Assembly: GCA_902775605.1 (NCBI GenBank)
Contig: CACYNE010000011.1
Location: 1 to 63,571, forward strand
Length of the DNA: 63,571 bases
From: an uncultured Prevotellaceae bacterium
GTDB lineage: Bacteria > Bacteroidota > Bacteroidia > Bacteroidales > Bacteroidaceae
Direction: 5' to 3'
Below are positions 1-63,571 of the stretch, piece by piece; within the stretch, counting starts at the first letter, position 1, and every line of letters starts with the position of its first letter. Both the position numbers and the translations under genes were made by a program. Below the pieces are notes generated by a model. The model did not search any database. It worked only from the letters and a program-made list of their open reading frames with translations, and was not told where the DNA came from.

Positions 1-78
1 TTCGGGGATGGGAGCAGGACCGTGGTTGGGGCCTTTGGCCACAACGCACATGTTTTCAACTTCCTTAGAATAAATCAT
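1..78 (-). CDS. Fe-S cluster scaffold-like protein, N-terminal 26 residues only
   Basis: Only the first 26 codons lie in the window; the gene runs off the left edge. The peptide begins MIYSKEVENMCVV and continues with a KGPNHGPAPIPE stretch. From memory this matches the N-terminus of a Bacteroidota NifU-like 'iron-sulfur cluster assembly scaffold' family usually found beside a GGGtGRT protein. A TAnnTTTG promoter element (119-126, minus) lies 40 bases upstream of the ATG, which supports the start at 78. The family call rests on a short peptide and is moderate at best. Confidence 0.5.
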   Translation of the reverse strand, partial: MIYSKEVENMCVVAKGPNHGPAPIPE

Positions 79-118
79 TGTTACCTATTTTAAAATAGTA
101 AATTTACTTTCGTGGCTG

Positions 119-126
119 CAAAGTTA
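119..126 (-). promoter_or_regulatory. -7 element of the promoter for the truncated left-edge gene
   Basis: Read on the minus strand this is TAACTTTG, which fits the Bacteroidota -7 consensus TAnnTTTG, 40 bases upstream of the ATG at 78. Confidence 0.5.
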
Positions 127-180
127 CAAAAATATCGCGAAAATACCTAAAAAAGGTGAGAAAATTTTTAGTGTAGTACC

Positions 181-210
181 AAAGAAAAGGGACGGAGTTT
201 CTTCCGTCCC
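181..210 (-). terminator. Rho-independent terminator of htpG
   Basis: An 8-bp GC-rich stem (189-196 with 203-210, loop of 6) is followed on the minus strand by a T-rich run (181-188 read in reverse). It lies 27 bases past the htpG stop. Confidence 0.85.
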
Positions 211-237
211 TTGTTATAGGTATCATTTTTGATATGT

Positions 238-2292
238 TTACTTGATAAGTTCTACGCTGCGCTGCAGGAACTTATCGAGCGCTTCGCCCTTTAGCATGCC
301 GTTCTGCAGCAGGGCCAGGTCGATGAGCTGATGCACGATGTTGTTGCCCTTGGCATAGTCGCTGATCAGCTGCTGTTTCTTGTCCTTCTGCTCGTCGATG
401 GCCTTCTGGGTGTTGGCCTTGTCGTCCTTGATGTCCTGAGTGATTTCCTCGGGTTTCTTGCCCTCGGTCTTCTGGTTCAGAGCAGCCAGACGAGCCTCCT
501 GTCCCTTGATCTCGCCCTCGATGGGGGCCAGATCATTTGCAATCTGGGATTTGAAGTTTGAGAGCACGTCCTTGATAAGACGGTGGTCGCTGTTGAGCAC
601 GATGTTGAATGAGTCGGGCATCTGACCATAGAAGCCCATGCCACTCTGATAGCGGCTCATTTCCTTCATGCGGCGCATCCATTCATTCTGGGTAATCACC
701 ACAGGGCGCTGCTCGCTGCCCAGGGCGTTGACCTCGACGATAAACTCGGCCTTGTCGAACTTTGGCATCTGACTCTGGAACACGGCTGACAGATTGTCAC
801 GCTCTGTGTCACTCAGGTCAGTCTTGGGCTTGTCTTCCTTCTGAATCAGGTGGTCCACGGTGTCAGAGTCCACGCGTGTGAAACGACTCTTCTCGAACTT
901 CTGCTCCAGCGTCTGGATGCAAGGCACGTCGAGCTGTCCGTCGAGCAGCAGCACAGAGTAGCCCTTGTCCTGGGCGGCCTTGATATAAGAGTACTGGTCG
1001 TCCTTGTTGGTGGCATAGAGATACACCAGGTTGCCATCCTTGTCCTTCTGGGCGGCCTCGATAAGGGTCTTATATTCGTCGAAGGTGAAGTATTTGCCTT
1101 CTGTGTCCTTCAGCAGAGAGAAGTCCTTGGCACGGTCGTAGAAGTTCTCCTCGGTCAGGATGCCGTAGTTGATAAACAGCTTCAGGTCGTCCCATTTCTC
1201 CTCGTAGGCCTTGCGGTCCTCGTTGAAGATGGCCTTCAGACGGTCTGACACCTTCTTGGTGATATAGGTCGAAATCTTCTTTACCTCACGGTCGCTCTGC
1301 AGATAGCTGCGGCTCACGTTCAGGGGGATGTCGGGTGAGTCGATGACACCATGCAGCAGGGTCAGGAACTCAGGCACGATGCCCTCCACCTGGTCGGTCA
1401 CGAAGACCTGGTTGCAGTAGAGCTGAATCTTGTTCTTTTGCAGTTCCAGCGAGTTCTTGATGCGGGGGAAGTAGAGGATACCCGTCAGGTTGAAGGGGTA
1501 GTCCACGTTGAGGTGGATCCAGAACAGGGGCTCGTCGTGCATGGGGTAGAGGGTGCGGTAGAATGACTTATAGTCCTCGTCCTTCAGCGTTGATGGCGTC
1601 TTGGTCCACAAGGGCTCCACATTATTTATAATATTGTCCTCGTCGGTGTCCACCTGCTTGCCGTCCTTCCATTCCGTCTTCTTTCCGAAGGCCACGGGCA
1701 CGGGCAGGAACTTGCAATATTTGTTCAGCAGGCCCTCGAGTTTGAACTTGTCGAGAAACTCCTTCGAGTCGTCGTCGATATAGAGGATGATGTCCGAACC
1801 GTGGTCTTCGCGCTCGGCGTCGTCAATCTCGTAGGCGGGACTGCTGTCGCAGCTCCATTTCACAGCCTTCGATCCTTCTTTCCATGAGCGGGTGATGATC
1901 TCCACCTTCTTTGACACCATGAAACTGGAGTAGAAACCCAGTCCAAAGTGGCCGATGATGTTGTTGGCGTTGTCCTTGTACTTCTCAAGGAAGTCTGTCA
2001 CGCCCGAGAAAGCAATCTGATTGATATACTTGTCAATCTCCTCCTCGGTCATGCCGATACCGTGGTCGCTGATGGTGATGGTACCCTTGTCGGCATCGAA
2101 GTTCACGCGCACGGTCAGGTCGCCCAGCTCGCCCGTGAATTCACCCTTTTCCTTCAGGGTCTTCAACTTCTGTGTGGCGTCAACGGCGTTCGACACCATC
2201 TCACGCAGGAAAATCTCTTGGTCGCTATAGAGAAACTTTTTGATGACGGGGAAAATGTTCTCGGTTGTAACCCCGATGTTACCTTTTTGCAT
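238..2292 (-). CDS. htpG: Molecular chaperone HtpG (bacterial Hsp90)
   Basis: A 684-residue protein of the usual bacterial Hsp90 length or slightly longer. The N-terminal GHKL ATPase domain is clear: the N-box helix reads REMVSNAVDAT, followed by the DHGIGMT motif and the lid motif GHFGLGFYS. Middle and C-terminal dimerisation domains follow. It is a cytosolic ATP-dependent chaperone for stressed client proteins. The C-terminal part has a charged helical insert rich in Lys, Glu and Gln (about residues 590-650), as seen in Bacteroidota HtpG. It is transcribed alone, with its own terminator downstream. I see no obvious stress-promoter sequence upstream. Confidence 0.97.
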   Translation of the reverse strand: MQKGNIGVTTENIFPVIKKFLYSDQEIFLREMVSNAVDATQKLKTLKEKGEFTGELGDLTVRVNFDADKGTITISDHGIGMTEEEIDKYINQIAFSGVTDFLEKYKDNANNIIGHFGLGFYSSFMVSKKVEIITRSWKEGSKAVKWSCDSSPAYEIDDAEREDHGSDIILYIDDDSKEFLDKFKLEGLLNKYCKFLPVPVAFGKKTEWKDGKQVDTDEDNIINNVEPLWTKTPSTLKDEDYKSFYRTLYPMHDEPLFWIHLNVDYPFNLTGILYFPRIKNSLELQKNKIQLYCNQVFVTDQVEGIVPEFLTLLHGVIDSPDIPLNVSRSYLQSDREVKKISTYITKKVSDRLKAIFNEDRKAYEEKWDDLKLFINYGILTEENFYDRAKDFSLLKDTEGKYFTFDEYKTLIEAAQKDKDGNLVYLYATNKDDQYSYIKAAQDKGYSVLLLDGQLDVPCIQTLEQKFEKSRFTRVDSDTVDHLIQKEDKPKTDLSDTERDNLSAVFQSQMPKFDKAEFIVEVNALGSEQRPVVITQNEWMRRMKEMSRYQSGMGFYGQMPDSFNIVLNSDHRLIKDVLSNFKSQIANDLAPIEGEIKGQEARLAALNQKTEGKKPEEITQDIKDDKANTQKAIDEQKDKKQQLISDYAKGNNIVHQLIDLALLQNGMLKGEALDKFLQRSVELIK

Positions 2293-2370
2293 ATTTCGAT
2301 TGTATGTTTATTATTCTACACACAACCCTTATGCAAACTTCGTGCCAAAACTATTCTCATTCCACCTTTC

Positions 2371-3159
2371 TCATTCCTCTTTCCTCTTTTCCTCCTTAAA
2401 ATAATACTGTCCACGTTTGCGGGTGATGCTGCCATAGTTAATGGCATGTTTCGGACAGTGGTGGTAGCAGGACAGACAACAGGTGCATTTGTTGGTGTGA
2501 TGCCAATGGGGTAAGCCCTCCTTTATTGTGATGTCGCCCGTGGGGCACACCCTCTCACACATGCCGCAATGGATGCACGCCTCTGTGTCCACGGTAAACT
2601 TCTCGTCGCTGATCATCCGGGCGTTGAAGTAGGCTCCTATCACGTGCGTAAAAGTCCATGGTGTGGCTCCCCGTGTGGTCCTCGTGATGCCCTCCCGTCG
2701 GTTTGCAATCTCCTCGGCTATGATGTGTATGTCACGCTTGGCCTGCGTTATTTTCTCCCGCTCTCGCTCGGGTGTGTCGGTGTACATAAATGGCAAACAC
2801 ACATACGACTCCGGCATGATAAGTGAATAGACGCTCGAAGCTCTGAGCCCCTTCTTTCCGAGGTCCTTGTTCAGCAGCTCCATGGCGCGTCCTATGTTGT
2901 CGCCGCAGGTGGTAAGGGCAAAGATAAAGGTGTTGTTTTTCACGTTGAACGTCGCCCTGCTTATAAACTCCCTCACGATCCTTGGCGGCTGCCAGCCGTG
3001 GGTGGGAAAGCAGAATCCCAGCCTTTCGCCTTCCTGCAGTTCATACACGCATGCGTCCTTCATCTCGTCGGGGATGAAGAGCAGTTTCTCGCCCGTTCTC
3101 TCTGCCAGCTCCTTGGCTGCCCAGCGGGTGTTTCCTGTGCCTGAGAAATAAAATATCAT
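2371..3159 (-). CDS. EFR1-type flavodoxin/ferredoxin fusion protein
   Basis: A 262-residue protein starting MIFYFSGTGNT. The flavodoxin-like N-terminus carries the FMN-phosphate loop SGTGNT. The C-terminus holds two [4Fe-4S] ferredoxin motifs, CIHCGMCERVC at about 195-205 and CTCCLSCYHHC at about 225-235. This is the EFR1 family architecture; such proteins are likely electron carriers in anaerobes, but the partner enzyme is not known. I chose the ATG at 3159: the longer reading begins with a TTG that lies inside the -7 promoter element at 3169-3176. The gene sits between htpG and a repeat-rich spacer. Confidence 0.85.
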   Translation of the reverse strand: MIFYFSGTGNTRWAAKELAERTGEKLLFIPDEMKDACVYELQEGERLGFCFPTHGWQPPRIVREFISRATFNVKNNTFIFALTTCGDNIGRAMELLNKDLGKKGLRASSVYSLIMPESYVCLPFMYTDTPEREREKITQAKRDIHIIAEEIANRREGITRTTRGATPWTFTHVIGAYFNARMISDEKFTVDTEACIHCGMCERVCPTGDITIKEGLPHWHHTNKCTCCLSCYHHCPKHAINYGSITRKRGQYYFKEEKRKEE

Positions 3160-3168
3160 ATTCGGTGG

Positions 3169-3176
3169 CAAAGATA
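3169..3176 (-). promoter_or_regulatory. -7 element upstream of the EFR1 gene
   Basis: TATCTTFG-type element: on the minus strand the bases read TATCTTTG, 9 bases upstream of the chosen ATG. The short distance implies a very short leader and excludes the upstream TTG as start. Confidence 0.6.
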
Positions 3177-3273
3177 CGAAACTTTTTGGAAAAATACTCC
3201 TTTCCCCTCAGAAAAATATTAAATCCTCATACCTAATGTTATACCCCATATTTTTGTCCAGTTCATATTCGGT

Positions 3274-3366
3274 TCTTCTTCAGTTGTTGTTCAGTGAATC
3301 ACTGGACAACAACTGGACAACAACTGAACAACAACTGGACAACAACTGAAGAAGAACTGGACAACA
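3274..3366. repeat. 11-bp tandem repeat array with an inverted half
   Basis: Six consecutive 11-bp units of the form ACTGGACAACA run from 3301 to 3366; four match that consensus exactly, one reads ACTGAACAACA and one ACTGAAGAAGA. Two further units occur in reverse orientation at 3274-3295, so the 22-base left arm can pair with 3334-3355 with a single mismatch. The array lies in the 411-base gap between the EFR1 gene and the TraB/GumN remnant. No coding function is apparent; the rest of the gap holds only the terminator at 3499-3547. Confidence 0.9.
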
Positions 3367-3498
3367 ATAGGAGTTAACTATTCGTTTGTCTATAAATTGT
3401 ACATTTATTGCAACGAGCGGCTTACTGCTACGCAGCAGATGTTTGATTATGTCGTAGCTCATCGCAAAGCCATTTCGATGCCAATGAGGATTGAAACG

Positions 3499-3547
3499 AA
3501 AAAAGGCGGGAAGCCGCGCCGATATCATCGGCCTCGGCTCCCCGCCC
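3499..3547 (-). terminator. Rho-independent terminator after the ridA-tcdA-remnant unit
   Basis: A long GC-rich hairpin (3505-3510 pairing with 3541-3546, with further paired inner segments) is followed on the minus strand by a run of T residues. It would end transcription coming from ridA and tcdA. Confidence 0.8.
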
Positions 3548-3570
3548 TGCATTATGCTTGCGTTTGGATA

Positions 3571-3810
3571 TTACACTCCTACGAAGTCCAGCTCATTCCG
3601 CTTGATAACGAGCGGATAGCGTTCGGGATGCTGGCGGAATTGTTCCTTGAAGCTGTCTGCATATTTCTCTACGTTTTTCTTGATTTCATTCAATTTCTGC
3701 TGAAGACCATTGCCGCTCACTTCCCACAGCCAGCCGGTCTTTGTTCATTCTTGTGCTGTCACGTTCATAGCCATGAAAGTGAGCAGCAAGAATGGTCGTG
3801 TTTTCTTCAT
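3571..3810 (-). pseudogene. Truncated, chimeric copy of the neighbouring TraB/GumN-family gene
   Basis: Reading from the ATG at 3810, codons 1-21 encode a signal peptide nearly identical to that of the TraB/GumN gene at 5180 (shared core LLLTFMAMN-TAQE). Codon 22 is a TGA (3745-3747) where the intact gene has GGA; the frame then continues TKTGWLWEVSGNG as in the intact gene. Over about 80 bases the two copies differ at only three positions. After that the similarity stops and an unrelated lysine-rich tail of about 40 residues follows to a TAA at 3571. The bases just before the ATG are also shared. This looks like a recent partial duplication joined to other sequence. It starts 11 bases after the tcdA stop. 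Confidence 0.8.
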
Positions 3811-3821
3811 CTTATTAATGG

Positions 3822-4622
3822 TTAAGGATTAACGGCGTCCTGAATGATGAGGCCCGCCAACATAAAGCCGAAGATGGCGGTGATATGGGCCAGGGTGCCG
3901 TTGATCTGGGCTTTTGACGAGCACCATTCGTGGTTCAGCAGGGTGGGGTCGCCAGGACCGTTCTTGGCCTTGGGACACATACACTGCTCTGTGCCACAGG
4001 TGGCGTTATGGCCCTTGTTATCTAAAAGTTCATCGGAATAGACGCACTGGAACTTGCGTTTTGGATACTGGCCGTCGCGTTTGAATCGCTTGCGCAGGGC
4101 ACGGGCCAGTGGGTCACCATGCACCTTCCAGAACTCAGCGGTATGGATGCGCGTGGGGTCGAGCTTCAGGGCAGCCCCCATCGACGAGAAGAACTTCGCC
4201 TTGGTTTTCGTGCCCATCAGGATGAGCAGCGCCTTGTCCTTTAGCGAGTCGATGGCATCGATGATATAGTCGTAGTTGTCTAACTCAAAGCTCTCGGCCG
4301 TCTCTGCCGTGAAGATTTGTTGCAGGGCGGTAATCTCTGCCGAAGGGTTGATGTTAAGCAAACGCTCTTTGAGGGCATCCACCTTCACCTGTCCCACGGT
4401 CTTTGTCGTCGCCATCAGCTGGCGGTTAATATTGGTGATGCAGACGCGGTCAGAATCGACAATCGTCAACTTCCTGATGCCAGAACGAATCAGACTCTCA
4501 GCACACCACGACCCTACGCCGCCCACACCGAAGATGATGACACGCTTTTCTGCGATGCGGCCCATCGCCTCGTCGCCCAGCAGGAGTTCTGCCCTGCGAA
4601 ATATTGCTTGTTCTATCGCCAT
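3822..4622 (-). CDS. tcdA: tRNA threonylcarbamoyladenosine dehydratase TcdA/CsdL
   Basis: A 266-residue E1-like enzyme with the ATP/nucleotide-binding loop GVGGVGSW and the following acidic residue in TIVDSDRVCITNINRQ, typical of the ThiF/MoeB/E1 fold. TcdA-family proteins cyclise t6A at position 37 of ANN-decoding tRNAs to ct6A in an ATP-dependent reaction. The length and the CGTEQCMCP segment fit the TcdA branch rather than ThiF or MoeB. It lies 20 bases downstream of ridA on the same strand and probably shares its promoter. Confidence 0.92.
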   Translation of the reverse strand: MAIEQAIFRRAELLLGDEAMGRIAEKRVIIFGVGGVGSWCAESLIRSGIRKLTIVDSDRVCITNINRQLMATTKTVGQVKVDALKERLLNINPSAEITALQQIFTAETAESFELDNYDYIIDAIDSLKDKALLILMGTKTKAKFFSSMGAALKLDPTRIHTAEFWKVHGDPLARALRKRFKRDGQYPKRKFQCVYSDELLDNKGHNATCGTEQCMCPKAKNGPGDPTLLNHEWCSSKAQINGTLAHITAIFGFMLAGLIIQDAVNP

Positions 4623-4642
4623 GAATTATCGTCGTGTCTCTG

Positions 4643-5020
4643 TTATTTTACCTCAGCCACTACCTCAATCTCTACCAATGCGCCCTTTGGCAATGTCTTG
4701 ACCGCAACGGCAGAGCGGGCTGGGTAAGGCTCTGTGAAGAATTCGGCATAGATGGTATTCATATCGGCAAAGTCGTTCATGTCGGCCATAAACACAGTGG
4801 TCTTCACCACATGACTCATGCTGAGGCCAGCCTCTTCCAAGATGGCTTTCACATTAGTGAGCGACTGGCGTGTCTGCTCCTTGATGCCTCCCTCGACGAA
4901 CGTGCCAGTGGCGGGGTCGATGGGTATCTGACCAGAGGTATAGACGAGATTTGCAACTTGGATGGCCTGACTATAAGGACCGATGGCAGCGGGTGCCTTT
5001 GTTGTACTGATTACTTTCAT
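4643..5020 (-). CDS. ridA: RidA family enamine/imine deaminase
   Basis: A 125-residue protein with the family hallmarks APAAIGPYSQA near the N-terminus, SGQIPIDP, and the C-terminal EPYPARSAVAV with the arginine that binds the substrate carboxylate. RidA hydrolyses reactive 2-aminoacrylate and related enamines released by PLP enzymes, protecting the cell from their damage. It is the first gene of a ridA-tcdA unit, with a TAnnTTTG element 25 bases upstream of the ATG. Confidence 0.95.
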   Translation of the reverse strand: MKVISTTKAPAAIGPYSQAIQVANLVYTSGQIPIDPATGTFVEGGIKEQTRQSLTNVKAILEEAGLSMSHVVKTTVFMADMNDFADMNTIYAEFFTEPYPARSAVAVKTLPKGALVEIEVVAEVK

Positions 5021-5045
5021 TGTGCACTATATATAAATGTGAGTG

Positions 5046-5053
5046 CAAAATTA
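5046..5053 (-). promoter_or_regulatory. -7 element of the ridA-tcdA promoter
   Basis: TAATTTTG on the minus strand. It lies back to back with the element at 5097-5104 on the plus strand, giving a divergent promoter pair. Confidence 0.55.
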
Positions 5054-5096
5054 CCTATTTTTCTGCGATTATCACTGCTTTTAAAAATATTTTTTG

Positions 5097-5104
5097 TAAA
5101 TTTG
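5097..5104 (+). promoter_or_regulatory. -7 element of the TraB/GumN gene promoter
   Basis: TAAATTTG, about 76 bases upstream of the gene start. The leader this produces contains the short ORF at 5142-5183. Confidence 0.55.
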
Positions 5105-5141
5105 CACTGTAATATTGCATTCAAACTAAAACTATACAATT

Positions 5142-5183
5142 ATGAAAGTCCTGACTTTGCAGGCTCTACCATTAAAAAGATGA
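5142..5183 (+). CDS. Possible 13-residue leader peptide coupled to the TraB/GumN gene
   Basis: An ATG opens a frame encoding MKVLTLQALPLKR. Its TGA stop overlaps the ATG of the next gene (ATGA at 5180-5183), the classic layout for translational coupling. The ORF lies inside the leader implied by the -7 element at 5097-5104. It has no recognisable regulatory codon run, so it may be chance; the stop/start overlap is the only positive evidence. Confidence 0.3.
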   Translation: MKVLTLQALPLKR

Positions 5184-6037
5184 GGAAAATACTATCATTA
5201 TTGCTGCTCACTTTCATGGCTATGAACATGACAGCACAAGAAGGAACAAAGACTGGCTGGCTGTGGGAAGTGAGCGGCAATGGGCTCGCCCAAAAGTCCT
5301 ATCTTTTCGGCACCTGCCACGGTGACGGGCACGATTTCACTCGTGAGGAGGTGTTTGGCATTAGCGGTTTGGACGATGCGCTGAACAATGTGAAGATTGC
5401 GCTATACGAAGGGGGTATGAATAAAGAGACTTCCGAAACCGACTCTGCTGAAATGATTTCCGAATTAGAAAAAATGAAGAAAATGATGAAGCATCCAGGG
5501 CAGGAGCTCATGATGCCAGAGGGAGCATATTACAAACCACTATTCGACACAGTGGCGCATTTCAACGAGGTCAACAATTTCCTAACTTATCAGATGAAGG
5601 ATAACGAGTACTGGAAAAAGAACCCACGCTACTGGTTAATCCGTATGCGTTTATATATCGCTTTCGCCATGAGGCGGGGAACCCCGTTAGACGTTATACT
5701 GAATCAGGAAACAGTCAATCGTGGCATCGAGACGCGATTTAACAATGACAGTGTGACAAATTTTTTTCGGGCTTTTGCCGACATCTATTTGAAGAACGAC
5801 ACCTGCATGATGTGGAACTATTTGAATGAGGCCGGATTTGTAGCCGGTGCAGAATCGGAGGATGACAATGGCCATGAGATTCTGCATGACCGAAACGTAA
5901 AGTGGATTCCCGTCATTATGAAGAATATTGCCGAGGCCCCTTGCATAGTTGCCGTAGGCTGCCGCCACCTGATGGGCAGAGAATCTTTGATAGCCTTGCT
6001 TCGGCGGGAAGGCTATACAGTCGAGGCCGTAAAATAA
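5180..6037 (+). CDS. TraB/GumN family protein, secreted
   Basis: A 285-residue protein with a signal peptide (residues 1-19, ending MNMTAQ). The family motifs are present: SYLFGTCHG near the N-terminus and the C-terminal CIVAVGCRHLMGRESLIALLRREGYTVE, equivalent to the GumN 'VGAGHL.G..SL...L...GY' signature. TraB/GumN proteins are thought to be metal-dependent peptidases related to the Tiki/EreA fold; the substrate here is unknown. The ATG at 5180 is chosen because it directly precedes the signal peptide; a longer upstream reading overlaps ridA antisense. A damaged copy of its 5' end lies at 3571-3810. Confidence 0.85.
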   Translation: MRKILSLLLLTFMAMNMTAQEGTKTGWLWEVSGNGLAQKSYLFGTCHGDGHDFTREEVFGISGLDDALNNVKIALYEGGMNKETSETDSAEMISELEKMKKMMKHPGQELMMPEGAYYKPLFDTVAHFNEVNNFLTYQMKDNEYWKKNPRYWLIRMRLYIAFAMRRGTPLDVILNQETVNRGIETRFNNDSVTNFFRAFADIYLKNDTCMMWNYLNEAGFVAGAESEDDNGHEILHDRNVKWIPVIMKNIAEAPCIVAVGCRHLMGRESLIALLRREGYTVEAVK

Positions 6038-6038
6038 A

Positions 6039-6103
6039 GAGCGATACGGCCTTTCTCTGGCAGAGAAACGGCGTGTTACTATGAGAGAAAGGCCGTATCG
6101 CTC
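6039..6103. repeat. 20-bp perfect inverted repeat between convergent genes, likely terminator
   Basis: The arms 6039-6058 and 6084-6103 are perfectly complementary over 20 bases and enclose a 25-base loop. On the minus strand the hairpin is followed by a T-rich run (TTTATTTTA), so it can end transcription of the phosphoethanolamine transferase gene arriving from the right. It starts one base after the TraB/GumN stop codon. The arm length is greater than most terminators here, and the loop repeats part of the arm (AGAGAAA-CGGC), so an element-derived origin is possible. Confidence 0.75.
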
Positions 6104-6182
6104 ACGGAGATAAGACAACCATAAATATATGCCTTTTCAAGCAATTCTAAATGATTGTCGTTATAGTTAACAAAACTTCGGA

Positions 6183-7736
6183 TTACTTGAATATATCGTA
6201 ATCCTTATTGTAGGCAGGCGACTGTATGGACAGCAGGTTGAGCACGGAGTGGAAGATGAAATGCTGTTCAAGGACGGCGGGCAGATCAGCCTTTGACTTG
6301 TAGTCGCGGAAATGCTCCGAGGTCCATACCAAGAAAGGTATCTCGTATTGCTGCTTGGGTGCCAGCTTCATGGGCAGGCCATGCATAAACATGTTGTTCT
6401 CGCCAAGCGACTCGCCATGGTCCGATATGAAGATCATCGCACTCTTCCAGTCCTGCATGGTGCGCAGGGTGTTGATCAGGCTGTCTAAGAGGAAGTCGGT
6501 GTAGCGGATGGTATTGTCATAGGCATTGACCAGCAGGCCGACGTTCTTCTCGCCCTCCTCCACATTGCGAGCCACAGGCTTATAGACCTCGAATGCCTCG
6601 GGATATTTGTCGGCATACTTAGGACCATGGCTGGTGCTGGTGTGGAGGATGATGAGCACCTTGTTCTTCTGGCTGGACTCGATGCGCTCGCGGAGTCCCG
6701 TAAAGAGAATGGCGTCGTAGGCCTCGTTCTGGTCGGGGAACTGCTCGCCCAGTTCGTTGTCGGTCAGATACTCGTCGATATGGATGGGCGGCTCTCCCCA
6801 GTTGGACGTACGCCATGATACATCGACACCCGTCCTGAAGGCATAGTTGGGCAGCAACTCATAGAGGTCGTCGCTGTTCTGAGGCTCGAGAATAGCCTTG
6901 GTGCCGGCCGTGGTATAGGTGGCACACGAGGTGGCCTGATACACCTTCAGGTCCTTCTGCTTGGACAGCAGCGGATTGGTGTCGCGCTGATAGCCATAGA
7001 GTTGGAAGTTGGCCTTTCTGGCCGACTCGCCAATGACAAGCACCACCACGGCTTTCTCATTGTCGGTGATGCGGCCGTCGGGCAGTTTGATCTCCTCCTG
7101 TTCCTTGTCATACTGGCTGCTGACCACGCGGAAGGTGTTGGCCACATAAGACCAGGGCTGCAGCAGTCCGCCCAGTTCGGTGTCGTGCTGACTGATCCAC
7201 AGCGTCTGACTGATATTGGCCACGGCCACCAGGAGGATGATGGCCAGCGAGCTGCCGCAATAGATGCCCATTTGTTTGGCCTTGCCAATGACGATAGGCT
7301 GGAACAAGCACCACAGGGCGGGGAGCACGCCAAAGACGATGATGAAAAGCCACAGCGACCAGCTGAAGAAGGCCGAGGCCTCGGAATATCTGGTGTTGAA
7401 CACGTTTTCGATGGTGGTGGCGTCGATCATCACGCTATAGGTCAGGATGAAATAGACGGCTGTGGCATTGATGATTGAGAAGATGGCCAGCAGGATGCGT
7501 CCCACTATCCTGAGCAGATAGATGGCGAGATAGGTCATCATGAAGTTGACCGCCAGCATGATAATCACCAGCGATGCCAGGAGGAAAATCTGTCCGCCAA
7601 GGCTCTCATTGGTGTTGTTGGTCACATACTTGAAGAAAGGCAGGTTGAAAAACAGCAAGGTGCCAATGCTGACGATGCACGAGAAAACAAAGAGCGAGAT
7701 GGGTTTACGTAATGATTTAATCATTTTTTGTTTCAT
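6183..7736 (-). CDS. Phosphoethanolamine transferase (EptA-like, sulfatase fold)
   Basis: A 517-residue membrane enzyme. About five transmembrane helices occupy residues 1-190, followed by a periplasmic alkaline-phosphatase/sulfatase domain. Motifs include VVLVIGESARKANFQLYGY (metal site and threonine/serine nucleophile region) and ISDHGESLGENN near the C-terminus. Such enzymes move phosphoethanolamine from phosphatidylethanolamine to lipid A or other glycans, reducing surface charge and polymyxin binding. The start overlaps the end of the upstream PAP2 gene by 20 bases (or less if the internal ATG at 7724 is used), so the two are one operon. The acceptor is inferred, not shown. Confidence 0.9.
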   Translation of the reverse strand: MKQKMIKSLRKPISLFVFSCIVSIGTLLFFNLPFFKYVTNNTNESLGGQIFLLASLVIIMLAVNFMMTYLAIYLLRIVGRILLAIFSIINATAVYFILTYSVMIDATTIENVFNTRYSEASAFFSWSLWLFIIVFGVLPALWCLFQPIVIGKAKQMGIYCGSSLAIILLVAVANISQTLWISQHDTELGGLLQPWSYVANTFRVVSSQYDKEQEEIKLPDGRITDNEKAVVVLVIGESARKANFQLYGYQRDTNPLLSKQKDLKVYQATSCATYTTAGTKAILEPQNSDDLYELLPNYAFRTGVDVSWRTSNWGEPPIHIDEYLTDNELGEQFPDQNEAYDAILFTGLRERIESSQKNKVLIILHTSTSHGPKYADKYPEAFEVYKPVARNVEEGEKNVGLLVNAYDNTIRYTDFLLDSLINTLRTMQDWKSAMIFISDHGESLGENNMFMHGLPMKLAPKQQYEIPFLVWTSEHFRDYKSKADLPAVLEQHFIFHSVLNLLSIQSPAYNKDYDIFK

Positions 7737-8412
7737 TCAGTTTTAGTTTCAGAATCTTATGTCGGCCAAAATAGAAGATAAGGCACGGGGTGACAAATCC
7801 GATGATGCTGCCCATGCAGACATCCGACAGGAAATGCTGCGACAGATAGACGCGTGAGTAGGCACCCAGGGTGGCCAGCACCAGGAACAGCAGCATCATC
7901 GTGCCAAGGGTCAGCCGGGCCAGCAGCTTCTTATGATTGTCGTTCATCTTGTTTCTGTAATGATAGGCCAGGAAGATGGCGCTGCACGTGAAGAACACGA
8001 AGAACGTGGAGGCATGGCCCGAAGGGAACGAGTTGCTGTGGTGCATATTCACGCCCTGCACCAGCGGCAGGATGATATTTTGGTAATGCTCGAACGCACA
8101 GACAGGGCGCTCGGTGCAGATGGTATGCTTCAGGATTTGCAGCATGATGCCTCCCGTCAGTTCACAAAGGCCAAAGAAAAGAGTCAGCTTGAACTTCTTC
8201 TTGAACATGGGAATCAGCGCAAGGATATACAAGGGCCATTCTGCCAGCGTGGAGTAATACTTGAAGAAGGTGTCAAGGATGCTGTTATGATAGGTATTGA
8301 GCAGCAGATGTAGCTCTAATTTTGGATATATATACAGCATTCCCAGCACAACCGTAATCAAGATAAAATAGGCTATGACATAGACTGAGAGTGACATCAA
8401 CATTTGTTTCAT
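7717..8412 (-). CDS. PAP2 family membrane phosphatase, possibly a lipid A phosphatase
   Basis: A 231-residue protein with about six transmembrane helices and the complete PAP2 catalytic signature: KHTICTERP (motif K-x6-RP), the FPSGHAS motif, and SRVYLSQHFLSD (SR-x5-H-x3-D). Members remove phosphate from lipid phosphates, including undecaprenyl-PP and lipid A (LpxE/LpxF). Being co-transcribed with a phosphoethanolamine transferase favours a role in lipid A remodelling; undecaprenyl-PP recycling is the alternative. I chose the ATG at 8412. A -7 element ends only 4 bases upstream, so the transcript may be nearly leaderless and the ATGs at 8403 or 8397 are also possible. Confidence 0.85.
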   Translation of the reverse strand: MKQMLMSLSVYVIAYFILITVVLGMLYIYPKLELHLLLNTYHNSILDTFFKYYSTLAEWPLYILALIPMFKKKFKLTLFFGLCELTGGIMLQILKHTICTERPVCAFEHYQNIILPLVQGVNMHHSNSFPSGHASTFFVFFTCSAIFLAYHYRNKMNDNHKKLLARLTLGTMMLLFLVLATLGAYSRVYLSQHFLSDVCMGSIIGFVTPCLIFYFGRHKILKLKLNETKND

Positions 8413-8416
8413 GCTG

Positions 8417-8424
8417 CAAAGATA
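8417..8424 (-). promoter_or_regulatory. -7 element of the PAP2/phosphoethanolamine transferase operon
   Basis: TATCTTTG on the minus strand, 4 bases from the PAP2 ATG. This excludes the longer upstream reading of the gene. Confidence 0.6.
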
Positions 8425-8526
8425 AACATTTTTTTTGATTTGTAGTATAAAATATAGCAAAAAAAGCAATGGGTTGCGTATATAATGGCTTGTCTGTTTA
8501 ATATTTTTTAAAGAATTGGCTTGTTG

Positions 8527-8557
8527 TTGGCCGTTTCAGGAAAAAGTATTATCTTTG
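8527..8557 (+). promoter_or_regulatory. Promoter upstream of the yjjG-like pseudogene
   Basis: A TTG (-33) at 8527-8529, a 20-base spacer and TATCTTTG at 8550-8557 fit the Bacteroidota housekeeping promoter. It may now drive the downstream GH115 gene. Confidence 0.55.
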
Positions 8558-8588
8558 CCTGCTGTAAACGAAGATTGAAAACAAAAAA

Positions 8589-8944
8589 ATGAAGAAGTAT
8601 AAAGACCTGTTCCTCGATTTCGGCGATACCCTCTATGATACGCATGGCAATTCCGTCATAGCCCTTCGCGAACTGTTTGACGTCTTGAACCTGAGGGCAT
8701 ATTTCAAGGACCCCGAGGTGTTCTATGACGAATACAGGAAAACCAATGTGGATCTATGGACCCGCTATTCGAAGGGTGAGATAACGCGCGACTATCTGAT
8801 TGTGGAGCGCTTCCGCCGCCCCCTCAGCTTTGGTCAGGGGCTGGACTGGCCACGGCCTTCTTTCGCCACTGGCCCGACGCCAAGGCGACGGAACCCGTGG
8901 ACTATGAGGTCACAGAACTGAGACAACTGATGGAAATCCTATAA
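8589..8944 (+). pseudogene. YjjG-like HAD nucleotidase with a large internal deletion
   Basis: The first 85 or so codons encode the start of a YjjG-type HAD hydrolase (MKKYKDLFLDFGDTLYDTHGN..., with the DxD-type motif I already changed to DFGDT). Near 8841-8848 the frame jumps: the plus-2 frame continues with a GLATAFFRHW segment and ends VTELRQLMEIL at a TAA (8942-8944), which is the C-terminus of the same family. The central part of about 100-120 residues, with motifs II-IV, is missing, and the deletion is not a multiple of three. Without the rescue frame the product ends at 8921 with 30 nonsense residues. Short GGCTGG/GGACTGG homology at the junction may have mediated the deletion. Confidence 0.85.
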
Positions 8945-8959
8945 AAAACTAATGAAGAT

Positions 8960-11536
8960 ATGACTGCAACAAAGAGACTTTTCGTGGCGAGCATGGCCTG
9001 GCTGCTTATGGTGGCAATGGGCTGCGCTCAGGAGATGAAGCCTGTTGACCTGACCAAGGCAACCATTGTGTATTGCAAGAATGAGGCACCACTGGTGAGG
9101 CACATTGCTCAGGTGATGGCCGACGACATAGAGCGCGTGTCGGGCGTGCGCCCTAAGGTCGTGGAGAAGCGCAGTTATTATCAGTTGGCCTATGAGGCAT
9201 CGACTGAGAAGAACCGCATCCAGCTGCTCACGGCCCAAAGGCCCCATCAACTGTATGGCAAATGGGAGCACTACGTGATTGACACTCGCGACGGCAACCT
9301 GTTTATCACTGGCTCAGACCCTCGTGGCGTGGCCTATGGCGTGTTGCATGTGAGCGAGAAGATAGGCGTGAGTCCCTGGTATTGGTTTGCCGACGTGCCT
9401 GTGGACAAGAGCAACCGACGGGTGTATGCCTATGCCGAGCATCTTGAGAGCGGTCCCGCGGTGAAGTATCGCGGCATCTTCATCAACGACGAAGACTGGG
9501 GACTGAAGGTGTGGGCCGAGAAGAACTATGAAAAGGATTTGGGCGACATTGGTCCGAAGACCTATGACCGAGTGTGCGAACTGCTCCTCAGGTTGAGTGC
9601 CAACATGCTAGCTCCAGCCATGCATACCTGCACGGGGGCTTTCTTTTCGCATCCCGAGAGTCAGAAGGTGGCAGCCAAATGGGGCATCATGATTACCACG
9701 AGCCATTGCGAGCCGCTGCTTTTCAACAATGCTGCACCTTCGGAATGGGACAAGGCGCGCGACGGCGAATGGAACTATGAGACGAACAGCGCCACCATCC
9801 TGAAGAAACTGGACAACCGCATTCGCGAGACGGCTGCATACGACAATATCTATACGATGGGACTGCGCGGACTGCATGACGAGGCCATGAAGGGCAGCAC
9901 CAACCCCAAAGACCGCGCCCGCACGCTGGAGAAGGTGTTTGACAAACAGCGCGGCATCCTGAAAAAATATAAGAAGGGGAAGGTGGAGAAGATTCCGCAG
10001 ATATTTGTACCCTATAAGGAGACGATGGATATCTATGAGAACGGCCTGGAGGTGCCCGACGACATCACGCTGGTGTGGGTGGACGATAACTACGGATATA
10101 TGAAGCGGGTGGCCAATCCCGAGGAACAGAAGCGTTCGGGCCGTTCGGGTGTGTATTATCACCTGAGTTACCTGGGGGCTCCGCACGACTACCTGTGGCT
10201 GAACACCACGCCGCCCGTGCTGATGTTTGAGGAACTGCGCAAGGCCTATGACAACGGGGCTGACCGCTATTGGTTGCTCAATGTGGGCGACATCAAGCCG
10301 ATGGAACTGGGCATGCAGACGTTCTTCGACATGGCGTGGACTATCGACCGTAACGAGGACCTGAGCTTTTCAATCGATGATGCCTATGAGCATCAGGCCG
10401 ACTTCCTGACCAGCATCTTTGCCCCAAGCATCGGGGGAAAGAACGCTCAGGCGCAGGCTGTCAGAAAGCAGCTGCAGATGATTCTCGACGACTATTATCG
10501 ATTGGCATGGAGCAGAAAGCCGGAGTATATGGGATGGGAGTATCAATGGGACGACAAAGCTCATACGGGGCTGAAATCCAGCGAGTTCTCATTTAAGCAT
10601 TATAGTGAGGCTCAACGCCGACTGGCCGACTATCAGCGCATCAGCAACGAGGTAGAGCGACTGGGCGAGATGATTAGCAAGCACGACAAGGCATATGCGC
10701 CAGCCTTCTTCGAACTGGTGCAGTTTCCTGTTCAGGGGGCTTATCAGATGAACCGCAAGTTCCTCATGGCGCAACTCAACCAGGAGATGGCTGCCGACGG
10801 ACGCTATGATGAGGCTAACTGGGCGGCCCGTCAGATGGAAGAGGCATACGACAGCATCAACTCCCTGATGCTGCGCTATAACCGTCAGCTCGACGGCAAA
10901 TGGGATGGAATGATGGCACTTGCCACGAGTTTCACGCCAACCTGTCAGTTCTACCAGAAGCCTGAGGTGAAGCGCTTCGAAGGGGTGGGCGAGAAGGCCG
11001 TGCTACTGGTGCCGCTCAGGGTGGAGCAGGAGAGTGAAGGCTATTGTGTGATAGACCTGAACAGTTTTCGCCACCAGAATCGGTCGGAGGGCGTGAGGGT
11101 CATCAACGGCCTGGGCTATGATGGCCAGGTGCTTCAGTTTGGCGACCCATCGAAGGAGCCTGCTGACGGAAAGAAGGAGACCATCACCTATTCATTCAAA
11201 GCTATCAAGGACTCTGTGGATATCGTTATCTATGCCGTGCCTTTCTGGCCACTATACAAAGGAAAATCGAATGGCATTGGTGTGAGCATAGACAACGGGC
11301 CTGTGCAGGTTTTTGAGAATAGGTTCAAGGAGTATGATCGCACCTGGAAGGACCAGGTGATGAGAAACGGAATCATGTGTCGCTTGCGCTTTGCGGTGGA
11401 CACTAACCGCGAACAGAACCGTCTGCGCATCTCTGCTGATCCCGGGCAGATGATTCAGCGCATCATCCTCGATTGGGGCGGACTGGAACCGACGTATGTC
11501 GGTCCAGCCGTACCCCCTCGAAGAGGAATTTATTAG
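8960..11536 (+). CDS. GH115 family xylan alpha-1,2-glucuronidase
   Basis: An 858-residue secreted enzyme with a signal peptide and possible lipobox (MVAMGC, Cys22), which would place it on a membrane surface. The body matches GH115 from recall: the YGVLHVSEKIGVSPWYWFADVP segment, the RGIFINDEDWGL loop and YHLSYLGAPHDYLWLNT. GH115 enzymes release 4-O-methylglucuronic acid side chains from xylan. The gene converges with, and overlaps by 4 bases, an esterase gene of matching purpose. No promoter is visible in the 15 bases after the yjjG-like pseudogene, so it may depend on that gene's promoter. Confidence 0.9.
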   Translation: MTATKRLFVASMAWLLMVAMGCAQEMKPVDLTKATIVYCKNEAPLVRHIAQVMADDIERVSGVRPKVVEKRSYYQLAYEASTEKNRIQLLTAQRPHQLYGKWEHYVIDTRDGNLFITGSDPRGVAYGVLHVSEKIGVSPWYWFADVPVDKSNRRVYAYAEHLESGPAVKYRGIFINDEDWGLKVWAEKNYEKDLGDIGPKTYDRVCELLLRLSANMLAPAMHTCTGAFFSHPESQKVAAKWGIMITTSHCEPLLFNNAAPSEWDKARDGEWNYETNSATILKKLDNRIRETAAYDNIYTMGLRGLHDEAMKGSTNPKDRARTLEKVFDKQRGILKKYKKGKVEKIPQIFVPYKETMDIYENGLEVPDDITLVWVDDNYGYMKRVANPEEQKRSGRSGVYYHLSYLGAPHDYLWLNTTPPVLMFEELRKAYDNGADRYWLLNVGDIKPMELGMQTFFDMAWTIDRNEDLSFSIDDAYEHQADFLTSIFAPSIGGKNAQAQAVRKQLQMILDDYYRLAWSRKPEYMGWEYQWDDKAHTGLKSSEFSFKHYSEAQRRLADYQRISNEVERLGEMISKHDKAYAPAFFELVQFPVQGAYQMNRKFLMAQLNQEMAADGRYDEANWAARQMEEAYDSINSLMLRYNRQLDGKWDGMMALATSFTPTCQFYQKPEVKRFEGVGEKAVLLVPLRVEQESEGYCVIDLNSFRHQNRSEGVRVINGLGYDGQVLQFGDPSKEPADGKKETITYSFKAIKDSVDIVIYAVPFWPLYKGKSNGIGVSIDNGPVQVFENRFKEYDRTWKDQVMRNGIMCRLRFAVDTNREQNRLRISADPGQMIQRIILDWGGLEPTYVGPAVPPRRGIY

Positions 11537-13308
11537 GGAATCATCACTTTCTTGCCATCAATGATATAGATGCCCGACTTCAGGTTGTCCTCTGACACAG
11601 GACGACCGCTGAGGTCGTAGCAGCCACGCTTCTTGGGCTGTGCATCGTGCCCCTGGGCATTGATGTCATGGATGCCTGTGCTGACAAATGAAGAGGCAGA
11701 AAGGGTGGACAGGCCCAGCACGAAGTCGGCATTCTTGGCTGCATCGGTATAATAGGTGATGACGTATTCGCCCGTTTCAAGAATGTCGAACTCGAACGAC
11801 TGCAGGGCGCTCGTGAACTTTGCATCTGTCTTGCCGCCAAGGTTGACGGTAGGCGTGTAAACCTGTGAAGCCACCTCCTCGCCATTAACCTTCTCGATGG
11901 CGATGGTCACGGGCGAGAAGTTGGGCTGGTTCCAGTTGCACATCTTATATCTAAGGAAATAGTGGCCGGCATGGAGTGACAGTGTGGAGCGAGCTGAACT
12001 GTCGCCAAACTTTGCCCAGGCAGCCTTGGCCTTGGTGGTGGCATTCTGAACAAGTAGGCCATATTCAAAGCCGCGACTTGAGTTGGTGAAACGCAGGATG
12101 CGACAGCCGCTGGTGAAGGGCAGACCGCCGCCAATGCGCTTGGTGGTGCCGTTGTTCACCACCCAGTTCTGAGGCACCACGCCCTCGGCCTTGAAAGTCT
12201 GGGCCATGACGTAGGATGTCTTTGATGTGGTATAGTTGACTAGGCACGTGCCCTCGCCAGTCTTACCTTTGGTATCGGTGGCCACCACGCGCAGGTTATG
12301 CTTGCCGGAACCTGGGGCTTCCAGGGTCAGTTTATAAGGGGCAGTCTTTAGCGAGTCAATCAGGTTCTTGCCATCATAGATCTCCACCTTGGCAATCTGT
12401 CCGCTGTTGGCCTTGGCCGTGGCGGTGATGTCGATATCGGGGAACACGGTCTCGCCAGCAGGAGCCAGACTGACGTAGGTTGTCTCGCCTGCAGGCTGGG
12501 TGAAGCGTGCTGTGGGCTGGTTCAGCGTGAAGCGTTTGAGGAAGTTCCATATGAGGTTACGGTTCTGGTCTGTGGGCCAGTGGCCACCATTATTATAGGA
12601 ATAGAGCCACACCTCGCCACCATTAGGACCGCCGGTCCATTTCTCCAGGTCGCCGTCCTGCCAGTTGCTGCTGGCTGGCTTATAGCCAATGGTCTTGGTG
12701 TATCTGGTGTGCTTGTCGTGCTTGGCATAGTTCTCGATATAGGCATGTATGCCATACTGCTCATAGCCGAACACATCGTCGCCGTAGGCTATGCACTCCA
12801 ACAGGTTGACGGGCTTTGTGCAGCTGTTCCAGGGTTGCTCAGAGAACTGAATACCGCTGGTGGGGGCAAAGGCGGCAATCTTGTTTAAAACCTTGGAAAT
12901 GCAATGGTGGATGAGCATCGAACCCATGGAGAATCCTGACCAATAAACGCGATCTTTGTCGATGTCGTAAAGGGTGCTCATCTCCTCGATGGTCTTCAGA
13001 ACGAAGTTCTGGTCGTTAGTACCACCGACGTCCCAGGTGTTGCCATCGCTGCGGAGATAGGCTACCACAAACTTGGCCGTGTCGATCATCTCGTAAATCT
13101 TGTCAGCCCCATACTGGTATTCAGGGTTTTGGTTCATGCCGTGGGTGACAATGAGCAATGGCGATTTGGCTGGCAGAGTGTTGGGGGTGAATACCACCAT
13201 GTTTCTCTGCTTGTTGCTCACATTGATGTCAATTGACTGCTTCTTGTACGCAGATGCCTGCATGCCCACTAAGAGCATGAGGAATAGAATAACTGTTGAA
13301 CGTTTCAT
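11533..13308 (-). CDS. Secreted CE1-like esterase with Ig-like and C-terminal sorting domains
   Basis: A 591-residue protein. A signal peptide (about 1-20) precedes an alpha/beta-hydrolase domain (about 25-265) of the PHB depolymerase/feruloyl-acetyl xylan esterase type: oxyanion region VTHGMNQ, nucleophile elbow GFSMGS, and a catalytic histidine probably in NNGGHWPTDQN. An Ig-like segment (about 275-365) and a beta-rich carbohydrate-binding-like segment (about 375-530) follow. The end (about 540-591) reads CYDLSGRPV...LKSGIYIIDGKKVMI, the Prevotella-style type IX-like sorting tail. Next to GH115 it fits removal of ester side groups from xylan. Exact specificity cannot be told from sequence. 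Confidence 0.85.
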   Translation of the reverse strand: MKRSTVILFLMLLVGMQASAYKKQSIDINVSNKQRNMVVFTPNTLPAKSPLLIVTHGMNQNPEYQYGADKIYEMIDTAKFVVAYLRSDGNTWDVGGTNDQNFVLKTIEEMSTLYDIDKDRVYWSGFSMGSMLIHHCISKVLNKIAAFAPTSGIQFSEQPWNSCTKPVNLLECIAYGDDVFGYEQYGIHAYIENYAKHDKHTRYTKTIGYKPASSNWQDGDLEKWTGGPNGGEVWLYSYNNGGHWPTDQNRNLIWNFLKRFTLNQPTARFTQPAGETTYVSLAPAGETVFPDIDITATAKANSGQIAKVEIYDGKNLIDSLKTAPYKLTLEAPGSGKHNLRVVATDTKGKTGEGTCLVNYTTSKTSYVMAQTFKAEGVVPQNWVVNNGTTKRIGGGLPFTSGCRILRFTNSSRGFEYGLLVQNATTKAKAAWAKFGDSSARSTLSLHAGHYFLRYKMCNWNQPNFSPVTIAIEKVNGEEVASQVYTPTVNLGGKTDAKFTSALQSFEFDILETGEYVITYYTDAAKNADFVLGLSTLSASSFVSTGIHDINAQGHDAQPKKRGCYDLSGRPVSEDNLKSGIYIIDGKKVMIP

Positions 13309-13429
13309 TTGGTTAAGATAACGCTAATGTTTTGATGAATGATTTTTATTATTGGTTTAAATTGTTCACAATCTGACTACAAAAGTAGTGTTTTTCTGAC
13401 ACAAAAGAAATTTTTTCCTTGATTTTGTT

Positions 13430-13459
13430 TTGTTTTTAACAAACGTTATAGTACCTTTG
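13430..13459 (+). promoter_or_regulatory. Promoter of the DUF4359-like gene
   Basis: TTG at 13430-13432, a 19-base spacer and TACCTTTG at 13452-13459, ending 29 bases before the ATG. Confidence 0.65.
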
Positions 13460-13488
13460 CCTGCAAAATAACTAAGAAACTAATAAAT

Positions 13489-13947
13489 ATGAAAAGATTA
13501 TTTATCATTGTGACCCTGTTGCTGGGCATCGCTGTGGTGGCCATGTTACTGACTAAGCCGGAGCCCGAGAAACATTATCAGGCTGTGAGAGAGTTGGCTC
13601 AAAGCGTGATGGACCAGGAACTGACCAGCGACAACGTGAAGAGTAAGATTGCCCAGGTGGGCGCGGAGAAATTGGCCGACTTAGGCATTGAGGGCGTTGA
13701 TGCCGACATGCTGGAGAGCCTGGGTGCCGATGTCGATCTGACGGAGGTCACCGAGGTAGGCAAGTCGTTGGCGATGACCTCAGCCGATATGTATCTGAGG
13801 AGTCACCTCACGGTAGATGACTATGCCGTGGTGAATGTGGGCATGGTGAATTTCCGCGGCAGGAGCCTGCCCATCTCGGTAGGTGTCTTTGGCAAGGTGT
13901 TCGTGCTGGCCGACGAGGAGCAGGTGAAGCAGGTGTTGAGATACTAA
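13489..13947 (+). CDS. Small membrane-anchored or secreted protein, DUF4359-like
   Basis: A 152-residue protein with one N-terminal hydrophobic helix (residues 4-22, no obvious cleavage site) and a soluble remainder that ends in a small beta-rich part (DYAVVNVGMVNFRGRSLPISVGVFGKVFV). This resembles DUF4359 proteins as I remember them; the function is unknown. The gene stands alone with its own promoter and a shared bidirectional terminator downstream. Confidence 0.75.
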   Translation: MKRLFIIVTLLLGIAVVAMLLTKPEPEKHYQAVRELAQSVMDQELTSDNVKSKIAQVGAEKLADLGIEGVDADMLESLGADVDLTEVTEVGKSLAMTSADMYLRSHLTVDDYAVVNVGMVNFRGRSLPISVGVFGKVFVLADEEQVKQVLRY

Positions 13948-13972
13948 GACCTGCAGAACAAAGATATAAAGA

Positions 13973-14010
13973 AAAGAGACTGTGCTGATGGGCGCAGTCT
14001 CTTTCTTTTG
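13973..14010. terminator. Bidirectional Rho-independent terminator
   Basis: A 10-bp stem (13973-13982 with 13995-14004) is flanked by T-rich sequence on the plus side and A-rich sequence on the other, so it serves both the DUF4359-like gene and the convergent lipoprotein gene. Confidence 0.85.
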
Positions 14011-14018
14011 TTTGACAA

Positions 14019-14378
14019 TTACTTCATGACCTTATCGTAAAGGTCGTTGAGTTTGTCGTCCCTGTCGGCTTGGCGGGTCATTCGCTGGAAGCGGCCAAAG
14101 TCATCAATCTCGGTGGCGTCAGAGGCCATGTTGTGGAACTCCTCTAGCCATGACTCGAAGAACTCCTTGACAACCTTGTCATCCTGCTCCTTGTAGAGCT
14201 CGTAGAAATCATCTACGGCATCGGTCATGCGATCGACATCATTCTCATGATAGGCTGCCAGCAGTTCCTTGGCAAAAGCCTTGCCATCGGCCTTACCGTT
14301 GCCGGTAGGGGTGGCCTGATTGGATGAACATGCTGCCATCAGGATGACAGCCAAACACGATAAAACAATCTTTTTCAT
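14019..14378 (-). CDS. Small hypothetical lipoprotein
   Basis: A 119-residue protein starting MKKIVLSCLAVILMAACSSN with a clean lipobox (LMAAC, Cys17). The mature part is acidic, helical and built around repeated Asp-rich segments (DVDRMTDAVDDFYELY, EEFHNMASDATEIDDF). I do not recognise a family. The ATG at 14378 is used because it opens the signal peptide; the longer reading adds 11 residues that do not fit a signal sequence. It lies directly downstream of the CotH gene (stop at 14393). Confidence 0.7.
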   Translation of the reverse strand: MKKIVLSCLAVILMAACSSNQATPTGNGKADGKAFAKELLAAYHENDVDRMTDAVDDFYELYKEQDDKVVKEFFESWLEEFHNMASDATEIDDFGRFQRMTRQADRDDKLNDLYDKVMK

Positions 14379-14392
14379 TACCTTATAATATG

Positions 14393-17300
14393 CTATTTCC
14401 TGTATTTGCAACTGACGCTGGTGCCATTGGCATCAAGGGCACGGGCGATGTAGAGGCCAGACTGCAGATGGCTGATGTCCACGCGGGCACGGCCGCCCTT
14501 GACGAGGACTGTGGCCTGCTCGACGAGGATGCCTCCAGCATTATAGATGCCAACGGTGACAGGGCCGTCTTCCTCGCTCTTGACGAGCAACTGCTGACCA
14601 GCAAAGACCACGCGCAGACCATTGGCTGAGGCAATGGCGGGACGCTCGATGCTGTTGATGACGGTCTGGTCAACTGATGTCATATAGGATGACAGGCGGT
14701 TGGCACTGGCGATGGTGGCCACGTTCATCGTATAGACCTCGGGCGTGCCATCGGGATAGCGGCCTACGGTGGTGTTGGCATCGTGGGCACCATAAACAAA
14801 GGTGTCGGTCCAGCTCTTGTCGGCTGCCATTAGGGCCAGCTGACCACCGTCGCCGTCAATCTTGAATGAGGCGTGCAGGCCGTTGTCGGTGGTGGCGCGC
14901 TTGTTGTCGCACCAGATAACGAGGTAGCCATGGGCGGGAATCTTGGTCTGGGCCTTGGTATTGCCCTTGGTAATCTGGTATTTGGTGGGCTTGTCGAGGT
15001 TGTCGGTGAGGTACATGCCTTCTACGTCGATCTCGGCATCGGTGGTGTTGTAGAGCTCCACCCAGTCGCCCTTCTTGCCATACTCGTCGATAAAGCTGTT
15101 GTTAGAGCCGCTCACCTCATTAATACGTACGGGGGTGATGCCCTGCTGCTTCTTCTTGCTATCGCTCAGGGTCGTGAAGCAGGCCACGAGGTTGATGTCG
15201 GCCGTGGGCAGGTCAATCTCTTCCTTGGCACTATAGATATTGGTGCCGTTCTTCTTCCATGAGTGGAAGGTGTAGCCGGCAGGGGCAATTGCCTTTAACT
15301 TGGCAGGAGCAAAGAGCTTGCCGTTGAACTGTCCTGTGGGCAGTGCCACACCATTGACGGTAATCACGCCACCAGAAACATTGGAAGAGAGCTGGATGCT
15401 GCGTGGTGTTGAGCCAGACAACTCGAACATGTAGTAGTTCTTGATGGCGTTGGTGGCTGTGGTGAGTCGGGTGCCCAGTGTGTTACGAATGGTGTTGTAG
15501 GTGCTGTAGGACGACCTGCCATCAAGATTCATGGCGGGCTCTACACGGTTGTAGAGAGCGTCAAGAATCTGCTGGGCACGCTCTTTCTCAAAGACGCTGC
15601 CTGCCACGATGCAGTAGGTGTCGATGAACTTGCGGCGATATTCCTCGTTCTGGATGAGGTTCTTGAACAGGGTCACCATGCGAATCTGGTCGTAGATACG
15701 GCCCAACTCGCGGGGATAGAGCTGGTCAAAGGTCCACCATTCCTTTGACATGAACTGGTCGAACACATTTGTGCCGTAGTCGAAGGCTCCGTCAACGTCA
15801 AACAGTACGAAGCGGAACTTGCCGCCATCGCGATAACGGAAACACTTCACATTATTGCGGGGCCAGTCGCTGCCGCCATAGAAGAACTGGACGGCCATGT
15901 AGTTGGTGAACTCGTCAATATCGAGCAGATTGCAAATCTCCTTGTAGGTATTGGCATCGGCGGCATAGGGCGAGAGCTCGTCAACCAGTTCCAGATAAGC
16001 GTCGGGGGTGCCGCACTTCTGTACATAGCCGGAGTCGGGCGACATCTCCCATTGGTCTATCTCGTCGTCGTCCCAGCCATAATTGGCATAGACATAGTGC
16101 TTGTTGTTTGGCTCGCGGACATTCATCACGCCGATATACTCGCCATTGATAAACTCATGGACGGGCTGATAGGCCTGCACATCGACGTCGATTCCTGAGG
16201 TCTGGACAATATAGGCCAGCGAGGCATCCTTGAAGCGACAATTGTTGTCGTTGCCACCATTACGAATCTGAAGGGTGCGGTTGCGAATATAGGGTTTCTG
16301 AGTGAAGAAGGTGTAGGGCAGGTTCTTGTCGCCGCCCATCTCCTTGTTGCCTTTCAACTTGAAAGAATGGGGTGTCCACGCACGACTCCAACCACCGCAC
16401 ATCTCGAGATCGACGTCCTGGTTCAGTACCATCTCGCCATTCTCGTCGAGATAGGAGAAGTTAACGGGGCGCTCCCAGTTCATGTTCCAGTTGCACTTGC
16501 TCTCCTGACCATTGCCGGGACGACCGTTGGGACCTTTCTCCATGACACCAATCTCTTTGCTGTAGAGGAAATCGGGGTCGGTAACAACGGAAACAACGGG
16601 GAGGTAATAGTCGCGGTCGCGTTCAATATAAGAGCGGGTAGTGACACGTGAGGGCAGCATATCGTCGGCAAAGAGGCGGAAACGATAGTTGCTGGTGTAA
16701 TTGACGGAGAACTGGCCCGTTGTGCTGGTGGCACCATTGCTAAGGGTGGGTAGGGTGCCGTCGGTAGTATAGCGCAGGGTGCATCCGGCAGGGATGGTGA
16801 CGTTGACGCTGAGTGGACCCATGAAGAGTTGTGAGGGCTGGTCAACCACAGGAGCGGCAATCTGCTCGGTGAGCAGGGTGATGCCGTTGTTTGTGGCACC
16901 AGGGGTGGACATGGCCGTGAAGCCCCAGTTGCCGGTGCCGTCGGTGGCGCGTGCATAACTGATGCGCTCCAAGGCGGTGGGGTAGGTCTGCTGATCTATC
17001 AGCTTGCCCTGGTCATCGCTCAAGGTGATGGTGGTGCCATCAACGTCGAGTTTGAAGGGGGCGTTGTGAGCTGATAAGTCGTTAGAGTCGAACCAGACAA
17101 CGAAATAACCATTGGCAGGTATAGCACCCATGTCGGCGGGCATTATCCATGACTCGCCTGTGCCAATGCTCAGCTTCACACCATTCAGCTCCACAGGCTT
17201 GTCGGTGGGGTTGTAAAGCTCCATCCAACCGTCGAAGTTGAGGGCGGGACTCAGCATCTCGTCAATATTGGCTGCCATGATCTCATTGATGAGGATAGAG

Positions 17301-18751
17301 CCAGGCGTGGCGGGGTTGTGCTCCACGGTGATGGTGATTGACCCCTTGGTGCCAGAACCATCGAGGGCTGTGGCATAGATGGTGACTGTGCCAGCCTTCA
17401 AAGTGGTGATGAGTCCGCTCTGTGATACGGTAGCAATATTCTCATTGCTTGATGACCACTCAACATTGCAGATGGTAGCATCGGCAGGCGAAACAATGGC
17501 GGTGGCCTGGGCTGTCTGTCCTACCACCAATGAGGTGGAAGGCAGGCTGACGCTGATATCGGTGACCTTGATGTAGTCGCCGTAGTACTCAAGTTTGAAG
17601 TTATCAAAGATACACCAGTTGTTGCCTTGATAGGTGTCGGTCTTCAAGCCGATACGGAAGTTGCCGTCGGACTCGAACTCCATCGTGTTCCAGTACTTGT
17701 CGTTGTCGAACCACACGCGGGCCGACTCCATGGTGTTGGGGAAATAGGGTGCTCCGCCCCACCAGCCATTACCTGCTCCCCAGGCTCCGTTTACGTCCTG
17801 TTCGGAAGGCTCTGAAAAAACGCTGACCAGTTTTTGTTGGGTATTGCCGGCATACATCACGGCAGGAATATCCTCCGTGCCGTTCTGATAGTTACGATAG
17901 CATTGGCTGTTTTCGCCAATACGGTAGAAAGCCTGCACACTCAGACGATATTTACCATTATGGGCGTAGGTCACGTCCTGGTGAATGTCGAAAGTGCCGT
18001 TCCAGAACTCCATGCACTCCATACGTGCTGTTGTTGACCATGCGCTGCTTTCCCATTGCCAGCCGTCCTGACTATTGTTGTCAAAGGTGGCATTCTGCAG
18101 CACTTGGCTTGTGATGTCAATCCATGTTTTGCCATCAGGGCCAATGGGGCTTTGGTATTCAAGCTTGAAATTGTCGAGTACGCAGTAGTTGCTATTCATC
18201 GTCTCACTGCACTTCACGCCAATAGTAACATTGCCCTCGGCTTCGAATACGAGATTGTTGACATAGAGTCCTTCGGAGAAGGCTGCCAATGCGGCTTCTT
18301 TTCCATCGGGATAGTAGTGCACGTTGTCGGGCGTATAGCAACGTCCGTTGGCATTATAGTCAATGGATGCGTCGTAGAGACTCATCAACTTCTGACTGGT
18401 CTGGCCAGCATATAGCGTGGCGGTAATGTTTTCTTGTCCGTTTTGGTGGGCGTTATACGCGGTGCCATTGTCGGTGGTGCGATAAAAGCCCTGTACGCTA
18501 AGACGGTAGGTGCCCTTTGGCAGTCTGCTTAGCGTCTGGTGCAGGTCGAAGTTGCCGTTATAGAAACTGATGCAATTTACTCTGACCTCTTGTGTGCTGG
18601 CATTGCTCTCCCATTCCCAGCCATCGTTGCTGTTGTCGTCGAAAGCAGGATTGGTGATAAAACGATTGGTGACGTCGCTCCAAGTTTGGGCGCTGGCCAT
18701 CGTCATGACCATAAGACATGCTGCAGCGTAGAGAATACGTTTTAGATTCAT
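14393..18751 (-). CDS. Large secreted CotH kinase-family protein with lamin-tail domains
   Basis: A 1452-residue secreted protein. A signal peptide (1-21) is followed by two homologous beta-sandwich modules of about 190 residues (W-S/I-DVT/ITS..., NPAF/NATFDDNS-DGW-WES), a Big_2 Ig-like domain (about 395-480), a lamin-tail domain (about 490-610), a chitobiase-like Ig segment (RYTTDGTLPTLSNG, about 635-700), a CotH domain (about 715-1080; FKLKGNKEMGGDKNLPY and NGEYIGVMNVREPNNKHY), a second lamin-tail domain (about 1185-1320) and a C-terminal sorting tail. CotH proteins are atypical kinases that phosphorylate secreted proteins; the substrate here is unknown. Another CotH-linked gene pair (VTC and DUF4956) lies 35 kb away. 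Confidence 0.85.
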   Translation of the reverse strand: MNLKRILYAAACLMVMTMASAQTWSDVTNRFITNPAFDDNSNDGWEWESNASTQEVRVNCISFYNGNFDLHQTLSRLPKGTYRLSVQGFYRTTDNGTAYNAHQNGQENITATLYAGQTSQKLMSLYDASIDYNANGRCYTPDNVHYYPDGKEAALAAFSEGLYVNNLVFEAEGNVTIGVKCSETMNSNYCVLDNFKLEYQSPIGPDGKTWIDITSQVLQNATFDNNSQDGWQWESSAWSTTARMECMEFWNGTFDIHQDVTYAHNGKYRLSVQAFYRIGENSQCYRNYQNGTEDIPAVMYAGNTQQKLVSVFSEPSEQDVNGAWGAGNGWWGGAPYFPNTMESARVWFDNDKYWNTMEFESDGNFRIGLKTDTYQGNNWCIFDNFKLEYYGDYIKVTDISVSLPSTSLVVGQTAQATAIVSPADATICNVEWSSSNENIATVSQSGLITTLKAGTVTIYATALDGSGTKGSITITVEHNPATPGSILINEIMAANIDEMLSPALNFDGWMELYNPTDKPVELNGVKLSIGTGESWIMPADMGAIPANGYFVVWFDSNDLSAHNAPFKLDVDGTTITLSDDQGKLIDQQTYPTALERISYARATDGTGNWGFTAMSTPGATNNGITLLTEQIAAPVVDQPSQLFMGPLSVNVTIPAGCTLRYTTDGTLPTLSNGATSTTGQFSVNYTSNYRFRLFADDMLPSRVTTRSYIERDRDYYLPVVSVVTDPDFLYSKEIGVMEKGPNGRPGNGQESKCNWNMNWERPVNFSYLDENGEMVLNQDVDLEMCGGWSRAWTPHSFKLKGNKEMGGDKNLPYTFFTQKPYIRNRTLQIRNGGNDNNCRFKDASLAYIVQTSGIDVDVQAYQPVHEFINGEYIGVMNVREPNNKHYVYANYGWDDDEIDQWEMSPDSGYVQKCGTPDAYLELVDELSPYAADANTYKEICNLLDIDEFTNYMAVQFFYGGSDWPRNNVKCFRYRDGGKFRFVLFDVDGAFDYGTNVFDQFMSKEWWTFDQLYPRELGRIYDQIRMVTLFKNLIQNEEYRRKFIDTYCIVAGSVFEKERAQQILDALYNRVEPAMNLDGRSSYSTYNTIRNTLGTRLTTATNAIKNYYMFELSGSTPRSIQLSSNVSGGVITVNGVALPTGQFNGKLFAPAKLKAIAPAGYTFHSWKKNGTNIYSAKEEIDLPTADINLVACFTTLSDSKKKQQGITPVRINEVSGSNNSFIDEYGKKGDWVELYNTTDAEIDVEGMYLTDNLDKPTKYQITKGNTKAQTKIPAHGYLVIWCDNKRATTDNGLHASFKIDGDGGQLALMAADKSWTDTFVYGAHDANTTVGRYPDGTPEVYTMNVATIASANRLSSYMTSVDQTVINSIERPAIASANGLRVVFAGQQLLVKSEEDGPVTVGIYNAGGILVEQATVLVKGGRARVDISHLQSGLYIARALDANGTSVSCKYRK

Positions 18752-18794
18752 CGCTATAGTTAGAAGTAAATTTAGTTTTAATTGGGGTGATTGT

Positions 18795-18836
18795 TATAAA
18801 AAACTGCTCTGGCGCTCTTTTCCCAAGAGCAGCCAG
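18795..18836 (-). terminator. Rho-independent terminator of glyA
   Basis: A paired stem (18809-18813 with 18832-18836, and 18814-18819 with 18825-18830) is followed on the minus strand by a run of T residues, 24 bases past the glyA stop. Confidence 0.75.
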
Positions 18837-18859
18837 TGCAGTAGAATTTATATTATTGC

Positions 18860-20140
18860 TTAATATGCAAAGAGGGGATAGTCCTTCATCTTAGCGTTAA
18901 CCTCGCCACGAACCTTGGCAATAACCTGCTCGTTCTCAGGATCGTTCAGAACTTCCTCAATCCAGGCAGCAATCTGAATCATTAGGTCTTCCTTGGCACC
19001 ACGAGTGGTGATGGCGGGAGTTCCCAGACGGATACCAGAGGTCTGGAAGGCAGAACGGCTGTCGAAGGGCACCATGTTCTTGTTGACGGTAATGTCAGCA
19101 GCAACAAGGGCGTTCTCGGCTACTTTACCAGTCAGCTCGGGATACTTAGAGCGCAGGTCAACCAGCATAGAGTGGTTGTCGGTACCACCAGAGACGATGG
19201 TGAAACCACGCTTGATGAGCTCGTCGGCAAGTACCTTGGCGTTCTTCTGTACCTGCGTAGCCCACTCCTTGAACTCGGGCTGGAGAGCCTCACCGAAGGC
19301 AACGGCCTTGGCAGCGATAACGTGCTCCAGAGGACCGCCCTGCTGGCCAGGGAATACGGCGCTGTTGAGCAGCTGGCTCATCTTCTTCACAACACCCTTT
19401 GGAGTGGTGTAACCCCAAGGATTGTCGAAGTCCTTACCCATCAGGATGATACCGCCACGAGGACCGCGCAGGGTCTTATGGGTGGTAGAGGTCACGATGT
19501 GAGCATATTTAACGGGATTGTCCAAGAGACCGGCAGCGATAAGACCAGCAGGATGAGCCATGTCAATCATCAACAGGGCACCAACCTTGTCGGCAATCTC
19601 ACGCATACGCTTGTAGTCCCACTCACGGCTGTAGGCCGAGCCACCGCCGATAATCAGCTTGGGCTTGTTCTCCAGGGCCAGACGCTCCATCTCATCATAG
19701 TCAACACGACCTGTCTCTTTGTTCAGGTTGTAACCTACGGGCTTGTAGAGAATACCACTGGTGTTAACCAATGAACCATGAGAGAGGTGACCACCGTGGT
19801 CGAGGTTCATACCCATGAAGGTGTCGCCGGGCTGCAGAACTGCCAGCAGTACGGCTGCATTGGCCTGGGCACCTGAGTGGGGCTGCACATTGGCATACTC
19901 GGCACCAAACAGCTTGCAAACACGGTCGATAGCCAGTTGCTCAACCTCGTCAACTACCTGACAGCCGCCATAGTAACGGTGGCCAGGATAGCCCTCAGCG
20001 TATTTGTTGGTCAGGTACGAGCCCATAGCCTCCATAACCTGGTCGCTCACAAAGTTCTCACTGGCAATCAGCTCAATCCCTTTCAATTGGCGCTGATGCT
20101 CTTTCTCGATCAACTCAAAAACGGTGTTGTCTCTTTTCAT
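18860..20140 (-). CDS. glyA: Serine hydroxymethyltransferase
   Basis: A 426-residue PLP enzyme of standard length. The cofactor lysine lies in [14 protein letters not shown], and the N-terminal [11 protein letters not shown] and [14 protein letters not shown] motifs are intact. It converts serine and tetrahydrofolate to glycine and methylene-tetrahydrofolate in the cytosol, feeding one-carbon metabolism. It is transcribed alone from a TAnnTTTG promoter and ends at its own terminator. Confidence 0.98.
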
Positions 20141-20201
20141 TTTTTGTTGTCTTTATTGGTTGGTATAATGTATTGCGGGTACTTTTTACACTTTGAGGGT
20201 G

Positions 20202-20209
20202 CAAAGATA
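20202..20209 (-). promoter_or_regulatory. -7 element of the glyA promoter
   Basis: TATCTTTG on the minus strand, 61 bases upstream of the glyA ATG. Confidence 0.55.
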
Positions 20210-20294
20210 CGAAATATTTTATAAGTAAAGAAGCAAAAAAGAAAAAAAGTAAAGACGTACCCGTCATTTAACTTTTTTTCCTTTTATTTATTCA

Positions 20295-21593
20295 TTATCT
20301 TACCAAACACTCGTCCAGTGCCTCAATGATTTGTTCTTTGTCCATGTGCTGGCCGATGAACACGATTTTCTGCATGCGGTCGCCATATTGTTCGTCCCAA
20401 TCTGCTTTTAAGGTAGGATCTCGTTCCATCATAAGTGCCAACTCATCTTTGGGCATTGTGGCAAACCATTGTCCTGCCTGGCGGATGCTTACTTGCTTGC
20501 CTGCCTGCTCGAAGAGGTAGCACATGTCTTTCTCGTCGCTGAAATAGCAGATGCCTTTGGCGCGGATGACGCCCTTGGGCCATTTACGGGCCACAAAATC
20601 ATCGAACAGTCCTAGTTTCATGGGCGCACGGCGGTAGTACACAAATGTACCTATTCCATATTCTTCGGCTTCACCTTCGTCATCATGATGATGGTGGTGA
20701 TGATGGTGGTGGTGCTCATGCTCTTCATGCTCATGTTCATGATGTTCGTGCTTATGTTCATGCTCATGATGTTCGTGTTCATGCTCTTCATGCTCATGAT
20801 GTTCGTGTTCGTGTTCATGCTCATGTTCATCATCGTCATCATCTTCTTCATCTTCTTCATGATGGCGTTCTACTTCTTGAATCCAGGCGGCTGAGGTAGC
20901 CACTTTGTCGAAGTCGAACATGTTGGTGTTCAGAATCTTATTGAATTCTACGTCGCCATAGTTGCACTCAATAATCTCTGCCTTTGGTTGTAGGGTGCGG
21001 ATAATCTTACGGATACGTCCCAATTCGTCGGGAGTAACCTCTGCGGCTTTATTCAGCAGGACGATGTTACAGAATTCAATTTGCTGAATCACCAGATTCT
21101 CGATATCCTCTTCATCAATGTCTGGACGTGTGAGCAGGGCTCCACCTTCAAACTCGTCACGCATGCGGAGTGCGTCAACTACGGTAACGATACAATCCAA
21201 CTTGGGATAACCGTCTTTGGTGATTTCTGGATCCATTGATGGGATGGAGCAGATGGTCTGGGCAATGGGTCCGGGCTCGCAAATGCCGCTGGCTTCAATG
21301 ACGATATAGTCGAAACGCTGCATTTGTATGATGTCTTGCAACTGCTTGACAAGGTCCATCTTCAGCGTACAGCAGATGCAACCATTCTGAAGGGCTACCA
21401 GAGAGTCGTCCTGCTGGTTGACCACGCCTCCTTGCTGAATGAGGGTGGCGTCAATGTTGACTTCGCCGATATCGTTAACGATGACGGCAAACTTGATTCC
21501 TTTTTCGTTTTGAAGGATGCGGTTTAATAATGTGGTTTTGCCGCTGCCAAGATATCCAGTCAGCAGCAATACTGGAGTTTCAATCTTATTCAT
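20295..21593 (-). CDS. CobW/ZNG1-type GTPase metallochaperone with a long His/Glu-rich segment
   Basis: A 432-residue G3E-family GTPase. The P-loop is GYLGSGKTT (about 13-21), followed by the invariant metal motif NGCICCTLK (CxCC) and the G3/G4 regions. Residues about 245-305 are an extreme run of alternating His and Glu with a block of about ten consecutive His, ending in acidic residues. The C-terminal CobW_C domain (about 318-420) is intact. Family members deliver zinc (ZNG1) or assist cobalt or nitrile hydratase metal loading; the His-rich loop argues for zinc or nickel storage and delivery. No Zur box or zinc-related neighbour is visible. It has its own TAnnTTTG element upstream. Confidence 0.9.
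   Translation of the reverse strand: MNKIETPVLLLTGYLGSGKTTLLNRILQNEKGIKFAVIVNDIGEVNIDATLIQQGGVVNQQDDSLVALQNGCICCTLKMDLVKQLQDIIQMQRFDYIVIEASGICEPGPIAQTICSIPSMDPEITKDGYPKLDCIVTVVDALRMRDEFEGGALLTRPDIDEEDIENLVIQQIEFCNIVLLNKAAEVTPDELGRIRKIIRTLQPKAEIIECNYGDVEFNKILNTNMFDFDKVATSAAWIQEVERHHEEDEEDDDDDEHEHEHEHEHHEHEEHEHEHHEHEHKHEHHEHEHEEHEHHHHHHHHHHDDEGEAEEYGIGTFVYYRRAPMKLGLFDDFVARKWPKGVIRAKGICYFSDEKDMCYLFEQAGKQVSIRQAGQWFATMPKDELALMMERDPTLKADWDEQYGDRMQKIVFIGQHMDKEQIIEALDECLVR
20690..20860. repeat. Low-complexity DNA coding the His/Glu tract
   Basis: Short imperfect tandem repeats built from ATG, CTC, TTC and GTG triplets (codons CAT/CAC and GAG/GAA on the minus strand). Such sequence is prone to slippage, so tract length probably varies between strains. 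Confidence 0.8.
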
Positions 21594-21655
21594 TTTCTAT
21601 ACAATTTCTCTGTTTCTTTGGGGTATCCTATTACCTTATTGTATTAAAACGGGTG

Positions 21656-21663
21656 CAAAGGTA
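21656..21663 (-). promoter_or_regulatory. -7 element of the CobW-family gene
   Basis: TACCTTTG on the minus strand, 62 bases upstream of the ATG. It is arranged divergently with the ABC-F promoter at 21727-21734. Confidence 0.5.
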
Positions 21664-21726
21664 ATAAAATAAATGCTGATTGAAGTGTCATCTTCGTTTT
21701 TTTTTGCATATTTCAAATTAAATGCG

Positions 21727-21734
21727 TACTTTTG
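21727..21734 (+). promoter_or_regulatory. -7 element of the ABC-F gene promoter
   Basis: TACTTTTG. It lies 3' of the upstream in-frame ATG at 21722, which therefore cannot be the start of translation. Confidence 0.65.
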
Positions 21735-21760
21735 CATCGAATTTAGAAGAGAAAGCAAAT

Positions 21761-23698
21761 ATGATATCTATAGAAGGTCTAAAGGTGGAGTTCGGGGTGA
21801 AACCTCTGTTTAGTGATGCCACCTTTGTGATAAATAGCCGAGACCGTGTGGCATTGGTAGGCAAGAATGGCGCGGGAAAATCGACCCTTTTAAAGGTACT
21901 TTGTGGTATGGAGAAACCTACTGCTGGTACTGTGAGCGTTGCTACCGATACGACCATTGGCTATCTGCCTCAGGTGATGATTCTGCAGGATGATACAACG
22001 GTGAGGCAGGAGGCACAGAAAGCTTTTGCTGATATCCAGAAGTTGGCTGACCGCATTGCCAGGATGGAACGCCAGTTAAGCGAACGGACTGACTATGAGA
22101 GCGTAGAATATATGGAATTGGTGGAGCACTTTACCACCGAACATGAACGCTATCAGATGTTGGGCGCTGAAGGATATGAGGCAGAGATAGAGCGTACGTT
22201 GATGGGTCTTGGCTTTGAACGTACAGACTTTGAACGCCCTACGAGCGAGTTCTCGGGTGGTTGGCGTATGCGTATAGAGTTGGCTAAGATTCTCTTGAGG
22301 CATCCTGATGTGTTGTTGCTCGACGAGCCCACCAACCATCTTGATATTGAGAGTATTCAGTGGCTGGAACAGTTGTTGGCAACATGGAGTGGGGCGGTGG
22401 TACTCGTCAGTCACGACCGAGCATTTATTAATAATGTGTCAAACCGTACGCTGGAAATCTCCTGTGGGCGAATTATCGACTATCGCGTGAAGTATGATGA
22501 GTACGTTGTCTTGCGTAAAGAACGACGTGAACAGCAACTGCGAGCCTACGAGAACCAACAGAAGGAAATGGCTGATATCCGTGACTTCGTGGAGAGGTTC
22601 CGCTATAAACCCACCAAAGCTGTGCAAGTACAACAGCGTTTGCGCCAGTTGGAGAAGATGGAAATCATCGAGGTCGATGAGGTGGACAATTCTGCCATGC
22701 ACCTGAAGTTTCCTCCTTGTCTGCGTAGTGGTGACTATCCTGTCATCTGTGATGAGGTCAAGAAAGCTTATAACCACGTGATCTTTGATCATGTAAACCT
22801 CACCATAAAACGAGGTGAGAAAGTTGCCTTCGTTGGAAAGAATGGTGAGGGAAAATCCACGCTGGTGAAGTGTATCATGGGTGAGATTCCTTTCGAGGGC
22901 TCTCTGAAGGTGGGCCATAACGTCCAGATAGGTTATTTTGCCCAGAACCAGGCACAGTTGCTTGACGAGAGCCTCACCGTATTTCAGACTATCGATAACG
23001 TAGCAAAGGGTGATATCCGTCTGCGCATCAATGATATCTTGGGTGCGTTTATGTTTGGTGGCGAAGCTTCTGAAAAACGAGTGAAGGTGCTGAGTGGTGG
23101 TGAGCGCAGCCGATTGGCAATGATTCGCCTCTTGTTGGAACCGGTAAACCTGTTGATTCTTGACGAGCCTACCAACCATTTGGACATGCCTTCGAAGGAC
23201 GTGCTGAAAGAGGCTATCAAAGCTTTTGACGGTACAGCAATCATCGTTAGTCATGACCGTGAGTTCTTGGATGGACTGGTTACTAAGGTCTTTGAATTTG
23301 GTGGAGGAAAAGTACGTGAGCATATAGGTGGTATCTATGATTATTTGCGTTCGCGTCAGATATCCGATATAAGTGAACTGGAAAAGGCTGTTTTCGGAAA
23401 GGAAACAACTATGGTTCCTGACACATCTTCTGCAGCACCTGCACCAAAACAGGACTACGCGGTGCATAAAGAGCAACAGAAGCGGCAGAGGAAAGCGGAA
23501 AAGGCTGTCGAGGAAAGCGAGAAGAAGATTGCTAAAATGGAACAACGTCTGAAAGAACTTGACGGATTGCTTTGTGATCCAAAGAATGCATCGGATATGA
23601 CGCTGGTAACGGAATATACTGATATCAAACGTCAATTGGATGAGGAGGTGGAACGCTGGGAACGCTTGTCAGAGGAGGCGGAGCTTTTGAAAAACTAA
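21761..23698 (+). CDS. ABC-F family ATPase (ribosome-associated, Uup/Ettα-like)
   Basis: A 645-residue cytosolic protein with two fused ABC domains and no membrane segments. Domain 1 has GKNGAGKST, FSGGWRMR and LLDEPTNHLD; domain 2 has GKNGEGKST, LSGGERSR and ILDEPTNHLD. A charged inter-domain linker (about 245-300, with RFRYKPTKAVQVQQR) and a C-terminal coiled coil (about 570-645) are as in ABC-F translation factors, which act at the ribosomal E site. Without the P-site tip sequence being characterised I cannot tell a housekeeping factor from an antibiotic-resistance member. The start at 21761 is set by the promoter position. Confidence 0.92.
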   Translation: MISIEGLKVEFGVKPLFSDATFVINSRDRVALVGKNGAGKSTLLKVLCGMEKPTAGTVSVATDTTIGYLPQVMILQDDTTVRQEAQKAFADIQKLADRIARMERQLSERTDYESVEYMELVEHFTTEHERYQMLGAEGYEAEIERTLMGLGFERTDFERPTSEFSGGWRMRIELAKILLRHPDVLLLDEPTNHLDIESIQWLEQLLATWSGAVVLVSHDRAFINNVSNRTLEISCGRIIDYRVKYDEYVVLRKERREQQLRAYENQQKEMADIRDFVERFRYKPTKAVQVQQRLRQLEKMEIIEVDEVDNSAMHLKFPPCLRSGDYPVICDEVKKAYNHVIFDHVNLTIKRGEKVAFVGKNGEGKSTLVKCIMGEIPFEGSLKVGHNVQIGYFAQNQAQLLDESLTVFQTIDNVAKGDIRLRINDILGAFMFGGEASEKRVKVLSGGERSRLAMIRLLLEPVNLLILDEPTNHLDMPSKDVLKEAIKAFDGTAIIVSHDREFLDGLVTKVFEFGGGKVREHIGGIYDYLRSRQISDISELEKAVFGKETTMVPDTSSAAPAPKQDYAVHKEQQKRQRKAEKAVEESEKKIAKMEQRLKELDGLLCDPKNASDMTLVTEYTDIKRQLDEEVERWERLSEEAELLKN

Positions 23699-23721
23699 TT
23701 AACACAACACAATAAAAAACA

Positions 23722-25761
23722 ATGAAATTTAAATCTTTATTTATGATGATGGCATTGACATCAATGTCGCTTGGAACAATGGCTCAGCAGCCGTTGAGTT
23801 CTGGCCTTTCAATGGGTGACCTTGATACGTCGGTAAAACCCGCTGACGATTTCTATGAATACGCTTGTGGCGGTTGGATGAAGAATAATCCATTGCCTGC
23901 TGCTTATTCTCGTTATGGCTCTTTCGACCGTTTGGGAGAGGATAACAATAAGCGGATTAACGGTATCTTGAAGGAATTGTTGGACAATACATATACGAAG
24001 GGCACCACTGAGCAGAAACTGTCTGACCTCTATAAGCTCGCCATGGATTCTGTTCGCCGCGAGAAAGATGGCATTCAGCCTGTTATGGATAAACTGAAGG
24101 CTTTGGAGTCTGCAAAGACAATGGAACAGTTGTTTGCTATTCAACTTCAGATGGCTGAGTATGGTAATACTGAATTCTACCGTGCAGGAATGGGTGCCGA
24201 CGAGAAGAATGCTACCCAGAATATCTTGAATGTGTCACAGAGTGGACTGACCCTCGGAATGAAGGATTACTATCTGGAGAATGATGCCGCTACAACGAAG
24301 ATTCGTGAAGAGTATAAGAAGCATATAATCAGGATGTTCCAGGTTTATGGTTTTAGTAAGAGTGCTGCTACGAAAAAAATGAAGAATATCTTCGCTTTGG
24401 AGTTGGCTTTGGCACAAATTTCCAAGAGTCGTACGGAGCTTCGTGACCCCCAGGCAAATTACAATAAGATGACCTTGAAGGAATTCACAGCGAAGTATCC
24501 TAACCTGAAACTGGAACAGGTGATGAACGCTCAGGGACTGAAGAGTGAGTTCATGAAAGAATTGATTGTTGGTCAGCCTGCATTTATGGAGGGCGCTAAT
24601 AAGATTATTGCCAATATGAAGCCCGCTACTTATCGTGACGTGATGGAATGGAGCGTTATCTTAAGTTCTACTGGTTATTTGAATGACCAGGTTCGTGAGG
24701 CAAACTTTGAGTTCTTCGGCAAGGTTTTGTCGGGTCGTAAGCAGGATCATCCCGCTTGGCGTCGTGCCACCAATCAGGTGGAGAACTTTATGGGGCAGGC
24801 TTTGGGTAAAATGTATGTCGAAAAGTACTTTCCTGCACCCGCCAAGGAACGCATGCTGAAACTTATCAAGAATTTGCAGATTGCTTTGGGCGAGCGTATC
24901 GCTGCGCAAGACTGGATGTCTGATTCTACCAAAGTGAATGCTCTTTTGAAACTCAACACGTTCTATGTCAAGGTGGGCTATCCTGACAAGTGGATTGATA
25001 TGTCAAAACTCTCTATTGATCCCTCGAAGTCATATTATGACAACGTGATGGCTTGTCGTAAGTTCTGGAATGACTATGAAATTGAGCATACTGCCGGTAA
25101 GCCTGTGGACAATGATGATTGGTACATGAATCCTCAGACGGTGAATGCCTATTATAACCCAACTACTAATGAGATTTGCTTCCCTGCTGGTATCCTGCAG
25201 CGTCCTTTCTTCGATATGACAGCTGATGATGCCTTCAACTATGGAGCCATTGGTGTGGTGATTGGTCATGAGATGACTCACGGCTTTGATGATCAGGGTC
25301 GTCAGTATGACAAAGACGGTAACATGAACGACTGGTGGGCTGCTTCTGACGGTGCTAACTTCAAGGAGCGTACAGACAAGTATGCTGACTTCTTCTCTGC
25401 TATTAAGGTTCTGCCTGACCTCAACGCTAACGGTCGTCTGACTTTGGGTGAGAACCTGGCAGATCATGGTGGTTTGCAGGTGGCTTATACAGCATTTAAG
25501 AATGCTACTAAGAATAATCCGTTGCCAGTAATTGACGGTCTTACAGCAGACCAGCGTTTCTTCCTGGCTTATGCCGGCGTGTGGGCAGGCAATATTACTG
25601 AAGCCGAGATTAGAAATCGTACGAAGAGCGATCCTCATTCATTGGGTCGTTGGCGTGTTAATGGTGCTCTGCCACATATTGATGCTTGGTATGAGGCTTT
25701 TGGCGTGAAGCAAGGCGATAAGATGTTTATTCCTAAAGAGCAGCGTCTGCCTCTTTGGTAA
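23722..25761 (+). CDS. pepO: M13 family metallopeptidase (neprilysin/PepO-like), secreted
   Basis: A 679-residue zinc endopeptidase with a signal peptide (about 1-21, ending TMAQQ). The zinc-binding helix reads IGHEMTHGFDDQG (His516, catalytic Glu517, His520) and the third ligand Glu577 lies in LGENLADHGGLQ. The NAYYNPTTNEICFPAGILQ substrate segment and the typical C-terminus ending in a Trp are present. It likely degrades oligopeptides in the periplasm or outside the cell. It starts 23 bases after the ABC-F stop, so the two may be co-transcribed, and ends at a strong terminator. Confidence 0.95.
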   Translation: MKFKSLFMMMALTSMSLGTMAQQPLSSGLSMGDLDTSVKPADDFYEYACGGWMKNNPLPAAYSRYGSFDRLGEDNNKRINGILKELLDNTYTKGTTEQKLSDLYKLAMDSVRREKDGIQPVMDKLKALESAKTMEQLFAIQLQMAEYGNTEFYRAGMGADEKNATQNILNVSQSGLTLGMKDYYLENDAATTKIREEYKKHIIRMFQVYGFSKSAATKKMKNIFALELALAQISKSRTELRDPQANYNKMTLKEFTAKYPNLKLEQVMNAQGLKSEFMKELIVGQPAFMEGANKIIANMKPATYRDVMEWSVILSSTGYLNDQVREANFEFFGKVLSGRKQDHPAWRRATNQVENFMGQALGKMYVEKYFPAPAKERMLKLIKNLQIALGERIAAQDWMSDSTKVNALLKLNTFYVKVGYPDKWIDMSKLSIDPSKSYYDNVMACRKFWNDYEIEHTAGKPVDNDDWYMNPQTVNAYYNPTTNEICFPAGILQRPFFDMTADDAFNYGAIGVVIGHEMTHGFDDQGRQYDKDGNMNDWWAASDGANFKERTDKYADFFSAIKVLPDLNANGRLTLGENLADHGGLQVAYTAFKNATKNNPLPVIDGLTADQRFFLAYAGVWAGNITEAEIRNRTKSDPHSLGRWRVNGALPHIDAWYEAFGVKQGDKMFIPKEQRLPLW

Positions 25762-25792
25762 GCCTCTTTTGATTACCAGGGATTACTGAATT

Positions 25793-25855
25793 CCCGTAAG
25801 CAAACTGATGGTCGTTAAAGGCCTTTTATACAGTTTGCTTACGGGCTTCTTTTTG
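25793..25855 (+). terminator. Rho-independent terminator after the M13 peptidase
   Basis: A perfect 15-bp stem (25793-25807 with 25831-25845, loop of 23) is followed by CTTCTTTTT. It cleanly separates the peptidase from the kinase operon. Confidence 0.9.
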
Positions 25856-25892
25856 GAAAATTGTCTCAATGGGAAAGTTTTTTACTCTATAA

Positions 25893-25924
25893 TTTGGAAA
25901 TATCACAAACTATTTGTATCTTTG
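25893..25924 (+). promoter_or_regulatory. Promoter of the kinase-AAA-FHA-phosphatase operon
   Basis: TTTG at 25893-25896 (-33), a 20-base spacer and TATCTTTG at 25917-25924 (-7), 31 bases before the first ATG. It is the only clear promoter I see before 38.5 kb on this strand. Confidence 0.7.
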
Positions 25925-25955
25925 CAGCATAAATTTTATCACAGATTAACCGAAA

Positions 25956-26879
25956 ATGACAGAAGAAAGAACCGTACAATCAGACCAGATACAAAGGGAA
26001 CTGGAACTGCAAAGGCAGAATGAGCAACCTATGATGCAGCAGCAAATGCAGATGCAGGCAGATTCTGCTAATGGTGTGGTTTGTCCTAAATGTGGTACCG
26101 TGAACGAACCCGAGGCTCAGTTTTGTGCTTCCTGTGGTGAACCTTTGCATATGGCTGTCTGCCCAAGTTGTGGCAGCGAGATAGATCCAGATGCTGATTT
26201 CTGTGAGGTGTGCCATCATTATATCAAGCAGGACGTGTGTTCTTTCTGCGGAGCAGATTTCGGTCCCTATGATGGATATTGCCCACAGTGTGGCATGCCT
26301 CGTGGCGGTATCGTTTGTCCAGCTTGCCATACACTTAACGACTTCTCATTTTGTAAGCAGTGTGGTCAGCCCCTGACAGCAGAAGCAAAGAGCATCTTGA
26401 AAGAAATGCGCGAGCTGCCTGAGTATAAGGAACTGATGGCCCTGTCTCGTGAGTATAACGAGTTGCAAATGCAGCTGCCCTATGAGACGGAACAGGACAA
26501 ACAGCGTGGTGACGCATTGCATAGCCTCCGGGAGCGTGTTCTTCAGTTGCTGGCAGAGGATGAGGGTGAAGAGTTCCCCGAAATCCCTGCACCTCACAAG
26601 AAGCGCGTTACCAAGGAAGAACTGCATGAGAGTAAACAACGTAAGCTGGATCAGTTGGCTGAGTTGCTTAGCAGAATGTCTATTCCTCCACAGGCATCGC
26701 CTGCTAAGGTTAGAAACTTTGCTATGGCACAGAAGCCTGCTGGTGTCAGACTGGCATGGAAGTGTAATTATAAAAATGCCCTCCACTCAAGTCCCTGTGG
26801 ATGCGCGAAGCCTCAAATGGGTGGTACCTGGGTAATATTGGGACATAATTCTAAGCAGGAAATCAAGGACGACAAATAA
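25956..26879 (+). CDS. Multi-zinc-ribbon protein, first gene of the phospho-signalling operon
   Basis: A 307-residue cytosolic protein. A Gln/Met-rich N-terminus (about 10-40) is followed by about five consecutive CxxC-type zinc-ribbon knuckles (about 43-140: CPKCGTVNEPEAQFCASCG, CPSCG...CEVC, CSFCG...CPQCG, CPAC...CKQCG), as in double zinc-ribbon (DZANK-like) proteins. A charged coiled-coil-prone region (about 145-245) and a short Cys-containing end (HSSPCGCAKPQMGG) complete it. I know no assigned function. Its TAA overlaps the kinase ATG (TAATG), so expression is coupled to the kinase. The ribbon type recurs in the AAA+ and FHA proteins of the operon, which suggests a shared docking mode. 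Confidence 0.85.
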   Translation: MTEERTVQSDQIQRELELQRQNEQPMMQQQMQMQADSANGVVCPKCGTVNEPEAQFCASCGEPLHMAVCPSCGSEIDPDADFCEVCHHYIKQDVCSFCGADFGPYDGYCPQCGMPRGGIVCPACHTLNDFSFCKQCGQPLTAEAKSILKEMRELPEYKELMALSREYNELQMQLPYETEQDKQRGDALHSLRERVLQLLAEDEGEEFPEIPAPHKKRVTKEELHESKQRKLDQLAELLSRMSIPPQASPAKVRNFAMAQKPAGVRLAWKCNYKNALHSSPCGCAKPQMGGTWVILGHNSKQEIKDDK

Positions 26880-29800
26880 TGGCAGACGATAATCTTGAAA
26901 AAACGACAGTGATGGGCGGCGGCGGTGATACTACTGACGACTTGGATAAAACCACTGTGCTAGACAAGACTACTATCATGGATGGTGATAAGACCACTGT
27001 GATGGATAGAACAACCATAATGGATGGTGATAAGACCACTATGATGGACAGAACAACCATAATGGATGGTGATAGAACAACTGTTATGGATGGTGACAGA
27101 ACAACCGTTATGGAGAGAACCACCGTGCTGGATGGCGATAAGACTTCTGTCATGAAGGATAGTTCCGTTGATGATGACCAGTATGACGATGCAGGTGATA
27201 GGACCATGGCCTATGGCAGCGGTGACTCTATGGAAACAACGATGCGCCCAGATACTGGCATGTCAGATTCCGAAATGGTTGGTCCTGTCAATAATGTATT
27301 CAACCTTCGTGGTGATGAATACGAACAGGTCTCTGTGTTGAGCGAGAATACTGGTGAGGCACAGGTGTTTTTGGTTAAGAAAGATGGTAAGGAGTTCGTC
27401 CTGAAGCTATATTATCCCAACTTTGATATTAATAAGAAGCTGCTGCAGGTAGTACGCTCTTTCGACTTTGAGATGATTGTTAATTTGATCGACTACGGTA
27501 AGACGTATGTCGATGGAAAGAATCGTCAGTATGAGTTGATGGAGTATCTGAAGGGTGGAACACTGAAGGATGTCAAGTTGAAAGGAGACTTCAATCGTTT
27601 CCGTCGTTTGGCCTTACAGGCCGCTGCAGCTTTGGCTTACTGTCATAAAAGCTATGTACTGCATAAGGATGTAAAACCCACCAACTATTTCTTCCGTGAT
27701 GAGGAACAAAAAGAGTTGGTCTTGGGTGACTTCGGTATTTCATCTTTGCAGGATGCTCCTGGAAAATCGTTCCGTACTACTCAGGCCCGTACTCCTATTT
27801 ATGCTGCGCCTGAGATGTACACCGACGTGATTGATGGCGTGGTAGAGATTACCTATGCCGCCGACTTCTATTCGTTGGGTATGACGCTGTTTGCACTCTG
27901 GTTGGGCGAAAGTCCAATGAGTACTAACGAGCGTACCATGATGAAGCAGAAGAACGAAGGTCGTCTACCTCGTTTGAATGAATTGCCTGACAGGGTGAAG
28001 CAGATTGTGCAGGGCTTGACCTCTGTAAATCAGCAAACACGTTGGGGATACGATGAAGTGGAGCGTTGGTTCAAAGGTGAGGATGTCGCAGTTGATATCT
28101 CATCACCTTTCTTGCGTTATAAGAGTTTCGTAGTTGACCCCGAACGTAACCTTATTGCAGAGAATGTTCATGAGTTGGTGCCCTTACTGCTGGACAACGA
28201 GCAGTTGGGTATGAACTACCTGTATAACGGACGTATCATCTCCTGGCTGGAATCGAGTGGCAATGTGAAGATGTCTGCCATTGTGAAGGATATTGTCCAG
28301 AACAGATATCCTAACGATCAGCGCGCAGGCTTGTATGCCAGTTGCTATGCGATGGAGCCCACGATGAACTATCGTGATGTGAGCAACGATGAGTGCGAGG
28401 ATGTGATGGCCATCGCAATGTCCTTGTTGACCTATCAGGAGAAATATGCTATTATGCTGACCAATCCTCATGATTCACTCTTCTTGTGGCTTGAGGCACG
28501 TGGCATAGGTGACGTGAAGCGTCTGCGTAAATATTTTGATGGTGCTCTGGATGCCAAGGTGGCAGTGCTCAGAATGATCTATGAATTGGATGCAAACATT
28601 CCATTCTTAGCTCATCTCCCTTCAATGTCTGTGGAAGAGATTGTTCACTCTTTCGGACATGAGCAGGTAAGGGATGATGACTGGCATGCTCTGTGTGATG
28701 GTCGTCTGCTGTCGTGGCTCTATTCACATGAGGACCTGACTATCTGCGAAAAGGTGCGCTTGCTAACAGAGAAGCAACCGTTCTCAATGTCATTGGCATA
28801 TAAGGTGCTCTATTCTATCGAACCTTTTGCTGCCTATGACCTGAAGGAAGCAACCACACCGGAGAAGATTGGTGCCTTGCTGGTTCATGAACTCATCAAA
28901 TGTCAGCGCATGTCGGAAGAAGAACTGGCAGAATTGATGGTAGAATATACAGATCCCAATGGACGCTTTTGCTTCTATGCCCGTCAGTATGGATGGAATG
29001 ATTTGGTAAACGAAGCAGGTCGTTGCTTTGATCTGATGTCGGAAGAAAACCATGAGCGTTTGGGGGCATATGATCTACATACAGCACTTTATCGCTTCTG
29101 CTGCATATTGGGTTGCAAGCCAGTATATTATTTGCAGAATGGTACTACGTTGACTGATGGCAGAAATTTGGATTCAAAGAAAATGCCCCAAATACGTACT
29201 GAAATGCGCAATGGTTCATTGACTCAATGGATGTCTGTGTTCTATCATGAAGACCCTTCACAGTTCTTCGATGAGGACTATAGTTATGAGCAAGAACTGG
29301 CAGAGTGGGTGAAAGCCTTAGGTGAGCTTGATCCTCAGCAAAACTACTTCCGTCGTTACAAGAAAGCAATGACAGAAACAGAAGATCGCATTAATCAGGT
29401 TCGCGTAGAGTGGCGCTCTGCTCATTATCGAGAGGAAATCTGTCGCATGTCATTCTTTGTATTGAGTGGATTGTGGGCATTGATGGTGCTGGTATTAGGT
29501 CTTGATGATCGTACTTATATTTTCAGACATCATGTGATGTGTATTATTCTTCCTTTGGGAGGTATGACGGGTGTTATTATTGCTTCTCGCTCATATTTCA
29601 GGGGAATAGGTGCTTTCTTCTCATTGATAATTGGAGGATTAGGCTTGTTGACATCCTATATACCTTACTATGTATTGAATTATGTGAACAACAATTACCC
29701 AGGATGGTTCCATGCAGCAGTTTTGGGATTTACGGCTATTTATGTAGCGGTAGCTAAGCTAACAGACTTTAGTCGCGATCAGAAATTGGATAAGAAATTT

Positions 29801-30079
29801 GTAAATCAGGCCTTGGAAGAGCAGGATATCAAGACAACGTTGTTGGAACCGCTTTATTTTGCTTTCAAAACAAAGTCTCAACGCTACAAAGCCACGCATT
29901 TCAGTGTGCTTGATGAGATAGAAGACCATATTAATTCTTTGTCGGGCGAGTCCGTGATTCACTATATCCTGTGGTCATTGCTGGCTCTTGTCATGATCTT
30001 AGAGTTGTGCCTGTTCAGTCCTCATGTAGTAGGTTGGAAGCAAGCAGCAAGTGCTCATAAAACTGAGAGTGTAAAATGA
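26879..30079 (+). CDS. Membrane Ser/Thr protein kinase with an N-terminal TTxxD/E array
   Basis: A 1066-residue Hanks-type kinase. Residues 24-85 hold nine copies of [KR]TT-x-[ML]-[DE]. The kinase domain (about 145-400) has the ATP lysine Lys176 (FVLKLY), catalytic loop HKDVKPTN (Asp264), DFG (Asp284), an activation loop with FRTTQARTP, and APE (Glu312), so it should be active. A long helical region (about 410-850) with no known domain follows, then a hydrophobic region of about four helices (857-960) and a last helix (about 1026-1048). In each motif the second Thr has Asp or Glu at +3, the classic FHA ligand once phosphorylated, and an FHA protein is encoded two genes downstream. Start and stop both overlap the neighbours (TAATG and ATGA). 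Confidence 0.92.
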   Translation: MADDNLEKTTVMGGGGDTTDDLDKTTVLDKTTIMDGDKTTVMDRTTIMDGDKTTMMDRTTIMDGDRTTVMDGDRTTVMERTTVLDGDKTSVMKDSSVDDDQYDDAGDRTMAYGSGDSMETTMRPDTGMSDSEMVGPVNNVFNLRGDEYEQVSVLSENTGEAQVFLVKKDGKEFVLKLYYPNFDINKKLLQVVRSFDFEMIVNLIDYGKTYVDGKNRQYELMEYLKGGTLKDVKLKGDFNRFRRLALQAAAALAYCHKSYVLHKDVKPTNYFFRDEEQKELVLGDFGISSLQDAPGKSFRTTQARTPIYAAPEMYTDVIDGVVEITYAADFYSLGMTLFALWLGESPMSTNERTMMKQKNEGRLPRLNELPDRVKQIVQGLTSVNQQTRWGYDEVERWFKGEDVAVDISSPFLRYKSFVVDPERNLIAENVHELVPLLLDNEQLGMNYLYNGRIISWLESSGNVKMSAIVKDIVQNRYPNDQRAGLYASCYAMEPTMNYRDVSNDECEDVMAIAMSLLTYQEKYAIMLTNPHDSLFLWLEARGIGDVKRLRKYFDGALDAKVAVLRMIYELDANIPFLAHLPSMSVEEIVHSFGHEQVRDDDWHALCDGRLLSWLYSHEDLTICEKVRLLTEKQPFSMSLAYKVLYSIEPFAAYDLKEATTPEKIGALLVHELIKCQRMSEEELAELMVEYTDPNGRFCFYARQYGWNDLVNEAGRCFDLMSEENHERLGAYDLHTALYRFCCILGCKPVYYLQNGTTLTDGRNLDSKKMPQIRTEMRNGSLTQWMSVFYHEDPSQFFDEDYSYEQELAEWVKALGELDPQQNYFRRYKKAMTETEDRINQVRVEWRSAHYREEICRMSFFVLSGLWALMVLVLGLDDRTYIFRHHVMCIILPLGGMTGVIIASRSYFRGIGAFFSLIIGGLGLLTSYIPYYVLNYVNNNYPGWFHAAVLGFTAIYVAVAKLTDFSRDQKLDKKFVNQALEEQDIKTTLLEPLYFAFKTKSQRYKATHFSVLDEIEDHINSLSGESVIHYILWSLLALVMILELCLFSPHVVGWKQAASAHKTESVK
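26943..27165 (+). repeat. Tandem coding repeat of the TTxxD/E motif
   Basis: DNA-level imperfect repeats of 18 and 24 bases encode the alternating KTTxMD and RTTxMD units of the kinase N-terminus. Copy number is a likely source of strain variation. Confidence 0.85.
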
Positions 30080-33000
30080 TTTGTGAAATTTGTCATAAGG
30101 AAAATAGGAACAACGCCAAGTTCTGTAAATGGTGCGGACAGCCCCTTGTGTCGCAGCATGTGCTTGACAAGCTGGTTGGCTTGAAGGATGTAAAGAGCCA
30201 GCTTAAGACCATTGTCGATACATATGCTTATTTGCGTACGCGCAAGGATATTTCGACCATTCGTCTTTCCGTAAACGCCATTATTATTGGTGAGACAGGT
30301 ACGGGTAAGACTGCGTTGGCTGAGATTATTCGTGACTATTTCTATCAGCATAAGATTCTGGAGAAGCCCAAGCTGACAATGGTGGACGCTGTGGACTACC
30401 AGCGTTTTGTTGACCAGTGGGACGATAATATTAAGAAGGCTCGTAATGGTATTCTCTTCTTTGATAATGTTCAGAAGCTTTTGCCAGATAAGTATTCTAA
30501 TCAGGTGAATCCACTGGACAAGTTGTTCGTGGAAATGGATAAGTGGGAGGGTAATCCCATTGTGGTGATGGCTGGTCTGCCTAAGGGTTTTGAGGAATTC
30601 TTAGAGAATAACCCTGCTGTGAAGAACCGCTTCAAATATATGTTCTATCTTCCCACGCCTAATTTTCAGGAGTTATGTGACATTGCCAAACTGCAGTTGC
30701 GTACGAAGTATAGCTTAACATCATTCACAGAGGAGGCAGACAAACAACTGGCTCGCTATTTCAAGTATCAGATAAAGATAAAGGATGAGACCTTTGGTAA
30801 TGCTCATTTGGCCATGAAGACTGCTGAGGACATCTTCACCTCTTTTATTAGTAGGGGTGCTCATGATTCTATGGTAGAGAAAGAGGACATCAGGGGTTAT
30901 GTCCCAGAGGAGAGAAGCCTTGATCAGATTCTGAGTGATTTGGATACGTTCATTGGCATGAACGATGTGAAGCAAGCTGTCAGAGAGATGGCTTACTCTG
31001 TGCAGAATGATATGCAACGTGCAGAACGTGGGCTGGGCGAGTTCCAGAAGATGTCGATGCATATTGTGCTGACTGGTAATCCAGGTACAGGTAAAACGAC
31101 CATTGCCCGTAAGTTGGGAGAGATTCTGGCCGCCATTGGATATCTGGATTCTGGACATGTCGTTGAAGTTGACCGATCAAAGATGGTGTCACCTTATCAG
31201 GGTGAGACACCTAAACTGGTAAATCAGTTATGCGACAAGGCCATGGGTGGTATCCTCTTTGTTGACGAGGCTTATACGTTAGCTCCTGTCAGCCAGGCTG
31301 GTGAACGCGATGCTCAGGGTGCCCAGGCACTTGAGACCTTGATGAAGCGCATGGAGGATGATCGCGGTAAGTTTGTGGTTATTGCCGCAGGTTATCGTAT
31401 GGAGATGGATAATCTGTTCCGCATCAATCCGGGCATGCGTAGCCGCTTCAACTATTTCCTGAATTTGGAAGACTACAATCCTGATGAGCTGTTCCAGATT
31501 CTGCAGGTATTTGCAAGTGGCAAGAAATACCAGTTCAAGGAAGAGGCAGAGGCTTTGGTTCGCAAGATGATAAAAGAGATGTATAACTCTCGCGACAAAG
31601 ATTTTGCCAATGGACGAACGATGCGTTCTTTGTTTGATGAGATGTGTAAGCGTCAGGCTCGCAGATTGCAGCAGGGCGATGTCTCTCAGATGAGCAATGA
31701 TGAACTGATGACTTTTGTTGAGGAAGATATTCCTTACGAGGCACCACAAGCCGTTGACTATTCTGAATGTCTGAAGAAGTTTGATGGCATGGTGGGACTG
31801 GATTCTGTTAAGAGAGAGATTTCTAATTTGGCAGCATTCCTCACTCTGCAAATCAAGCGCGGAGAAACAAATACGTTCCAAGGCAAGCATTACGTGTTTA
31901 CTGGTAATCCTGGTACAGGTAAGACCACGGTAGCACGTATCATGGCAGATGTTTTCAAGACCTTGGGTATTCTGTCTCGTGGTCAGTTGGTAGAAGCAGA
32001 CCGTTCGAAATTGGTTGCTGGCTTCGCTGGTCAGACAGCTATTAAGACCAATCAATTGATAGACTCTGCTATGGGAGGCGTTCTCTTTATTGATGAGGCC
32101 TATACTTTGAAATCCGGTGACAACGATTCGTTTGGCGCAGAAGCTATTGATACATTGTTGAAGAGATTGGAGGATGATCGTGGTAAGTTTATCTGTATTG
32201 TTGCTGGTTATACAGACAACATGCACGACTTTATAGATTCTAACCCAGGACTGAAGAGCCGCTTTACGCAAACCATCCATTTCGAAGACTATACTGCTGA
32301 CGAACTGACGCAGATCTTTGTCAATATGGCTACAGCGAAGAGTTTCGTTGTTGATGATGAGATGAAAACGGCTGTTCATCGTCTCTTTGAACAACTCTAT
32401 CTGCGTCGAGACAAGAACTTTGGTAATGCGCGCGAGGCACGTCGTATCTTTGACCAGACGGTGGAGCGTCAGAGTCAGCGACTGGTTAAGCAGATGAACC
32501 AGCCAGGTGTTCAGGTGTGTGATGATGATGCTGATGGATTCCAATTCGATGATATGTATCGTTTCACAGTGGACGATCTGCCATCAGCACAGGGTGCAGC
32601 TGGACCTACACGTTCACTGGATGAAGTGCTTAATGAGTTGGATGACTTTATTGGTATGCGTTCGGTCAAGAATGCCATCCGTCGCTTGGCTGTACAGAGC
32701 ATGTTTATCAAGCAGCGTGCGGCAATGGGTGCAGGTAGTGTTCAGCAGATGAGCATGAACTTCATCCTGACAGGTAATCCAGGTACTGGTAAAACATCTA
32801 TCGCTCGTAAGATGGGTGAAGTATTACAAGCAATTGAAGTACTCCCCACAGCCAATGTCGTAGAGGCAAGTCGTGCAACACTGGTTGGTAAATACATGGG
32901 TGAGACTCCTAAGATTGTCAATGCCATGTGTGACAAGGCTATGGGTGGTATCTTGTTCATTGATGAGGCTTATACCTTGTCCGACCAAAACGATCAATAT

Positions 33001-33426
33001 GGCAAGGAGGCTATCGATACGCTGATGAAGCGCATGGAGGATGATCGTGGAAAGTTTGTAGTGATTGCTGCTGGCTATCAGGATAAGATGGATGAGTTCT
33101 TGACAATGAATGCAGGACTGGCCAGTCGCTTTACACACAAGTTACATATTGAGGATTATAATGAGGATGAGTTGCTGGCAATCTTCAAGAAGATGGCCGA
33201 GAAAGAGCAGTACGTCCTGTCACCCACGGCCGAGTTCAGAGCTCTTGATGTCATCTGTAAGATGCTGAGCAAGAAGGATGAGACCTTTGGCAATGCTCGC
33301 GAGATCAGAAACATGCTTGATGAAACAATTCAGCAGTTGTCTGTCCGTGTGGCAGAAATGCCGCCTGATCAGGTGACGAAAGAAACATATCAGTTAATAC
33401 TTCCAGAAGATATTAAAGAAAGATGA
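30076..33426 (+). CDS. Zinc-ribbon protein with four tandem CbxX/CfxQ-type AAA+ modules
   Basis: An 1116-residue cytosolic protein. A zinc ribbon (Cys3, Cys6, Cys17, Cys20) precedes four AAA+ modules with Walker A at 72-79 (GETGTGKT), 334-341, 610-617 and 900-907 (each GNPGTGKT). Modules 2-4 have intact Walker B (ILF-V/I-DEAYTL). Module 1 has ILFFDN at 126-131, with Asn in place of the catalytic Glu, so it probably binds but does not hydrolyse ATP. The modules resemble the CbxX/CfxQ/SpoVK/EccA group, which remodel Rubisco or serve type VII secretion; neither system is present here. ATGA overlaps link it to the kinase before and the FHA gene after, fixing both ends. Confidence 0.92.
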   Translation: MICEICHKENRNNAKFCKWCGQPLVSQHVLDKLVGLKDVKSQLKTIVDTYAYLRTRKDISTIRLSVNAIIIGETGTGKTALAEIIRDYFYQHKILEKPKLTMVDAVDYQRFVDQWDDNIKKARNGILFFDNVQKLLPDKYSNQVNPLDKLFVEMDKWEGNPIVVMAGLPKGFEEFLENNPAVKNRFKYMFYLPTPNFQELCDIAKLQLRTKYSLTSFTEEADKQLARYFKYQIKIKDETFGNAHLAMKTAEDIFTSFISRGAHDSMVEKEDIRGYVPEERSLDQILSDLDTFIGMNDVKQAVREMAYSVQNDMQRAERGLGEFQKMSMHIVLTGNPGTGKTTIARKLGEILAAIGYLDSGHVVEVDRSKMVSPYQGETPKLVNQLCDKAMGGILFVDEAYTLAPVSQAGERDAQGAQALETLMKRMEDDRGKFVVIAAGYRMEMDNLFRINPGMRSRFNYFLNLEDYNPDELFQILQVFASGKKYQFKEEAEALVRKMIKEMYNSRDKDFANGRTMRSLFDEMCKRQARRLQQGDVSQMSNDELMTFVEEDIPYEAPQAVDYSECLKKFDGMVGLDSVKREISNLAAFLTLQIKRGETNTFQGKHYVFTGNPGTGKTTVARIMADVFKTLGILSRGQLVEADRSKLVAGFAGQTAIKTNQLIDSAMGGVLFIDEAYTLKSGDNDSFGAEAIDTLLKRLEDDRGKFICIVAGYTDNMHDFIDSNPGLKSRFTQTIHFEDYTADELTQIFVNMATAKSFVVDDEMKTAVHRLFEQLYLRRDKNFGNAREARRIFDQTVERQSQRLVKQMNQPGVQVCDDDADGFQFDDMYRFTVDDLPSAQGAAGPTRSLDEVLNELDDFIGMRSVKNAIRRLAVQSMFIKQRAAMGAGSVQQMSMNFILTGNPGTGKTSIARKMGEVLQAIEVLPTANVVEASRATLVGKYMGETPKIVNAMCDKAMGGILFIDEAYTLSDQNDQYGKEAIDTLMKRMEDDRGKFVVIAAGYQDKMDEFLTMNAGLASRFTHKLHIEDYNEDELLAIFKKMAEKEQYVLSPTAEFRALDVICKMLSKKDETFGNAREIRNMLDETIQQLSVRVAEMPPDQVTKETYQLILPEDIKER

Positions 33427-34016
33427 TTATTTGTCCAAACTGTAAAGAAGAAATAGACGACGATTCCCATTATTGTGATCAATGTGGTCAGATGTTGACC
33501 TATTGTGAAAAGTGTGGACGAGTGGGAATGGGACGACGTTGCACATCATGTGGAGGCCTGATGCTTTCTGCTGAAGACTTCCATAATCGAGGTGCTAATA
33601 GCATGAGTGTGTCTATGTCAATGGGCATGTCACAAGGTTTTATCTCTACCTCTCAGCGTTATCTGAATACAACGGGTGGCAGACAGGCTAATCCTGGAAC
33701 ACCACAGCGTACGGGCATTCCTCAGCTCTTGCTTTACAATGATTCTATTGGTATCCGCGTAATAGGTATCAGTGGTGCAATCATTGGCAGACGTCAAGGG
33801 CCCTATGTGCAGTTCTTCCAACAACAGAAGTATATGTCGGGTGTTCATGCACAACTAATGTTCTATCCTGAGACGGGATGGCATATTGTTGACAAGCATT
33901 CATCCAATGGAACAAAGTTGAATGATCACAAACTGCAGCCTGATGTTGAGATGTCGTTGAAGAATGGTGATATCGTAACGTTAGCGAATGTTATATTGAA
34001 AGTTAGTATCAATTAA
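33423..34016 (+). CDS. Zinc-ribbon plus FHA domain protein
   Basis: A 197-residue cytosolic protein. Two zinc-ribbon knuckles lie at the N-terminus (Cys4, Cys7, Cys18, Cys21, then Cys28, Cys31, Cys40, Cys43). A Met/Ser-rich linker (about 50-105) leads to an FHA domain (about 108-197) with GRRQG (Gly122, Arg123), the phosphothreonine loop SGVH (Ser139, His142) and SNGT (Asn162, Gly163). The usual Arg of SxxH (often SRxH) is Gly here; the other contacts are kept. FHA domains read pThr, preferring Asp, Ile or Leu at +3. With the kinase's TTxxD/E array in the same operon, it is the obvious reader. It begins at an ATGA overlap with the AAA+ gene. Confidence 0.9.
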   Translation: MIICPNCKEEIDDDSHYCDQCGQMLTYCEKCGRVGMGRRCTSCGGLMLSAEDFHNRGANSMSVSMSMGMSQGFISTSQRYLNTTGGRQANPGTPQRTGIPQLLLYNDSIGIRVIGISGAIIGRRQGPYVQFFQQQKYMSGVHAQLMFYPETGWHIVDKHSSNGTKLNDHKLQPDVEMSLKNGDIVTLANVILKVSIN

Positions 34017-34027
34017 AGGAAAATATA

Positions 34028-34777
34028 ATGGCACATTTTCTTATTACAGCATCAAGCAGAGTTGGATGCGTCAGAGCAAACAATGAGGATATGATTATGC
34101 TTGATCACGAATTTATTCGTGATGCTGTCGATAGTAAAACCATAGATCTTGCCAGCACTGATCGCATGATGCTGGCATTGGCAGATGGCATGGGGGGACA
34201 TAAATGCGGTGAGGTGGCCAGTTCGGAGGTGCTTCACAGCTTGCGTTACTTCTTTGGTGACCTGCCAGGAAACTTAAAATCAAACGACTTCTTCGAAAAC
34301 ATTCGCAAGTGGTTGATGAGCATCAGTATTGAAATCAATTCACGTGGAATGGTAAATCCAGCGTATTCGGATATGGGTACCACATTGGTGGGACTCACGT
34401 ATCTTGCTGGAGAGTTTTACTGGATGAATTGCGGAGATAGTCGTTTGTATAGACTTCACAACGGAGAATTAAAACAACTCACAACGGATCATTCTCTTAG
34501 TCAGGTACTCGGACTGAAGGAACATTCCAGTCAGATTGTGAATTGTATTGGTGGAGGTTGCAAGGATTGTTATATAGATATCGAGAAATGTAGCGACCAG
34601 ATAGAGCCGGGCGATACGCTGTTGATATGTAGTGATGGCCTGACAGATATGGTTAGTGACAACATCATCTGTCAGCGACTGTTGGATGGATGTGATGCTG
34701 ATACGCTCTGCCAGATGGCTGAGGATGCCGGTGGCTTTGATAATGTGTCAGTAATTGTTGTTCACGTAGAAGAATAA
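34028..34777 (+). CDS. PP2C-family Ser/Thr protein phosphatase
   Basis: A 249-residue single-domain phosphatase with all metal ligands of the PPM family: NED (Asp21), ADGMGGH (Asp53), GDSR (Asp137), SDGLTD (Asp203) and the final FDNVS (Asp238). It is soluble and cytosolic. It starts 11 bases after the FHA stop and is the natural eraser for phosphorylation by the operon's kinase. Bacterial kinase/PP2C/FHA sets are known in type VI secretion and in mycobacterial PknB/PstP circuits, but here no secretion genes accompany them. Confidence 0.95.
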   Translation: MAHFLITASSRVGCVRANNEDMIMLDHEFIRDAVDSKTIDLASTDRMMLALADGMGGHKCGEVASSEVLHSLRYFFGDLPGNLKSNDFFENIRKWLMSISIEINSRGMVNPAYSDMGTTLVGLTYLAGEFYWMNCGDSRLYRLHNGELKQLTTDHSLSQVLGLKEHSSQIVNCIGGGCKDCYIDIEKCSDQIEPGDTLLICSDGLTDMVSDNIICQRLLDGCDADTLCQMAEDAGGFDNVSVIVVHVEE

Positions 34778-34790
34778 TTAATTATTTTTA

Positions 34791-35708
34791 ATGCCTTTAA
34801 GATTACCAGACAGATTGCCTGCGATAGATATTCTGAAGAATGAGAATATCTTTGTGATGGATAACTCGCGGGCTCATGCGCAGGACATTCGTCCATTGCG
34901 CATTGTTATTTTGAACCTGATGCCCCTGAAGATAACGACAGAAACCGACTTGGTTCGTTTGCTGTCGAATACGCCTCTTCAGTTGGATATCAATTTTATG
35001 AAATTAAAGAGTCATACGCCCAAGAATACACCTATTGAGCATATGATGATGTTTTACCGCGACTTTGAATCAATGCGTAATGAGAAGTTCGACGGAATGA
35101 TTATTACTGGTGCTCCAGTAGAGACAATGGATTATGAGAAGGTGACCTATTGGGACGAGATTGTTGACATTTTCAATTGGGCTCGTACTCACGTCACCAG
35201 TACACTTTATATCTGTTGGGCTGCTCAGGCCGGACTCTATCATTATTATGGTGTCCCCAAGTATCCACTTGACAAGAAGATGTTTGGCATCTTCGAACAA
35301 CATACCCTGCAGCCTAAGATGCCTATCTTCCGCGGCTTCGATGATAAATTCATGATGCCTCATAGCCGTCATACGGAAGTGAGGAAGGAAGATATCCTGG
35401 CTCGTCCGGAATTGCAGCTGATTGCCGAGTCGGAAGATAGTGGCGTCAGCATCGTGATGGGACGCAATGGCCGAGAGTTCTTTATTACAGGACACTTGGA
35501 GTATGCGCCAAACACACTCGATACGGAGTATAAGCGAGACTTTGGTGTGCGAGATGATGTAGAGATGCCCCTCAATTATTATCGAAATGACGACCCGAAG
35601 CAGCCACCTATGGTAACGTGGCGTGCGCACGCGAACCTCTTTTATAGTAACTGGATTAACTATTACGTCTATCAAGAGACGCCTTACGACATCACAAAGA
35701 TTGGATGA
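34791..35708 (+). CDS. metA: Homoserine O-acyltransferase MetA, predicted acetyl-CoA specific
   Basis: A 305-residue MetA-family enzyme of normal length for the first committed step of methionine synthesis. The catalytic Cys142 lies in YICWAAQAG, and ITGHLEY supplies the active-site His. Residue 111 is Glu (GAPVET). Published work on Bacillus cereus MetA showed that Glu at 111 gives acetyl-CoA use, while Gly gives succinyl-CoA use, so this should be a homoserine O-acetyltransferase despite the usual 'succinyltransferase' label. It starts 13 bases after the PP2C stop with no visible promoter or terminator between, and overlaps the next gene (ATGA). Confidence 0.95.
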   Translation: MPLRLPDRLPAIDILKNENIFVMDNSRAHAQDIRPLRIVILNLMPLKITTETDLVRLLSNTPLQLDINFMKLKSHTPKNTPIEHMMMFYRDFESMRNEKFDGMIITGAPVETMDYEKVTYWDEIVDIFNWARTHVTSTLYICWAAQAGLYHYYGVPKYPLDKKMFGIFEQHTLQPKMPIFRGFDDKFMMPHSRHTEVRKEDILARPELQLIAESEDSGVSIVMGRNGREFFITGHLEYAPNTLDTEYKRDFGVRDDVEMPLNYYRNDDPKQPPMVTWRAHANLFYSNWINYYVYQETPYDITKIG

Positions 35709-37513
35709 GACAACTTGAACTGCTGGCTCCTGCCAAGAATTTGGAATGCGGTATGGCTGCCATTGATCATGGGGCCGATGCCGTCTATATTGGTGCACAG
35801 CGCTTTGGAGCGCGTGCAGCAGTGGGGAATAGTGTTGATGACATCCAGAAACTATGCCAGTATGCGCACCGATTTGATGCAAAGGTCTATGTAACAGTCA
35901 ATACGATTGTCTTTGATGATGAACTTGCCGATACACGTTTGTTGCTTCAGCAATTAGCTGATGCTGGTGTCGATGCCGTCTTGGTGCAGGACATGGGTGT
36001 GATGCAGATGGCAAAAGAAATTGGCTTGACTGTTCATGCGAGCACCCAAACAGACAATCGCACTGCCGACAAGGTGCGTTGGCTCAGTTCTTTAGGTATG
36101 GCTCGTGTCGTTCTGGCTCGCGAACTCTCTGTGAGTGAAATCGCAGATATTCATCGTCTGGTGCCAGAAACAGAACTGGAGGTCTTTGTTCACGGAGCCT
36201 TGTGTGTCAGTTATAGCGGACTCTGTTATGCCTCGCAATATTGTTTTGGACGCAGTGCCAATCGTGGTGCCTGTGCTCAATTCTGCAGAATGAAGTTTGA
36301 TTTACTTGATGCTGATGGTGAGATGCTCGACAGTCAGCGTTATTTCCTGTCGCTCAAGGATATGAATCAGAGTAACCATCTTGCAGAACTGATTGAAGCA
36401 GGTGCTGTCTCTTTCAAGATAGAAGGTCGCTTGAAGGATGTGACCTATGTTAAGAACGTGACGGCAGCCTATAGTGAATTGCTCAATGACTATATTCATC
36501 ATCATCCCAAAGACTACGAACGTGCTTCCAAGGGCCGATGCACCTATACCTTCAAACCTGATTTGCGAAAGACATTCAATCGTGGTTATACCACATATTT
36601 CCTGAATGGCCGACAGCCCAATATTGCCTCCTTCGATACGCCAAAGGCTATGGGAGAGTTTGTGGGTACGGTGAAAGAGATTCGCGGACATTCATTTAAT
36701 GTGGCCGGTGTTGCATCGTTTAGTAATGGCGATGGACTATGCTTCGTGAACGATAAGCGCGAACTGGAAGGTTTCCGTGTAAACAGGGTAGAGGGCAATC
36801 GCCTCTTTCCGTTGAAGATGCCTGATAACTTGCGCCCTGGTCTTCGCCTGTATCGCAATAATGATCAGGAGATGGAACGCCTGCTCTCCAAACCCAGTGC
36901 CGAACGTAAGATACCTGTGCGGATGGCAATTCGTGCCACCGCCGATGGCTTCTCTTTGCAGATGGGTGAGGTTGTAGCAAGTATTGTTGCTGAGCATCAA
37001 GAGGCTCAGAAAGATCCGCGCGAGAATATTATTCGTCAGTTAACAAAGCTTGGAGGTACGCCTTACGAGTGTTCGGAGGTGGACATCCCTGCTGATTTCA
37101 ATTACTTCATCCCGTCGAGTCTGCTCGCAGACCTAAGACGACAGGTTGTTTCTTTGGGAGAAACAAAGAGTCTGTCTGTGACAAACAAAGAGTCTGTCAG
37201 TAACAAACAAGCCGTTTCTTATATAGAAACATATCAGAACAAGTATCTTTATAATGTGTCGAACCATTTGGCTCGTCAGTTCTATGAGCAACAAGGCGTC
37301 GAAGTGAGTGATGCTTTTGAGGTCTGTCCTCAGAAGGGTCCCATCATGCAGTGCCGTCATTGCCTGCGTTATTCCCTTGGGTTCTGTGTGAAGAATGGTG
37401 GACGCAGACCAGAGTGGAAGGAACCTCTTTCATTGCGATTGGGCGACGGACGGACGTTCCGTCTGGAGTTTGACTGTAAGCATTGTCAAATGAATGTGTA
37501 TGCCAATGAGTAA
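35705..37513 (+). CDS. U32 family peptidase / RlhA-like protein
   Basis: A 602-residue protein of the U32 family with its extended C-terminal part. The N-terminal barrel begins ELLAPAKNLECGMAAIDHGADAVYIG and carries the family signature ELEVFVHGALCVSYSGLCYASQ; the second Cys group is near SANRGACAQFCR, and a C-terminal set (CPQKGPIMQCRHC, LGFCVKNGG) completes the likely Fe-S ligands. E. coli RlhA and TrhP of this family act in rRNA or tRNA hydroxylation, so an RNA-modification role is more likely than proteolysis. A Ser/Lys/Asn-rich insert (near 490-505) is not typical. It overlaps metA at the start and the next gene at the end. Confidence 0.88.
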   Translation: MRQLELLAPAKNLECGMAAIDHGADAVYIGAQRFGARAAVGNSVDDIQKLCQYAHRFDAKVYVTVNTIVFDDELADTRLLLQQLADAGVDAVLVQDMGVMQMAKEIGLTVHASTQTDNRTADKVRWLSSLGMARVVLARELSVSEIADIHRLVPETELEVFVHGALCVSYSGLCYASQYCFGRSANRGACAQFCRMKFDLLDADGEMLDSQRYFLSLKDMNQSNHLAELIEAGAVSFKIEGRLKDVTYVKNVTAAYSELLNDYIHHHPKDYERASKGRCTYTFKPDLRKTFNRGYTTYFLNGRQPNIASFDTPKAMGEFVGTVKEIRGHSFNVAGVASFSNGDGLCFVNDKRELEGFRVNRVEGNRLFPLKMPDNLRPGLRLYRNNDQEMERLLSKPSAERKIPVRMAIRATADGFSLQMGEVVASIVAEHQEAQKDPRENIIRQLTKLGGTPYECSEVDIPADFNYFIPSSLLADLRRQVVSLGETKSLSVTNKESVSNKQAVSYIETYQNKYLYNVSNHLARQFYEQQGVEVSDAFEVCPQKGPIMQCRHCLRYSLGFCVKNGGRRPEWKEPLSLRLGDGRTFRLEFDCKHCQMNVYANE

Positions 37514-38492
37514 AGCATATATATATATAATAGGTGTATTAAGCCTGCTGTTCAGCAGTTGTTATCATCAGGAGCCGGAAACGTCTGATGCCTGGATAGT
37601 GACGGAGGAGCAGATGGACTCCATCTCGTTCTATACCACGCATCACTATACGCAGAACTATAACTTCCTGGTGACGGCCGATTCTTTGAGCCTCATTGTG
37701 CAGCAGCCTTCAGAATTGCTCAGCGAAATGCTTGTTGACACCATCGTGGTGCATCATGAAGACCGCCTTGTCGTGGCAGACATTATGACCCTGCCTTCTG
37801 ATACGATAGACTCTGTATGGGTGCAGGTGGCTCGCGACCAGATGACGATAGGTTGGATTCGTGAGAAAGAGATGCTGACGGGTGTGGCTCCAGACAATCC
37901 CATCTCCCAGTTTATTGACTTCTTCTCCGACACCCACTTGTTGCTCATGTTGGCATTCTGGGTCGTTGTGGCAGCCATCTATACGATATGGGCGCTGGCG
38001 CGACGAAATGCAAAGATTGTGCATTTCAACGATATCCCATCGTTCTATCCCACGCTTCTGGCCCTTTTCGTGTCTGCGTCAGCAGTGTTCTATAGCACCA
38101 TTCAACTTGTTGCCCCAGACTCTTGGCGCCATTATTATTACCATCCCACGCTGAATCCCTTTGCTGCGCCGTTGCATCTCAGCGTGTTTATTATCTCTGT
38201 CTGGGGACTGTTGCTCATCTCTTTGGCTGCAGTCGATGATATCCGCCGACATCTGTCGTTGGGCGAGACCATTCTCTACGGATTGGGTTTGATGGGTGTT
38301 TGTGCCATAAATTATGTGGTGTTCAGTATCACCACCTTATATTATATAGGATATCCCCTTCTGGTTCTTTATGCCTATCTTGCCATTCGTCATTATATGC
38401 GAAAAAGTCGTGCCATTTATGTTTGTGGCCGATGTGGCGAGAAACTTTATCAGAAAGGCGTTTGTCCTCACTGCGGAAGCATTAACGTATAG
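37506..38492 (+). CDS. Membrane lipoprotein with C-terminal zinc ribbon, unknown function
   Basis: A 328-residue protein. The signal peptide has a lipobox (LLFSSC). An extracytoplasmic region (about 20-145) precedes four to five hydrophobic helices (about 150-300), and the end is a zinc ribbon (CGRCGEKLYQKGVCPHCG), which should face the cytosol or the periplasm depending on helix count. I recognise no family. I chose the ATG at 37506, which overlaps the U32 stop by 8 bases. The ribbon echoes those in the kinase operon upstream on the same strand, so it may belong to the same system. Confidence 0.75.
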   Translation: MSKAYIYIIGVLSLLFSSCYHQEPETSDAWIVTEEQMDSISFYTTHHYTQNYNFLVTADSLSLIVQQPSELLSEMLVDTIVVHHEDRLVVADIMTLPSDTIDSVWVQVARDQMTIGWIREKEMLTGVAPDNPISQFIDFFSDTHLLLMLAFWVVVAAIYTIWALARRNAKIVHFNDIPSFYPTLLALFVSASAVFYSTIQLVAPDSWRHYYYHPTLNPFAAPLHLSVFIISVWGLLLISLAAVDDIRRHLSLGETILYGLGLMGVCAINYVVFSITTLYYIGYPLLVLYAYLAIRHYMRKSRAIYVCGRCGEKLYQKGVCPHCGSINV

Positions 38493-38494
38493 AT

Positions 38495-38540
38495 AATAAA
38501 AAAGCCTTTGGAAATGAACTTATTTCCAAAGGCTAATTTT
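38495..38540. terminator. Bidirectional Rho-independent terminator
   Basis: A 13-bp perfect stem (38503-38515 with 38522-38534, loop of 6) is flanked by A-rich sequence on the left and TAATTTT on the right. It ends both the long plus-strand operon and pgk on the minus strand. Confidence 0.85.
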
Positions 38541-38558
38541 ATGTGCTTTTATCAGGAA

Positions 38559-39830
38559 TTACTCACCCTTGATAGCAGCCACACCGGGGAGAACCTTACC
38601 CTCGATGGCCTCGAGAAGAGCACCACCACCAGTAGAGATGTAAGATACCTGGTCGGCCAAACCGAACTTGTTAACACAAGCTACAGAGTCACCACCACCA
38701 ATCAGAGAGAATGCACCCTCGGCAGTTGCCTTAGCGATGGCCTCGCCGATGGCACGTGAACCAGCGGTGAATGCGTCGCACTCGAACACACCTGCAGGAC
38801 CGTTCCACAGGATGGTCTTAGCACCCTTGATAGCCTCGGCAAATGCCTTCTGGCTCTCAGGACCAGCGTCAACACCCTCGAAACCAGCAGGAACCTCGTT
38901 AGCAGGGCAGTTGATGATCTGAGCACCCTCCTTAACACTCATTGTACCGAAGTCGAGACCGTTAGTAGCGGTGCAGTCAGAACCCAGAACGAGTTCAACA
39001 CCGTTCTTCTTAGCCAGCTCCTCAACACCCAGAGCAACATCCAGCTTGTCGAGCTCAACGATAGAATCACCAATCTCACCGTTGTGAGCCTTAGCGAAGG
39101 TGTAGGTCATACCACCGCAGAGGATGAGCTTATCAACCTTGCCGAGCAGGTTCTCGATGATACCGATCTTAGAAGATACCTTTGAACCACCCATGATGGC
39201 AACGAAAGGACGCTTGATGTTAGAGAGAACGGCGTCAACAGCCTGAACCTCCTTCTCCATCAGCAGACCCAGCATCTTGTTGTTAGCGTCAAAGTAGTCG
39301 GCGATAACAGCAGTAGAAGCGTGCTTGCGGTGAGCAGTACCGAAGGCATCCATCACGTAGCAGTCAGCGTAAGAAGCGAGAGTCTTAGCAAACTCCTTCT
39401 GGCTGGCCTTCATGGCCTTCTTAGCCTCGTCGTAAGCAGGATCAGCCTTGTCGATACCAACGGGCTTACCCTCTTCCTCAGGATAGAAACGCAGGTTCTC
39501 CAGCAGCAGAGCCTCACCCATCTTCAGAGCCTTAGCAGCGTCAGCAGCCTTAGCGCAGTCGGGAGCGAAAGCAACGGGCACGCCCAGAGCCTTCTCTACA
39601 GCCTCGCGGATCTGACCCAGAGACTTCTTGGCGTCAACCTTTCCTTTGGGCTTACCCATGTGGCTCATAATGATAGTAGCACCACCATCAGCCAGAATCT
39701 TCTTCAGGGTAGGCAGGGCACCACGGATACGGGTGTCGTCAGTGATCTTACCATTCTCATCGAGGGGTACGTTGAAGTCAACACGTACGATTGCCTTCTT
39801 ACCGGCAAAATTGAATTCGTTGATAGTCAT
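38559..39830 (-). CDS. pgk: Phosphoglycerate kinase
   Basis: A 423-residue glycolytic enzyme that makes ATP from 1,3-bisphosphoglycerate in the cytosol. Typical segments are [16 protein letters not shown] at the N-terminus, [24 protein letters not shown] and [13 protein letters not shown] near the C-terminus. Codon choice is noticeably more biased than in neighbouring genes, as expected for a highly expressed enzyme. The ATG at 39830 lies 36 bases after the stop of the upstream Ttd14-like gene; no clear TAnnTTTG element is seen in the gap, so read-through from that gene is possible. Confidence 0.98.
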
Positions 39831-39866
39831 AATTTTAAAAATTAGATGATTATAAATGATAATTTA

Positions 39867-40973
39867 TTATTGTTCTTTCTTCTTTGCAAGATTGAAGTTG
39901 TAGTATTCCTTATCGCCAGTCACGTCCTTCACCACTTTCAGGAAGGGAGGGAACTTCACGGGCTCCCCTTCGGCAATGCCTTTCGTCTCAAGAATAACGA
40001 GGCCCTGCAGTTGGTCCTGATAGGTATCCACCTCGAAATATTGTCCTTTCCAGATAAAGCTATTGCGAATCTTGTGTACGGTGTGACGTGCTGGGTCAGC
40101 CAGTCCCAACATCATCTCATAGAGACTATTGTTAATCTGACGCTCAGTGACCAGTTCCTCGTTCTCCGATGTTTTCTTCTTCGTGGTGTGAACGAAGACC
40201 TGCTTCTGTCCCCAACAGCGTTTGCGAAGACGAATCTCTGCCTCTGGATCGCCTTTCAGGTAAGTCTGCGTGATCTCACTCTGAATACTGTCGTCTGGCA
40301 GTTCGCCAATCCGTTCCACGATATATTTGCGCTCCTCGACAATGGGCTGGGGGAGTCCCAATACATTTGAGATTTCCTTGATGACACGATTCATCTTGCA
40401 GTCAAAGTCATCATGGTTGTTGATGACGCGCAGATGGGGATGGCCCGTCCAGGCGTGAATCACCTTCTTGTCCAGTCCGCGTGCGATGCGCAGTCCCTCT
40501 TCGCTCATCTGCTCATAGCGCTGGGCGTTGTTGACAGTGGTGTAGTATTGCTCTGCGCCATCGGCAGCAGATACCAAGTGCAATACAGCATCGTAGCGCT
40601 CACGCAGTTCAGGTGTTGACGTACCGACGGCGCGTGTGATATTGTCCCATGTCTCAGGTGCCATATAGGCCGAGATATCCATTGCACCACGGTCGCAAAC
40701 AATGATGCAAGGCTTTTTGCACTCTTGAGCCATTCTGAGGAACTTATCTTCGAGTGCCAATTGAATTTCCAAGGTAGCTTTCTCGCCTTCATAGAAGAAT
40801 CCCTGGTTCTTGGTCAGGTAGTTCATGCCAGCCTGAGTAAAAAGCGTGGGAACCTCTGGGATTGTGAATACTTTGAAGCCGAGGCTAGAGAAATGCTCGA
40901 TAATGCGCACCAAGGCAGTTGTCTTGCCGGCACAAGGTCCGCCTGTGAGAACTATGCGTTTAATATCGTCCAT
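39867..40973 (-). CDS. NadR/Ttd14-type AAA ATPase fused to a CYTH-like domain
   Basis: A 368-residue protein. The N-terminal P-loop domain (about 1-180) has LTGGPCAGKTT and the Walker B-like CIIVCDRGAMDISAY. The C-terminal half (about 200-360) has the charged strand pattern of CYTH/triphosphate-tunnel enzymes (EITQTYL, EAEIRLRKRC, YFEVDTYQD, LVILETKG). This matches, from recall, the Drosophila Ttd14 architecture, where the protein binds GTP and a phosphoinositide; the bacterial role is unknown. CYTH enzymes act on triphosphates, so a nucleotide or polyphosphate substrate is plausible. The longer reading starts with a TTG inside the promoter element 41001-41008, so I start at the ATG 40973. 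Confidence 0.8.
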   Translation of the reverse strand: MDDIKRIVLTGGPCAGKTTALVRIIEHFSSLGFKVFTIPEVPTLFTQAGMNYLTKNQGFFYEGEKATLEIQLALEDKFLRMAQECKKPCIIVCDRGAMDISAYMAPETWDNITRAVGTSTPELRERYDAVLHLVSAADGAEQYYTTVNNAQRYEQMSEEGLRIARGLDKKVIHAWTGHPHLRVINNHDDFDCKMNRVIKEISNVLGLPQPIVEERKYIVERIGELPDDSIQSEITQTYLKGDPEAEIRLRKRCWGQKQVFVHTTKKKTSENEELVTERQINNSLYEMMLGLADPARHTVHKIRNSFIWKGQYFEVDTYQDQLQGLVILETKGIAEGEPVKFPPFLKVVKDVTGDKEYYNFNLAKKKEQ

Positions 40974-41000
40974 TACTTGATAAATGTTTCTTTTGCGTTG

Positions 41001-41008
41001 CAAAGGTA
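41001..41008 (-). promoter_or_regulatory. -7 element upstream of the Ttd14-like gene
   Basis: TACCTTTG on the minus strand, 27 bases before the chosen ATG; its presence rules out the upstream TTG start. Confidence 0.6.
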
Positions 41009-41076
41009 ATCATTATTCTTTAAATGTGCAAACATTTGCCTACATAAAAAGCGTTTTGCAATCATACTTCCTTATC

Positions 41077-42465
41077 TTATCCGAATAACTCTCGTAGGGC
41101 CTCTTCCACTTTGCGCACAGGATGTATCTCAATACTGTATTTCTTGCGGTCAATTCCCTGCAGGTTATAGCGCGGAATGATGATATGCTGGAAACCCAGT
41201 TTCTCTGCCTCGGCAATGCGCTGTTCAATGCGATTGATGGGGCGGACCTCGCCGCTAAGACCTACCTCGCCTGCCATGCACCATGTATTGTCGATAGGCG
41301 TGTCAACGTTCGACGACAGTACTGCGGCAATCACGCTGAGGTCCATTGCCAGGTCCGTCACACGCAGTCCTCCGGCGATATTGACAAAGACGTCTTTCTG
41401 CATCAACTTGAATCCCACACGCTTTTCCAGAACCGCCAGCAGCATGTTGAGCCTTCGCTGGTCGAAGCCGGTGGCCGAGCGTTGTGGGGTGCCATAAGCT
41501 GCTGTTGATACCAGCGCTTGTGTCTCAACGAGGAACGGACGAACGCCCTCTATAGCACTCGAGATGGCGATGCCAGACAGCCCTTCGTGGTCTTGTGTGA
41601 GTAACAGTTCTGAGGGATTTGATACCTGACGAAGGCCATTTGTCTGCATTTCATAAATACCTAATTCACTGGTACTTCCGAATCGATTCTTAATGCTTCT
41701 CAGAATGCGGTACATGTGATGCTGATCGCCCTCAAACTGAATCACGGTATCCACGATGTGCTCCAGAATCTTGGGGCCTGCCAGTGTACCTTCCTTCGTG
41801 ATGTGTCCAATCAAGATTACGGGGATGCCGCTGGTCTTTGAGAAACGGAGTAGCGATGCCGCACACTCACGAACCTGCGCCAACGAGCCTGCCGACGATT
41901 CAATATCCTCCGTTGAAATGGTCTGAATTGAGTCGATGATAACAAGTTCTGGCTTCTCTTCTTTGATGTGGTCGAAAATCTTCTCCAACGAGTTCTCACA
42001 AAGAATCAGGAAGTTGTCGTTTGATGCGTCAGGCAGAATACGCTCTGCGCGCATCTTCAGTTGGTGGGCACTTTCCTCACCACTTACATAAAGGATGCGC
42101 TTCTCCGACAGGTTCAGCATGGTTTGCAGCAGTAGCGTGGACTTACCGATACCCGGCTCGCCACCCAGCAGCACGATACTTCCAGGCACCAGTCCACCAC
42201 CCAGCACACGATTCAGTTCGCCGTCGAGCATATCAATGCGCACCTCATCCTTGCTGCTGATATCGCGCAGACGCATGGCCTTGTTATGCAGCAGTGCGTG
42301 AGCCGTCTTGGCCGCAGCCGTTGATGCCGTCTGCCGTGCCGAGTCAGCCGAAATCTTGATTTCCTTGAAGGTGTTCCATTGTCCGCATGCAGGGCATTTA
42401 CCTATCCATTTGGGAGATTCCTGTCCGCAATTCTCGCAGACGTATGCTGTTTTGTCCTTTGCCAT
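41077..42465 (-). CDS. radA: DNA repair/recombination protein RadA
   Basis: A 462-residue protein with the three RadA parts: an N-terminal C4 zinc finger (CENCGQESPKWIGKCPACG), a RecA-like ATPase with GGEPGIGKST and the RadA-specific KNRFG motif, and a C-terminal Lon-like domain. RadA drives branch migration of recombination intermediates in the cytosol. I start at the ATG 42465; the longer reading begins with a GTG that lies in the -7 element at 42486-42493. The promoter is divergent from that of the binding-protein gene at 42572. Confidence 0.96.
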   Translation of the reverse strand: MAKDKTAYVCENCGQESPKWIGKCPACGQWNTFKEIKISADSARQTASTAAAKTAHALLHNKAMRLRDISSKDEVRIDMLDGELNRVLGGGLVPGSIVLLGGEPGIGKSTLLLQTMLNLSEKRILYVSGEESAHQLKMRAERILPDASNDNFLILCENSLEKIFDHIKEEKPELVIIDSIQTISTEDIESSAGSLAQVRECAASLLRFSKTSGIPVILIGHITKEGTLAGPKILEHIVDTVIQFEGDQHHMYRILRSIKNRFGSTSELGIYEMQTNGLRQVSNPSELLLTQDHEGLSGIAISSAIEGVRPFLVETQALVSTAAYGTPQRSATGFDQRRLNMLLAVLEKRVGFKLMQKDVFVNIAGGLRVTDLAMDLSVIAAVLSSNVDTPIDNTWCMAGEVGLSGEVRPINRIEQRIAEAEKLGFQHIIIPRYNLQGIDRKKYSIEIHPVRKVEEALRELFG

Positions 42466-42485
42466 ATGTTTCCGTTTTAGAGCCA

Positions 42486-42493
42486 CAAAATTA
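42486..42493 (-). promoter_or_regulatory. -7 element of the radA promoter
   Basis: TAATTTTG on the minus strand, 20 bases upstream of the radA ATG. Confidence 0.55.
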
Positions 42494-42525
42494 CTAATAA
42501 TTTTCGTGGTTACAAAACTTTTTAT

Positions 42526-42533
42526 TACTTTTG
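42526..42533 (+). promoter_or_regulatory. -7 element of the substrate-binding lipoprotein gene
   Basis: TACTTTTG, 38 bases upstream of the ATG at 42572. Confidence 0.55.
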
Positions 42534-42571
42534 CACGCAGAATGCGCCTATTATTGCATATTTATTACGAA

Positions 42572-43498
42572 ATGAGAAAAATTTGTTTGTCGCTTCTTGC
42601 GACAATAGCGTTGCTGCTTTTTAACGCATGTACTGAGGAAGTTAAGGAAGTATCATTGGCAGACAAGGCTTATGAATCATGGCTGAATGATTCTGCTTTG
42701 ATTAAGCTTGCCGTGATGCCTACGCTTGACTGTCTGCCCATCTATGTTGCTGCCGAGTGTGGCATCTTTGAGAAGAATGGTGCCAGTGTGAGTCTTTATC
42801 CCTATGCTGCCCAGATGGATTGTGATACAGCCTTCAAGAGTGGGTGGGTCGATGCGATGGCCACAGACCTGGTGCGAGCCGAGAGACTCAAGCAGCAAGG
42901 CATGCTGTTGTCCTATCTCACAGCCACCGACCTGCATTGGCAACTGGTGGCATCAAAGATGGCACGCGTCAAGCGACTGAATCAGATTGAGAACAAGATG
43001 GTGGCAATGACACGTTATTCCGCTACAGCCATGTTGGCAGATAATCTGATAGATACCGTTCAGGTGGAGAAAGACCATGTGTTCCGTGTTCAGGTTAATG
43101 ATGTCTTCGTGCGTTTCAGTATGCTTCAGAACCAAGTGATGGACCTGTTGCTGTTGCCAGAGCCCTTTGCCTCTGCCTCACGCGAGCTCGATGCCAATGT
43201 GCTTTATGACACCCGTTTGAACAATATCTCGATGGGTGCCGTGGTGATGAACGACACCGTTATTGCTGATACCACCCTGCGACATGGTCAGGTGGAAGCC
43301 TTCCTGAAATCGTATGATGAAGCCTGCGATTCAATCAATAAATTTGGCATCCAGAACTATCGCAGCATCATTATGAATCACTGCAAGGTCAAGTCTTCTG
43401 TGGTTGATTCCATTTCTTCCGACTATCAGTTCCCATCATCTCATCAACCCTTACAGAAAGATGTGGAAAGAGCCACCAATTGGTTAAAACGCGAATAG
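42572..43498 (+). CDS. ABC-type substrate-binding lipoprotein, NMT1/THI5-like
   Basis: A 308-residue lipoprotein (signal MRKICLSLLATIALLLFNAC, Cys20). The fold pattern is that of periplasmic binding proteins of the NMT1/SsuA type: an early LAVMPTLDCLPIYVAAECGIFEKNG motif, then GWVDAMATDLVRAERLKQQG and a hinge near LLLLPEPFASAS. Ligands of this family include pyrimidine precursors of thiamine, sulfonates and nitrate. No permease or ATPase gene adjoins, so it may work with distant partners or as a sensor. The start at 42572 follows its own promoter; upstream in-frame codons overlap radA antisense. Confidence 0.75.
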   Translation: MRKICLSLLATIALLLFNACTEEVKEVSLADKAYESWLNDSALIKLAVMPTLDCLPIYVAAECGIFEKNGASVSLYPYAAQMDCDTAFKSGWVDAMATDLVRAERLKQQGMLLSYLTATDLHWQLVASKMARVKRLNQIENKMVAMTRYSATAMLADNLIDTVQVEKDHVFRVQVNDVFVRFSMLQNQVMDLLLLPEPFASASRELDANVLYDTRLNNISMGAVVMNDTVIADTTLRHGQVEAFLKSYDEACDSINKFGIQNYRSIIMNHCKVKSSVVDSISSDYQFPSSHQPLQKDVERATNWLKRE

Positions 43499-43506
43499 TT
43501 TGCCTT

Positions 43507-45684
43507 ATGAGAAAGAACGAACAATTAGATCATATTATTGACATCATTTGCCGGAATAAACTGGGCAATAGTATTGATGCGATGGAAAACTATATCTTGT
43601 CGCACCCAAGCCTGCCTGGTCAAGATGTTTTTTACGAGATAAAAAGTGACTATCATCTGATGGTTGACTATTTCAAGCGTGGATATGCTGATCCTCAGCG
43701 CGTCAAAGTGTATAGTCAATTGCTCAAGCGTCTCTATGTCTTTGCCACCAATACAGTTCTTTATAATCAGATCCAATTAAATTCATATTTGCAAGGAGTT
43801 TATCAGCGTCCTCGACAATTAAGAAATGATTGGTCTGTACAGTCTATCAAGAAACTCTTGGAATCGTATGTAACTGATTCTGCACTTCTGGAATTGGAGC
43901 CTCAGCATGTTGCTGCTGAGAAAAGCAAGGAGTTGAACCGACAGCATCTTAACTTGATGCATGATATCTTTGATTATATTCTGACCTCTAACCTTTGGAA
44001 TGATTCATTGTATGATGCCTTCTTGGATTTATTGCTATCACCGACGATAGATGTCAACGACCAATTACTGTTGGTGAGTGCCATCATGATGTCATCGCTG
44101 AACGTTTTCGATATTAATAAGTTCAAGGTGTTGACTTCTCTGTATCAACAAACAACGGATGTTCGGTTGCGCCAAAGAGCCTTGGTGGGGTGGGTGTTCT
44201 CGCTCGATATACAGAAAGAAGTGGTATATCCTGAAATGAAACAGATTGTCTATGACCTTTGTCATGATGAGGATTGTCTTCAGGAATTGACAGAACTTCA
44301 GATGCAGTTGTTTTTCTGCATCGATATAGACAGTGACCAGCGCACCATCCAAAATGAGATCATTCCAAATCTGATGAATGGCGGTCATCTGAAGATTTCG
44401 CAGAATGGTCTTGTGGAGACTGACGAAGATACGCTGGAGGATATCCTTCATCCGGAGGAGTCGGAGCGTAACATGGAGAAGATGGAAAAGAGCATGCATC
44501 GCATGTCTGAAATGCAGAAACAAGGTTCGGATATATACTTTGGCGGTTTCTCTCAGATGAAGCGTTTCCCCTTCTTCCAAAACTCCCTGTCAAACTGGTT
44601 TGCTCCCTTTAATCCGAATCATCCCGATATCAGCGCTATATGGAATGAAGCCAAGAACAGCAAGTTCCTGCACATGATTATCAATATGGGAGGCTTTTGC
44701 GATAGCGACCGCTATTCGTTTGTCTTGGCTTTCGAACAGGTAAGGAGCCATCTGCCTGCCAGTATGATGAAGATGATTGACGAGGGCCATGCAGCTCCTA
44801 TGCCCATTGGAGGCCAGATCGATAAAGAAGAGCGTAAGAAGCCCGCTTTTATCAGACGTATGTATCTCCAGAGCCTCTATCGTTTTTATCGCTTGCACTA
44901 CATGCGTCGTGAGTTTCCCAATCCGTTTGAAGACCAGTCAAAGTATCTGTTCTTTGCCAATGGATTGTTTTCAGGTACTCCTTTCGAGTGTCGCCTTCCA
45001 GAGGTCACTTCTTTCCTCTTGAAACGTCATCGTAAAGAGGAGGCATCCGATGTGTTGTTCAATAATGCAGGGGAATGTGACACTTACGATTACCATATAC
45101 TGAGCGCATATCTGGGTTCAGACCCCGAGATACATTATAGACGTGCGTTGGAGCTGATTCCAAATAATGAACGTGCCTTGTCGGGATTGGCCAAGTTGAT
45201 GTTCAGACAGTCAGAATATAAACAGGCTCTTGACATCTACCAGCAGTTGATGGAGATAAATCCTGAAAAGAAGTCATATCAGTTAAACAAGTCCGTTTGT
45301 CTTATCAATCTTCATCGCTATGACGAGGCAGAACTGATCCTGTTCCGTTTGAATTACGAGAATGCTGGTGATCAGAATGTGATTCGTGTGTTGGCATGGG
45401 CACTTACCTGCAACGGGAAATACGAGCAAGCCGGACGCCTATATCATCAATTGATGGCTGAAGATTCCCTTGTTGATGGCGATTTGATCAATTATGGTAT
45501 CTATCTTTGGCTTACAGGAAAGATAGGTGAGGCGGCCGATTGTTTCCGTACTTACAATAGCAAAAACTCGAATGATATTTGGAATTCTGTATCCAACCTG
45601 ATCAGTAAGGAAGAAAGACTGCTCAACAGGAATGGCATCTGTGAAGAAGAAATCACGATGATGTTCGACATCATTGGTGTTTAG
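43507..45684 (+). CDS. Large TPR-containing protein, unknown function
   Basis: A 725-residue protein with no signal peptide or membrane helix. The N-terminal and central parts (about 1-500) are helical with no family I recognise. The C-terminal part (about 530-690) holds several tetratricopeptide-like repeats (HYRRALELIPNNERALSGLAKLMFRQSEYKQALDIYQQLMEINPE is the clearest stretch, split here only for reading). It probably serves as a scaffold. The ATG at 43507 follows the binding-protein stop by 8 bases; the longer reading uses a TTG inside that gene. Its end overlaps the convergent acyltransferase gene by 14 bases. Confidence 0.78.
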   Translation: MRKNEQLDHIIDIICRNKLGNSIDAMENYILSHPSLPGQDVFYEIKSDYHLMVDYFKRGYADPQRVKVYSQLLKRLYVFATNTVLYNQIQLNSYLQGVYQRPRQLRNDWSVQSIKKLLESYVTDSALLELEPQHVAAEKSKELNRQHLNLMHDIFDYILTSNLWNDSLYDAFLDLLLSPTIDVNDQLLLVSAIMMSSLNVFDINKFKVLTSLYQQTTDVRLRQRALVGWVFSLDIQKEVVYPEMKQIVYDLCHDEDCLQELTELQMQLFFCIDIDSDQRTIQNEIIPNLMNGGHLKISQNGLVETDEDTLEDILHPEESERNMEKMEKSMHRMSEMQKQGSDIYFGGFSQMKRFPFFQNSLSNWFAPFNPNHPDISAIWNEAKNSKFLHMIINMGGFCDSDRYSFVLAFEQVRSHLPASMMKMIDEGHAAPMPIGGQIDKEERKKPAFIRRMYLQSLYRFYRLHYMRREFPNPFEDQSKYLFFANGLFSGTPFECRLPEVTSFLLKRHRKEEASDVLFNNAGECDTYDYHILSAYLGSDPEIHYRRALELIPNNERALSGLAKLMFRQSEYKQALDIYQQLMEINPEKKSYQLNKSVCLINLHRYDEAELILFRLNYENAGDQNVIRVLAWALTCNGKYEQAGRLYHQLMAEDSLVDGDLINYGIYLWLTGKIGEAADCFRTYNSKNSNDIWNSVSNLISKEERLLNRNGICEEEITMMFDIIGV

Positions 45685-46783
45685 TCTTCCACTTTTCTCC
45701 AATCCAGGTGCATCCTAAGGGTATGCCTATGCCAGCAATGGTGTAGAGTATCCAGAACGCATCCTCCTGTGAGTGTTCGTGAACCACCATGTGGCAACCT
45801 ATCTGCTGCATGTCAAGTCCGTAATACCATATCTTTATCAGGCTCACCACCTTGTATGCCACAATATGGAAAATAAAGATGTTTAGCGTATGGTCGCCTG
45901 TGTAAACAAGGAAGCGCTTTGCCCAATTGTCTCTTTTATCCAGTAGCATACTGATATTATATGTCATCAGGAATCCAAGAAAAGCAGGAACAGGAAGTGA
46001 TATGAACTGCTCAAAGTTTGCTTGCCAGCTCATGCTGGAAGGAAGATGGTACGAGAAGGAATAGACTATCGCAGCAAACACAACGCTTGTCCAGATGATA
46101 GCATGATGGCGCATCATCAAGGCTTTGTAACTATCGGCATATTGGCGGAAGATAAAACCGCAACCAAAGAAGAAACAGCCCATCATGTCGCGATAGCCAC
46201 CCTGAACCAAGGTGACAATTTTGAGTTTTTCGTAGCTTTTCCATCCGCAGAGCAGCAGTAAAATGAGGCAGATAAGGTAGGGGACTGCCTTCTTCCATTT
46301 CTCTGATTTGATGCCGCTGTCTAACACCTTATACAATATAAGGTATAGAATGCTGGCCACCAACAATCCACGGAAGAACCAGAAAGCACCGCAGAGGAAT
46401 GTATCATATCCGGCCATAGCCGTGAATATATTCCAAAGGTTCTGCTGTATTTGGTGCCAATTATATGGGTGAGTTACGCCTCCCATAGCATTGCCATAAG
46501 TCTCGTTCAGGATTCCAATCTTGAACATCAGGTTATGTAATGCAAGAAAAATGATGCTCCACTTTACAAATGGCACATAGAGTCCCTTGATGCGTTTCTT
46601 GATGAATGTGGCCTCGTCGTGAAGGTATTTTACTGAGAAAAAGTATCCTGCCGTGATAAAGAACAGAGGCATGTGAAACTCAAAAATGAATTTGTTCAGC
46701 CAGTTTGGTGCTTCGGCATGGGCAATAACCATTAATATAATGGCGATACCCTTGCTGATTGATATCACGGTGTTCCTACTCAT
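45671..46783 (-). CDS. Acyltransferase family 3 membrane protein
   Basis: A 370-residue integral membrane protein with about ten hydrophobic helices. It opens with the family signature SISKGIAIILMVIAHAE (catalytic-type His) and EFHMPLFFITAGYFF. Members O-acetylate or O-succinylate sugars of LPS, peptidoglycan or exopolysaccharides at the inner membrane. It is the last gene of the kdsA-kdsD-regulator-PLD unit, starting 10 bases after the PLD gene's stop, so modification of a surface glycan is a reasonable inference. Confidence 0.88.
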   Translation of the reverse strand: MSRNTVISISKGIAIILMVIAHAEAPNWLNKFIFEFHMPLFFITAGYFFSVKYLHDEATFIKKRIKGLYVPFVKWSIIFLALHNLMFKIGILNETYGNAMGGVTHPYNWHQIQQNLWNIFTAMAGYDTFLCGAFWFFRGLLVASILYLILYKVLDSGIKSEKWKKAVPYLICLILLLLCGWKSYEKLKIVTLVQGGYRDMMGCFFFGCGFIFRQYADSYKALMMRHHAIIWTSVVFAAIVYSFSYHLPSSMSWQANFEQFISLPVPAFLGFLMTYNISMLLDKRDNWAKRFLVYTGDHTLNIFIFHIVAYKVVSLIKIWYYGLDMQQIGCHMVVHEHSQEDAFWILYTIAGIGIPLGCTWIGEKWKTKHQ

Positions 46784-46793
46784 TCTCTATCTA

Positions 46794-48089
46794 TTATAAG
46801 AAAGGTCTCAGCAAATGAGCGAACCATCCTCTGAATCTCTGCCAGGGAGTTCTGAACTCCTTCCATATCTCTGGTGTCAGATAGACGCTCTCGTGCTTGT
46901 CGCGCTCAAACATATCGTCCAGTTCCTTCGTGGTGCAAGAGTCGATGATGACCGCATTCTCCTCATAGTCAAAGCGCATGCTTCGTGCATCCAGGTTCGT
47001 GCTTCCCACGGTACAGAACTTGCCGTCCACCATCATAATCTTTGAGTGGTGAAAGCCCGGCTGATACAACCATACGTTAGCGCCCCGTTTCATCAGCTTA
47101 TGTGCATTATAGAAGGCACAGTCGGGCGTCAGGGGAATGTCACTCTTGGCCGACAGCATGATATCCACCTTGATGCCACGCTTGATGGCACGCTTGATGG
47201 CCTTGTTGACAGACGGAATTAGGGTGAAATAGGGGTTGATGATGTGGATAGAGTCCTGGGCATCGTCAATGGCGTTGATATAGAAATAGCGCATCACATC
47301 ATTGGTGGTGCGGGGTTCGCGATTGATGATGCCCACCGTCTTCTGTCCCTTTGTGGCTGTCGTGTCGGGCTTCAGTCCCTTGGTGTCCGCCTCTTCATAG
47401 GCGCGGAAGTACTGAGGCTGCGTGCGTAGCTCCTCGCCCGTGGCCTTTTGCCAGATGCGCGCAAAGATGAGTTGCAGGTCATCGACCACACCACCTTCCA
47501 GTCGGCAGTGCATATCGCGCCAAGCACCCACCTGTTCCGTACCGTTTATATAATAGTCGGCCACGTTCATGCCACCCGTATAGGCAATCCTTCCATCGAT
47601 GACCACTATCTTGCGGTGGTCACGCGGCCAGATATGGTTCACCCAGGGAAAGCGGATAGGGTCAAACTCTACAATATCGATGCTGTCGGCACGCAACGCC
47701 TCCAGATGGTGCTTCTTCAGTGGCTGGTTGTTCGAGTCGTTGCCGAATCCGTCGAACATCGCATGAATCTCCACGCCCTCGCGCCTCTTCTCCTTCAGGA
47801 TGTCGAAGAGCAGCATGGCAATCGAGTCGTTGCGAAAGTTGAAGTATTCCAGGTGAACACTGTGCTTGGCCTGACGGATGGCCTCGAACATGTCGTCGAA
47901 CTTCTCCTGGCCAGACATCAGGAGCGTCACGCTGTTGTTCTTCGTAAACTGTATGCCGTAGTCCTCCAGTTGTGCCTGGATAAGTTCATCCGATGAGGGA
48001 TTCGTGTTGTCCTGAGCGTATATGCTGATGCAGCATGAAACAAGGGCAATGGCCATTGCCCTGATTCTTTTATCTATAGGTATTATCAT
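46794..48089 (-). CDS. Secreted phospholipase D / cardiolipin synthase-like protein
   Basis: A 431-residue PLD-superfamily protein with both HKD motifs: HRKIVVIDGRIAYTGGMN (about 155-172) and HSKIMMVDGKFCTVGSTNLD (about 345-364). In place of the two membrane helices of ClsA it has a signal-peptide-like start (MAIALVSCCISIYAQD), so it probably acts in the periplasm, on phospholipid exchange or cardiolipin formation. Its ATG overlaps the stop of the upstream regulator gene (ATGA). Phospholipase or transphosphatidylase activity cannot be separated by sequence. Confidence 0.87.
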   Translation of the reverse strand: MIIPIDKRIRAMAIALVSCCISIYAQDNTNPSSDELIQAQLEDYGIQFTKNNSVTLLMSGQEKFDDMFEAIRQAKHSVHLEYFNFRNDSIAMLLFDILKEKRREGVEIHAMFDGFGNDSNNQPLKKHHLEALRADSIDIVEFDPIRFPWVNHIWPRDHRKIVVIDGRIAYTGGMNVADYYINGTEQVGAWRDMHCRLEGGVVDDLQLIFARIWQKATGEELRTQPQYFRAYEEADTKGLKPDTTATKGQKTVGIINREPRTTNDVMRYFYINAIDDAQDSIHIINPYFTLIPSVNKAIKRAIKRGIKVDIMLSAKSDIPLTPDCAFYNAHKLMKRGANVWLYQPGFHHSKIMMVDGKFCTVGSTNLDARSMRFDYEENAVIIDSCTTKELDDMFERDKHESVYLTPEIWKEFRTPWQRFRGWFAHLLRPFL

Positions 48090-51000
48090 CTTCTGTATTT
48101 CAATCTGTACTCCGACGGCGACATGCCAAATCTCTCTTTGAAGACATTGATGAAATGCTCGCCCGTGGCAAAGCCGACGTGGTTGGCCAGCTCGCTCATA
48201 TTGATATTGGTGCGCTGCAGCAGGATGCAGGCGTGCTTCAGGCGCAGGTCGCGCACCACCTCGGCAGGCGTACGTCCAGTAATCTCGCGCACCTTCTGGA
48301 ACAGCGGCTTCATGCTCATGCCCATGGCTGATGCCATATCCTCCAGGTTGATGGTGCCGCGGTTCATGTTCTGCTTCACATATTGCTCGATGCTCTTCAG
48401 CAACTGATGATCCATGGTGTCCGACATGCTGTACTTCTCGTGCATCTCGTCGTGGTCATTGCCAAACATATAGTTGTTCTCGATGGCATCGCTGCTGTGG
48501 TCTCTCACCACGCGCAGGCTGACAGTCCTCAGCTGTTCGTCTTCCTCGATGGCCACAGACGAGTTGATGGTAGCCAGGTCCATGCTCTCCGTTGCCGTCG
48601 TCATGCTCGAGTTCCTGTCTTCCAACTGACGTGTCTCAGCACCCTCAATCAGGTCGCTATTCACTTCAAGCGGTCCGATGCCCAGCAACTTGTTGAATCG
48701 CATGATGGCCTCCTGAATATTGAAAGGCTTAGCCAGATAGTCGTCGGCAGCCATGGTGATGTTTTGGTTCTTCATCTCCTGACCAGAGAGCTTGGTGTCG
48801 GTCACCAACACAAACTTAATCCTGTTCAGGGTGGGGTGCATCTTGATGTTGTTACACAGCTCACTACCCGTAAAGTCGTCCATGTCCTGCTTACAGATCA
48901 CCAGATCGGGCATCATGGCCTCAATCTCTGCTGCAGCCTTGCGGATGTTGTCGTAAGGATGGAAGTCATAGACATACTTCAGGCGTGAATAGATAAACTG
49001 GGTAAACTCCTGGTTGTTGTCGATGAACACTACGCGCAGCTTGGCCGTAGGCAGCTCAGTCTGATAGGGCCTGATCTCCGATGTCAACTCATCGTTGAGC
49101 ACCTCGGGCAAACTCATCTCGCCGTTGCTGTTCAGTTCATAGAACCTGTGAACATTCTTCTTCGCCTTCTCCTCAGGATTCTCAAGAGCCATCTGCATGT
49201 CGCTCACGCGGGTGATGACTTGCAGCATCTGAGAGTGGAGGGTGTTCAGTTGTTCACGCTCTTCTAAGGTGCTTTCGCGCTCCGACAGATTCATGATGAT
49301 GGTTGTCATGCGCGACATAGGCTGACGCAGGTCATCACTTGCAGCCTTGATTTCCTCCTTCTGGCGCGACAGCTCCAGCAGGATGGCGTTCTTCTTCTTC
49401 CAGAGTGCACGAATCTCGTTCATGCCCTGTTTCCACAGATAGATGGTTACAATCAGGATGATGGCATAGACCACCAGCATCCACCACTGCAGGAACCAAG
49501 GCTTTCTGATGACAATCTCGATGACACGCTCCTGGTTACTCACGGCACCCTCGGCGCTGATGGCCTTCACATGCAGTTTATAGGTGCCCGAAGGAATATC
49601 CGTAAAGGTGACGCCGTGCTTCATGGCGTCGCCGTCGTGCCACATCTTGTCCAGTCCCTCCATCATATACATGAACTGCAGGCGTTCGCTCTGGTTGTAA
49701 TTGCCGGCGGCAAACTTGATAGTAAACGTGTTCTGGTCGCTGTTCAGCTCAATGTGGTTACTCTCGTTGAGGGCCTGCTGCAGGGGCACGTTGCCGTCGT
49801 AGGCATGACCCGTCAGAATCTCCTCCTCGCCAATGAAGAGCTGGGTCAGCATTACGCGAGGCAGACTCTCCGTCTCGTCGGCTGTTCTCTTTCTCACCCA
49901 GTTGATGCCGTTCAGTCCGCCGAAATACACGTTGCCGTCGCTCTTCACCATCATCGCACCTATGTTGAACTCATCACTTTGCAGTCCGTCGTCGTGCGAG
50001 TAGTTATAGAGACCGTAGTTGTATGTGCCGTCCTCATGGTTTCTCTGTGTCACAATGCGGCACAGACCATTACTCGTTGAAATCCATACGTTCTTGTTCT
50101 TGTCCTCGGCAATGCCGCAGATGTTATTATTGCACAGACCGTTCTTCTCTGTCAGATAGTCCAGCACGTCGTTCTCAGGATTATAGATGTTCACACCCTC
50201 ACGTGTGCCCACCCAGATAAGGCCTCTCGAGTCCTCAAACACCTGAGTGATGTAGTTGTTCGTAAATTTCGACAGGTTGGTCGAGTTGCCCGTATAGTAC
50301 TTCATCTCCGAGGTCGAGATGTTGAGGATGATGAGGCCCTCAGACGTGCCAATCAGCATCTTGTTGCCCTTGGCATAGAACAGCGAGGTGATATAGTTCA
50401 CCCTGATCTTGCCGTTCTCACGCGTATAACTTGAGAACTGGTTGCTGCGGGGATTGAACACCTGCAGGCCGCCGTCCGTCGCAATCCACAGGTTGTTCAT
50501 CTTGTCCGATGCCAAAGCGTGGATATGGTCGTCAATCAGCGTGTGACGTGTGCTGTCGATGGCCACGGAATAGATCTTGGTCACACCATCCTTGATGCGT
50601 GTCAGACCATTCTGCTGCGAACCCACCCAGAGGCTGCCGTCGTTGGTGTATGCCAGTGCCGACACCTTCAGGCTGGCCAACTGACCTTCATAGTTCAGCA
50701 GACCGTCATCGCTCGTTCCGTACCAGATGTTGCCGTCGCCGTCCTGTGCCAGTGCCGTGATGTCGCCAATGGGGTCGGCCTCAAACTTATAGATGTTCTG
50801 TCCTGTATAGGCCACACCCGACTTGGCGGTACCCACCCAGAGCAAATCCGTGTCGTCCACATAGATGCTGCGCACGCCGATATTGTTTCTCGTCATGCGG
50901 AAGGTACTCATGCTCTTGATGTTGATGGGCTCCATTTCGTGCGTGTTGACGTTGATGCGCATCAGTCCGTGACGGTTTGTGCCCACCCAGATGTTGCCAG

Positions 51001-51841
51001 AGCGGTCGCCGCCAATAGCGTTGACGGCATGGTCCACGGTGACGCCCGACAAGCCCAGCTGGTCGCCAATATGCGTGTCCCAGGTGTTGGCCTTCTTATG
51101 ATAGAGGAATAGCGTGCCCTGACCATAGAGCCACAAGTTGTCCATCTGGTCGGCAAACACGCGCAGCGTCTTGGTGTTTCTCAACTTCTGCTGAGCAATA
51201 TCCGTGTTCTTCCACACCACATGCTGCTGAGGCACCACGTCGCAGCACACGATTTTTCCGTCGTCATAGACCAGGATGGTGCCGTCCTTGCACTCGCCAA
51301 TCGAGCAGATGTTGCCCTGCGGAATGCCGTTGGCGTCGTTGGTATAGCTGAACTCATAGTGCAACTGCTGCTGCATGTTATAGCAGATGACGCCTCGTCC
51401 TACAACATAGCCCCACAGGTTCTTGTGATGGTCGATATAGATGATCGAGGGCACATCCTTCATGCCTATTTTCGAGAACACCATGCGCATGTCGCGCTCG
51501 AAGCTCTCCGACTGCGGATGATAGATGCAGTAGTCGGCGGGAGTCTTAATCCAAAGATCGCCATCCATCTCCTGGATGCTCTCAATATAGCTGTCGGGCA
51601 GCGACGAACCATCCTGCGAGTCGCACTGGAAGTGCTTGTAGATATAGCCGTCGTAGCGATAGAGTCCGGCAGGCGTGCCAAACCACATGAATCCGCGTGA
51701 GTCTTTCAGAATGCAGTTCACCTGACTCGAAGTGAGTCCCTGGCGAGCATCGAGAATCTTGAATATCTTGTCAAGCGATACCGCAGAGAGTGGCGTGCAG
51801 ACTGCCAGAATGAGTAATATTAGTTTTTTTAGGACTTTCAT
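48086..51841 (-). CDS. HTCS-like propeller regulator with degenerate phosphorelay and AraC domain
   Basis: A 1251-residue single-polypeptide regulator. A signal sequence (about 1-22), a periplasmic 14-bladed-type propeller region of Reg_prop repeats (GNIWVGTNRHG, LLWVGTAKSG, NLWIATDGG, LIWVGTREG), a Y_Y_Y domain (about 690-775), one membrane helix (about 780-803), a coiled coil, a receiver-like domain (about 933-1050) and an AraC DNA-binding domain (about 1150-1251). Unlike classical HTCS the H-box reads SDDLRQPM with Asp836 in place of the phosphorylated His, the HATPase domain is absent, and the receiver has Lys984 where the phosphorylated Asp should be. Signalling must be conformational. 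No SusC/SusD pair lies nearby; it sits between kdsD and the PLD gene. Confidence 0.88.
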   Translation of the reverse strand: MKVLKKLILLILAVCTPLSAVSLDKIFKILDARQGLTSSQVNCILKDSRGFMWFGTPAGLYRYDGYIYKHFQCDSQDGSSLPDSYIESIQEMDGDLWIKTPADYCIYHPQSESFERDMRMVFSKIGMKDVPSIIYIDHHKNLWGYVVGRGVICYNMQQQLHYEFSYTNDANGIPQGNICSIGECKDGTILVYDDGKIVCCDVVPQQHVVWKNTDIAQQKLRNTKTLRVFADQMDNLWLYGQGTLFLYHKKANTWDTHIGDQLGLSGVTVDHAVNAIGGDRSGNIWVGTNRHGLMRINVNTHEMEPINIKSMSTFRMTRNNIGVRSIYVDDTDLLWVGTAKSGVAYTGQNIYKFEADPIGDITALAQDGDGNIWYGTSDDGLLNYEGQLASLKVSALAYTNDGSLWVGSQQNGLTRIKDGVTKIYSVAIDSTRHTLIDDHIHALASDKMNNLWIATDGGLQVFNPRSNQFSSYTRENGKIRVNYITSLFYAKGNKMLIGTSEGLIILNISTSEMKYYTGNSTNLSKFTNNYITQVFEDSRGLIWVGTREGVNIYNPENDVLDYLTEKNGLCNNNICGIAEDKNKNVWISTSNGLCRIVTQRNHEDGTYNYGLYNYSHDDGLQSDEFNIGAMMVKSDGNVYFGGLNGINWVRKRTADETESLPRVMLTQLFIGEEEILTGHAYDGNVPLQQALNESNHIELNSDQNTFTIKFAAGNYNQSERLQFMYMMEGLDKMWHDGDAMKHGVTFTDIPSGTYKLHVKAISAEGAVSNQERVIEIVIRKPWFLQWWMLVVYAIILIVTIYLWKQGMNEIRALWKKKNAILLELSRQKEEIKAASDDLRQPMSRMTTIIMNLSERESTLEEREQLNTLHSQMLQVITRVSDMQMALENPEEKAKKNVHRFYELNSNGEMSLPEVLNDELTSEIRPYQTELPTAKLRVVFIDNNQEFTQFIYSRLKYVYDFHPYDNIRKAAAEIEAMMPDLVICKQDMDDFTGSELCNNIKMHPTLNRIKFVLVTDTKLSGQEMKNQNITMAADDYLAKPFNIQEAIMRFNKLLGIGPLEVNSDLIEGAETRQLEDRNSSMTTATESMDLATINSSVAIEEDEQLRTVSLRVVRDHSSDAIENNYMFGNDHDEMHEKYSMSDTMDHQLLKSIEQYVKQNMNRGTINLEDMASAMGMSMKPLFQKVREITGRTPAEVVRDLRLKHACILLQRTNINMSELANHVGFATGEHFINVFKERFGMSPSEYRLKYRR

Positions 51842-51863
51842 ATCAGTTGTCAGTTCTTACTAT

Positions 51864-52811
51864 CTATAGCATGCACGAATAGTGGTCAACGACGCCCAGC
51901 AACCTGTTGTCTTCGCTGACCACGAGTACTGAGTGAATCTTGTATTCCTGCATGATACGTTGTATTTCCGTAATTTTTGTTTCCAGGCTCACCGTCTTGG
52001 GCTTGCGGGTCATGATGTCGCTCACCGTGTGGTTGAAGAAGTCAGCCTTCCAGCGCTCGATGGCTCTTCGTATGTCGCCGTCGGTGATCAGTCCGGCAAT
52101 CTTGCCGTCCACCTCGGCCACACCCAGTCCCAGCTTGCCTTCGCTCACCAGCATGATGGCCGTGCCCAGCAGTGTCTCTGGTGCAAACACGGGCAGTTCG
52201 TCCGATCGCATAACGTCCTGTGCCGTTGTCAGCAGTCGCTTGCCCAGCTCGCCACCGGGGTGGAAGTGTGCAAAGTCCTGCGGACGGAAGTTGCGCTTCT
52301 GCATCAGGGCGATGGCCAGCGCGTCGCCCATGGCCAGCGTGGCCGTGGTGCTGCTGGTGGGTGCCAGGTTCAGCGGGCATGCCTCTTTGCTGACGCCCAC
52401 ATAGAGGTGATAGGTGGAGTATTTGGCCAGGAGCGATGCGGGGTTGCCGCTCATGCCGATGATGGGTATTCTCATGTGGAGCACCATGGGGATGAACCTC
52501 AGCAGTTCGTCCGTCTGACCAGAGTTTGAGATGGCTATCACCACATCGTCGCTGGTCATCACGCCTAGGTCGCCATGATAGACGTCCAGGGGATTGATGA
52601 AGAACGAGGGCGTGCCTGTTGACGACAGTGTGGCAGCTATCTTGGCACCAATGTGTCCGCTCTTGCCCACGCCAGTGACCACCACCTTGCCCTTACACTG
52701 AAGAATGAGGTCAACGGCCAGGTCGAAGTTCTCGTCAATCTTGGGAATCAACTCCAACAGGGCCTCAGCCTCGTCTTTGATGGCTTGTATGCCGTATTCT
52801 CTTGTTGTCAT
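51864..52811 (-). CDS. kdsD: Arabinose-5-phosphate isomerase KdsD
   Basis: A 315-residue enzyme. The SIS domain (about 30-175) includes VVTGVGKSGHIGAKIAATLSS and LAPTSSTTATLAMGDALA; two CBS domains follow (about 200-315). It converts ribulose-5-phosphate to arabinose-5-phosphate for Kdo synthesis. The HFHPGGELGKRLL motif is typical. Its ATG overlaps the kdsA stop (ATGA), so the two Kdo enzymes are made together. Confidence 0.95.
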   Translation of the reverse strand: MTTREYGIQAIKDEAEALLELIPKIDENFDLAVDLILQCKGKVVVTGVGKSGHIGAKIAATLSSTGTPSFFINPLDVYHGDLGVMTSDDVVIAISNSGQTDELLRFIPMVLHMRIPIIGMSGNPASLLAKYSTYHLYVGVSKEACPLNLAPTSSTTATLAMGDALAIALMQKRNFRPQDFAHFHPGGELGKRLLTTAQDVMRSDELPVFAPETLLGTAIMLVSEGKLGLGVAEVDGKIAGLITDGDIRRAIERWKADFFNHTVSDIMTRKPKTVSLETKITEIQRIMQEYKIHSVLVVSEDNRLLGVVDHYSCML

Positions 52812-53569
52812 GCGATGATTTTCTTTACGAGGTCCTCCAGTTTGTCCAGTTCCAGCATGTTGGCTGCATCACTCAGTCCTTCGTCTGGGGTGGGGTGCAC
52901 CTCAAAGAAATAACCTGTGGCGCCAAAAGCCTTGGCGGCCAGTGCCATCGAGGGCACGAAGCGACGGTCGCCGCCTGTCTTGCCACCCTTGGCGTCGGGA
53001 CGCTGCACGCTGTGAGTACAGTCCATGATGACCGTGGGCACCAGCTCCAGCATGTCGCTGATGTTACGGAAGTCCACCACCAGATTGCCATAGCCCATCA
53101 TGTTGCCGCGCTCCGTGAGCCACACGTCCTTGGCGCCAGCCTCGCGGGCCTTTTCCACGGGATACTTCATGTCTCGTCCGCCCAGGAACTGCGCCTTCTT
53201 GATGTTCACCGTCTTGCCCGTCTTGGCAGCGGCCACCAGCAAGTCTGTCTGGCGACAGAGGAATGCGGGAATCTGAATCACATCGACCACCTGGCCCGTA
53301 GGCTCTGCCTGCCAGGCTTCGTGGATGTCGGTCAGCACCTTCAGGCCGTATTTCGCCTTGACGTCGGCCAGCATCTGCAGACCTTTGTCTATGCCAGGAC
53401 CTCTGAACGAGTGGATGGATGTGCGGTTGGCCTTGTCGAATGAGGCCTTGAATATGATGTCTGTGCCCAACTTCTCATTGATGTCCACCAGTTTCTTGGC
53501 AACAGTGTCCAGCAACTCGGCCGACTCAATGACGCAGGGACCTGCAATAAATTTTATTTTGTTCTCCAT
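52808..53569 (-). CDS. kdsA: 3-deoxy-8-phosphooctulonate synthase KdsA
   Basis: A 253-residue enzyme starting MENKIKFIAGPCVIES, with KASFDKANRTSIHSFRGPG, ERGNMMGYGNLVVDFRN and the C-terminal FFEVHPTPDEGLSDAANML. It joins phosphoenolpyruvate to arabinose-5-phosphate to form Kdo-8-phosphate for the LPS core. I chose the ATG at 53569 because the longer reading starts with a TTG 5 bases from the promoter element 53592-53599. It leads the operon kdsA-kdsD-regulator-PLD-acyltransferase. Confidence 0.96.
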   Translation of the reverse strand: MENKIKFIAGPCVIESAELLDTVAKKLVDINEKLGTDIIFKASFDKANRTSIHSFRGPGIDKGLQMLADVKAKYGLKVLTDIHEAWQAEPTGQVVDVIQIPAFLCRQTDLLVAAAKTGKTVNIKKAQFLGGRDMKYPVEKAREAGAKDVWLTERGNMMGYGNLVVDFRNISDMLELVPTVIMDCTHSVQRPDAKGGKTGGDRRFVPSMALAAKAFGATGYFFEVHPTPDEGLSDAANMLELDKLEDLVKKIIA

Positions 53570-53591
53570 AAGAATAATGTCTTCCAACGTG

Positions 53592-53599
53592 CAAAGATA
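53592..53599 (-). promoter_or_regulatory. -7 element of the kdsA operon promoter
   Basis: TATCTTTG on the minus strand, 22 bases upstream of the kdsA ATG. Confidence 0.6.
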
Positions 53600-53659
53600 A
53601 GCATTTCGCTTGAAAATTTGAAAATTTTACTGGAAAATCTGCACTGAACACTGAAAATA

Positions 53660-53691
53660 TTTGCACATTTCTCTAAAATTGTGTACTTTTG
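53660..53691 (+). promoter_or_regulatory. Promoter of the VTC-DUF4956-DUF2490 operon
   Basis: TTTG at 53660-53663, a 20-base spacer, and TACTTTTG at 53684-53691, 29 bases before the VTC-domain gene. Confidence 0.65.
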
Positions 53692-53720
53692 CGGCGATTT
53701 TATCTAACTAAAGACTTAAT

Positions 53721-54488
53721 ATGGACGATTTATTGGCATCATTTGCCCCCATAACTTTGGCTGAGATGAGCAGCGTCAAGTTGATGAATCGCACGGACAC
53801 GAAGTTCGTGACCACGCTTCCCATGCTGAAGAAATTGCTGGCAATGGCCCAGGCAGACTATTACGTTCAGGACATTGACGGCGAACGTAATATGCTCTAC
53901 GACACTACTTATTTCGACACCGATTCCTTTGCCATGTATCGCCAGCACCAGTGCGGCCATACCAACCGTCAGAAGATTCGTTTCCGCACCTATGTCAGCA
54001 GTCATCTGCAGTTCATGGAGGTGAAGACGAAGAACAATCACGGACGTACCAAGAAGAAGCGTATTGAGGTGAAAGACATGGACTTAGCCGATAATGGTAA
54101 AAGAGAATTCTTGGCCTCGCATCTCCACTTCGATGTCGATACTTTGATACCCCACATGCATAACTATTTCCGCCGCGTCACATTGGTCAACAAGGCCATG
54201 ACCGAACGACTCACCATCGACACCGCCCTGCAGTTTCATAATGTGCAGACGGGCATCGACCGCGACATGGGGCCACTGGTCATCATCGAACTCAAGCGCG
54301 ACGGACTGGTCTTCTCGCCCGTGCTCGAAATGCTGCGCCAGCTTCACATCCATCCTCATGGCTTCAGCAAGTATTGCATGGGGGCGGCACTGACCAATGA
54401 GGCCCTGCCTGTGCACCGTTTCAAGAAAAAGCTGCGCGACGTGGAGCGCATACTCAATAAAGAAGAACTAACAACAACTTTATACTAA
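53721..54488 (+). CDS. VTC-domain protein (polyphosphate polymerase-like)
   Basis: A 255-residue single VTC domain. It has the tunnel-lining pattern of basic and acidic strand residues: MNRTDTKFVTT near the start, RQKIRFRTY, FMEVKTKNN and VIIELKRDG, and a C-terminal GFSKYCMG. Yeast Vtc4 makes polyphosphate from ATP in this tunnel; bacterial single-domain members are usually found with DUF4956 and often CotH proteins, and their product is less certain. It overlaps the DUF4956 gene (TAATG). Confidence 0.88.
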   Translation: MDDLLASFAPITLAEMSSVKLMNRTDTKFVTTLPMLKKLLAMAQADYYVQDIDGERNMLYDTTYFDTDSFAMYRQHQCGHTNRQKIRFRTYVSSHLQFMEVKTKNNHGRTKKKRIEVKDMDLADNGKREFLASHLHFDVDTLIPHMHNYFRRVTLVNKAMTERLTIDTALQFHNVQTGIDRDMGPLVIIELKRDGLVFSPVLEMLRQLHIHPHGFSKYCMGAALTNEALPVHRFKKKLRDVERILNKEELTTTLY

Positions 54489-55159
54489 TGGAATACTTGA
54501 TTAATTTTCTCTCTGGTGACTTCAGCTTTGCGCTGATCCGCTTTGCAATCTGCATCTTGGTAAACTGGGTGATCATCGACCGCCTGTATTACAAGAAGTC
54601 GCGTCGCCGTGATTTCTATTTCACCTTTATGCTCATCTCCGTGGCCATCTTCTTCCTCGTCTATTTCATGATGGGCATGGATCGCGGCAAGGCCACCATG
54701 GGTGTGGGTCTCGGCTTGTTTGGCATCTTCAGCATCATGCGTTATCGCACCGATACGATGCCCGTTCGCGAGATGACTTATCTCTTCATCATTGTCTGCC
54801 TCTCGGTGGTTCACGCCATGGTCGATGTGGAGAGCACGCCCGACATTCTGGGCGACTTCCTCAAGTTGGGCATCATCGATATCATCGTGCTGGTGGCCAT
54901 CAGTTTGTGCGAGCGTCGCCTCAAGATTATGAGCACCAAACTCATCCAGTACGACCGTCCTGAGCTGTGCAAGCCCGAGAACAAGGAGAAGCTCCTTGCC
55001 GACCTTGAAGAGCGTACTGGCCTGAAAATCAAAAAGGTGGAAGTTGGCGGTTTCGATTTCCTCAAAGACTCTGTGGTGTTGCGCATCACTTATGATGGCA
55101 AGGTAAATGAAGTAGATAGTCAGTTCACAGTCAGAAAGTCACAATGGAGAAACGTCTAA
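54488..55159 (+). CDS. DUF4956 membrane protein
   Basis: A 223-residue protein with about four transmembrane helices in residues 10-145 (including ALIRFAICILVNWVIIDRLYY and RDFYFTFMLISVAIFFLVYF), the conserved GLGLFGIFSIMRYRTDTMPVREMTYLF segment, and a soluble ACT-like C-terminus (about 165-223) with TGLKIKKVEVGGFDFLKDSVVLRI. This pattern defines DUF4956. Function unknown; it is coupled to the VTC gene before it and overlaps the DUF2490 gene after it by 16 bases. Confidence 0.88.
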   Translation: MEYLINFLSGDFSFALIRFAICILVNWVIIDRLYYKKSRRRDFYFTFMLISVAIFFLVYFMMGMDRGKATMGVGLGLFGIFSIMRYRTDTMPVREMTYLFIIVCLSVVHAMVDVESTPDILGDFLKLGIIDIIVLVAISLCERRLKIMSTKLIQYDRPELCKPENKEKLLADLEERTGLKIKKVEVGGFDFLKDSVVLRITYDGKVNEVDSQFTVRKSQWRNV

Positions 55160-55890
55160 TCATCGCTATCTTTCTCGCCTCCTTCTTCATGCCATCGCAT
55201 GCCCAAGGCGACGACTTCGCCGTGTGGACCGAGGCCAATGTCGAGAAGAAAATCAATTCGCGCTGGTCTGTCGAGGGTGGGGCTGAGCTTCGCACGCGCG
55301 ACAACAGCAAGGAAATCGACCGATGGAGCGTGGGAGCCGAGGCCAGTTATAAGTTTACCGACTGGCTGAAGTTCTCGGCGGGCTATATGCTCATTGACGA
55401 CCATCGTTATAAGCTCAACGATAAGGGCACCAAATATGCCGACTTCTGGGGCTTGCGCCATCGTGTCAACGTGTCGCTCACGGCCTCGCAGTCGTTTGGC
55501 GACCTCAGCGTCTCTCTGCGCGAGCGCTGGCAATACACCTATCGTCCTGAGATGACGGTGGCACGTTATTGGCTCGACACCAACGAGCGCAAGGACCGCT
55601 ATGAGGACGAGTATGCCGACGACCACACCTACAGCGGCAAGGGCAAGAGTGTGTGGCGCAACCGCCTCATGCTGAAATACAAGCTCACCCGCACTTTCCG
55701 TCCATACGCCAATGTGGAGAGCAGTGTGGCCAGCCGTATCGAGAAGATGCGCTATGGCGTGGGCACAGAGATTCGTCTCAACAAGCACCATTCGCTCGAT
55801 GCGAAATACATCTATCAGCGCTATTATGACGATGATGCCGATGAGGCTAATTGTCACATTCTGGGCGTGGGTTATACCTATAAATTTTAG
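55144..55890 (+). CDS. DUF2490 outer-membrane beta-barrel protein
   Basis: A 248-residue secreted protein with signal peptide (about 1-20, ending SHAQG). The mature part consists of alternating amphipathic beta strands (FAVWTEANVEKKINSRWSVEGGAELRTR and so on) and ends in an aromatic residue (GVGYTYKF), as expected for a small outer-membrane barrel of the DUF2490 family. It is third in an operon with VTC and DUF4956, which suggests an envelope role for the set. Confidence 0.85.
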   Translation: MEKRLIIAIFLASFFMPSHAQGDDFAVWTEANVEKKINSRWSVEGGAELRTRDNSKEIDRWSVGAEASYKFTDWLKFSAGYMLIDDHRYKLNDKGTKYADFWGLRHRVNVSLTASQSFGDLSVSLRERWQYTYRPEMTVARYWLDTNERKDRYEDEYADDHTYSGKGKSVWRNRLMLKYKLTRTFRPYANVESSVASRIEKMRYGVGTEIRLNKHHSLDAKYIYQRYYDDDADEANCHILGVGYTYKF

Positions 55891-55948
55891 GTAAACCCCG
55901 CCCATTTTCCACTTTTTTTATGATTTTCGTTAAAAAGTTGGGAAATTA

Positions 55949-55980
55949 TTTGGCGGTTTCGCAAAAAGTGCGTACCTTTG
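55949..55980 (+). promoter_or_regulatory. Promoter of tRNA-Lys
   Basis: TTTG at 55949-55952, a 20-base spacer, and TACCTTTG at 55973-55980, 53 bases before the mature 5' end. Confidence 0.7.
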
Positions 55981-56033
55981 CACCCGCAATTCAGCAAGAG
56001 TGCTGATACCATTCATTTAAAAGTTTAGGTTGA

Positions 56034-56106
56034 GCACCCGTAGCTCAGTTGGTAGAGCACCTGACTCTTAATCAGGGTGTCCAGAGTTCGAGCCTCTGCG
56101 GGTGTA
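56034..56106 (+). tRNA. tRNA-Lys (anticodon CTT)
   Basis: A 73-base cloverleaf. The acceptor arm pairs GCACCCG with CGGGTGT (G-U at the end), the D arm is GCTCAGTTGGTAGAGC, the anticodon loop CTCTTAA places CTT at 56067-56069, and the T arm contains GTTCGAG. No encoded CCA. A terminator follows directly. Confidence 0.95.
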
Positions 56107-56113
56107 CGAAAGA

Positions 56114-56140
56114 AGCGAACAGTGATGTTCGCTTTTTTTT
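56114..56140 (+). terminator. Rho-independent terminator of tRNA-Lys
   Basis: An 8-bp stem with GTGA loop (56114-56121 with 56126-56133) followed by eight T residues. Confidence 0.92.
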
Positions 56141-56166
56141 GTTTTTTAAGCATATTTGTACAATGA

Positions 56167-56295
56167 AACTTCGTCAATTTCTATGTCGATAAGACAAGTG
56201 GCACAACAAGGATGGAAGAGTATGTTCCTACCCTTGATGTCAGAAACAAGGCAGGAACTATTGATATATTTGATTATTTAGAGAAGGAAAACTAA
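56167..56295 (+). pseudogene. Orphan C-terminal gene remnant between tRNA-Lys and the binding protein
   Basis: An open frame of 42 codons with no plausible start at its head (it follows a TGA) reads NFVNFYVDKTSGTTRMEEYV and ends TIDIFDYLEKEN, stopping 3 bases before the next gene. An internal ATG at 56212 could start a 27-residue peptide. The composition is protein-like. I do not recognise it; it may be the tail of a gene whose front was lost by rearrangement next to the tRNA. Confidence 0.4.
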
Positions 56296-56298
56296 AAT

Positions 56299-57204
56299 AT
56301 GAAACGAACAAGACTTTGGCTGATAGCCCTCATACTCACCATCTGCGGTACGGCAGCGTTTGCATCTTGTACGGCGAACGACGATAACCCGGGCGACATC
56401 CACAGCTGCGAGCCGTGGCTCTACAGCGAGTGCCTGCAGCGGAACATCAAGGTACGTGCCAAAGAGTGGCGCAAGATTCACCAGCCAACCGTCACCCGCA
56501 TCCAAGAGCGAGGCAAGTTGCTGGTGGGCACCACAGGCGACTATCGCCCTCTCTCGTATCGCGAGGCCGACGGCAACTATTGGGGCTTCGGCATTGAGAT
56601 GGCAGAGAAGATAGCCGAGCGTATTGGTGTAGGCATCGAGTTTGTACAAACCTCGTGGCCAACGCTGACCGCCGATGTACAGGCAGAACCACAGACTTGC
56701 GACCTAGCCATTGGTGGCATTACCATTACCGACACACGAAAGGAGACGATGCTGATGAGTGACGGTTATCTGGCCAATGGCAAGACCATCCTCTGCCGTG
56801 CCGCCGACGCTGACCGCTATCAGTCGCTGGCCGACATCGACAAGCCAGAAGTGCGCGTGATGGTGAATCCAGGCGGGCTGAACGAGAAATTCGCCAACGA
56901 GAACCTCACCCATGCCACCATTATCGTCCACCAAAAGAATGAGGAAATCCCTACGAAGGTGGCTGAAGGCCATGCCGACGTGATGATAACGGAGATAACC
57001 GAAGCTCCATGGTATGTACAGAATGACCCACGCCTTGCTGCGCCCCTTTTAAACAAGCCTTTCACTCATGGAGAGATTGGTGTGCTGATGCGCAAGGGGC
57101 AGGACGATCTCCTCACCCTTGTCAACGCCGTCATCGCCCAGATGAAGTCTGATGGCACCCTTCGTAGTTTGCATGAGAAGTACGGATTAGTATACGCATA
57201 TTAA
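56299..57204 (+). CDS. Family 3 extracellular solute-binding / cyclohexadienyl dehydratase-like protein
   Basis: A 301-residue secreted protein. The N-terminus is a signal peptide with a possible lipobox (AFASC). The domain (about 65-300) has the SBP_bac_3 pattern: KLLVGTTGDYRPLSY, CDLAIGGITITDTRKETMLMS, VRVMVNPGGLNEKF and ADVMITEITEAPWYV. The IGGIT, VNPGG-NE-F and MITE/D motifs are shared with PheC (cyclohexadienyl/arogenate dehydratase), so a periplasmic dehydratase is as likely as an amino-acid-binding protein. No transporter genes adjoin. Confidence 0.8.
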   Translation: MKRTRLWLIALILTICGTAAFASCTANDDNPGDIHSCEPWLYSECLQRNIKVRAKEWRKIHQPTVTRIQERGKLLVGTTGDYRPLSYREADGNYWGFGIEMAEKIAERIGVGIEFVQTSWPTLTADVQAEPQTCDLAIGGITITDTRKETMLMSDGYLANGKTILCRAADADRYQSLADIDKPEVRVMVNPGGLNEKFANENLTHATIIVHQKNEEIPTKVAEGHADVMITEITEAPWYVQNDPRLAAPLLNKPFTHGEIGVLMRKGQDDLLTLVNAVIAQMKSDGTLRSLHEKYGLVYAY

Positions 57205-57218
57205 GTAGCTGAAGAATA

Positions 57219-57512
57219 ATGTCTTGGAAACGGAAATATCGCTGCAAGTCCTGTGGCTATGAGGCAGAGGTATACGAAGGACGCGGACTGTTCCGCCAGC
57301 AGATAACGGCCGTATCGTGCAATCATTGCCATACCATCCAGAACCTTGTGGTGGGTGGCATCATTGCAGACGTAGCCCCTTCGTTCAGAAGTGAGGTTGG
57401 CCGTCTGTGCTTGCAATGTGGCAGCGATGACATCCGTATCTGGGATATGAAGACCTGTCCGCAGTGTCAGGGCGAAATGGAAGATACTGGCGAAAAAGAG
57501 TTTTGGACATGA
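57219..57512 (+). CDS. Zinc-ribbon protein ending at an in-frame TGA
   Basis: A 97-residue protein with a zinc-ribbon start (YRCKSCGYEAEV...VSCNHCHTIQNL) and a second Cys pair set (LCLQCGSDDIRIWDMKTCPQCQG). It ends EKEFWT at a TGA (57510-57512). The same frame stays open for another 39 codons (57513-57629, TAG at 57630-57632) and encodes a hydrophobic helix, VEITLLLLVILPTLAVYFI. The intact ancestral product was therefore probably a 137-residue tail-anchored zinc-ribbon protein. It follows the binding-protein gene by 14 bases. Confidence 0.75.
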   Translation: MSWKRKYRCKSCGYEAEVYEGRGLFRQQITAVSCNHCHTIQNLVVGGIIADVAPSFRSEVGRLCLQCGSDDIRIWDMKTCPQCQGEMEDTGEKEFWT

Positions 57513-57632
57513 CTGAAGTTTCAGACATTGCTCGATTATTTCGGCTCGTACCCTCTAGTAGAAATTACGCTGCTTCTATTGGTCATACTGCCAACGCTGG
57601 CTGTTTACTTCATTACAAAAGAAAATGCTTAG
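57513..57632 (+). other. In-frame extension of the zinc-ribbon gene coding a membrane helix
   Basis: Thirty-nine codons without ATG continue the frame of the zinc-ribbon gene after its TGA. They encode LKFQTLLDYFGSYP, then a transmembrane helix and FITKENA. The TAG overlaps the start of the exonuclease gene by 8 bases, which is normal spacing for neighbouring real genes. Either TGA is a recent nonsense change, a read-through stop (context TGAC), or the helix is made separately from a TTG start. Confidence 0.55.
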
Positions 57633-58173
57633 AGACTTCATCGCCATCGACTTCGAGACGGCCAACCAAGAGCCGTCGAGTGTCTGCTCCGTGGGAGTAG
57701 TTATGGTTCGTGACGGACAGATAGTGGCCTCATTCTATAGTCTGATCCAACCTGAGCCTAACTACTATTCTTATTGGTGTCAGCGAGTACATGGTATCAC
57801 ACAAATAGAAACAGACGATGCCCCTGTATTCTCAAAGGTGTGGGAACAGCTAGAAGAGCGTATAGCAGATGTGTTCTTTGCTGACCAAGAGCTTGATGAT
57901 ATGAGATACCAGATAGCAGCAATCCCATTTGTGGCTCACAATGCCCGTTTCGACGAAGGTTGTCTGAAAACTGTATTCAAGGTCTATCAGATGGACTATC
58001 CAGACTACCATTTTTACGATACCTTGACAGCTTCACGCCGGCAGTTCGGCCATTCTCTGCCCAATCACCAGCTGCATACCGTAGCAGCAGCCTGTGGCTA
58101 CGACCTGCAAAACCATCACCATGCCTTGGCCGATGCTGAAGCATGTGCTGCAATAGCATTGTATCTGTTGTGA
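57625..58173 (+). CDS. DnaQ-like DEDDh 3'-5' exonuclease
   Basis: A 182-residue exonuclease domain with all motifs: ExoI FIAIDFETAN (Asp, Glu), ExoII PFVAHNARFDEGCL and ExoIII HHALADAEA (His, Asp). It resembles the stand-alone DNA polymerase III epsilon-like exonucleases; substrate not known. It lacks a helicase or BRCT partner domain. The ATG overlaps the upstream frame's TAG. Confidence 0.9.
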   Translation: MLRDFIAIDFETANQEPSSVCSVGVVMVRDGQIVASFYSLIQPEPNYYSYWCQRVHGITQIETDDAPVFSKVWEQLEERIADVFFADQELDDMRYQIAAIPFVAHNARFDEGCLKTVFKVYQMDYPDYHFYDTLTASRRQFGHSLPNHQLHTVAAACGYDLQNHHHALADAEACAAIALYLL

Positions 58174-58221
58174 AGTGACAGATTTTACAATATTATTCTT
58201 TGTTTTTTATCTTTTATGTTT

Positions 58222-58668
58222 TCACAAGCCTTGTGGAAAGCGCATTTTGTAGTAATTAATAGCATCCCGCATAATATCCTCATGGTCGAATGCTAACGGA
58301 GGTAATGCATCGACAGAAAACCATTGGGCTTTTGCTGCATCATCCTGGCCAGTGACAGCAATAGGATGGTCGACTATTACCAGATAGGCAACGGTGATGG
58401 TACGCCCTCTTGGGTCACGGTCAACCTTTGAATAGGCACCAATCTGATGAAGCTCGGACACCTGCAAGCCTGTTTCTTCCTCCAACTCTCGGATGGCGCA
58501 CTGTTCTGTCGTTTCATCCATGTTCATGAAACCGCCAGGAAAGGCCCAACAGCCTTTATATGGGTCAGCGCCACGTTCTATCAGCAGTACCTCTGGCACC
58601 GATTCCTTCGTCATCACCACGCAGTCTGCCGTTACTGCCGGTCTTGGATATTTGTATGTATATTCCAT
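58222..58668 (-). CDS. NUDIX hydrolase (ADP-ribose pyrophosphatase-like)
   Basis: A 148-residue enzyme with the complete Nudix box GGFMNMDETTEQCAIRELEEETGL (Gly-x5-Glu-x7-Arg-Glu-x2-Glu-Glu). The LIERGADPYKGCWAFPGGF segment before it is typical of ADP-ribose or NAD-metabolite hydrolases and of some 8-oxo-dGTPases. It converges with the exonuclease gene; a shared nucleotide-cleaning role is possible but not shown. Confidence 0.92.
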   Translation of the reverse strand: MEYTYKYPRPAVTADCVVMTKESVPEVLLIERGADPYKGCWAFPGGFMNMDETTEQCAIRELEEETGLQVSELHQIGAYSKVDRDPRGRTITVAYLVIVDHPIAVTGQDDAAKAQWFSVDALPPLAFDHEDIMRDAINYYKMRFPQGL

Positions 58669-58758
58669 TCAATGCTGTTTTTTTATCACCTATCAGTTAC
58701 ACTTTAGATTCATTGTTCTCTCGCTCTTGCCATACTGTTGGCATACTCATGAGTAAGC

Positions 58759-58857
58759 TTAGAAGCAGCCTAGAGTATGGCTAGAAGCAGCCTAGAGTAT
58801 GGCTAGAAGCAGCCTAGAGTATGGCTAGAAGCAGCTTAGAGTATGGCTAGAGTATGC
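58759..58857. repeat. 22-bp tandem repeat, four copies and a partial one
   Basis: Units at 58759-58780, 58781-58802, 58803-58824 and 58825-58846 differ at only two positions overall; a shortened unit (CTAGAGTATGC) follows at 58847-58857. Each contains AGAAGCAGC and AGAGTATGG. There are no unique spacers, so it is not a CRISPR array. The gap between the NUDIX gene and 58866 holds nothing else I can identify. Confidence 0.92.
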
Positions 58858-58866
58858 TTGCATCGT

Positions 58867-58977
58867 CTATATTATATCAACCGAGCCATCGTCATTGGTA
58901 TGTAGCATACCAGACTGTTCCGCCAATTCTAAATCGCGAAGCGTATCCAATACTGATTTGCCTGTACGCTCGGCCAT
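58867..58977 (-). CDS. Possible small ORF downstream of the Doc operon
   Basis: A 36-codon frame starting MAERTGKSVLDTLRDLELAE and ending SVDII. In-frame codons extend further upstream (VNSQNKIFLARN) into the previous ORF in another frame, so this may be the end of a frameshifted longer gene. Helical, charged, no family recognised. Confidence 0.3.
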   Translation of the reverse strand: MAERTGKSVLDTLRDLELAEQSGMLHTNDDGSVDII

Positions 58978-59009
58978 ATTGCGGGCGAGGAATATCTTGT
59001 TTTGACTGT

Positions 59010-59249
59010 TTACCCAGCTACTGGTGCTTCCTCTTGAACAGAAGAGGTCGTATCAGGCGCAGATTGCTCAACAACAGGCTGTTTATCATAGACAACTGGC
59101 TCGGAATTTTGAGTTTTATTTCCACATGCTGTAAATACAGCATAATTCCACAGCAAAGACACAGCTTCCGAACCCTGCGAATGACGTTCACAAGCCAGAT
59201 ATACTCCTTGCTCTCTGCCGGTATCTTCATAAGCTTTCAGAAAAACCAA
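59010..59249 (-). CDS. Possible small hypothetical protein overlapping the Doc gene end
   Basis: A 79-residue frame beginning MVFLKAYEDTGREQG, with a mid-section ALLWNYAVFTACGNKT-like stretch and an acidic, Pro/Ser/Thr-rich tail. It overlaps the last 23 bases of the Doc gene and reads in a different frame. I recognise no family. Together with the short frame at 58867-58977 it may represent a decayed third gene of the toxin locus. Confidence 0.35.
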   Translation of the reverse strand: MVFLKAYEDTGREQGVYLACERHSQGSEAVSLLWNYAVFTACGNKTQNSEPVVYDKQPVVEQSAPDTTSSVQEEAPVAG

Positions 59250-59688
59250 TATCCTGACTCATCGCTTCCATCAATTCCAGTTTGATGGACTCGCTGTAGT
59301 CCTCATCTTTGACGATACACCTCATCACTTCAGTCAGCAGGTCACGGTCTATATGTCCTGCTGCCACATGATAGCCGATAGCTTCCATTTCTTCCATGAA
59401 GGTCCTGACCAGATACATATAGCCATTTCTCAGGAAGAAAGATAATGTTAGCGTGATGGATATTCGCTTGTTACAATCAGCGAAATAGTGCCCCTTACAC
59501 AGGCTGTACATCAGGTAGGCTGCCTTGTCAGCTATTTCAGGATAATACATATCGTCCTGCACAAAATCCAGTGTTGACCTGATGCCACCCTCATCGCGTA
59601 CGCCAGCCATACCGCCACCGCTCTTCTCTACCGTCTTGTAGTAGATGGCGAGGGCTTCCTCATAAGTGAGATATGTTAAGTTAGCCAT
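59227..59688 (-). CDS. doc: Doc-family (Fic fold) toxin
   Basis: A 153-residue Doc protein. The Fic/Doc signature reads HYFADCNKRIS, matching HxFx[DN]xNKR, with the central helix LMYSLCKGHYF before it; the N-terminal GGMAGVRDEGGIRSTLDF segment is typical of Doc. P1 Doc phosphorylates EF-Tu and stops translation. The usual small Phd antitoxin is missing; instead a 333-residue putative DNA-binding protein lies 12 bases upstream in the same operon and probably acts as antidote or targeting partner. Confidence 0.88.
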   Translation of the reverse strand: MANLTYLTYEEALAIYYKTVEKSGGGMAGVRDEGGIRSTLDFVQDDMYYPEIADKAAYLMYSLCKGHYFADCNKRISITLTLSFFLRNGYMYLVRTFMEEMEAIGYHVAAGHIDRDLLTEVMRCIVKDEDYSESIKLELMEAMSQDIGFSESL

Positions 59689-59700
59689 ATCCGCCCCTCC

Positions 59701-60702
59701 TTATTGCTTTAGACGATCCAGGACCTCCTTGTTCTCATCCAGCAGATGGTCGAAGTCCACAGACTGACTGCCAATGAACTTCTCATACTCCTCTGGCGAG
59801 ACAGCTTTCAGGTATTCAGCAATGTTGTCATGATAAACATCACGAAGGGCAAAATCACGAGAGGCCATCTTCGTTCTGGCATCCTCCAGAATGGGTTTTA
59901 CGAAAGGCATGGCAGACAGTTCTTTGATGAACTCCCCAACTTCCTCAACCGATATAGGTCCTAATTCTTTTGCCTTGGCCTTAATCATTTCCGCCACTTG
60001 ATTCTCAAAGGCTGATATTGACACAAGAACCTCAGCATAAAGTGTTCTGCGCAGATTATCCTTCTCGCTCAAGTCTAGCAGTTTCTTGTATTCCTTGGCC
60101 TTTTCGCAGAACACAGCCTTATATATCATGTCGATTACTGTGGAGTATTTAAATCTTTCGTGTCCATCCACATAGTCCCTGATGGCATCCGTCATCTTCC
60201 GATGATAGTTCTCCTCCTGGATGGCAGATGTCACATAGTTCCTGTCTCGACGATTGATATACTTTGTTCCACCTCCGGTTTTCTCATTGATAACAGAGAT
60301 AACGATATCAAGCATCAGACTGCGAACCTGCTTAGCTTTCTCACTGGTAGTAAGAAGCATTCCAATATCTAGGAATGAACGGAAGTCAAATAGTCCAAGT
60401 TGAGTTATTTTGCTCCCGAAATCGATTTCGGGAGCAAAATGTAACTTAAACTCCTTCAATGAGTTACCTTTCCAAATGCTGTAACCATTCTTTCTGATCT
60501 CATCTTCATTTGCAGACAAGCAATTTTCTATTGTACGCAAATCTACCTCATAGAAATCCGCAGCCATCTGCTTGGTAATATACAATACACCATTAAACTC
60601 CAGAGGTTTTATATCCAAAGCCTCTCGGATTCGAGGCAGAGCCACTGGGTTGTTCAGTATATTTTGCCTACTAATTTCTGACGTTGTTAAATCCTTTGCC
60701 AT
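59701..60702 (-). CDS. Putative DNA-binding protein (RhuM/KilA-N-like), partner of Doc
   Basis: A 333-residue protein. The N-terminal part (about 30-100) resembles the winged-helix-like start of RhuM/ORF6N/Bro-N proteins: VLYITKQMAADFYEVDLRTIENCLSANEDEI. The middle (about 110-165) has a SEKAKQVRSLMLDIV helix common in phage antirepressor-like proteins; the rest is helical. RhuM-like genes next to Doc toxins are common in Bacteroidota by my recollection. It contains a 34-bp perfect palindrome (60407-60440). No clear TAnnTTTG promoter is visible in the 100-base gap upstream. The family call is tentative. Confidence 0.6.
   Translation of the reverse strand: MAKDLTTSEISRQNILNNPVALPRIREALDIKPLEFNGVLYITKQMAADFYEVDLRTIENCLSANEDEIRKNGYSIWKGNSLKEFKLHFAPEIDFGSKITQLGLFDFRSFLDIGMLLTTSEKAKQVRSLMLDIVISVINEKTGGGTKYINRRDRNYVTSAIQEENYHRKMTDAIRDYVDGHERFKYSTVIDMIYKAVFCEKAKEYKKLLDLSEKDNLRRTLYAEVLVSISAFENQVAEMIKAKAKELGPISVEEVGEFIKELSAMPFVKPILEDARTKMASRDFALRDVYHDNIAEYLKAVSPEEYEKFIGSQSVDFDHLLDENKEVLDRLKQ
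60407..60440. repeat. 34-bp perfect palindrome inside the Doc-partner gene
   Basis: Bases 60407-60423 and 60424-60440 are exact reverse complements with no spacer, centred on ATCGAT, with half-site core TTGCTCCCGAAATC. In the minus-strand reading it codes the HFAPEIDFGSKIT stretch. Confidence 0.97.
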
Positions 60703-60802
60703 AATTCTCTTTTAGTTAATACAAAATCATTCTTTCCTATTATTATGTATACAGAAAAGAGAAATGTTACATATCTTGAACCATTATTTTTATTACTTAT
60801 AC

Positions 60803-62386
60803 TTATTTTTTGCTTAACAGCCCCTTCAGCTCATTGAATTTCTCCAATTTCTGCATATCTTCCCAACGGAATCGAGCTGTCGGTGTGTCAAATGGCACGA
60901 ACTGATTCTTCTTGTTGCGTTCATATACTCGGATCTGATTCTTATCGCAAATCACAAGAACACGTGCATTTCCCCATTTTGCATACGATACACCTTGGTC
61001 GTAGTTTGCTTTAATCTCTTGGTTATTCTTCATATTCAGTTTAACCTCAATAACAACCTGGGCCTCTTTGTCTCTTTCTCCTCCGGAGAGATGCAAGCAG
61101 AAGTCGGGTCGTTTATCCATCTCATGCCCCGTTGTTCCTCTTCCAGCAGGGAATTCCACTTCATCAAAGAAGTCCTCCTTGTACTTCCACCCCATTTCTT
61201 CAAGTCTGGGAACAAGCAATTTCCACGATACATCATCTTCATGTATTATTTCAATGCCAGCCATCATCTTTGGTTCATACAAAGATGGTAGTACAGACGT
61301 GTCAAATCCCTTTGCTTCAAGCATTCTTTTGATTTCTGCATAGTCAGCTGATGTCACAGTCCAGCCGCTTACATCCTGGAAATTCTTGCTGACGAAGTTT
61401 CCCTCTCTACCACGATTCTCCACTTTGAAATAATCACTATTCTTAAAGTCCTCGAAGGTAAGAGCCTTGTCAACAGGTATCTCAATCTTATTGCCAATAT
61501 ATGTATGAGAATAGTAATGGAAGAACGGATCTTTCACACCATCCTCCATCGCAATCCATACAGAATTAAGTTTCTTTACTGGCGACTTCTCGTAGAACAG
61601 CATGATATCACCCTTACTGGTCAACTCGTTAGCCTGCCAGAATCCATGTTTCATATTCTTCTCTCCTTCACCATAGTTGCCTACCAGAATCCAGGCCTGT
61701 TCTGGCACTTTAGGCATAGGCTTGTCAAATTCTGCCTCATATTCATCCTTGATAACGGGTAGTTCACAACCATAGATAAACGCACAAATCTCCGCAGGAT
61801 CTTCAATGCCATTCTCCACAGCGAAGTTAATGAGAGCGAGACATACATCAAAATAATAGAGGCAACGCTCACGATAATCTGAACGGTTAGGTATCTTTGG
61901 CAAATCGATTTCATATTTCTCTGCAAACTTCTTCAGGTAAGCAAACTGCATCACAAAGAAGTTAGGGATAAATAAGCCAGGAAGATATGCATACAATGCT
62001 ATCGACATAAAGATATTGTTGCTCAAAATCCCTTTGTAATACGACTGAGGGATATCCTCTAAAGGCTTGTTCTCGTCATCCACTGCAAAGAATTCAAGAT
62101 AGTCTAAGTAGAAGTTTATCAAGTCCTCTCCACTTTCTATCTTGATTTCCTCATGAGAGACAATATCTCCAAGGACTGTCAAAAAAAGATTAAGGCTCTC
62201 AATATCCTGAGCCATTTCTTTCTTACTCGAATTATTGAAGAACTGAGGGTCAAAGCGCTTAGCAATCTCCAAAATCTCTTCAGCAGTAGTTTCAGGTGAT
62301 TGAATCTTCTGGAACAATGCTATAACTTCCTTACCCTCTGCACTTTCTTTGTAACGGTTCCACGTAGTCTTTGAAATCTTTTTCAT
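60803..62386 (-). CDS. Candidate modification-dependent nuclease: EVE-like domain plus PD-(D/E)xK
   Basis: A 527-residue cytosolic protein. The N-terminal half (about 1-225) is helical and unrecognised. Residues about 230-360 resemble an EVE/PUA-like modified-base reader: AWILVGNYGEG, HGFWQANELTSKGDIMLFYEKSP, then an IxxAM-type strand. The C-terminal part (about 425-490) is a PD-(D/E)xK nuclease core: RPDF (Asp428) and VVIEVKLN (Glu447, Lys449), followed by DQGVSYAKWGNARVLVICDKNQIRVYERN as in HsdR_N-like folds. EVE plus nuclease suggests type IV-like restriction of modified phage DNA. It lies downstream of an HTH regulator, with an operator in between. The nuclease call is firmer than the EVE call. 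Confidence 0.55.
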   Translation of the reverse strand: MKKISKTTWNRYKESAEGKEVIALFQKIQSPETTAEEILEIAKRFDPQFFNNSSKKEMAQDIESLNLFLTVLGDIVSHEEIKIESGEDLINFYLDYLEFFAVDDENKPLEDIPQSYYKGILSNNIFMSIALYAYLPGLFIPNFFVMQFAYLKKFAEKYEIDLPKIPNRSDYRERCLYYFDVCLALINFAVENGIEDPAEICAFIYGCELPVIKDEYEAEFDKPMPKVPEQAWILVGNYGEGEKNMKHGFWQANELTSKGDIMLFYEKSPVKKLNSVWIAMEDGVKDPFFHYYSHTYIGNKIEIPVDKALTFEDFKNSDYFKVENRGREGNFVSKNFQDVSGWTVTSADYAEIKRMLEAKGFDTSVLPSLYEPKMMAGIEIIHEDDVSWKLLVPRLEEMGWKYKEDFFDEVEFPAGRGTTGHEMDKRPDFCLHLSGGERDKEAQVVIEVKLNMKNNQEIKANYDQGVSYAKWGNARVLVICDKNQIRVYERNKKNQFVPFDTPTARFRWEDMQKLEKFNELKGLLSKK

Positions 62387-62416
62387 AATCTTACAGTTTT
62401 AAAGTTATCGATTTTG

Positions 62417-62424
62417 CAAATTTA
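62417..62424 (-). promoter_or_regulatory. -7 element of the nuclease gene promoter
   Basis: TAAATTTG on the minus strand, 30 bases upstream of the nuclease ATG. Confidence 0.55.
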
Positions 62425-62433
62425 CTTGTTTAT

Positions 62434-62452
62434 TGTACCATATCGTGGTACA
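62434..62452. promoter_or_regulatory. Operator-like inverted repeat between HTH regulator and nuclease
   Basis: TGTACCA-N5-TGGTACA, a perfect 7-bp dyad. Its centre lies about 22 bases upstream of the -7 element, so it covers the -33 region of the nuclease promoter, where a bound repressor would block RNA polymerase. It is 14 bases beyond the HTH gene's stop codon. The HTH gene's own promoter lacks a copy. Confidence 0.6.
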
Positions 62453-62465
62453 TGTGTGAAAATAG

Positions 62466-62672
62466 TTATGAATCCACTCGAATTAGCTCTTTGATGTCTA
62501 CTTCGAGTAGTCTTGAAATCTCAATAAGGTTTTCTAAACTTGGCTGTGACACGTTCGTTACCCACTTGGATATGGTTGCAGGGTCTTTGCCAAGTTGCTC
62601 TGCCAGCCACTTGTTTGTTCTTTTCTTCTCTGCCAGCATCACTTTGATTCGATTTAGATCTTTAGTCTCCAT
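62466..62672 (-). CDS. XRE/Cro-C1-type HTH regulator
   Basis: A 68-residue single-domain repressor-like protein starting METKDLNRIKVMLAEKKRTN. The HTH reads NKWLAEQLGKDPATISKWVTN, followed by PSLENLIEISRLLEVDIKELI, the standard XRE ending. Its size and position directly upstream of a nuclease gene match the controller (C) proteins of restriction systems. The ATG at 62672 is chosen from the -7 element (62696-62703) 23 bases upstream; the longer reading has a hydrophobic N-terminus that is an artefact. Confidence 0.9.
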   Translation of the reverse strand: METKDLNRIKVMLAEKKRTNKWLAEQLGKDPATISKWVTNVSQPSLENLIEISRLLEVDIKELIRVDS

Positions 62673-62695
62673 AGTCAATTCATTAAGTTTGGCTA

Positions 62696-62703
62696 CAAAG
62701 ATA
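62696..62703 (-). promoter_or_regulatory. -7 element of the HTH regulator promoter
   Basis: TATCTTTG on the minus strand, 23 bases before the ATG. Confidence 0.55.
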
Positions 62704-62785
62704 GCAAATAATTTCGAGAATAATACAAAAAACAAGAAATATTGCAAGAAAATGAATATTTCGCAATAAATCTGTCTCATATAAC

Positions 62786-62828
62786 ATAAAAAAAAACAAG
62801 GGCGGGCGCATCTGTTTGCGTCCGTCCC
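62786..62828 (-). terminator. Rho-independent terminator of the HU-smalltalk unit
   Basis: A G/C-rich stem (62800-62810 with 62817-62828, including G-U pairs) is followed on the minus strand by TTG and nine T residues. Confidence 0.8.
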
Positions 62829-62868
62829 TGCATTTTCACTTCTCACTTTTCACTAGGCCTTTTGGCCG

Positions 62869-62979
62869 TTAGAATGGCCCATGCCCCATACAACTCGTGG
62901 TGGTCAGTGTGGTGAGGATGGCGCTAAGCACCGATACCACAATCTGAATCACTGTCTTCCAACTTTCCTTGTTCTTCAT
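62869..62979 (-). CDS. Smalltalk protein
   Basis: A 36-residue peptide starting MKNKESWKTVIQIVVSVLSA and ending with TTSCMGHGPF. A basic N-terminus, a single hydrophobic helix and a Thr/Ser-Cys-Met ending define the Bacteroidota 'smalltalk' family. These peptides usually sit directly downstream of an HU-like DNA-binding protein gene, as here (51 bases after its stop). The role is unknown; the TSC motif could be a lipidation site. Confidence 0.85.
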   Translation of the reverse strand: MKNKESWKTVIQIVVSVLSAILTTLTTTSCMGHGPF

Positions 62980-63030
62980 ATAACCTCCTTTCTCCTTTAC
63001 TTTTTACCTTTTTACTTTTTTACCTTTAAA

Positions 63031-63571
63031 TCAGTTCTCTGGGTCGTCGTCACCTCCGCCGGGGTTGTCGTTGCCGCCCTGATTGCCGCTGGTAGAACCT
63101 CCATTGTCACCACCCATGGTTCCTCCGTTCTCCGTAGAACCGCCGTTCTCAGTAGAGCCACCCTCGTTCTCTGGGTCCTCCACGTCACCCGAGGTTGAGG
63201 TCACGCGCTTCACCTCCTTACCATTTCGGTCGATGCAGGAGATCTGGATGGCGGTATTCGCCAGCTCGTCCTTCAGGTCTACACTCGGGGTGAAGATGAT
63301 GCGGCGGCTCATGATGAGACCAGACTTCACCTCATTCACTTTCTCGACAGCCTTCGAGCGCAGTCCGAAGCGCATGGTGCCCAGTCCGGGCAGAGCCACG
63401 CTGTGGCCTTCGGTTGCCCACGCCTTGATGACCTCGCCAGCTGCATCCCAGCAGGCCTTCATCACGCCCTGACTCACGCCGCTGCGAAGGGCAGCCTCCT
63501 TGATCACCTTTGCCTGGGTCAGAGTGGAGTACATCTCAGGCTTCATCACATAGCGGTACTTGCCCGCAGAT
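63031..63571 (-). CDS. HU-like DNA-binding protein with Gly/Asn-rich tail, 5' end outside window
   Basis: 180 residues are visible; the frame is open to the right edge (SAGKYRYVMKPEMYS...), so the true start lies beyond 63571. The HU/IHF-like core includes KVIKEAALRSGVSQGVMKACWDAAGEVIKAWATEGHSVALPGLGTMRFG and a second strand pair to about residue 120. The last 50 residues are a low-complexity tail of repeated GGSTENGG and acidic segments. This is the Bacteroidota HU-related family seen with smalltalk peptides, often near prophage-like or amidase genes. Confidence 0.9.
   Translation of the reverse strand, partial: SAGKYRYVMKPEMYSTLTQAKVIKEAALRSGVSQGVMKACWDAAGEVIKAWATEGHSVALPGLGTMRFGLRSKAVEKVNEVKSGLIMSRRIIFTPSVDLKDELANTAIQISCIDRNGKEVKRVTSTSGDVEDPENEGGSTENGGSTENGGTMGGDNGGSTSGNQGGNDNPGGGDDDPEN

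Follow-up and report, generated by a model that had tools for sequence, protein, structure and literature searches.

A conserved five-gene module in Bacteroidota links a membrane kinase with a threonine-repeat tail, an FHA protein and a PP2C phosphatase to a multi-module AAA+ protein

We analysed a stretch of 63,571 nucleotides (the window) from an uncultured Prevotellaceae bacterium, in which five plus-strand open reading frames encode a zinc ribbon protein (ZnR), a membrane Ser/Thr kinase (KIN), an AAA+ protein (AAA), an FHA protein (FHA) and a PP2C phosphatase (PPM) (Table 1). The preliminary description of this DNA had listed five coupled frames of these types, and both the Pfam/NCBIfam domains and the exact coordinates agree with it. 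ZnR and KIN overlap by one base, KIN and AAA as well as AAA and FHA overlap by four bases, and an 11-base gap separates FHA from PP2C.

Table 1 Features of the module and its flanks in the window.
Feature	Position	Strand	Description	Basis or remark
Promoter match	25893..25924	+	Bacteroidota type: TTTG, 20 bases, TATCTTTG	ends 31 bases 5' of first start codon
ZnR	25956..26879	+	307 aa; four zinc ribbons with 8 CxxC in all, a helical centre and a Cys/His domain at the C-terminus	Pfam double zinc ribbons, script
KIN	26879..30079	+	1066 aa; membrane Ser/Thr kinase	Pfam, motif script
Tandem Thr units	26897..27154	+	11 x [DE][KR]T[TS]xx, residues 7 to ~92 of KIN tail	motif count
AAA	30076..33426	+	1116 aa; four AAA modules of CbxX/SpoVK type behind an N-terminal zinc ribbon	Pfam, NCBIfam, motif script, structure matches
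FHA	33423..34016	+	197 aa; double zinc ribbon joined by a linker to an FHA domain that has the pThr-binding residues	Pfam DZR and FHA, motif script
PPM	34028..34777	+	249 aa; PP2C phosphatase, Stp1-like	Pfam, NCBIfam, motif script
Following genes	34791..38492	+	metA, U32 peptidase-family gene, membrane protein with C-terminal zinc ribbon	ORFs, Pfam/NCBIfam, neighbourhood
Hairpin	38503..38534	+	terminator-like, 14-pair stem, 3' of eight-gene run	hairpin scan

The run of genes continues beyond the end of PP2C at 34777. metA starts 13 bases further on and is followed by the U32 peptidase-family gene (4-base overlap) and the ribbon-bearing membrane protein gene (20-base overlap). Other plus-strand hairpins were weaker than the one after this run and lay within genes, with none between PP2C and metA; the hairpin total of 13 is little above that of shuffled sequences (mean 9.2, sd 3.2). 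Judging from this layout, the three following genes probably share the transcript of the five, which would comprise eight genes rather than five, and they lie outside the conserved module. Among 79 Prevotella-type loci, 78 have metA, 77 the U32 gene and 74 the membrane protein gene behind the module, with short gaps. The consensus used for promoter matching, which we take to be that of Bacteroidota, gave 9 matches across the window against a shuffle mean of 0.83. On sequence grounds, the single promoter proposed earlier is plausible. A second plus-strand match lies inside the AAA gene (32419-32452), and the run exceeds the five genes that this promoter had been thought to serve.

ZnR ends in the signature W.CN...P..C..P..GG.W (residues 268-292), which is present in 77 of 77 family rows. 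Zinc ribbons do occur in three of the five proteins, as first described, with eight CxxC in ZnR, two in AAA and four in FHA, and they might provide the common scaffold suggested there; the operon and these ribbons are the only ties in the sequence between AAA and the FHA protein.

KIN consists of a Thr-repeat N-terminal tail (residues 1 to ~140), a kinase domain (162-394), a helical middle domain (~415-850) and four hydrophobic segments (857-875, 885-903, 907-925 and 1029-1047). It is a Hanks-type Ser/Thr kinase (Pkinase, 99 bits against 31.7), and by its motifs it is predicted to be active, as had been claimed, since a script found Lys/HxD/Asn/DFG/APE complete in 78 of 78 sequences. No non-kinase Pfam family matched the protein at E 0.1, and the middle domain has no clear match in sequence or fold and no clear relative in the PDB.

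The preliminary description missed the Thr-repeat tail, which is the source of the most specific mechanism proposed here. The motif [DE]-x-T-[VILM]-[RK] was chosen after viewing the same 88 tails in which it occurs 174 times against 2.3 expected; 78 of these tails carry it, and its density in the rest of the proteins is 0.01 per 100 aa. Later loci served as an out-of-sample check, in which all five kinases from other classes carried the motif at least three times. In loci that are not of the Prevotella type, the strict motif is often but not always present: the kinase tails of 13 of 29 such loci have it (4/10 in the first tail set, 5/5 in the other-class set and 4/14 in the later set, with L211 excluded as a copy of L048). 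Six of the ten later loci without it have other repeated Thr units, and none could be seen by eye in the tails of L204, L212, L213 and L215. The Thr units differ by lineage, and a 98%-identical homologue has fewer of them. A Thr-rich kinase tail with repeated motifs of this kind is new here, as are the FHA C-termini and the altered first AAA module described below. TxxD, a Rad53-like motif, was rejected as the tail motif (57 seen against 84 expected over 86 tails). No set of motif-bearing clients was seen, because a scan of four genomes for the D-K-T-[IV]-R codon pattern gave no excess (44 hits against 45 for the reversed control).

The FHA protein scores as a phospho-Thr reader (46.2 bits against 20.7), with the pThr-binding GR/SxxH/NG residues kept in 88 of 91 sequences. 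In all four other-class loci that include FHA, its C-terminus is the kinase-tail motif itself, and the tail of its own kinase is a better match to it than any of 16 unrelated tails. The window's own FHA protein is without the tail motif, and its linker was matched equally or better by 12 of 12 unrelated tails than by its own kinase tail. The FHA proteins of L207, L208, L216 and L122 likewise had no clear own-kinase match (unrelated tails equal or better in 7/16, 12/16, 15/17 and 4/17). PPM is a PP2C/PPM member (45.5 bits against 24) with the motif set present in 72 of 79 sequences, and the window's genome has a second PP2C gene.

Four AAA and four AAA_lid_6 stretches were recognised by Pfam in the AAA protein, in line with the four modules first reported; relatives have four in 87 of 91 cases, five in three, and two could be read in one. 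Walker A GxxGTGKT is present in every module. Modules 2-4 have intact Walker motifs, with Asp-Glu in Walker B, and a CbbX-like loop sequence; module 1 reads Asp-Asn, and Asn replaces the catalytic Glu in 88 of 91 sequences. This altered first module was not mentioned in the preliminary description. The protein belongs to the CbxX/CfqX group (SpoVK/CbbX/EccA) by its AAA and AAA_lid_6 domains, with all three NCBIfam models over cut-off, and a single equivalog was left unassigned because these scores sum over four modules. Its modules are closest to CbbX (3zuh/3syk) and EccA1 (9lur) among solved chains, from which the protein differs in having several modules per chain, Asn for Glu in module 1 and an N-terminal zinc ribbon. 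Of the five proteins, AAA shows the highest conservation, with a mean identity of 0.81 to seven Prevotella-type representatives against 0.53-0.59 for the others.

The order ZnR-kinase-AAA+-FHA-PP2C was found in 76 of 79 Prevotella-type loci, the remaining three being contig ends. In a second set of 30 separate loci, ranging from the same genus up to different classes of this phylum, 22 are complete in this order, six end at contig edges and two are without PP2C only, which makes 9 of the 11 exceptions in both sets contig ends. Scattering of the genes in relatives would have spoken against the preliminary description; the opposite was seen, and the arrangement is not chance. The five proteins also diverge in step over 26 loci (distance-matrix r 0.89-0.97; best of 500 permutations at most 0.53). 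Because the order is conserved across classes and the divergence is correlated, the sequences give good support to a writer, a reader and an eraser that belong together with an AAA+ machine. The earlier idea of a phosphorylation-switched remodelling machine is supported in part; that the AAA+ protein is the module's output is something we infer.

The module occurs in several genomic contexts, with a fixed place among housekeeping genes in Prevotella-type loci. No partner gene common to all lineages was found beside it; accessory genes recur in some. A search of 72,556 plasmid and 50,697 phage records gave no relative of the kinase middle domain at E <= 0.001, and a mobile-element origin was rejected on this ground. 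AAA alone is unfit as a marker of the module and was rejected as such, because 25 of 36 regions around AAA matches had no recognised kinase, FHA or PP2C partner.

No published account of the five-gene set, and no characterised system that the operon matches, appeared among the matches listed in the open-licence PMC literature; the nearest systems share parts of it. PknG is soluble and GarA/OdhI acts on metabolic enzymes, whereas KIN has membrane segments and a middle domain without clear PDB relative, and AAA, ZnR and PP2C are linked here. Passages of PMC8546545 describe autophosphorylated Thr sites in a flexible N-terminal extension of PknG that anchor the FHA protein GarA, itself phosphorylated, and a helical TPR domain after the kinase domain. 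KIN likewise has a Thr-motif N-tail and a helical domain after the kinase domain, and FHA docking would extend the likeness, but only kinase families, and no TPR family, match KIN at E 0.1. In Hippo signalling, multiple autophosphorylated Thr motifs (TM) in a flexible segment of MST2 bind the FHA domain of SLMAP, bringing PP2A of STRIPAK (parts of PMC5663475). Multiple Thr motifs in a flexible kinase segment, an FHA adaptor and a phosphatase are found here too, by analogy and not as a relative, since that system is eukaryotic, uses PP2A rather than PP2C and has no AAA machine. PknG-GarA and MST2-SLMAP are precedents for the proposed docking on a kinase tail.

PppA is the phosphatase of the T6SS threonine phosphorylation pathway, and TerY-P is a kinase/PP2C system. 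The former pathway (PpkA/Fha/PppA) and the T7SSc-j sets place a membrane kinase, an FHA reader and, in several, a PPM/PP2C in one cluster (sections of PMC3953482 and PMC11217815), as is the case here. Unlike them, the conserved module has no secretion gene, and the sheath protein TssC/VipB (PF05943) had no match in the window's genome (86% complete; control positive in E. coli only), which upholds the T6SS-sheath part of the earlier statement that no usual clients are encoded. The vWA-MoxR systems have AAA+ ATPases or kinase/PP2C pairs and zinc ribbons (PMC7159879, in part), and TerB lies near some of our loci; however, the five proteins include no vWA domain, AAA is of the CbxX and not the MoxR type, and no vWA or MoxR match was seen among the eight operon proteins (for AAA, the best 25 of 78 families). 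KKP, a prophage regulatory and defence module, has kinase, PP2C and FHA domains, but its two short kinases are fused to an FHA and a cold-shock domain, respectively, and the relevant passages name no AAA or zinc ribbon protein (PMC11341870). Its PP2C gene followed by two short kinase genes contrasts with one long kinase gene and another order here.

We favour, with a probability of just under one half (about 0.48), a self-contained pThr switch that controls an AAA+ remodelling machine at the inner membrane. The sequences show the conserved gene order, the enriched motif, the active-site residues, the altered AAA module 1 and the correlated divergence, and we propose the following steps. The kinase would phosphorylate its own N-tail at the repeated Thr motifs, and the phosphorylated tail would then serve FHA as a multivalent landing strip; in some lineages the C-terminal motif of FHA may be a further substrate or ligand. 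Through contacts of its zinc ribbons, which ZnR and AAA also have, FHA could bring or license the AAA protein, in which the first module would bind ATP without hydrolysis beside two to four active CbbX-like modules. The AAA protein would then remodel its client, and PP2C would erase the phospho-mark. Observations that speak against this reading are the tails outside the Prevotella type that lack the strict motif, the FHA proteins of the window and of L207, L208, L216 and L122 with no clear match to their own kinase, the lack of a motif-bearing client set, the two loci without PP2C and the second PP2C gene. More tentatively, the module may be a portable, undescribed machine with a self-written, tunable pThr landing strip, FHA chaining and a switched multi-module AAA+ protein whose module 1 is held ATP-bound. 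Repeat number and sequence of the tail would evolve by tandem duplication, an FHA protein with the kinase's address tag (in some lineages) could chain on itself, and the whole would be a minimal self-addressed writer/reader/eraser/motor unit.

Kinase, FHA and PP2C might instead form a feedback loop that tunes the kinase only, with AAA as an assembly or quality factor of the complex and not its output. Such a loop fits the placement of the motif, which the kinase carries and, in four genomes, the FHA protein too; it also fits the lack of genome-wide excess of D-K-T-[IV]-R and the reader that brings the eraser to the writer in MST2-SLMAP-PP2A (PMC5663475, in part). We nevertheless consider it unlikely, given that AAA is more conserved than the other four proteins and that three modules with intact Walker motifs and a CbbX-like loop exceed the need of a passive factor.

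Less probable again is an anti-phage or conflict system, in which the switch would release harmful AAA-driven remodelling upon infection. The kinase profile is patchily distributed (24/301 family, 6/393 order and 7/395 phylum genomes, each count including the window's own genome), DUF1963, TerB-like, SUKH-like and MORN genes adjoin the module in some lineages, and KKP sets a precedent for kinase-phosphatase defence modules (PMC11341870, in part). Against this, PADLOC gave only generic matches for the kinase and AAA (among the best 25 of 34 and best 25 of 43), one weak match for ZnR (E 0.094) and none for FHA or PP2C, and no nuclease or effector domain was named among the five proteins (for AAA, the best 25 of 78). 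The fixed place of Prevotella-type loci and the lack of plasmid or phage relatives of the middle domain also argue otherwise.

Control of a secretion system encoded elsewhere, by a T6SS- or T7SS-like threonine phosphorylation pathway, is improbable: kinase/FHA/PPM sets do regulate T6SS and are found with some T7SSc-j (PMC3953482 and PMC11217815, in part) and the AAA modules match EccA1, but the T6SS sheath protein was not found in the window's genome (86% complete), no secretion gene was recognised among 20 Pfam-scanned neighbour proteins, and none recurs in the neighbourhoods. Control of methionine/homoserine flux via the probably co-transcribed metA would agree with the downstream genes of the Prevotella-type loci but is the most remote of these proposals. 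The metA link is local: beyond the window's genus and the 79 loci, L142 and L146 are the only ones in which a metA gene was recognised behind the module.

In the window's genome (86% complete), no FHA match and no kinase above the Pfam cut-off were found other than those of this one conserved module, which has its own AAA motor, so five proteins could suffice to reconstruct an entire phospho-Thr circuit. Should tail docking prove true, the module would be a bacterial parallel of the multivalent pThr docking of Hippo signalling, and tandem repeats would visibly alter its docking array. The module also marks out a gene family, for which a direct search for the client can be made.

We read the five-gene module as a phospho-threonine switch in which autophosphorylation of the kinase tail, FHA docking and a PP2C eraser would control an AAA+ remodeller, at a probability slightly below one half. 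Pfam and NCBIfam assign the genes, in order, to a protein with several zinc ribbons (ZnR), a kinase of the Hanks type (KIN), an AAA+ protein of CbxX/SpoVK type with four modules (AAA), a ribbon-plus-FHA protein (FHA) and a Stp1-like phosphatase (PP2C); the five open reading frames, overlaps and gap of the preliminary description were all reproduced by ORF coordinates. Searching species genomes with AAA gave 79 loci from the best 80 of 88 relatives (the Prevotella type, titled Prevotella, Xylanibacter, Prevotellaceae or Bacteroidales), of which 76 keep the five genes in order, two start inside KIN and one stops in AAA. A kinase profile found the module in 7/395 genomes of the phylum and a second profile in 24/301 family and 6/393 order genomes, the window's own genome being included in each count; context regions were fetched for most profile-positive genomes (genomes G075 and G817 left out). 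Among 30 distinct further loci (31 with L211, a copy of L048), 22 carry the complete ordered set, 6 are truncated at contig ends and two (L140, L144) lack PP2C alone; L146 and L217 are fragments of the same genome. The gene order presented earlier as coupled is kept, not scattered, in relatives from several classes of Bacteroidota. Pairwise distances among the five proteins correlate at r 0.89–0.97 over 26 loci, the best of 500 permutations reaching ≤0.53. From the ordered conservation, the correlated distances and the low genome counts, we conclude that the module is inherited largely as a single unit and has a patchy distribution. CbxX-type AAA genes also occur without it, with no recognised partner in 25 of 36 regions around AAA matches. 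Gene neighbours of the module vary by lineage, and several are listed in the table.

The Thr-rich N-terminal tail of the window's KIN contains eleven units of [DE][KR]T[TS]xx (residues 7–92). Across 88 tails, which are not independent (78 Prevotella type and 10 others) and from which the motif itself was derived, the strict motif [DE]-x-T-[VILM]-[RK] was observed 174 times, vs 2.3 in composition shuffles. It is present in 78/88 tails, namely 74/78 of the Prevotella type (59 with two or more) and 4/10 others, is often followed directly by Pro, and occurs at 0.01 per 100 residues elsewhere in the proteins. In later tests, all five kinases from other classes (L165–L169) had three or more strict motifs, and 4/14 kinases of a second set (L211 excluded) had one or more; six of the ten motif-free kinases contain other tandem Thr units, such as APQKTA, PEVEKTATA and DGTDV, and by eye the remaining four (L204, L212, L213, L215) contain none. 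A looser motif appears at least twice in 105 of the 114 readable homologues among 120 listed, and one homologue at 98% identity has fewer tail units and is shorter by 22 residues. The strict motif was absent from the control families metA (0/78) and U32 (0/78) and present in ABC-F (57/69 proteins, at one site where inspected) and M13 (16/66), so a lone occurrence means little. Sites of the pTxxD form were rejected as the tail motif, not being upheld across homologues. Beyond the tail, the middle domain of KIN is predicted to be all-helical (pLDDT 85.9), with no convincing match in the PDB, and simple hydropathy places four hydrophobic segments near the C-terminus, within 857–925 and at 1029–1047. 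The L122, L147 and L148 kinases continue past the last such segment with a C-terminal stretch, perhaps a sensor, that is missing from aligned Prevotella-type kinases.

Four of the other-class loci extend to the FHA gene, and in each of them its product also ends in the strict motif (EKTIRV, DATVRV, DKTVRI, EKTVRI). We compared FHA proteins with their own and unrelated kinase tails by window score at 18 loci. All four of these proteins matched their own tail above 16/16 unrelated tails, as did L147 above 17/17. Unrelated tails equalled or exceeded the own tail in three cases for L148, one each for L203 and L209, 4/17 for L122, 7/16 for L207, 12/16 for L208 and 15/17 for L216. Among six Prevotella-type rows the counts were 5/12 (L084), 6/12 (L010), 5/12 (L017) and, at low scores, one (L061) and none (L032); for the window's FHA protein they were 12/12. 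The codon pattern for D-K-T-[IV]-R showed no genome-wide excess in four module-bearing genomes (44 vs 45 in the reversed control).

By script, AAA has four modules in 87/91 proteins, five in three and two in one (L148), and an N-terminal ribbon in 91/91. Walker B of the first module read is Asp-Asn in 88/91. In L148 the first module went undetected and the next (Asp-Glu) was counted; L122 and L147, unread by the script, are by eye Glu-Asn and Asp-Ser. All other modules (274/274) have Asp-Glu. Together with established AAA+ knowledge, this predicts that the first module binds ATP without hydrolysing it. The nearest solved chains are CbbX and EccA1. In ZnR, a C-terminal domain W.CN...P..C..P..GG.W follows the ribbons in 77/77 Prevotella-type rows and 13 distant loci; the ZnR genes of L167 and L206–L208 do not show the strict pattern. 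In the window's ZnR, Pfam matches are confined to the ribbons; the Cys/His domain, left unmatched, could be used as a module marker.

The window's genome (86% complete) has its only FHA match and its only kinase above the cut-off in the module (another kinase match, at 22 bits, falls below), and two PP2C matches, one of them in the module. Kinase, FHA and PP2C might form a pure feedback loop, which we consider unlikely. A defence role is less probable again. Among the PADLOC matches listed, similarity was only generic. Regulation of secretion seems improbable; no T6SS sheath protein was found in this 86%-complete genome, in line with the earlier remark that no type VI client is encoded.

A scan with what we take to be the Bacteroidota-type promoter consensus gave nine matches in the window (expected mean 0.83), one upstream of ZnR and one inside the AAA gene. 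Downstream of PP2C lie three more genes, at spacings of 13, −4 and −20 bases: metA, one of the U32 peptidase family and one for a membrane protein with its own ribbon. Further hairpins on the + strand are weaker than the one tabulated and lie within genes. Given the tight spacing and this hairpin, the transcript likely spans eight genes; of the five-gene operon first described, the five stand as the conserved module, and the proposed extent of the transcript probably does not. The metA product is more likely a homoserine O-acetyltransferase, since its score clears the cut-off of the NCBIfam acetyltransferase exception model (483 vs 460.5 bits) but falls short of that of the succinyltransferase model (438.3 vs 495 bits). 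Methionine-linked control is the least probable reading.

Coordinates of features in the window and at homologous loci (L-numbers) in other genomes
Feature	Location	Strand	Remark
Promoter match	25893-25924		consensus scan
ZnR gene	25956-26879	+	Cys/His domain at residues 268-292
metA	34791-35708
Eighth gene	37494-38492		membrane protein, C-terminal zinc ribbon; 3' of U32 in 74/79 Prevotella-type loci
Terminator-like hairpin	38503-38534	+	14-pair stem; hairpin scan
AAA-like ORF	L122:10627-11151		separate, 174 aa, 3' of AAA gene
DUF1963 gene near module	L122:12931-13575; L207:11414-12046; L208:5152-5784; L216:12790-13428		three lineages; L208 assigned through similarity to L207
197-300 aa family near module	L122:13587-14396; L207:12990-13583; L208:3615-4208; L209:16971-17873; L216:13265-14095		four lineages; no Pfam match in the two members scanned (L122, L207)
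TerB-like genes adjoining module	L207:10535-11374; L208:5824-6663; L206:15643-16494		two lineages; L207 TerB match E 4.9e-9, L206 relative without Pfam match
SUKH-like gene between ZnR and KIN	L165:7289-8083
Relative of SUKH-like gene	L168:4665-5198		equivalent place

For the phospho-threonine switch, the evidence read from the sequences comprises the conserved unit, full kinase catalytic motifs, a competent FHA domain, intact PP2C motifs, the motif array and a motor with one altered module. KIN would autophosphorylate its own tail and FHA would dock there; the ribbons may mediate assembly of the complex, and AAA would be the output. Such docking resembles two experimentally known circuits: autophosphorylation sites on a flexible N-terminal extension of PknG anchor GarA via its FHA domain (PMC8546545), and MST2 TM motifs bind the SLMAP FHA domain, recruiting PP2A (PMC5663475). 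The component parts and logic are already known, and the module belongs with bacterial kinase/FHA/PP2C control modules; the literature matches listed included no published description of this gene combination with its order kept over classes, or of a changing docking array and an altered-plus-active AAA chain. Because just 13/29 kinases outside the Prevotella type carry the strict motif, our confidence is lowered both in the switch and in a broader, more tentative proposal. Under the latter, the module may be a portable, self-addressed unit of writer, reader, eraser and motor, with a tunable tail array whose tag the FHA protein would share in some lineages.
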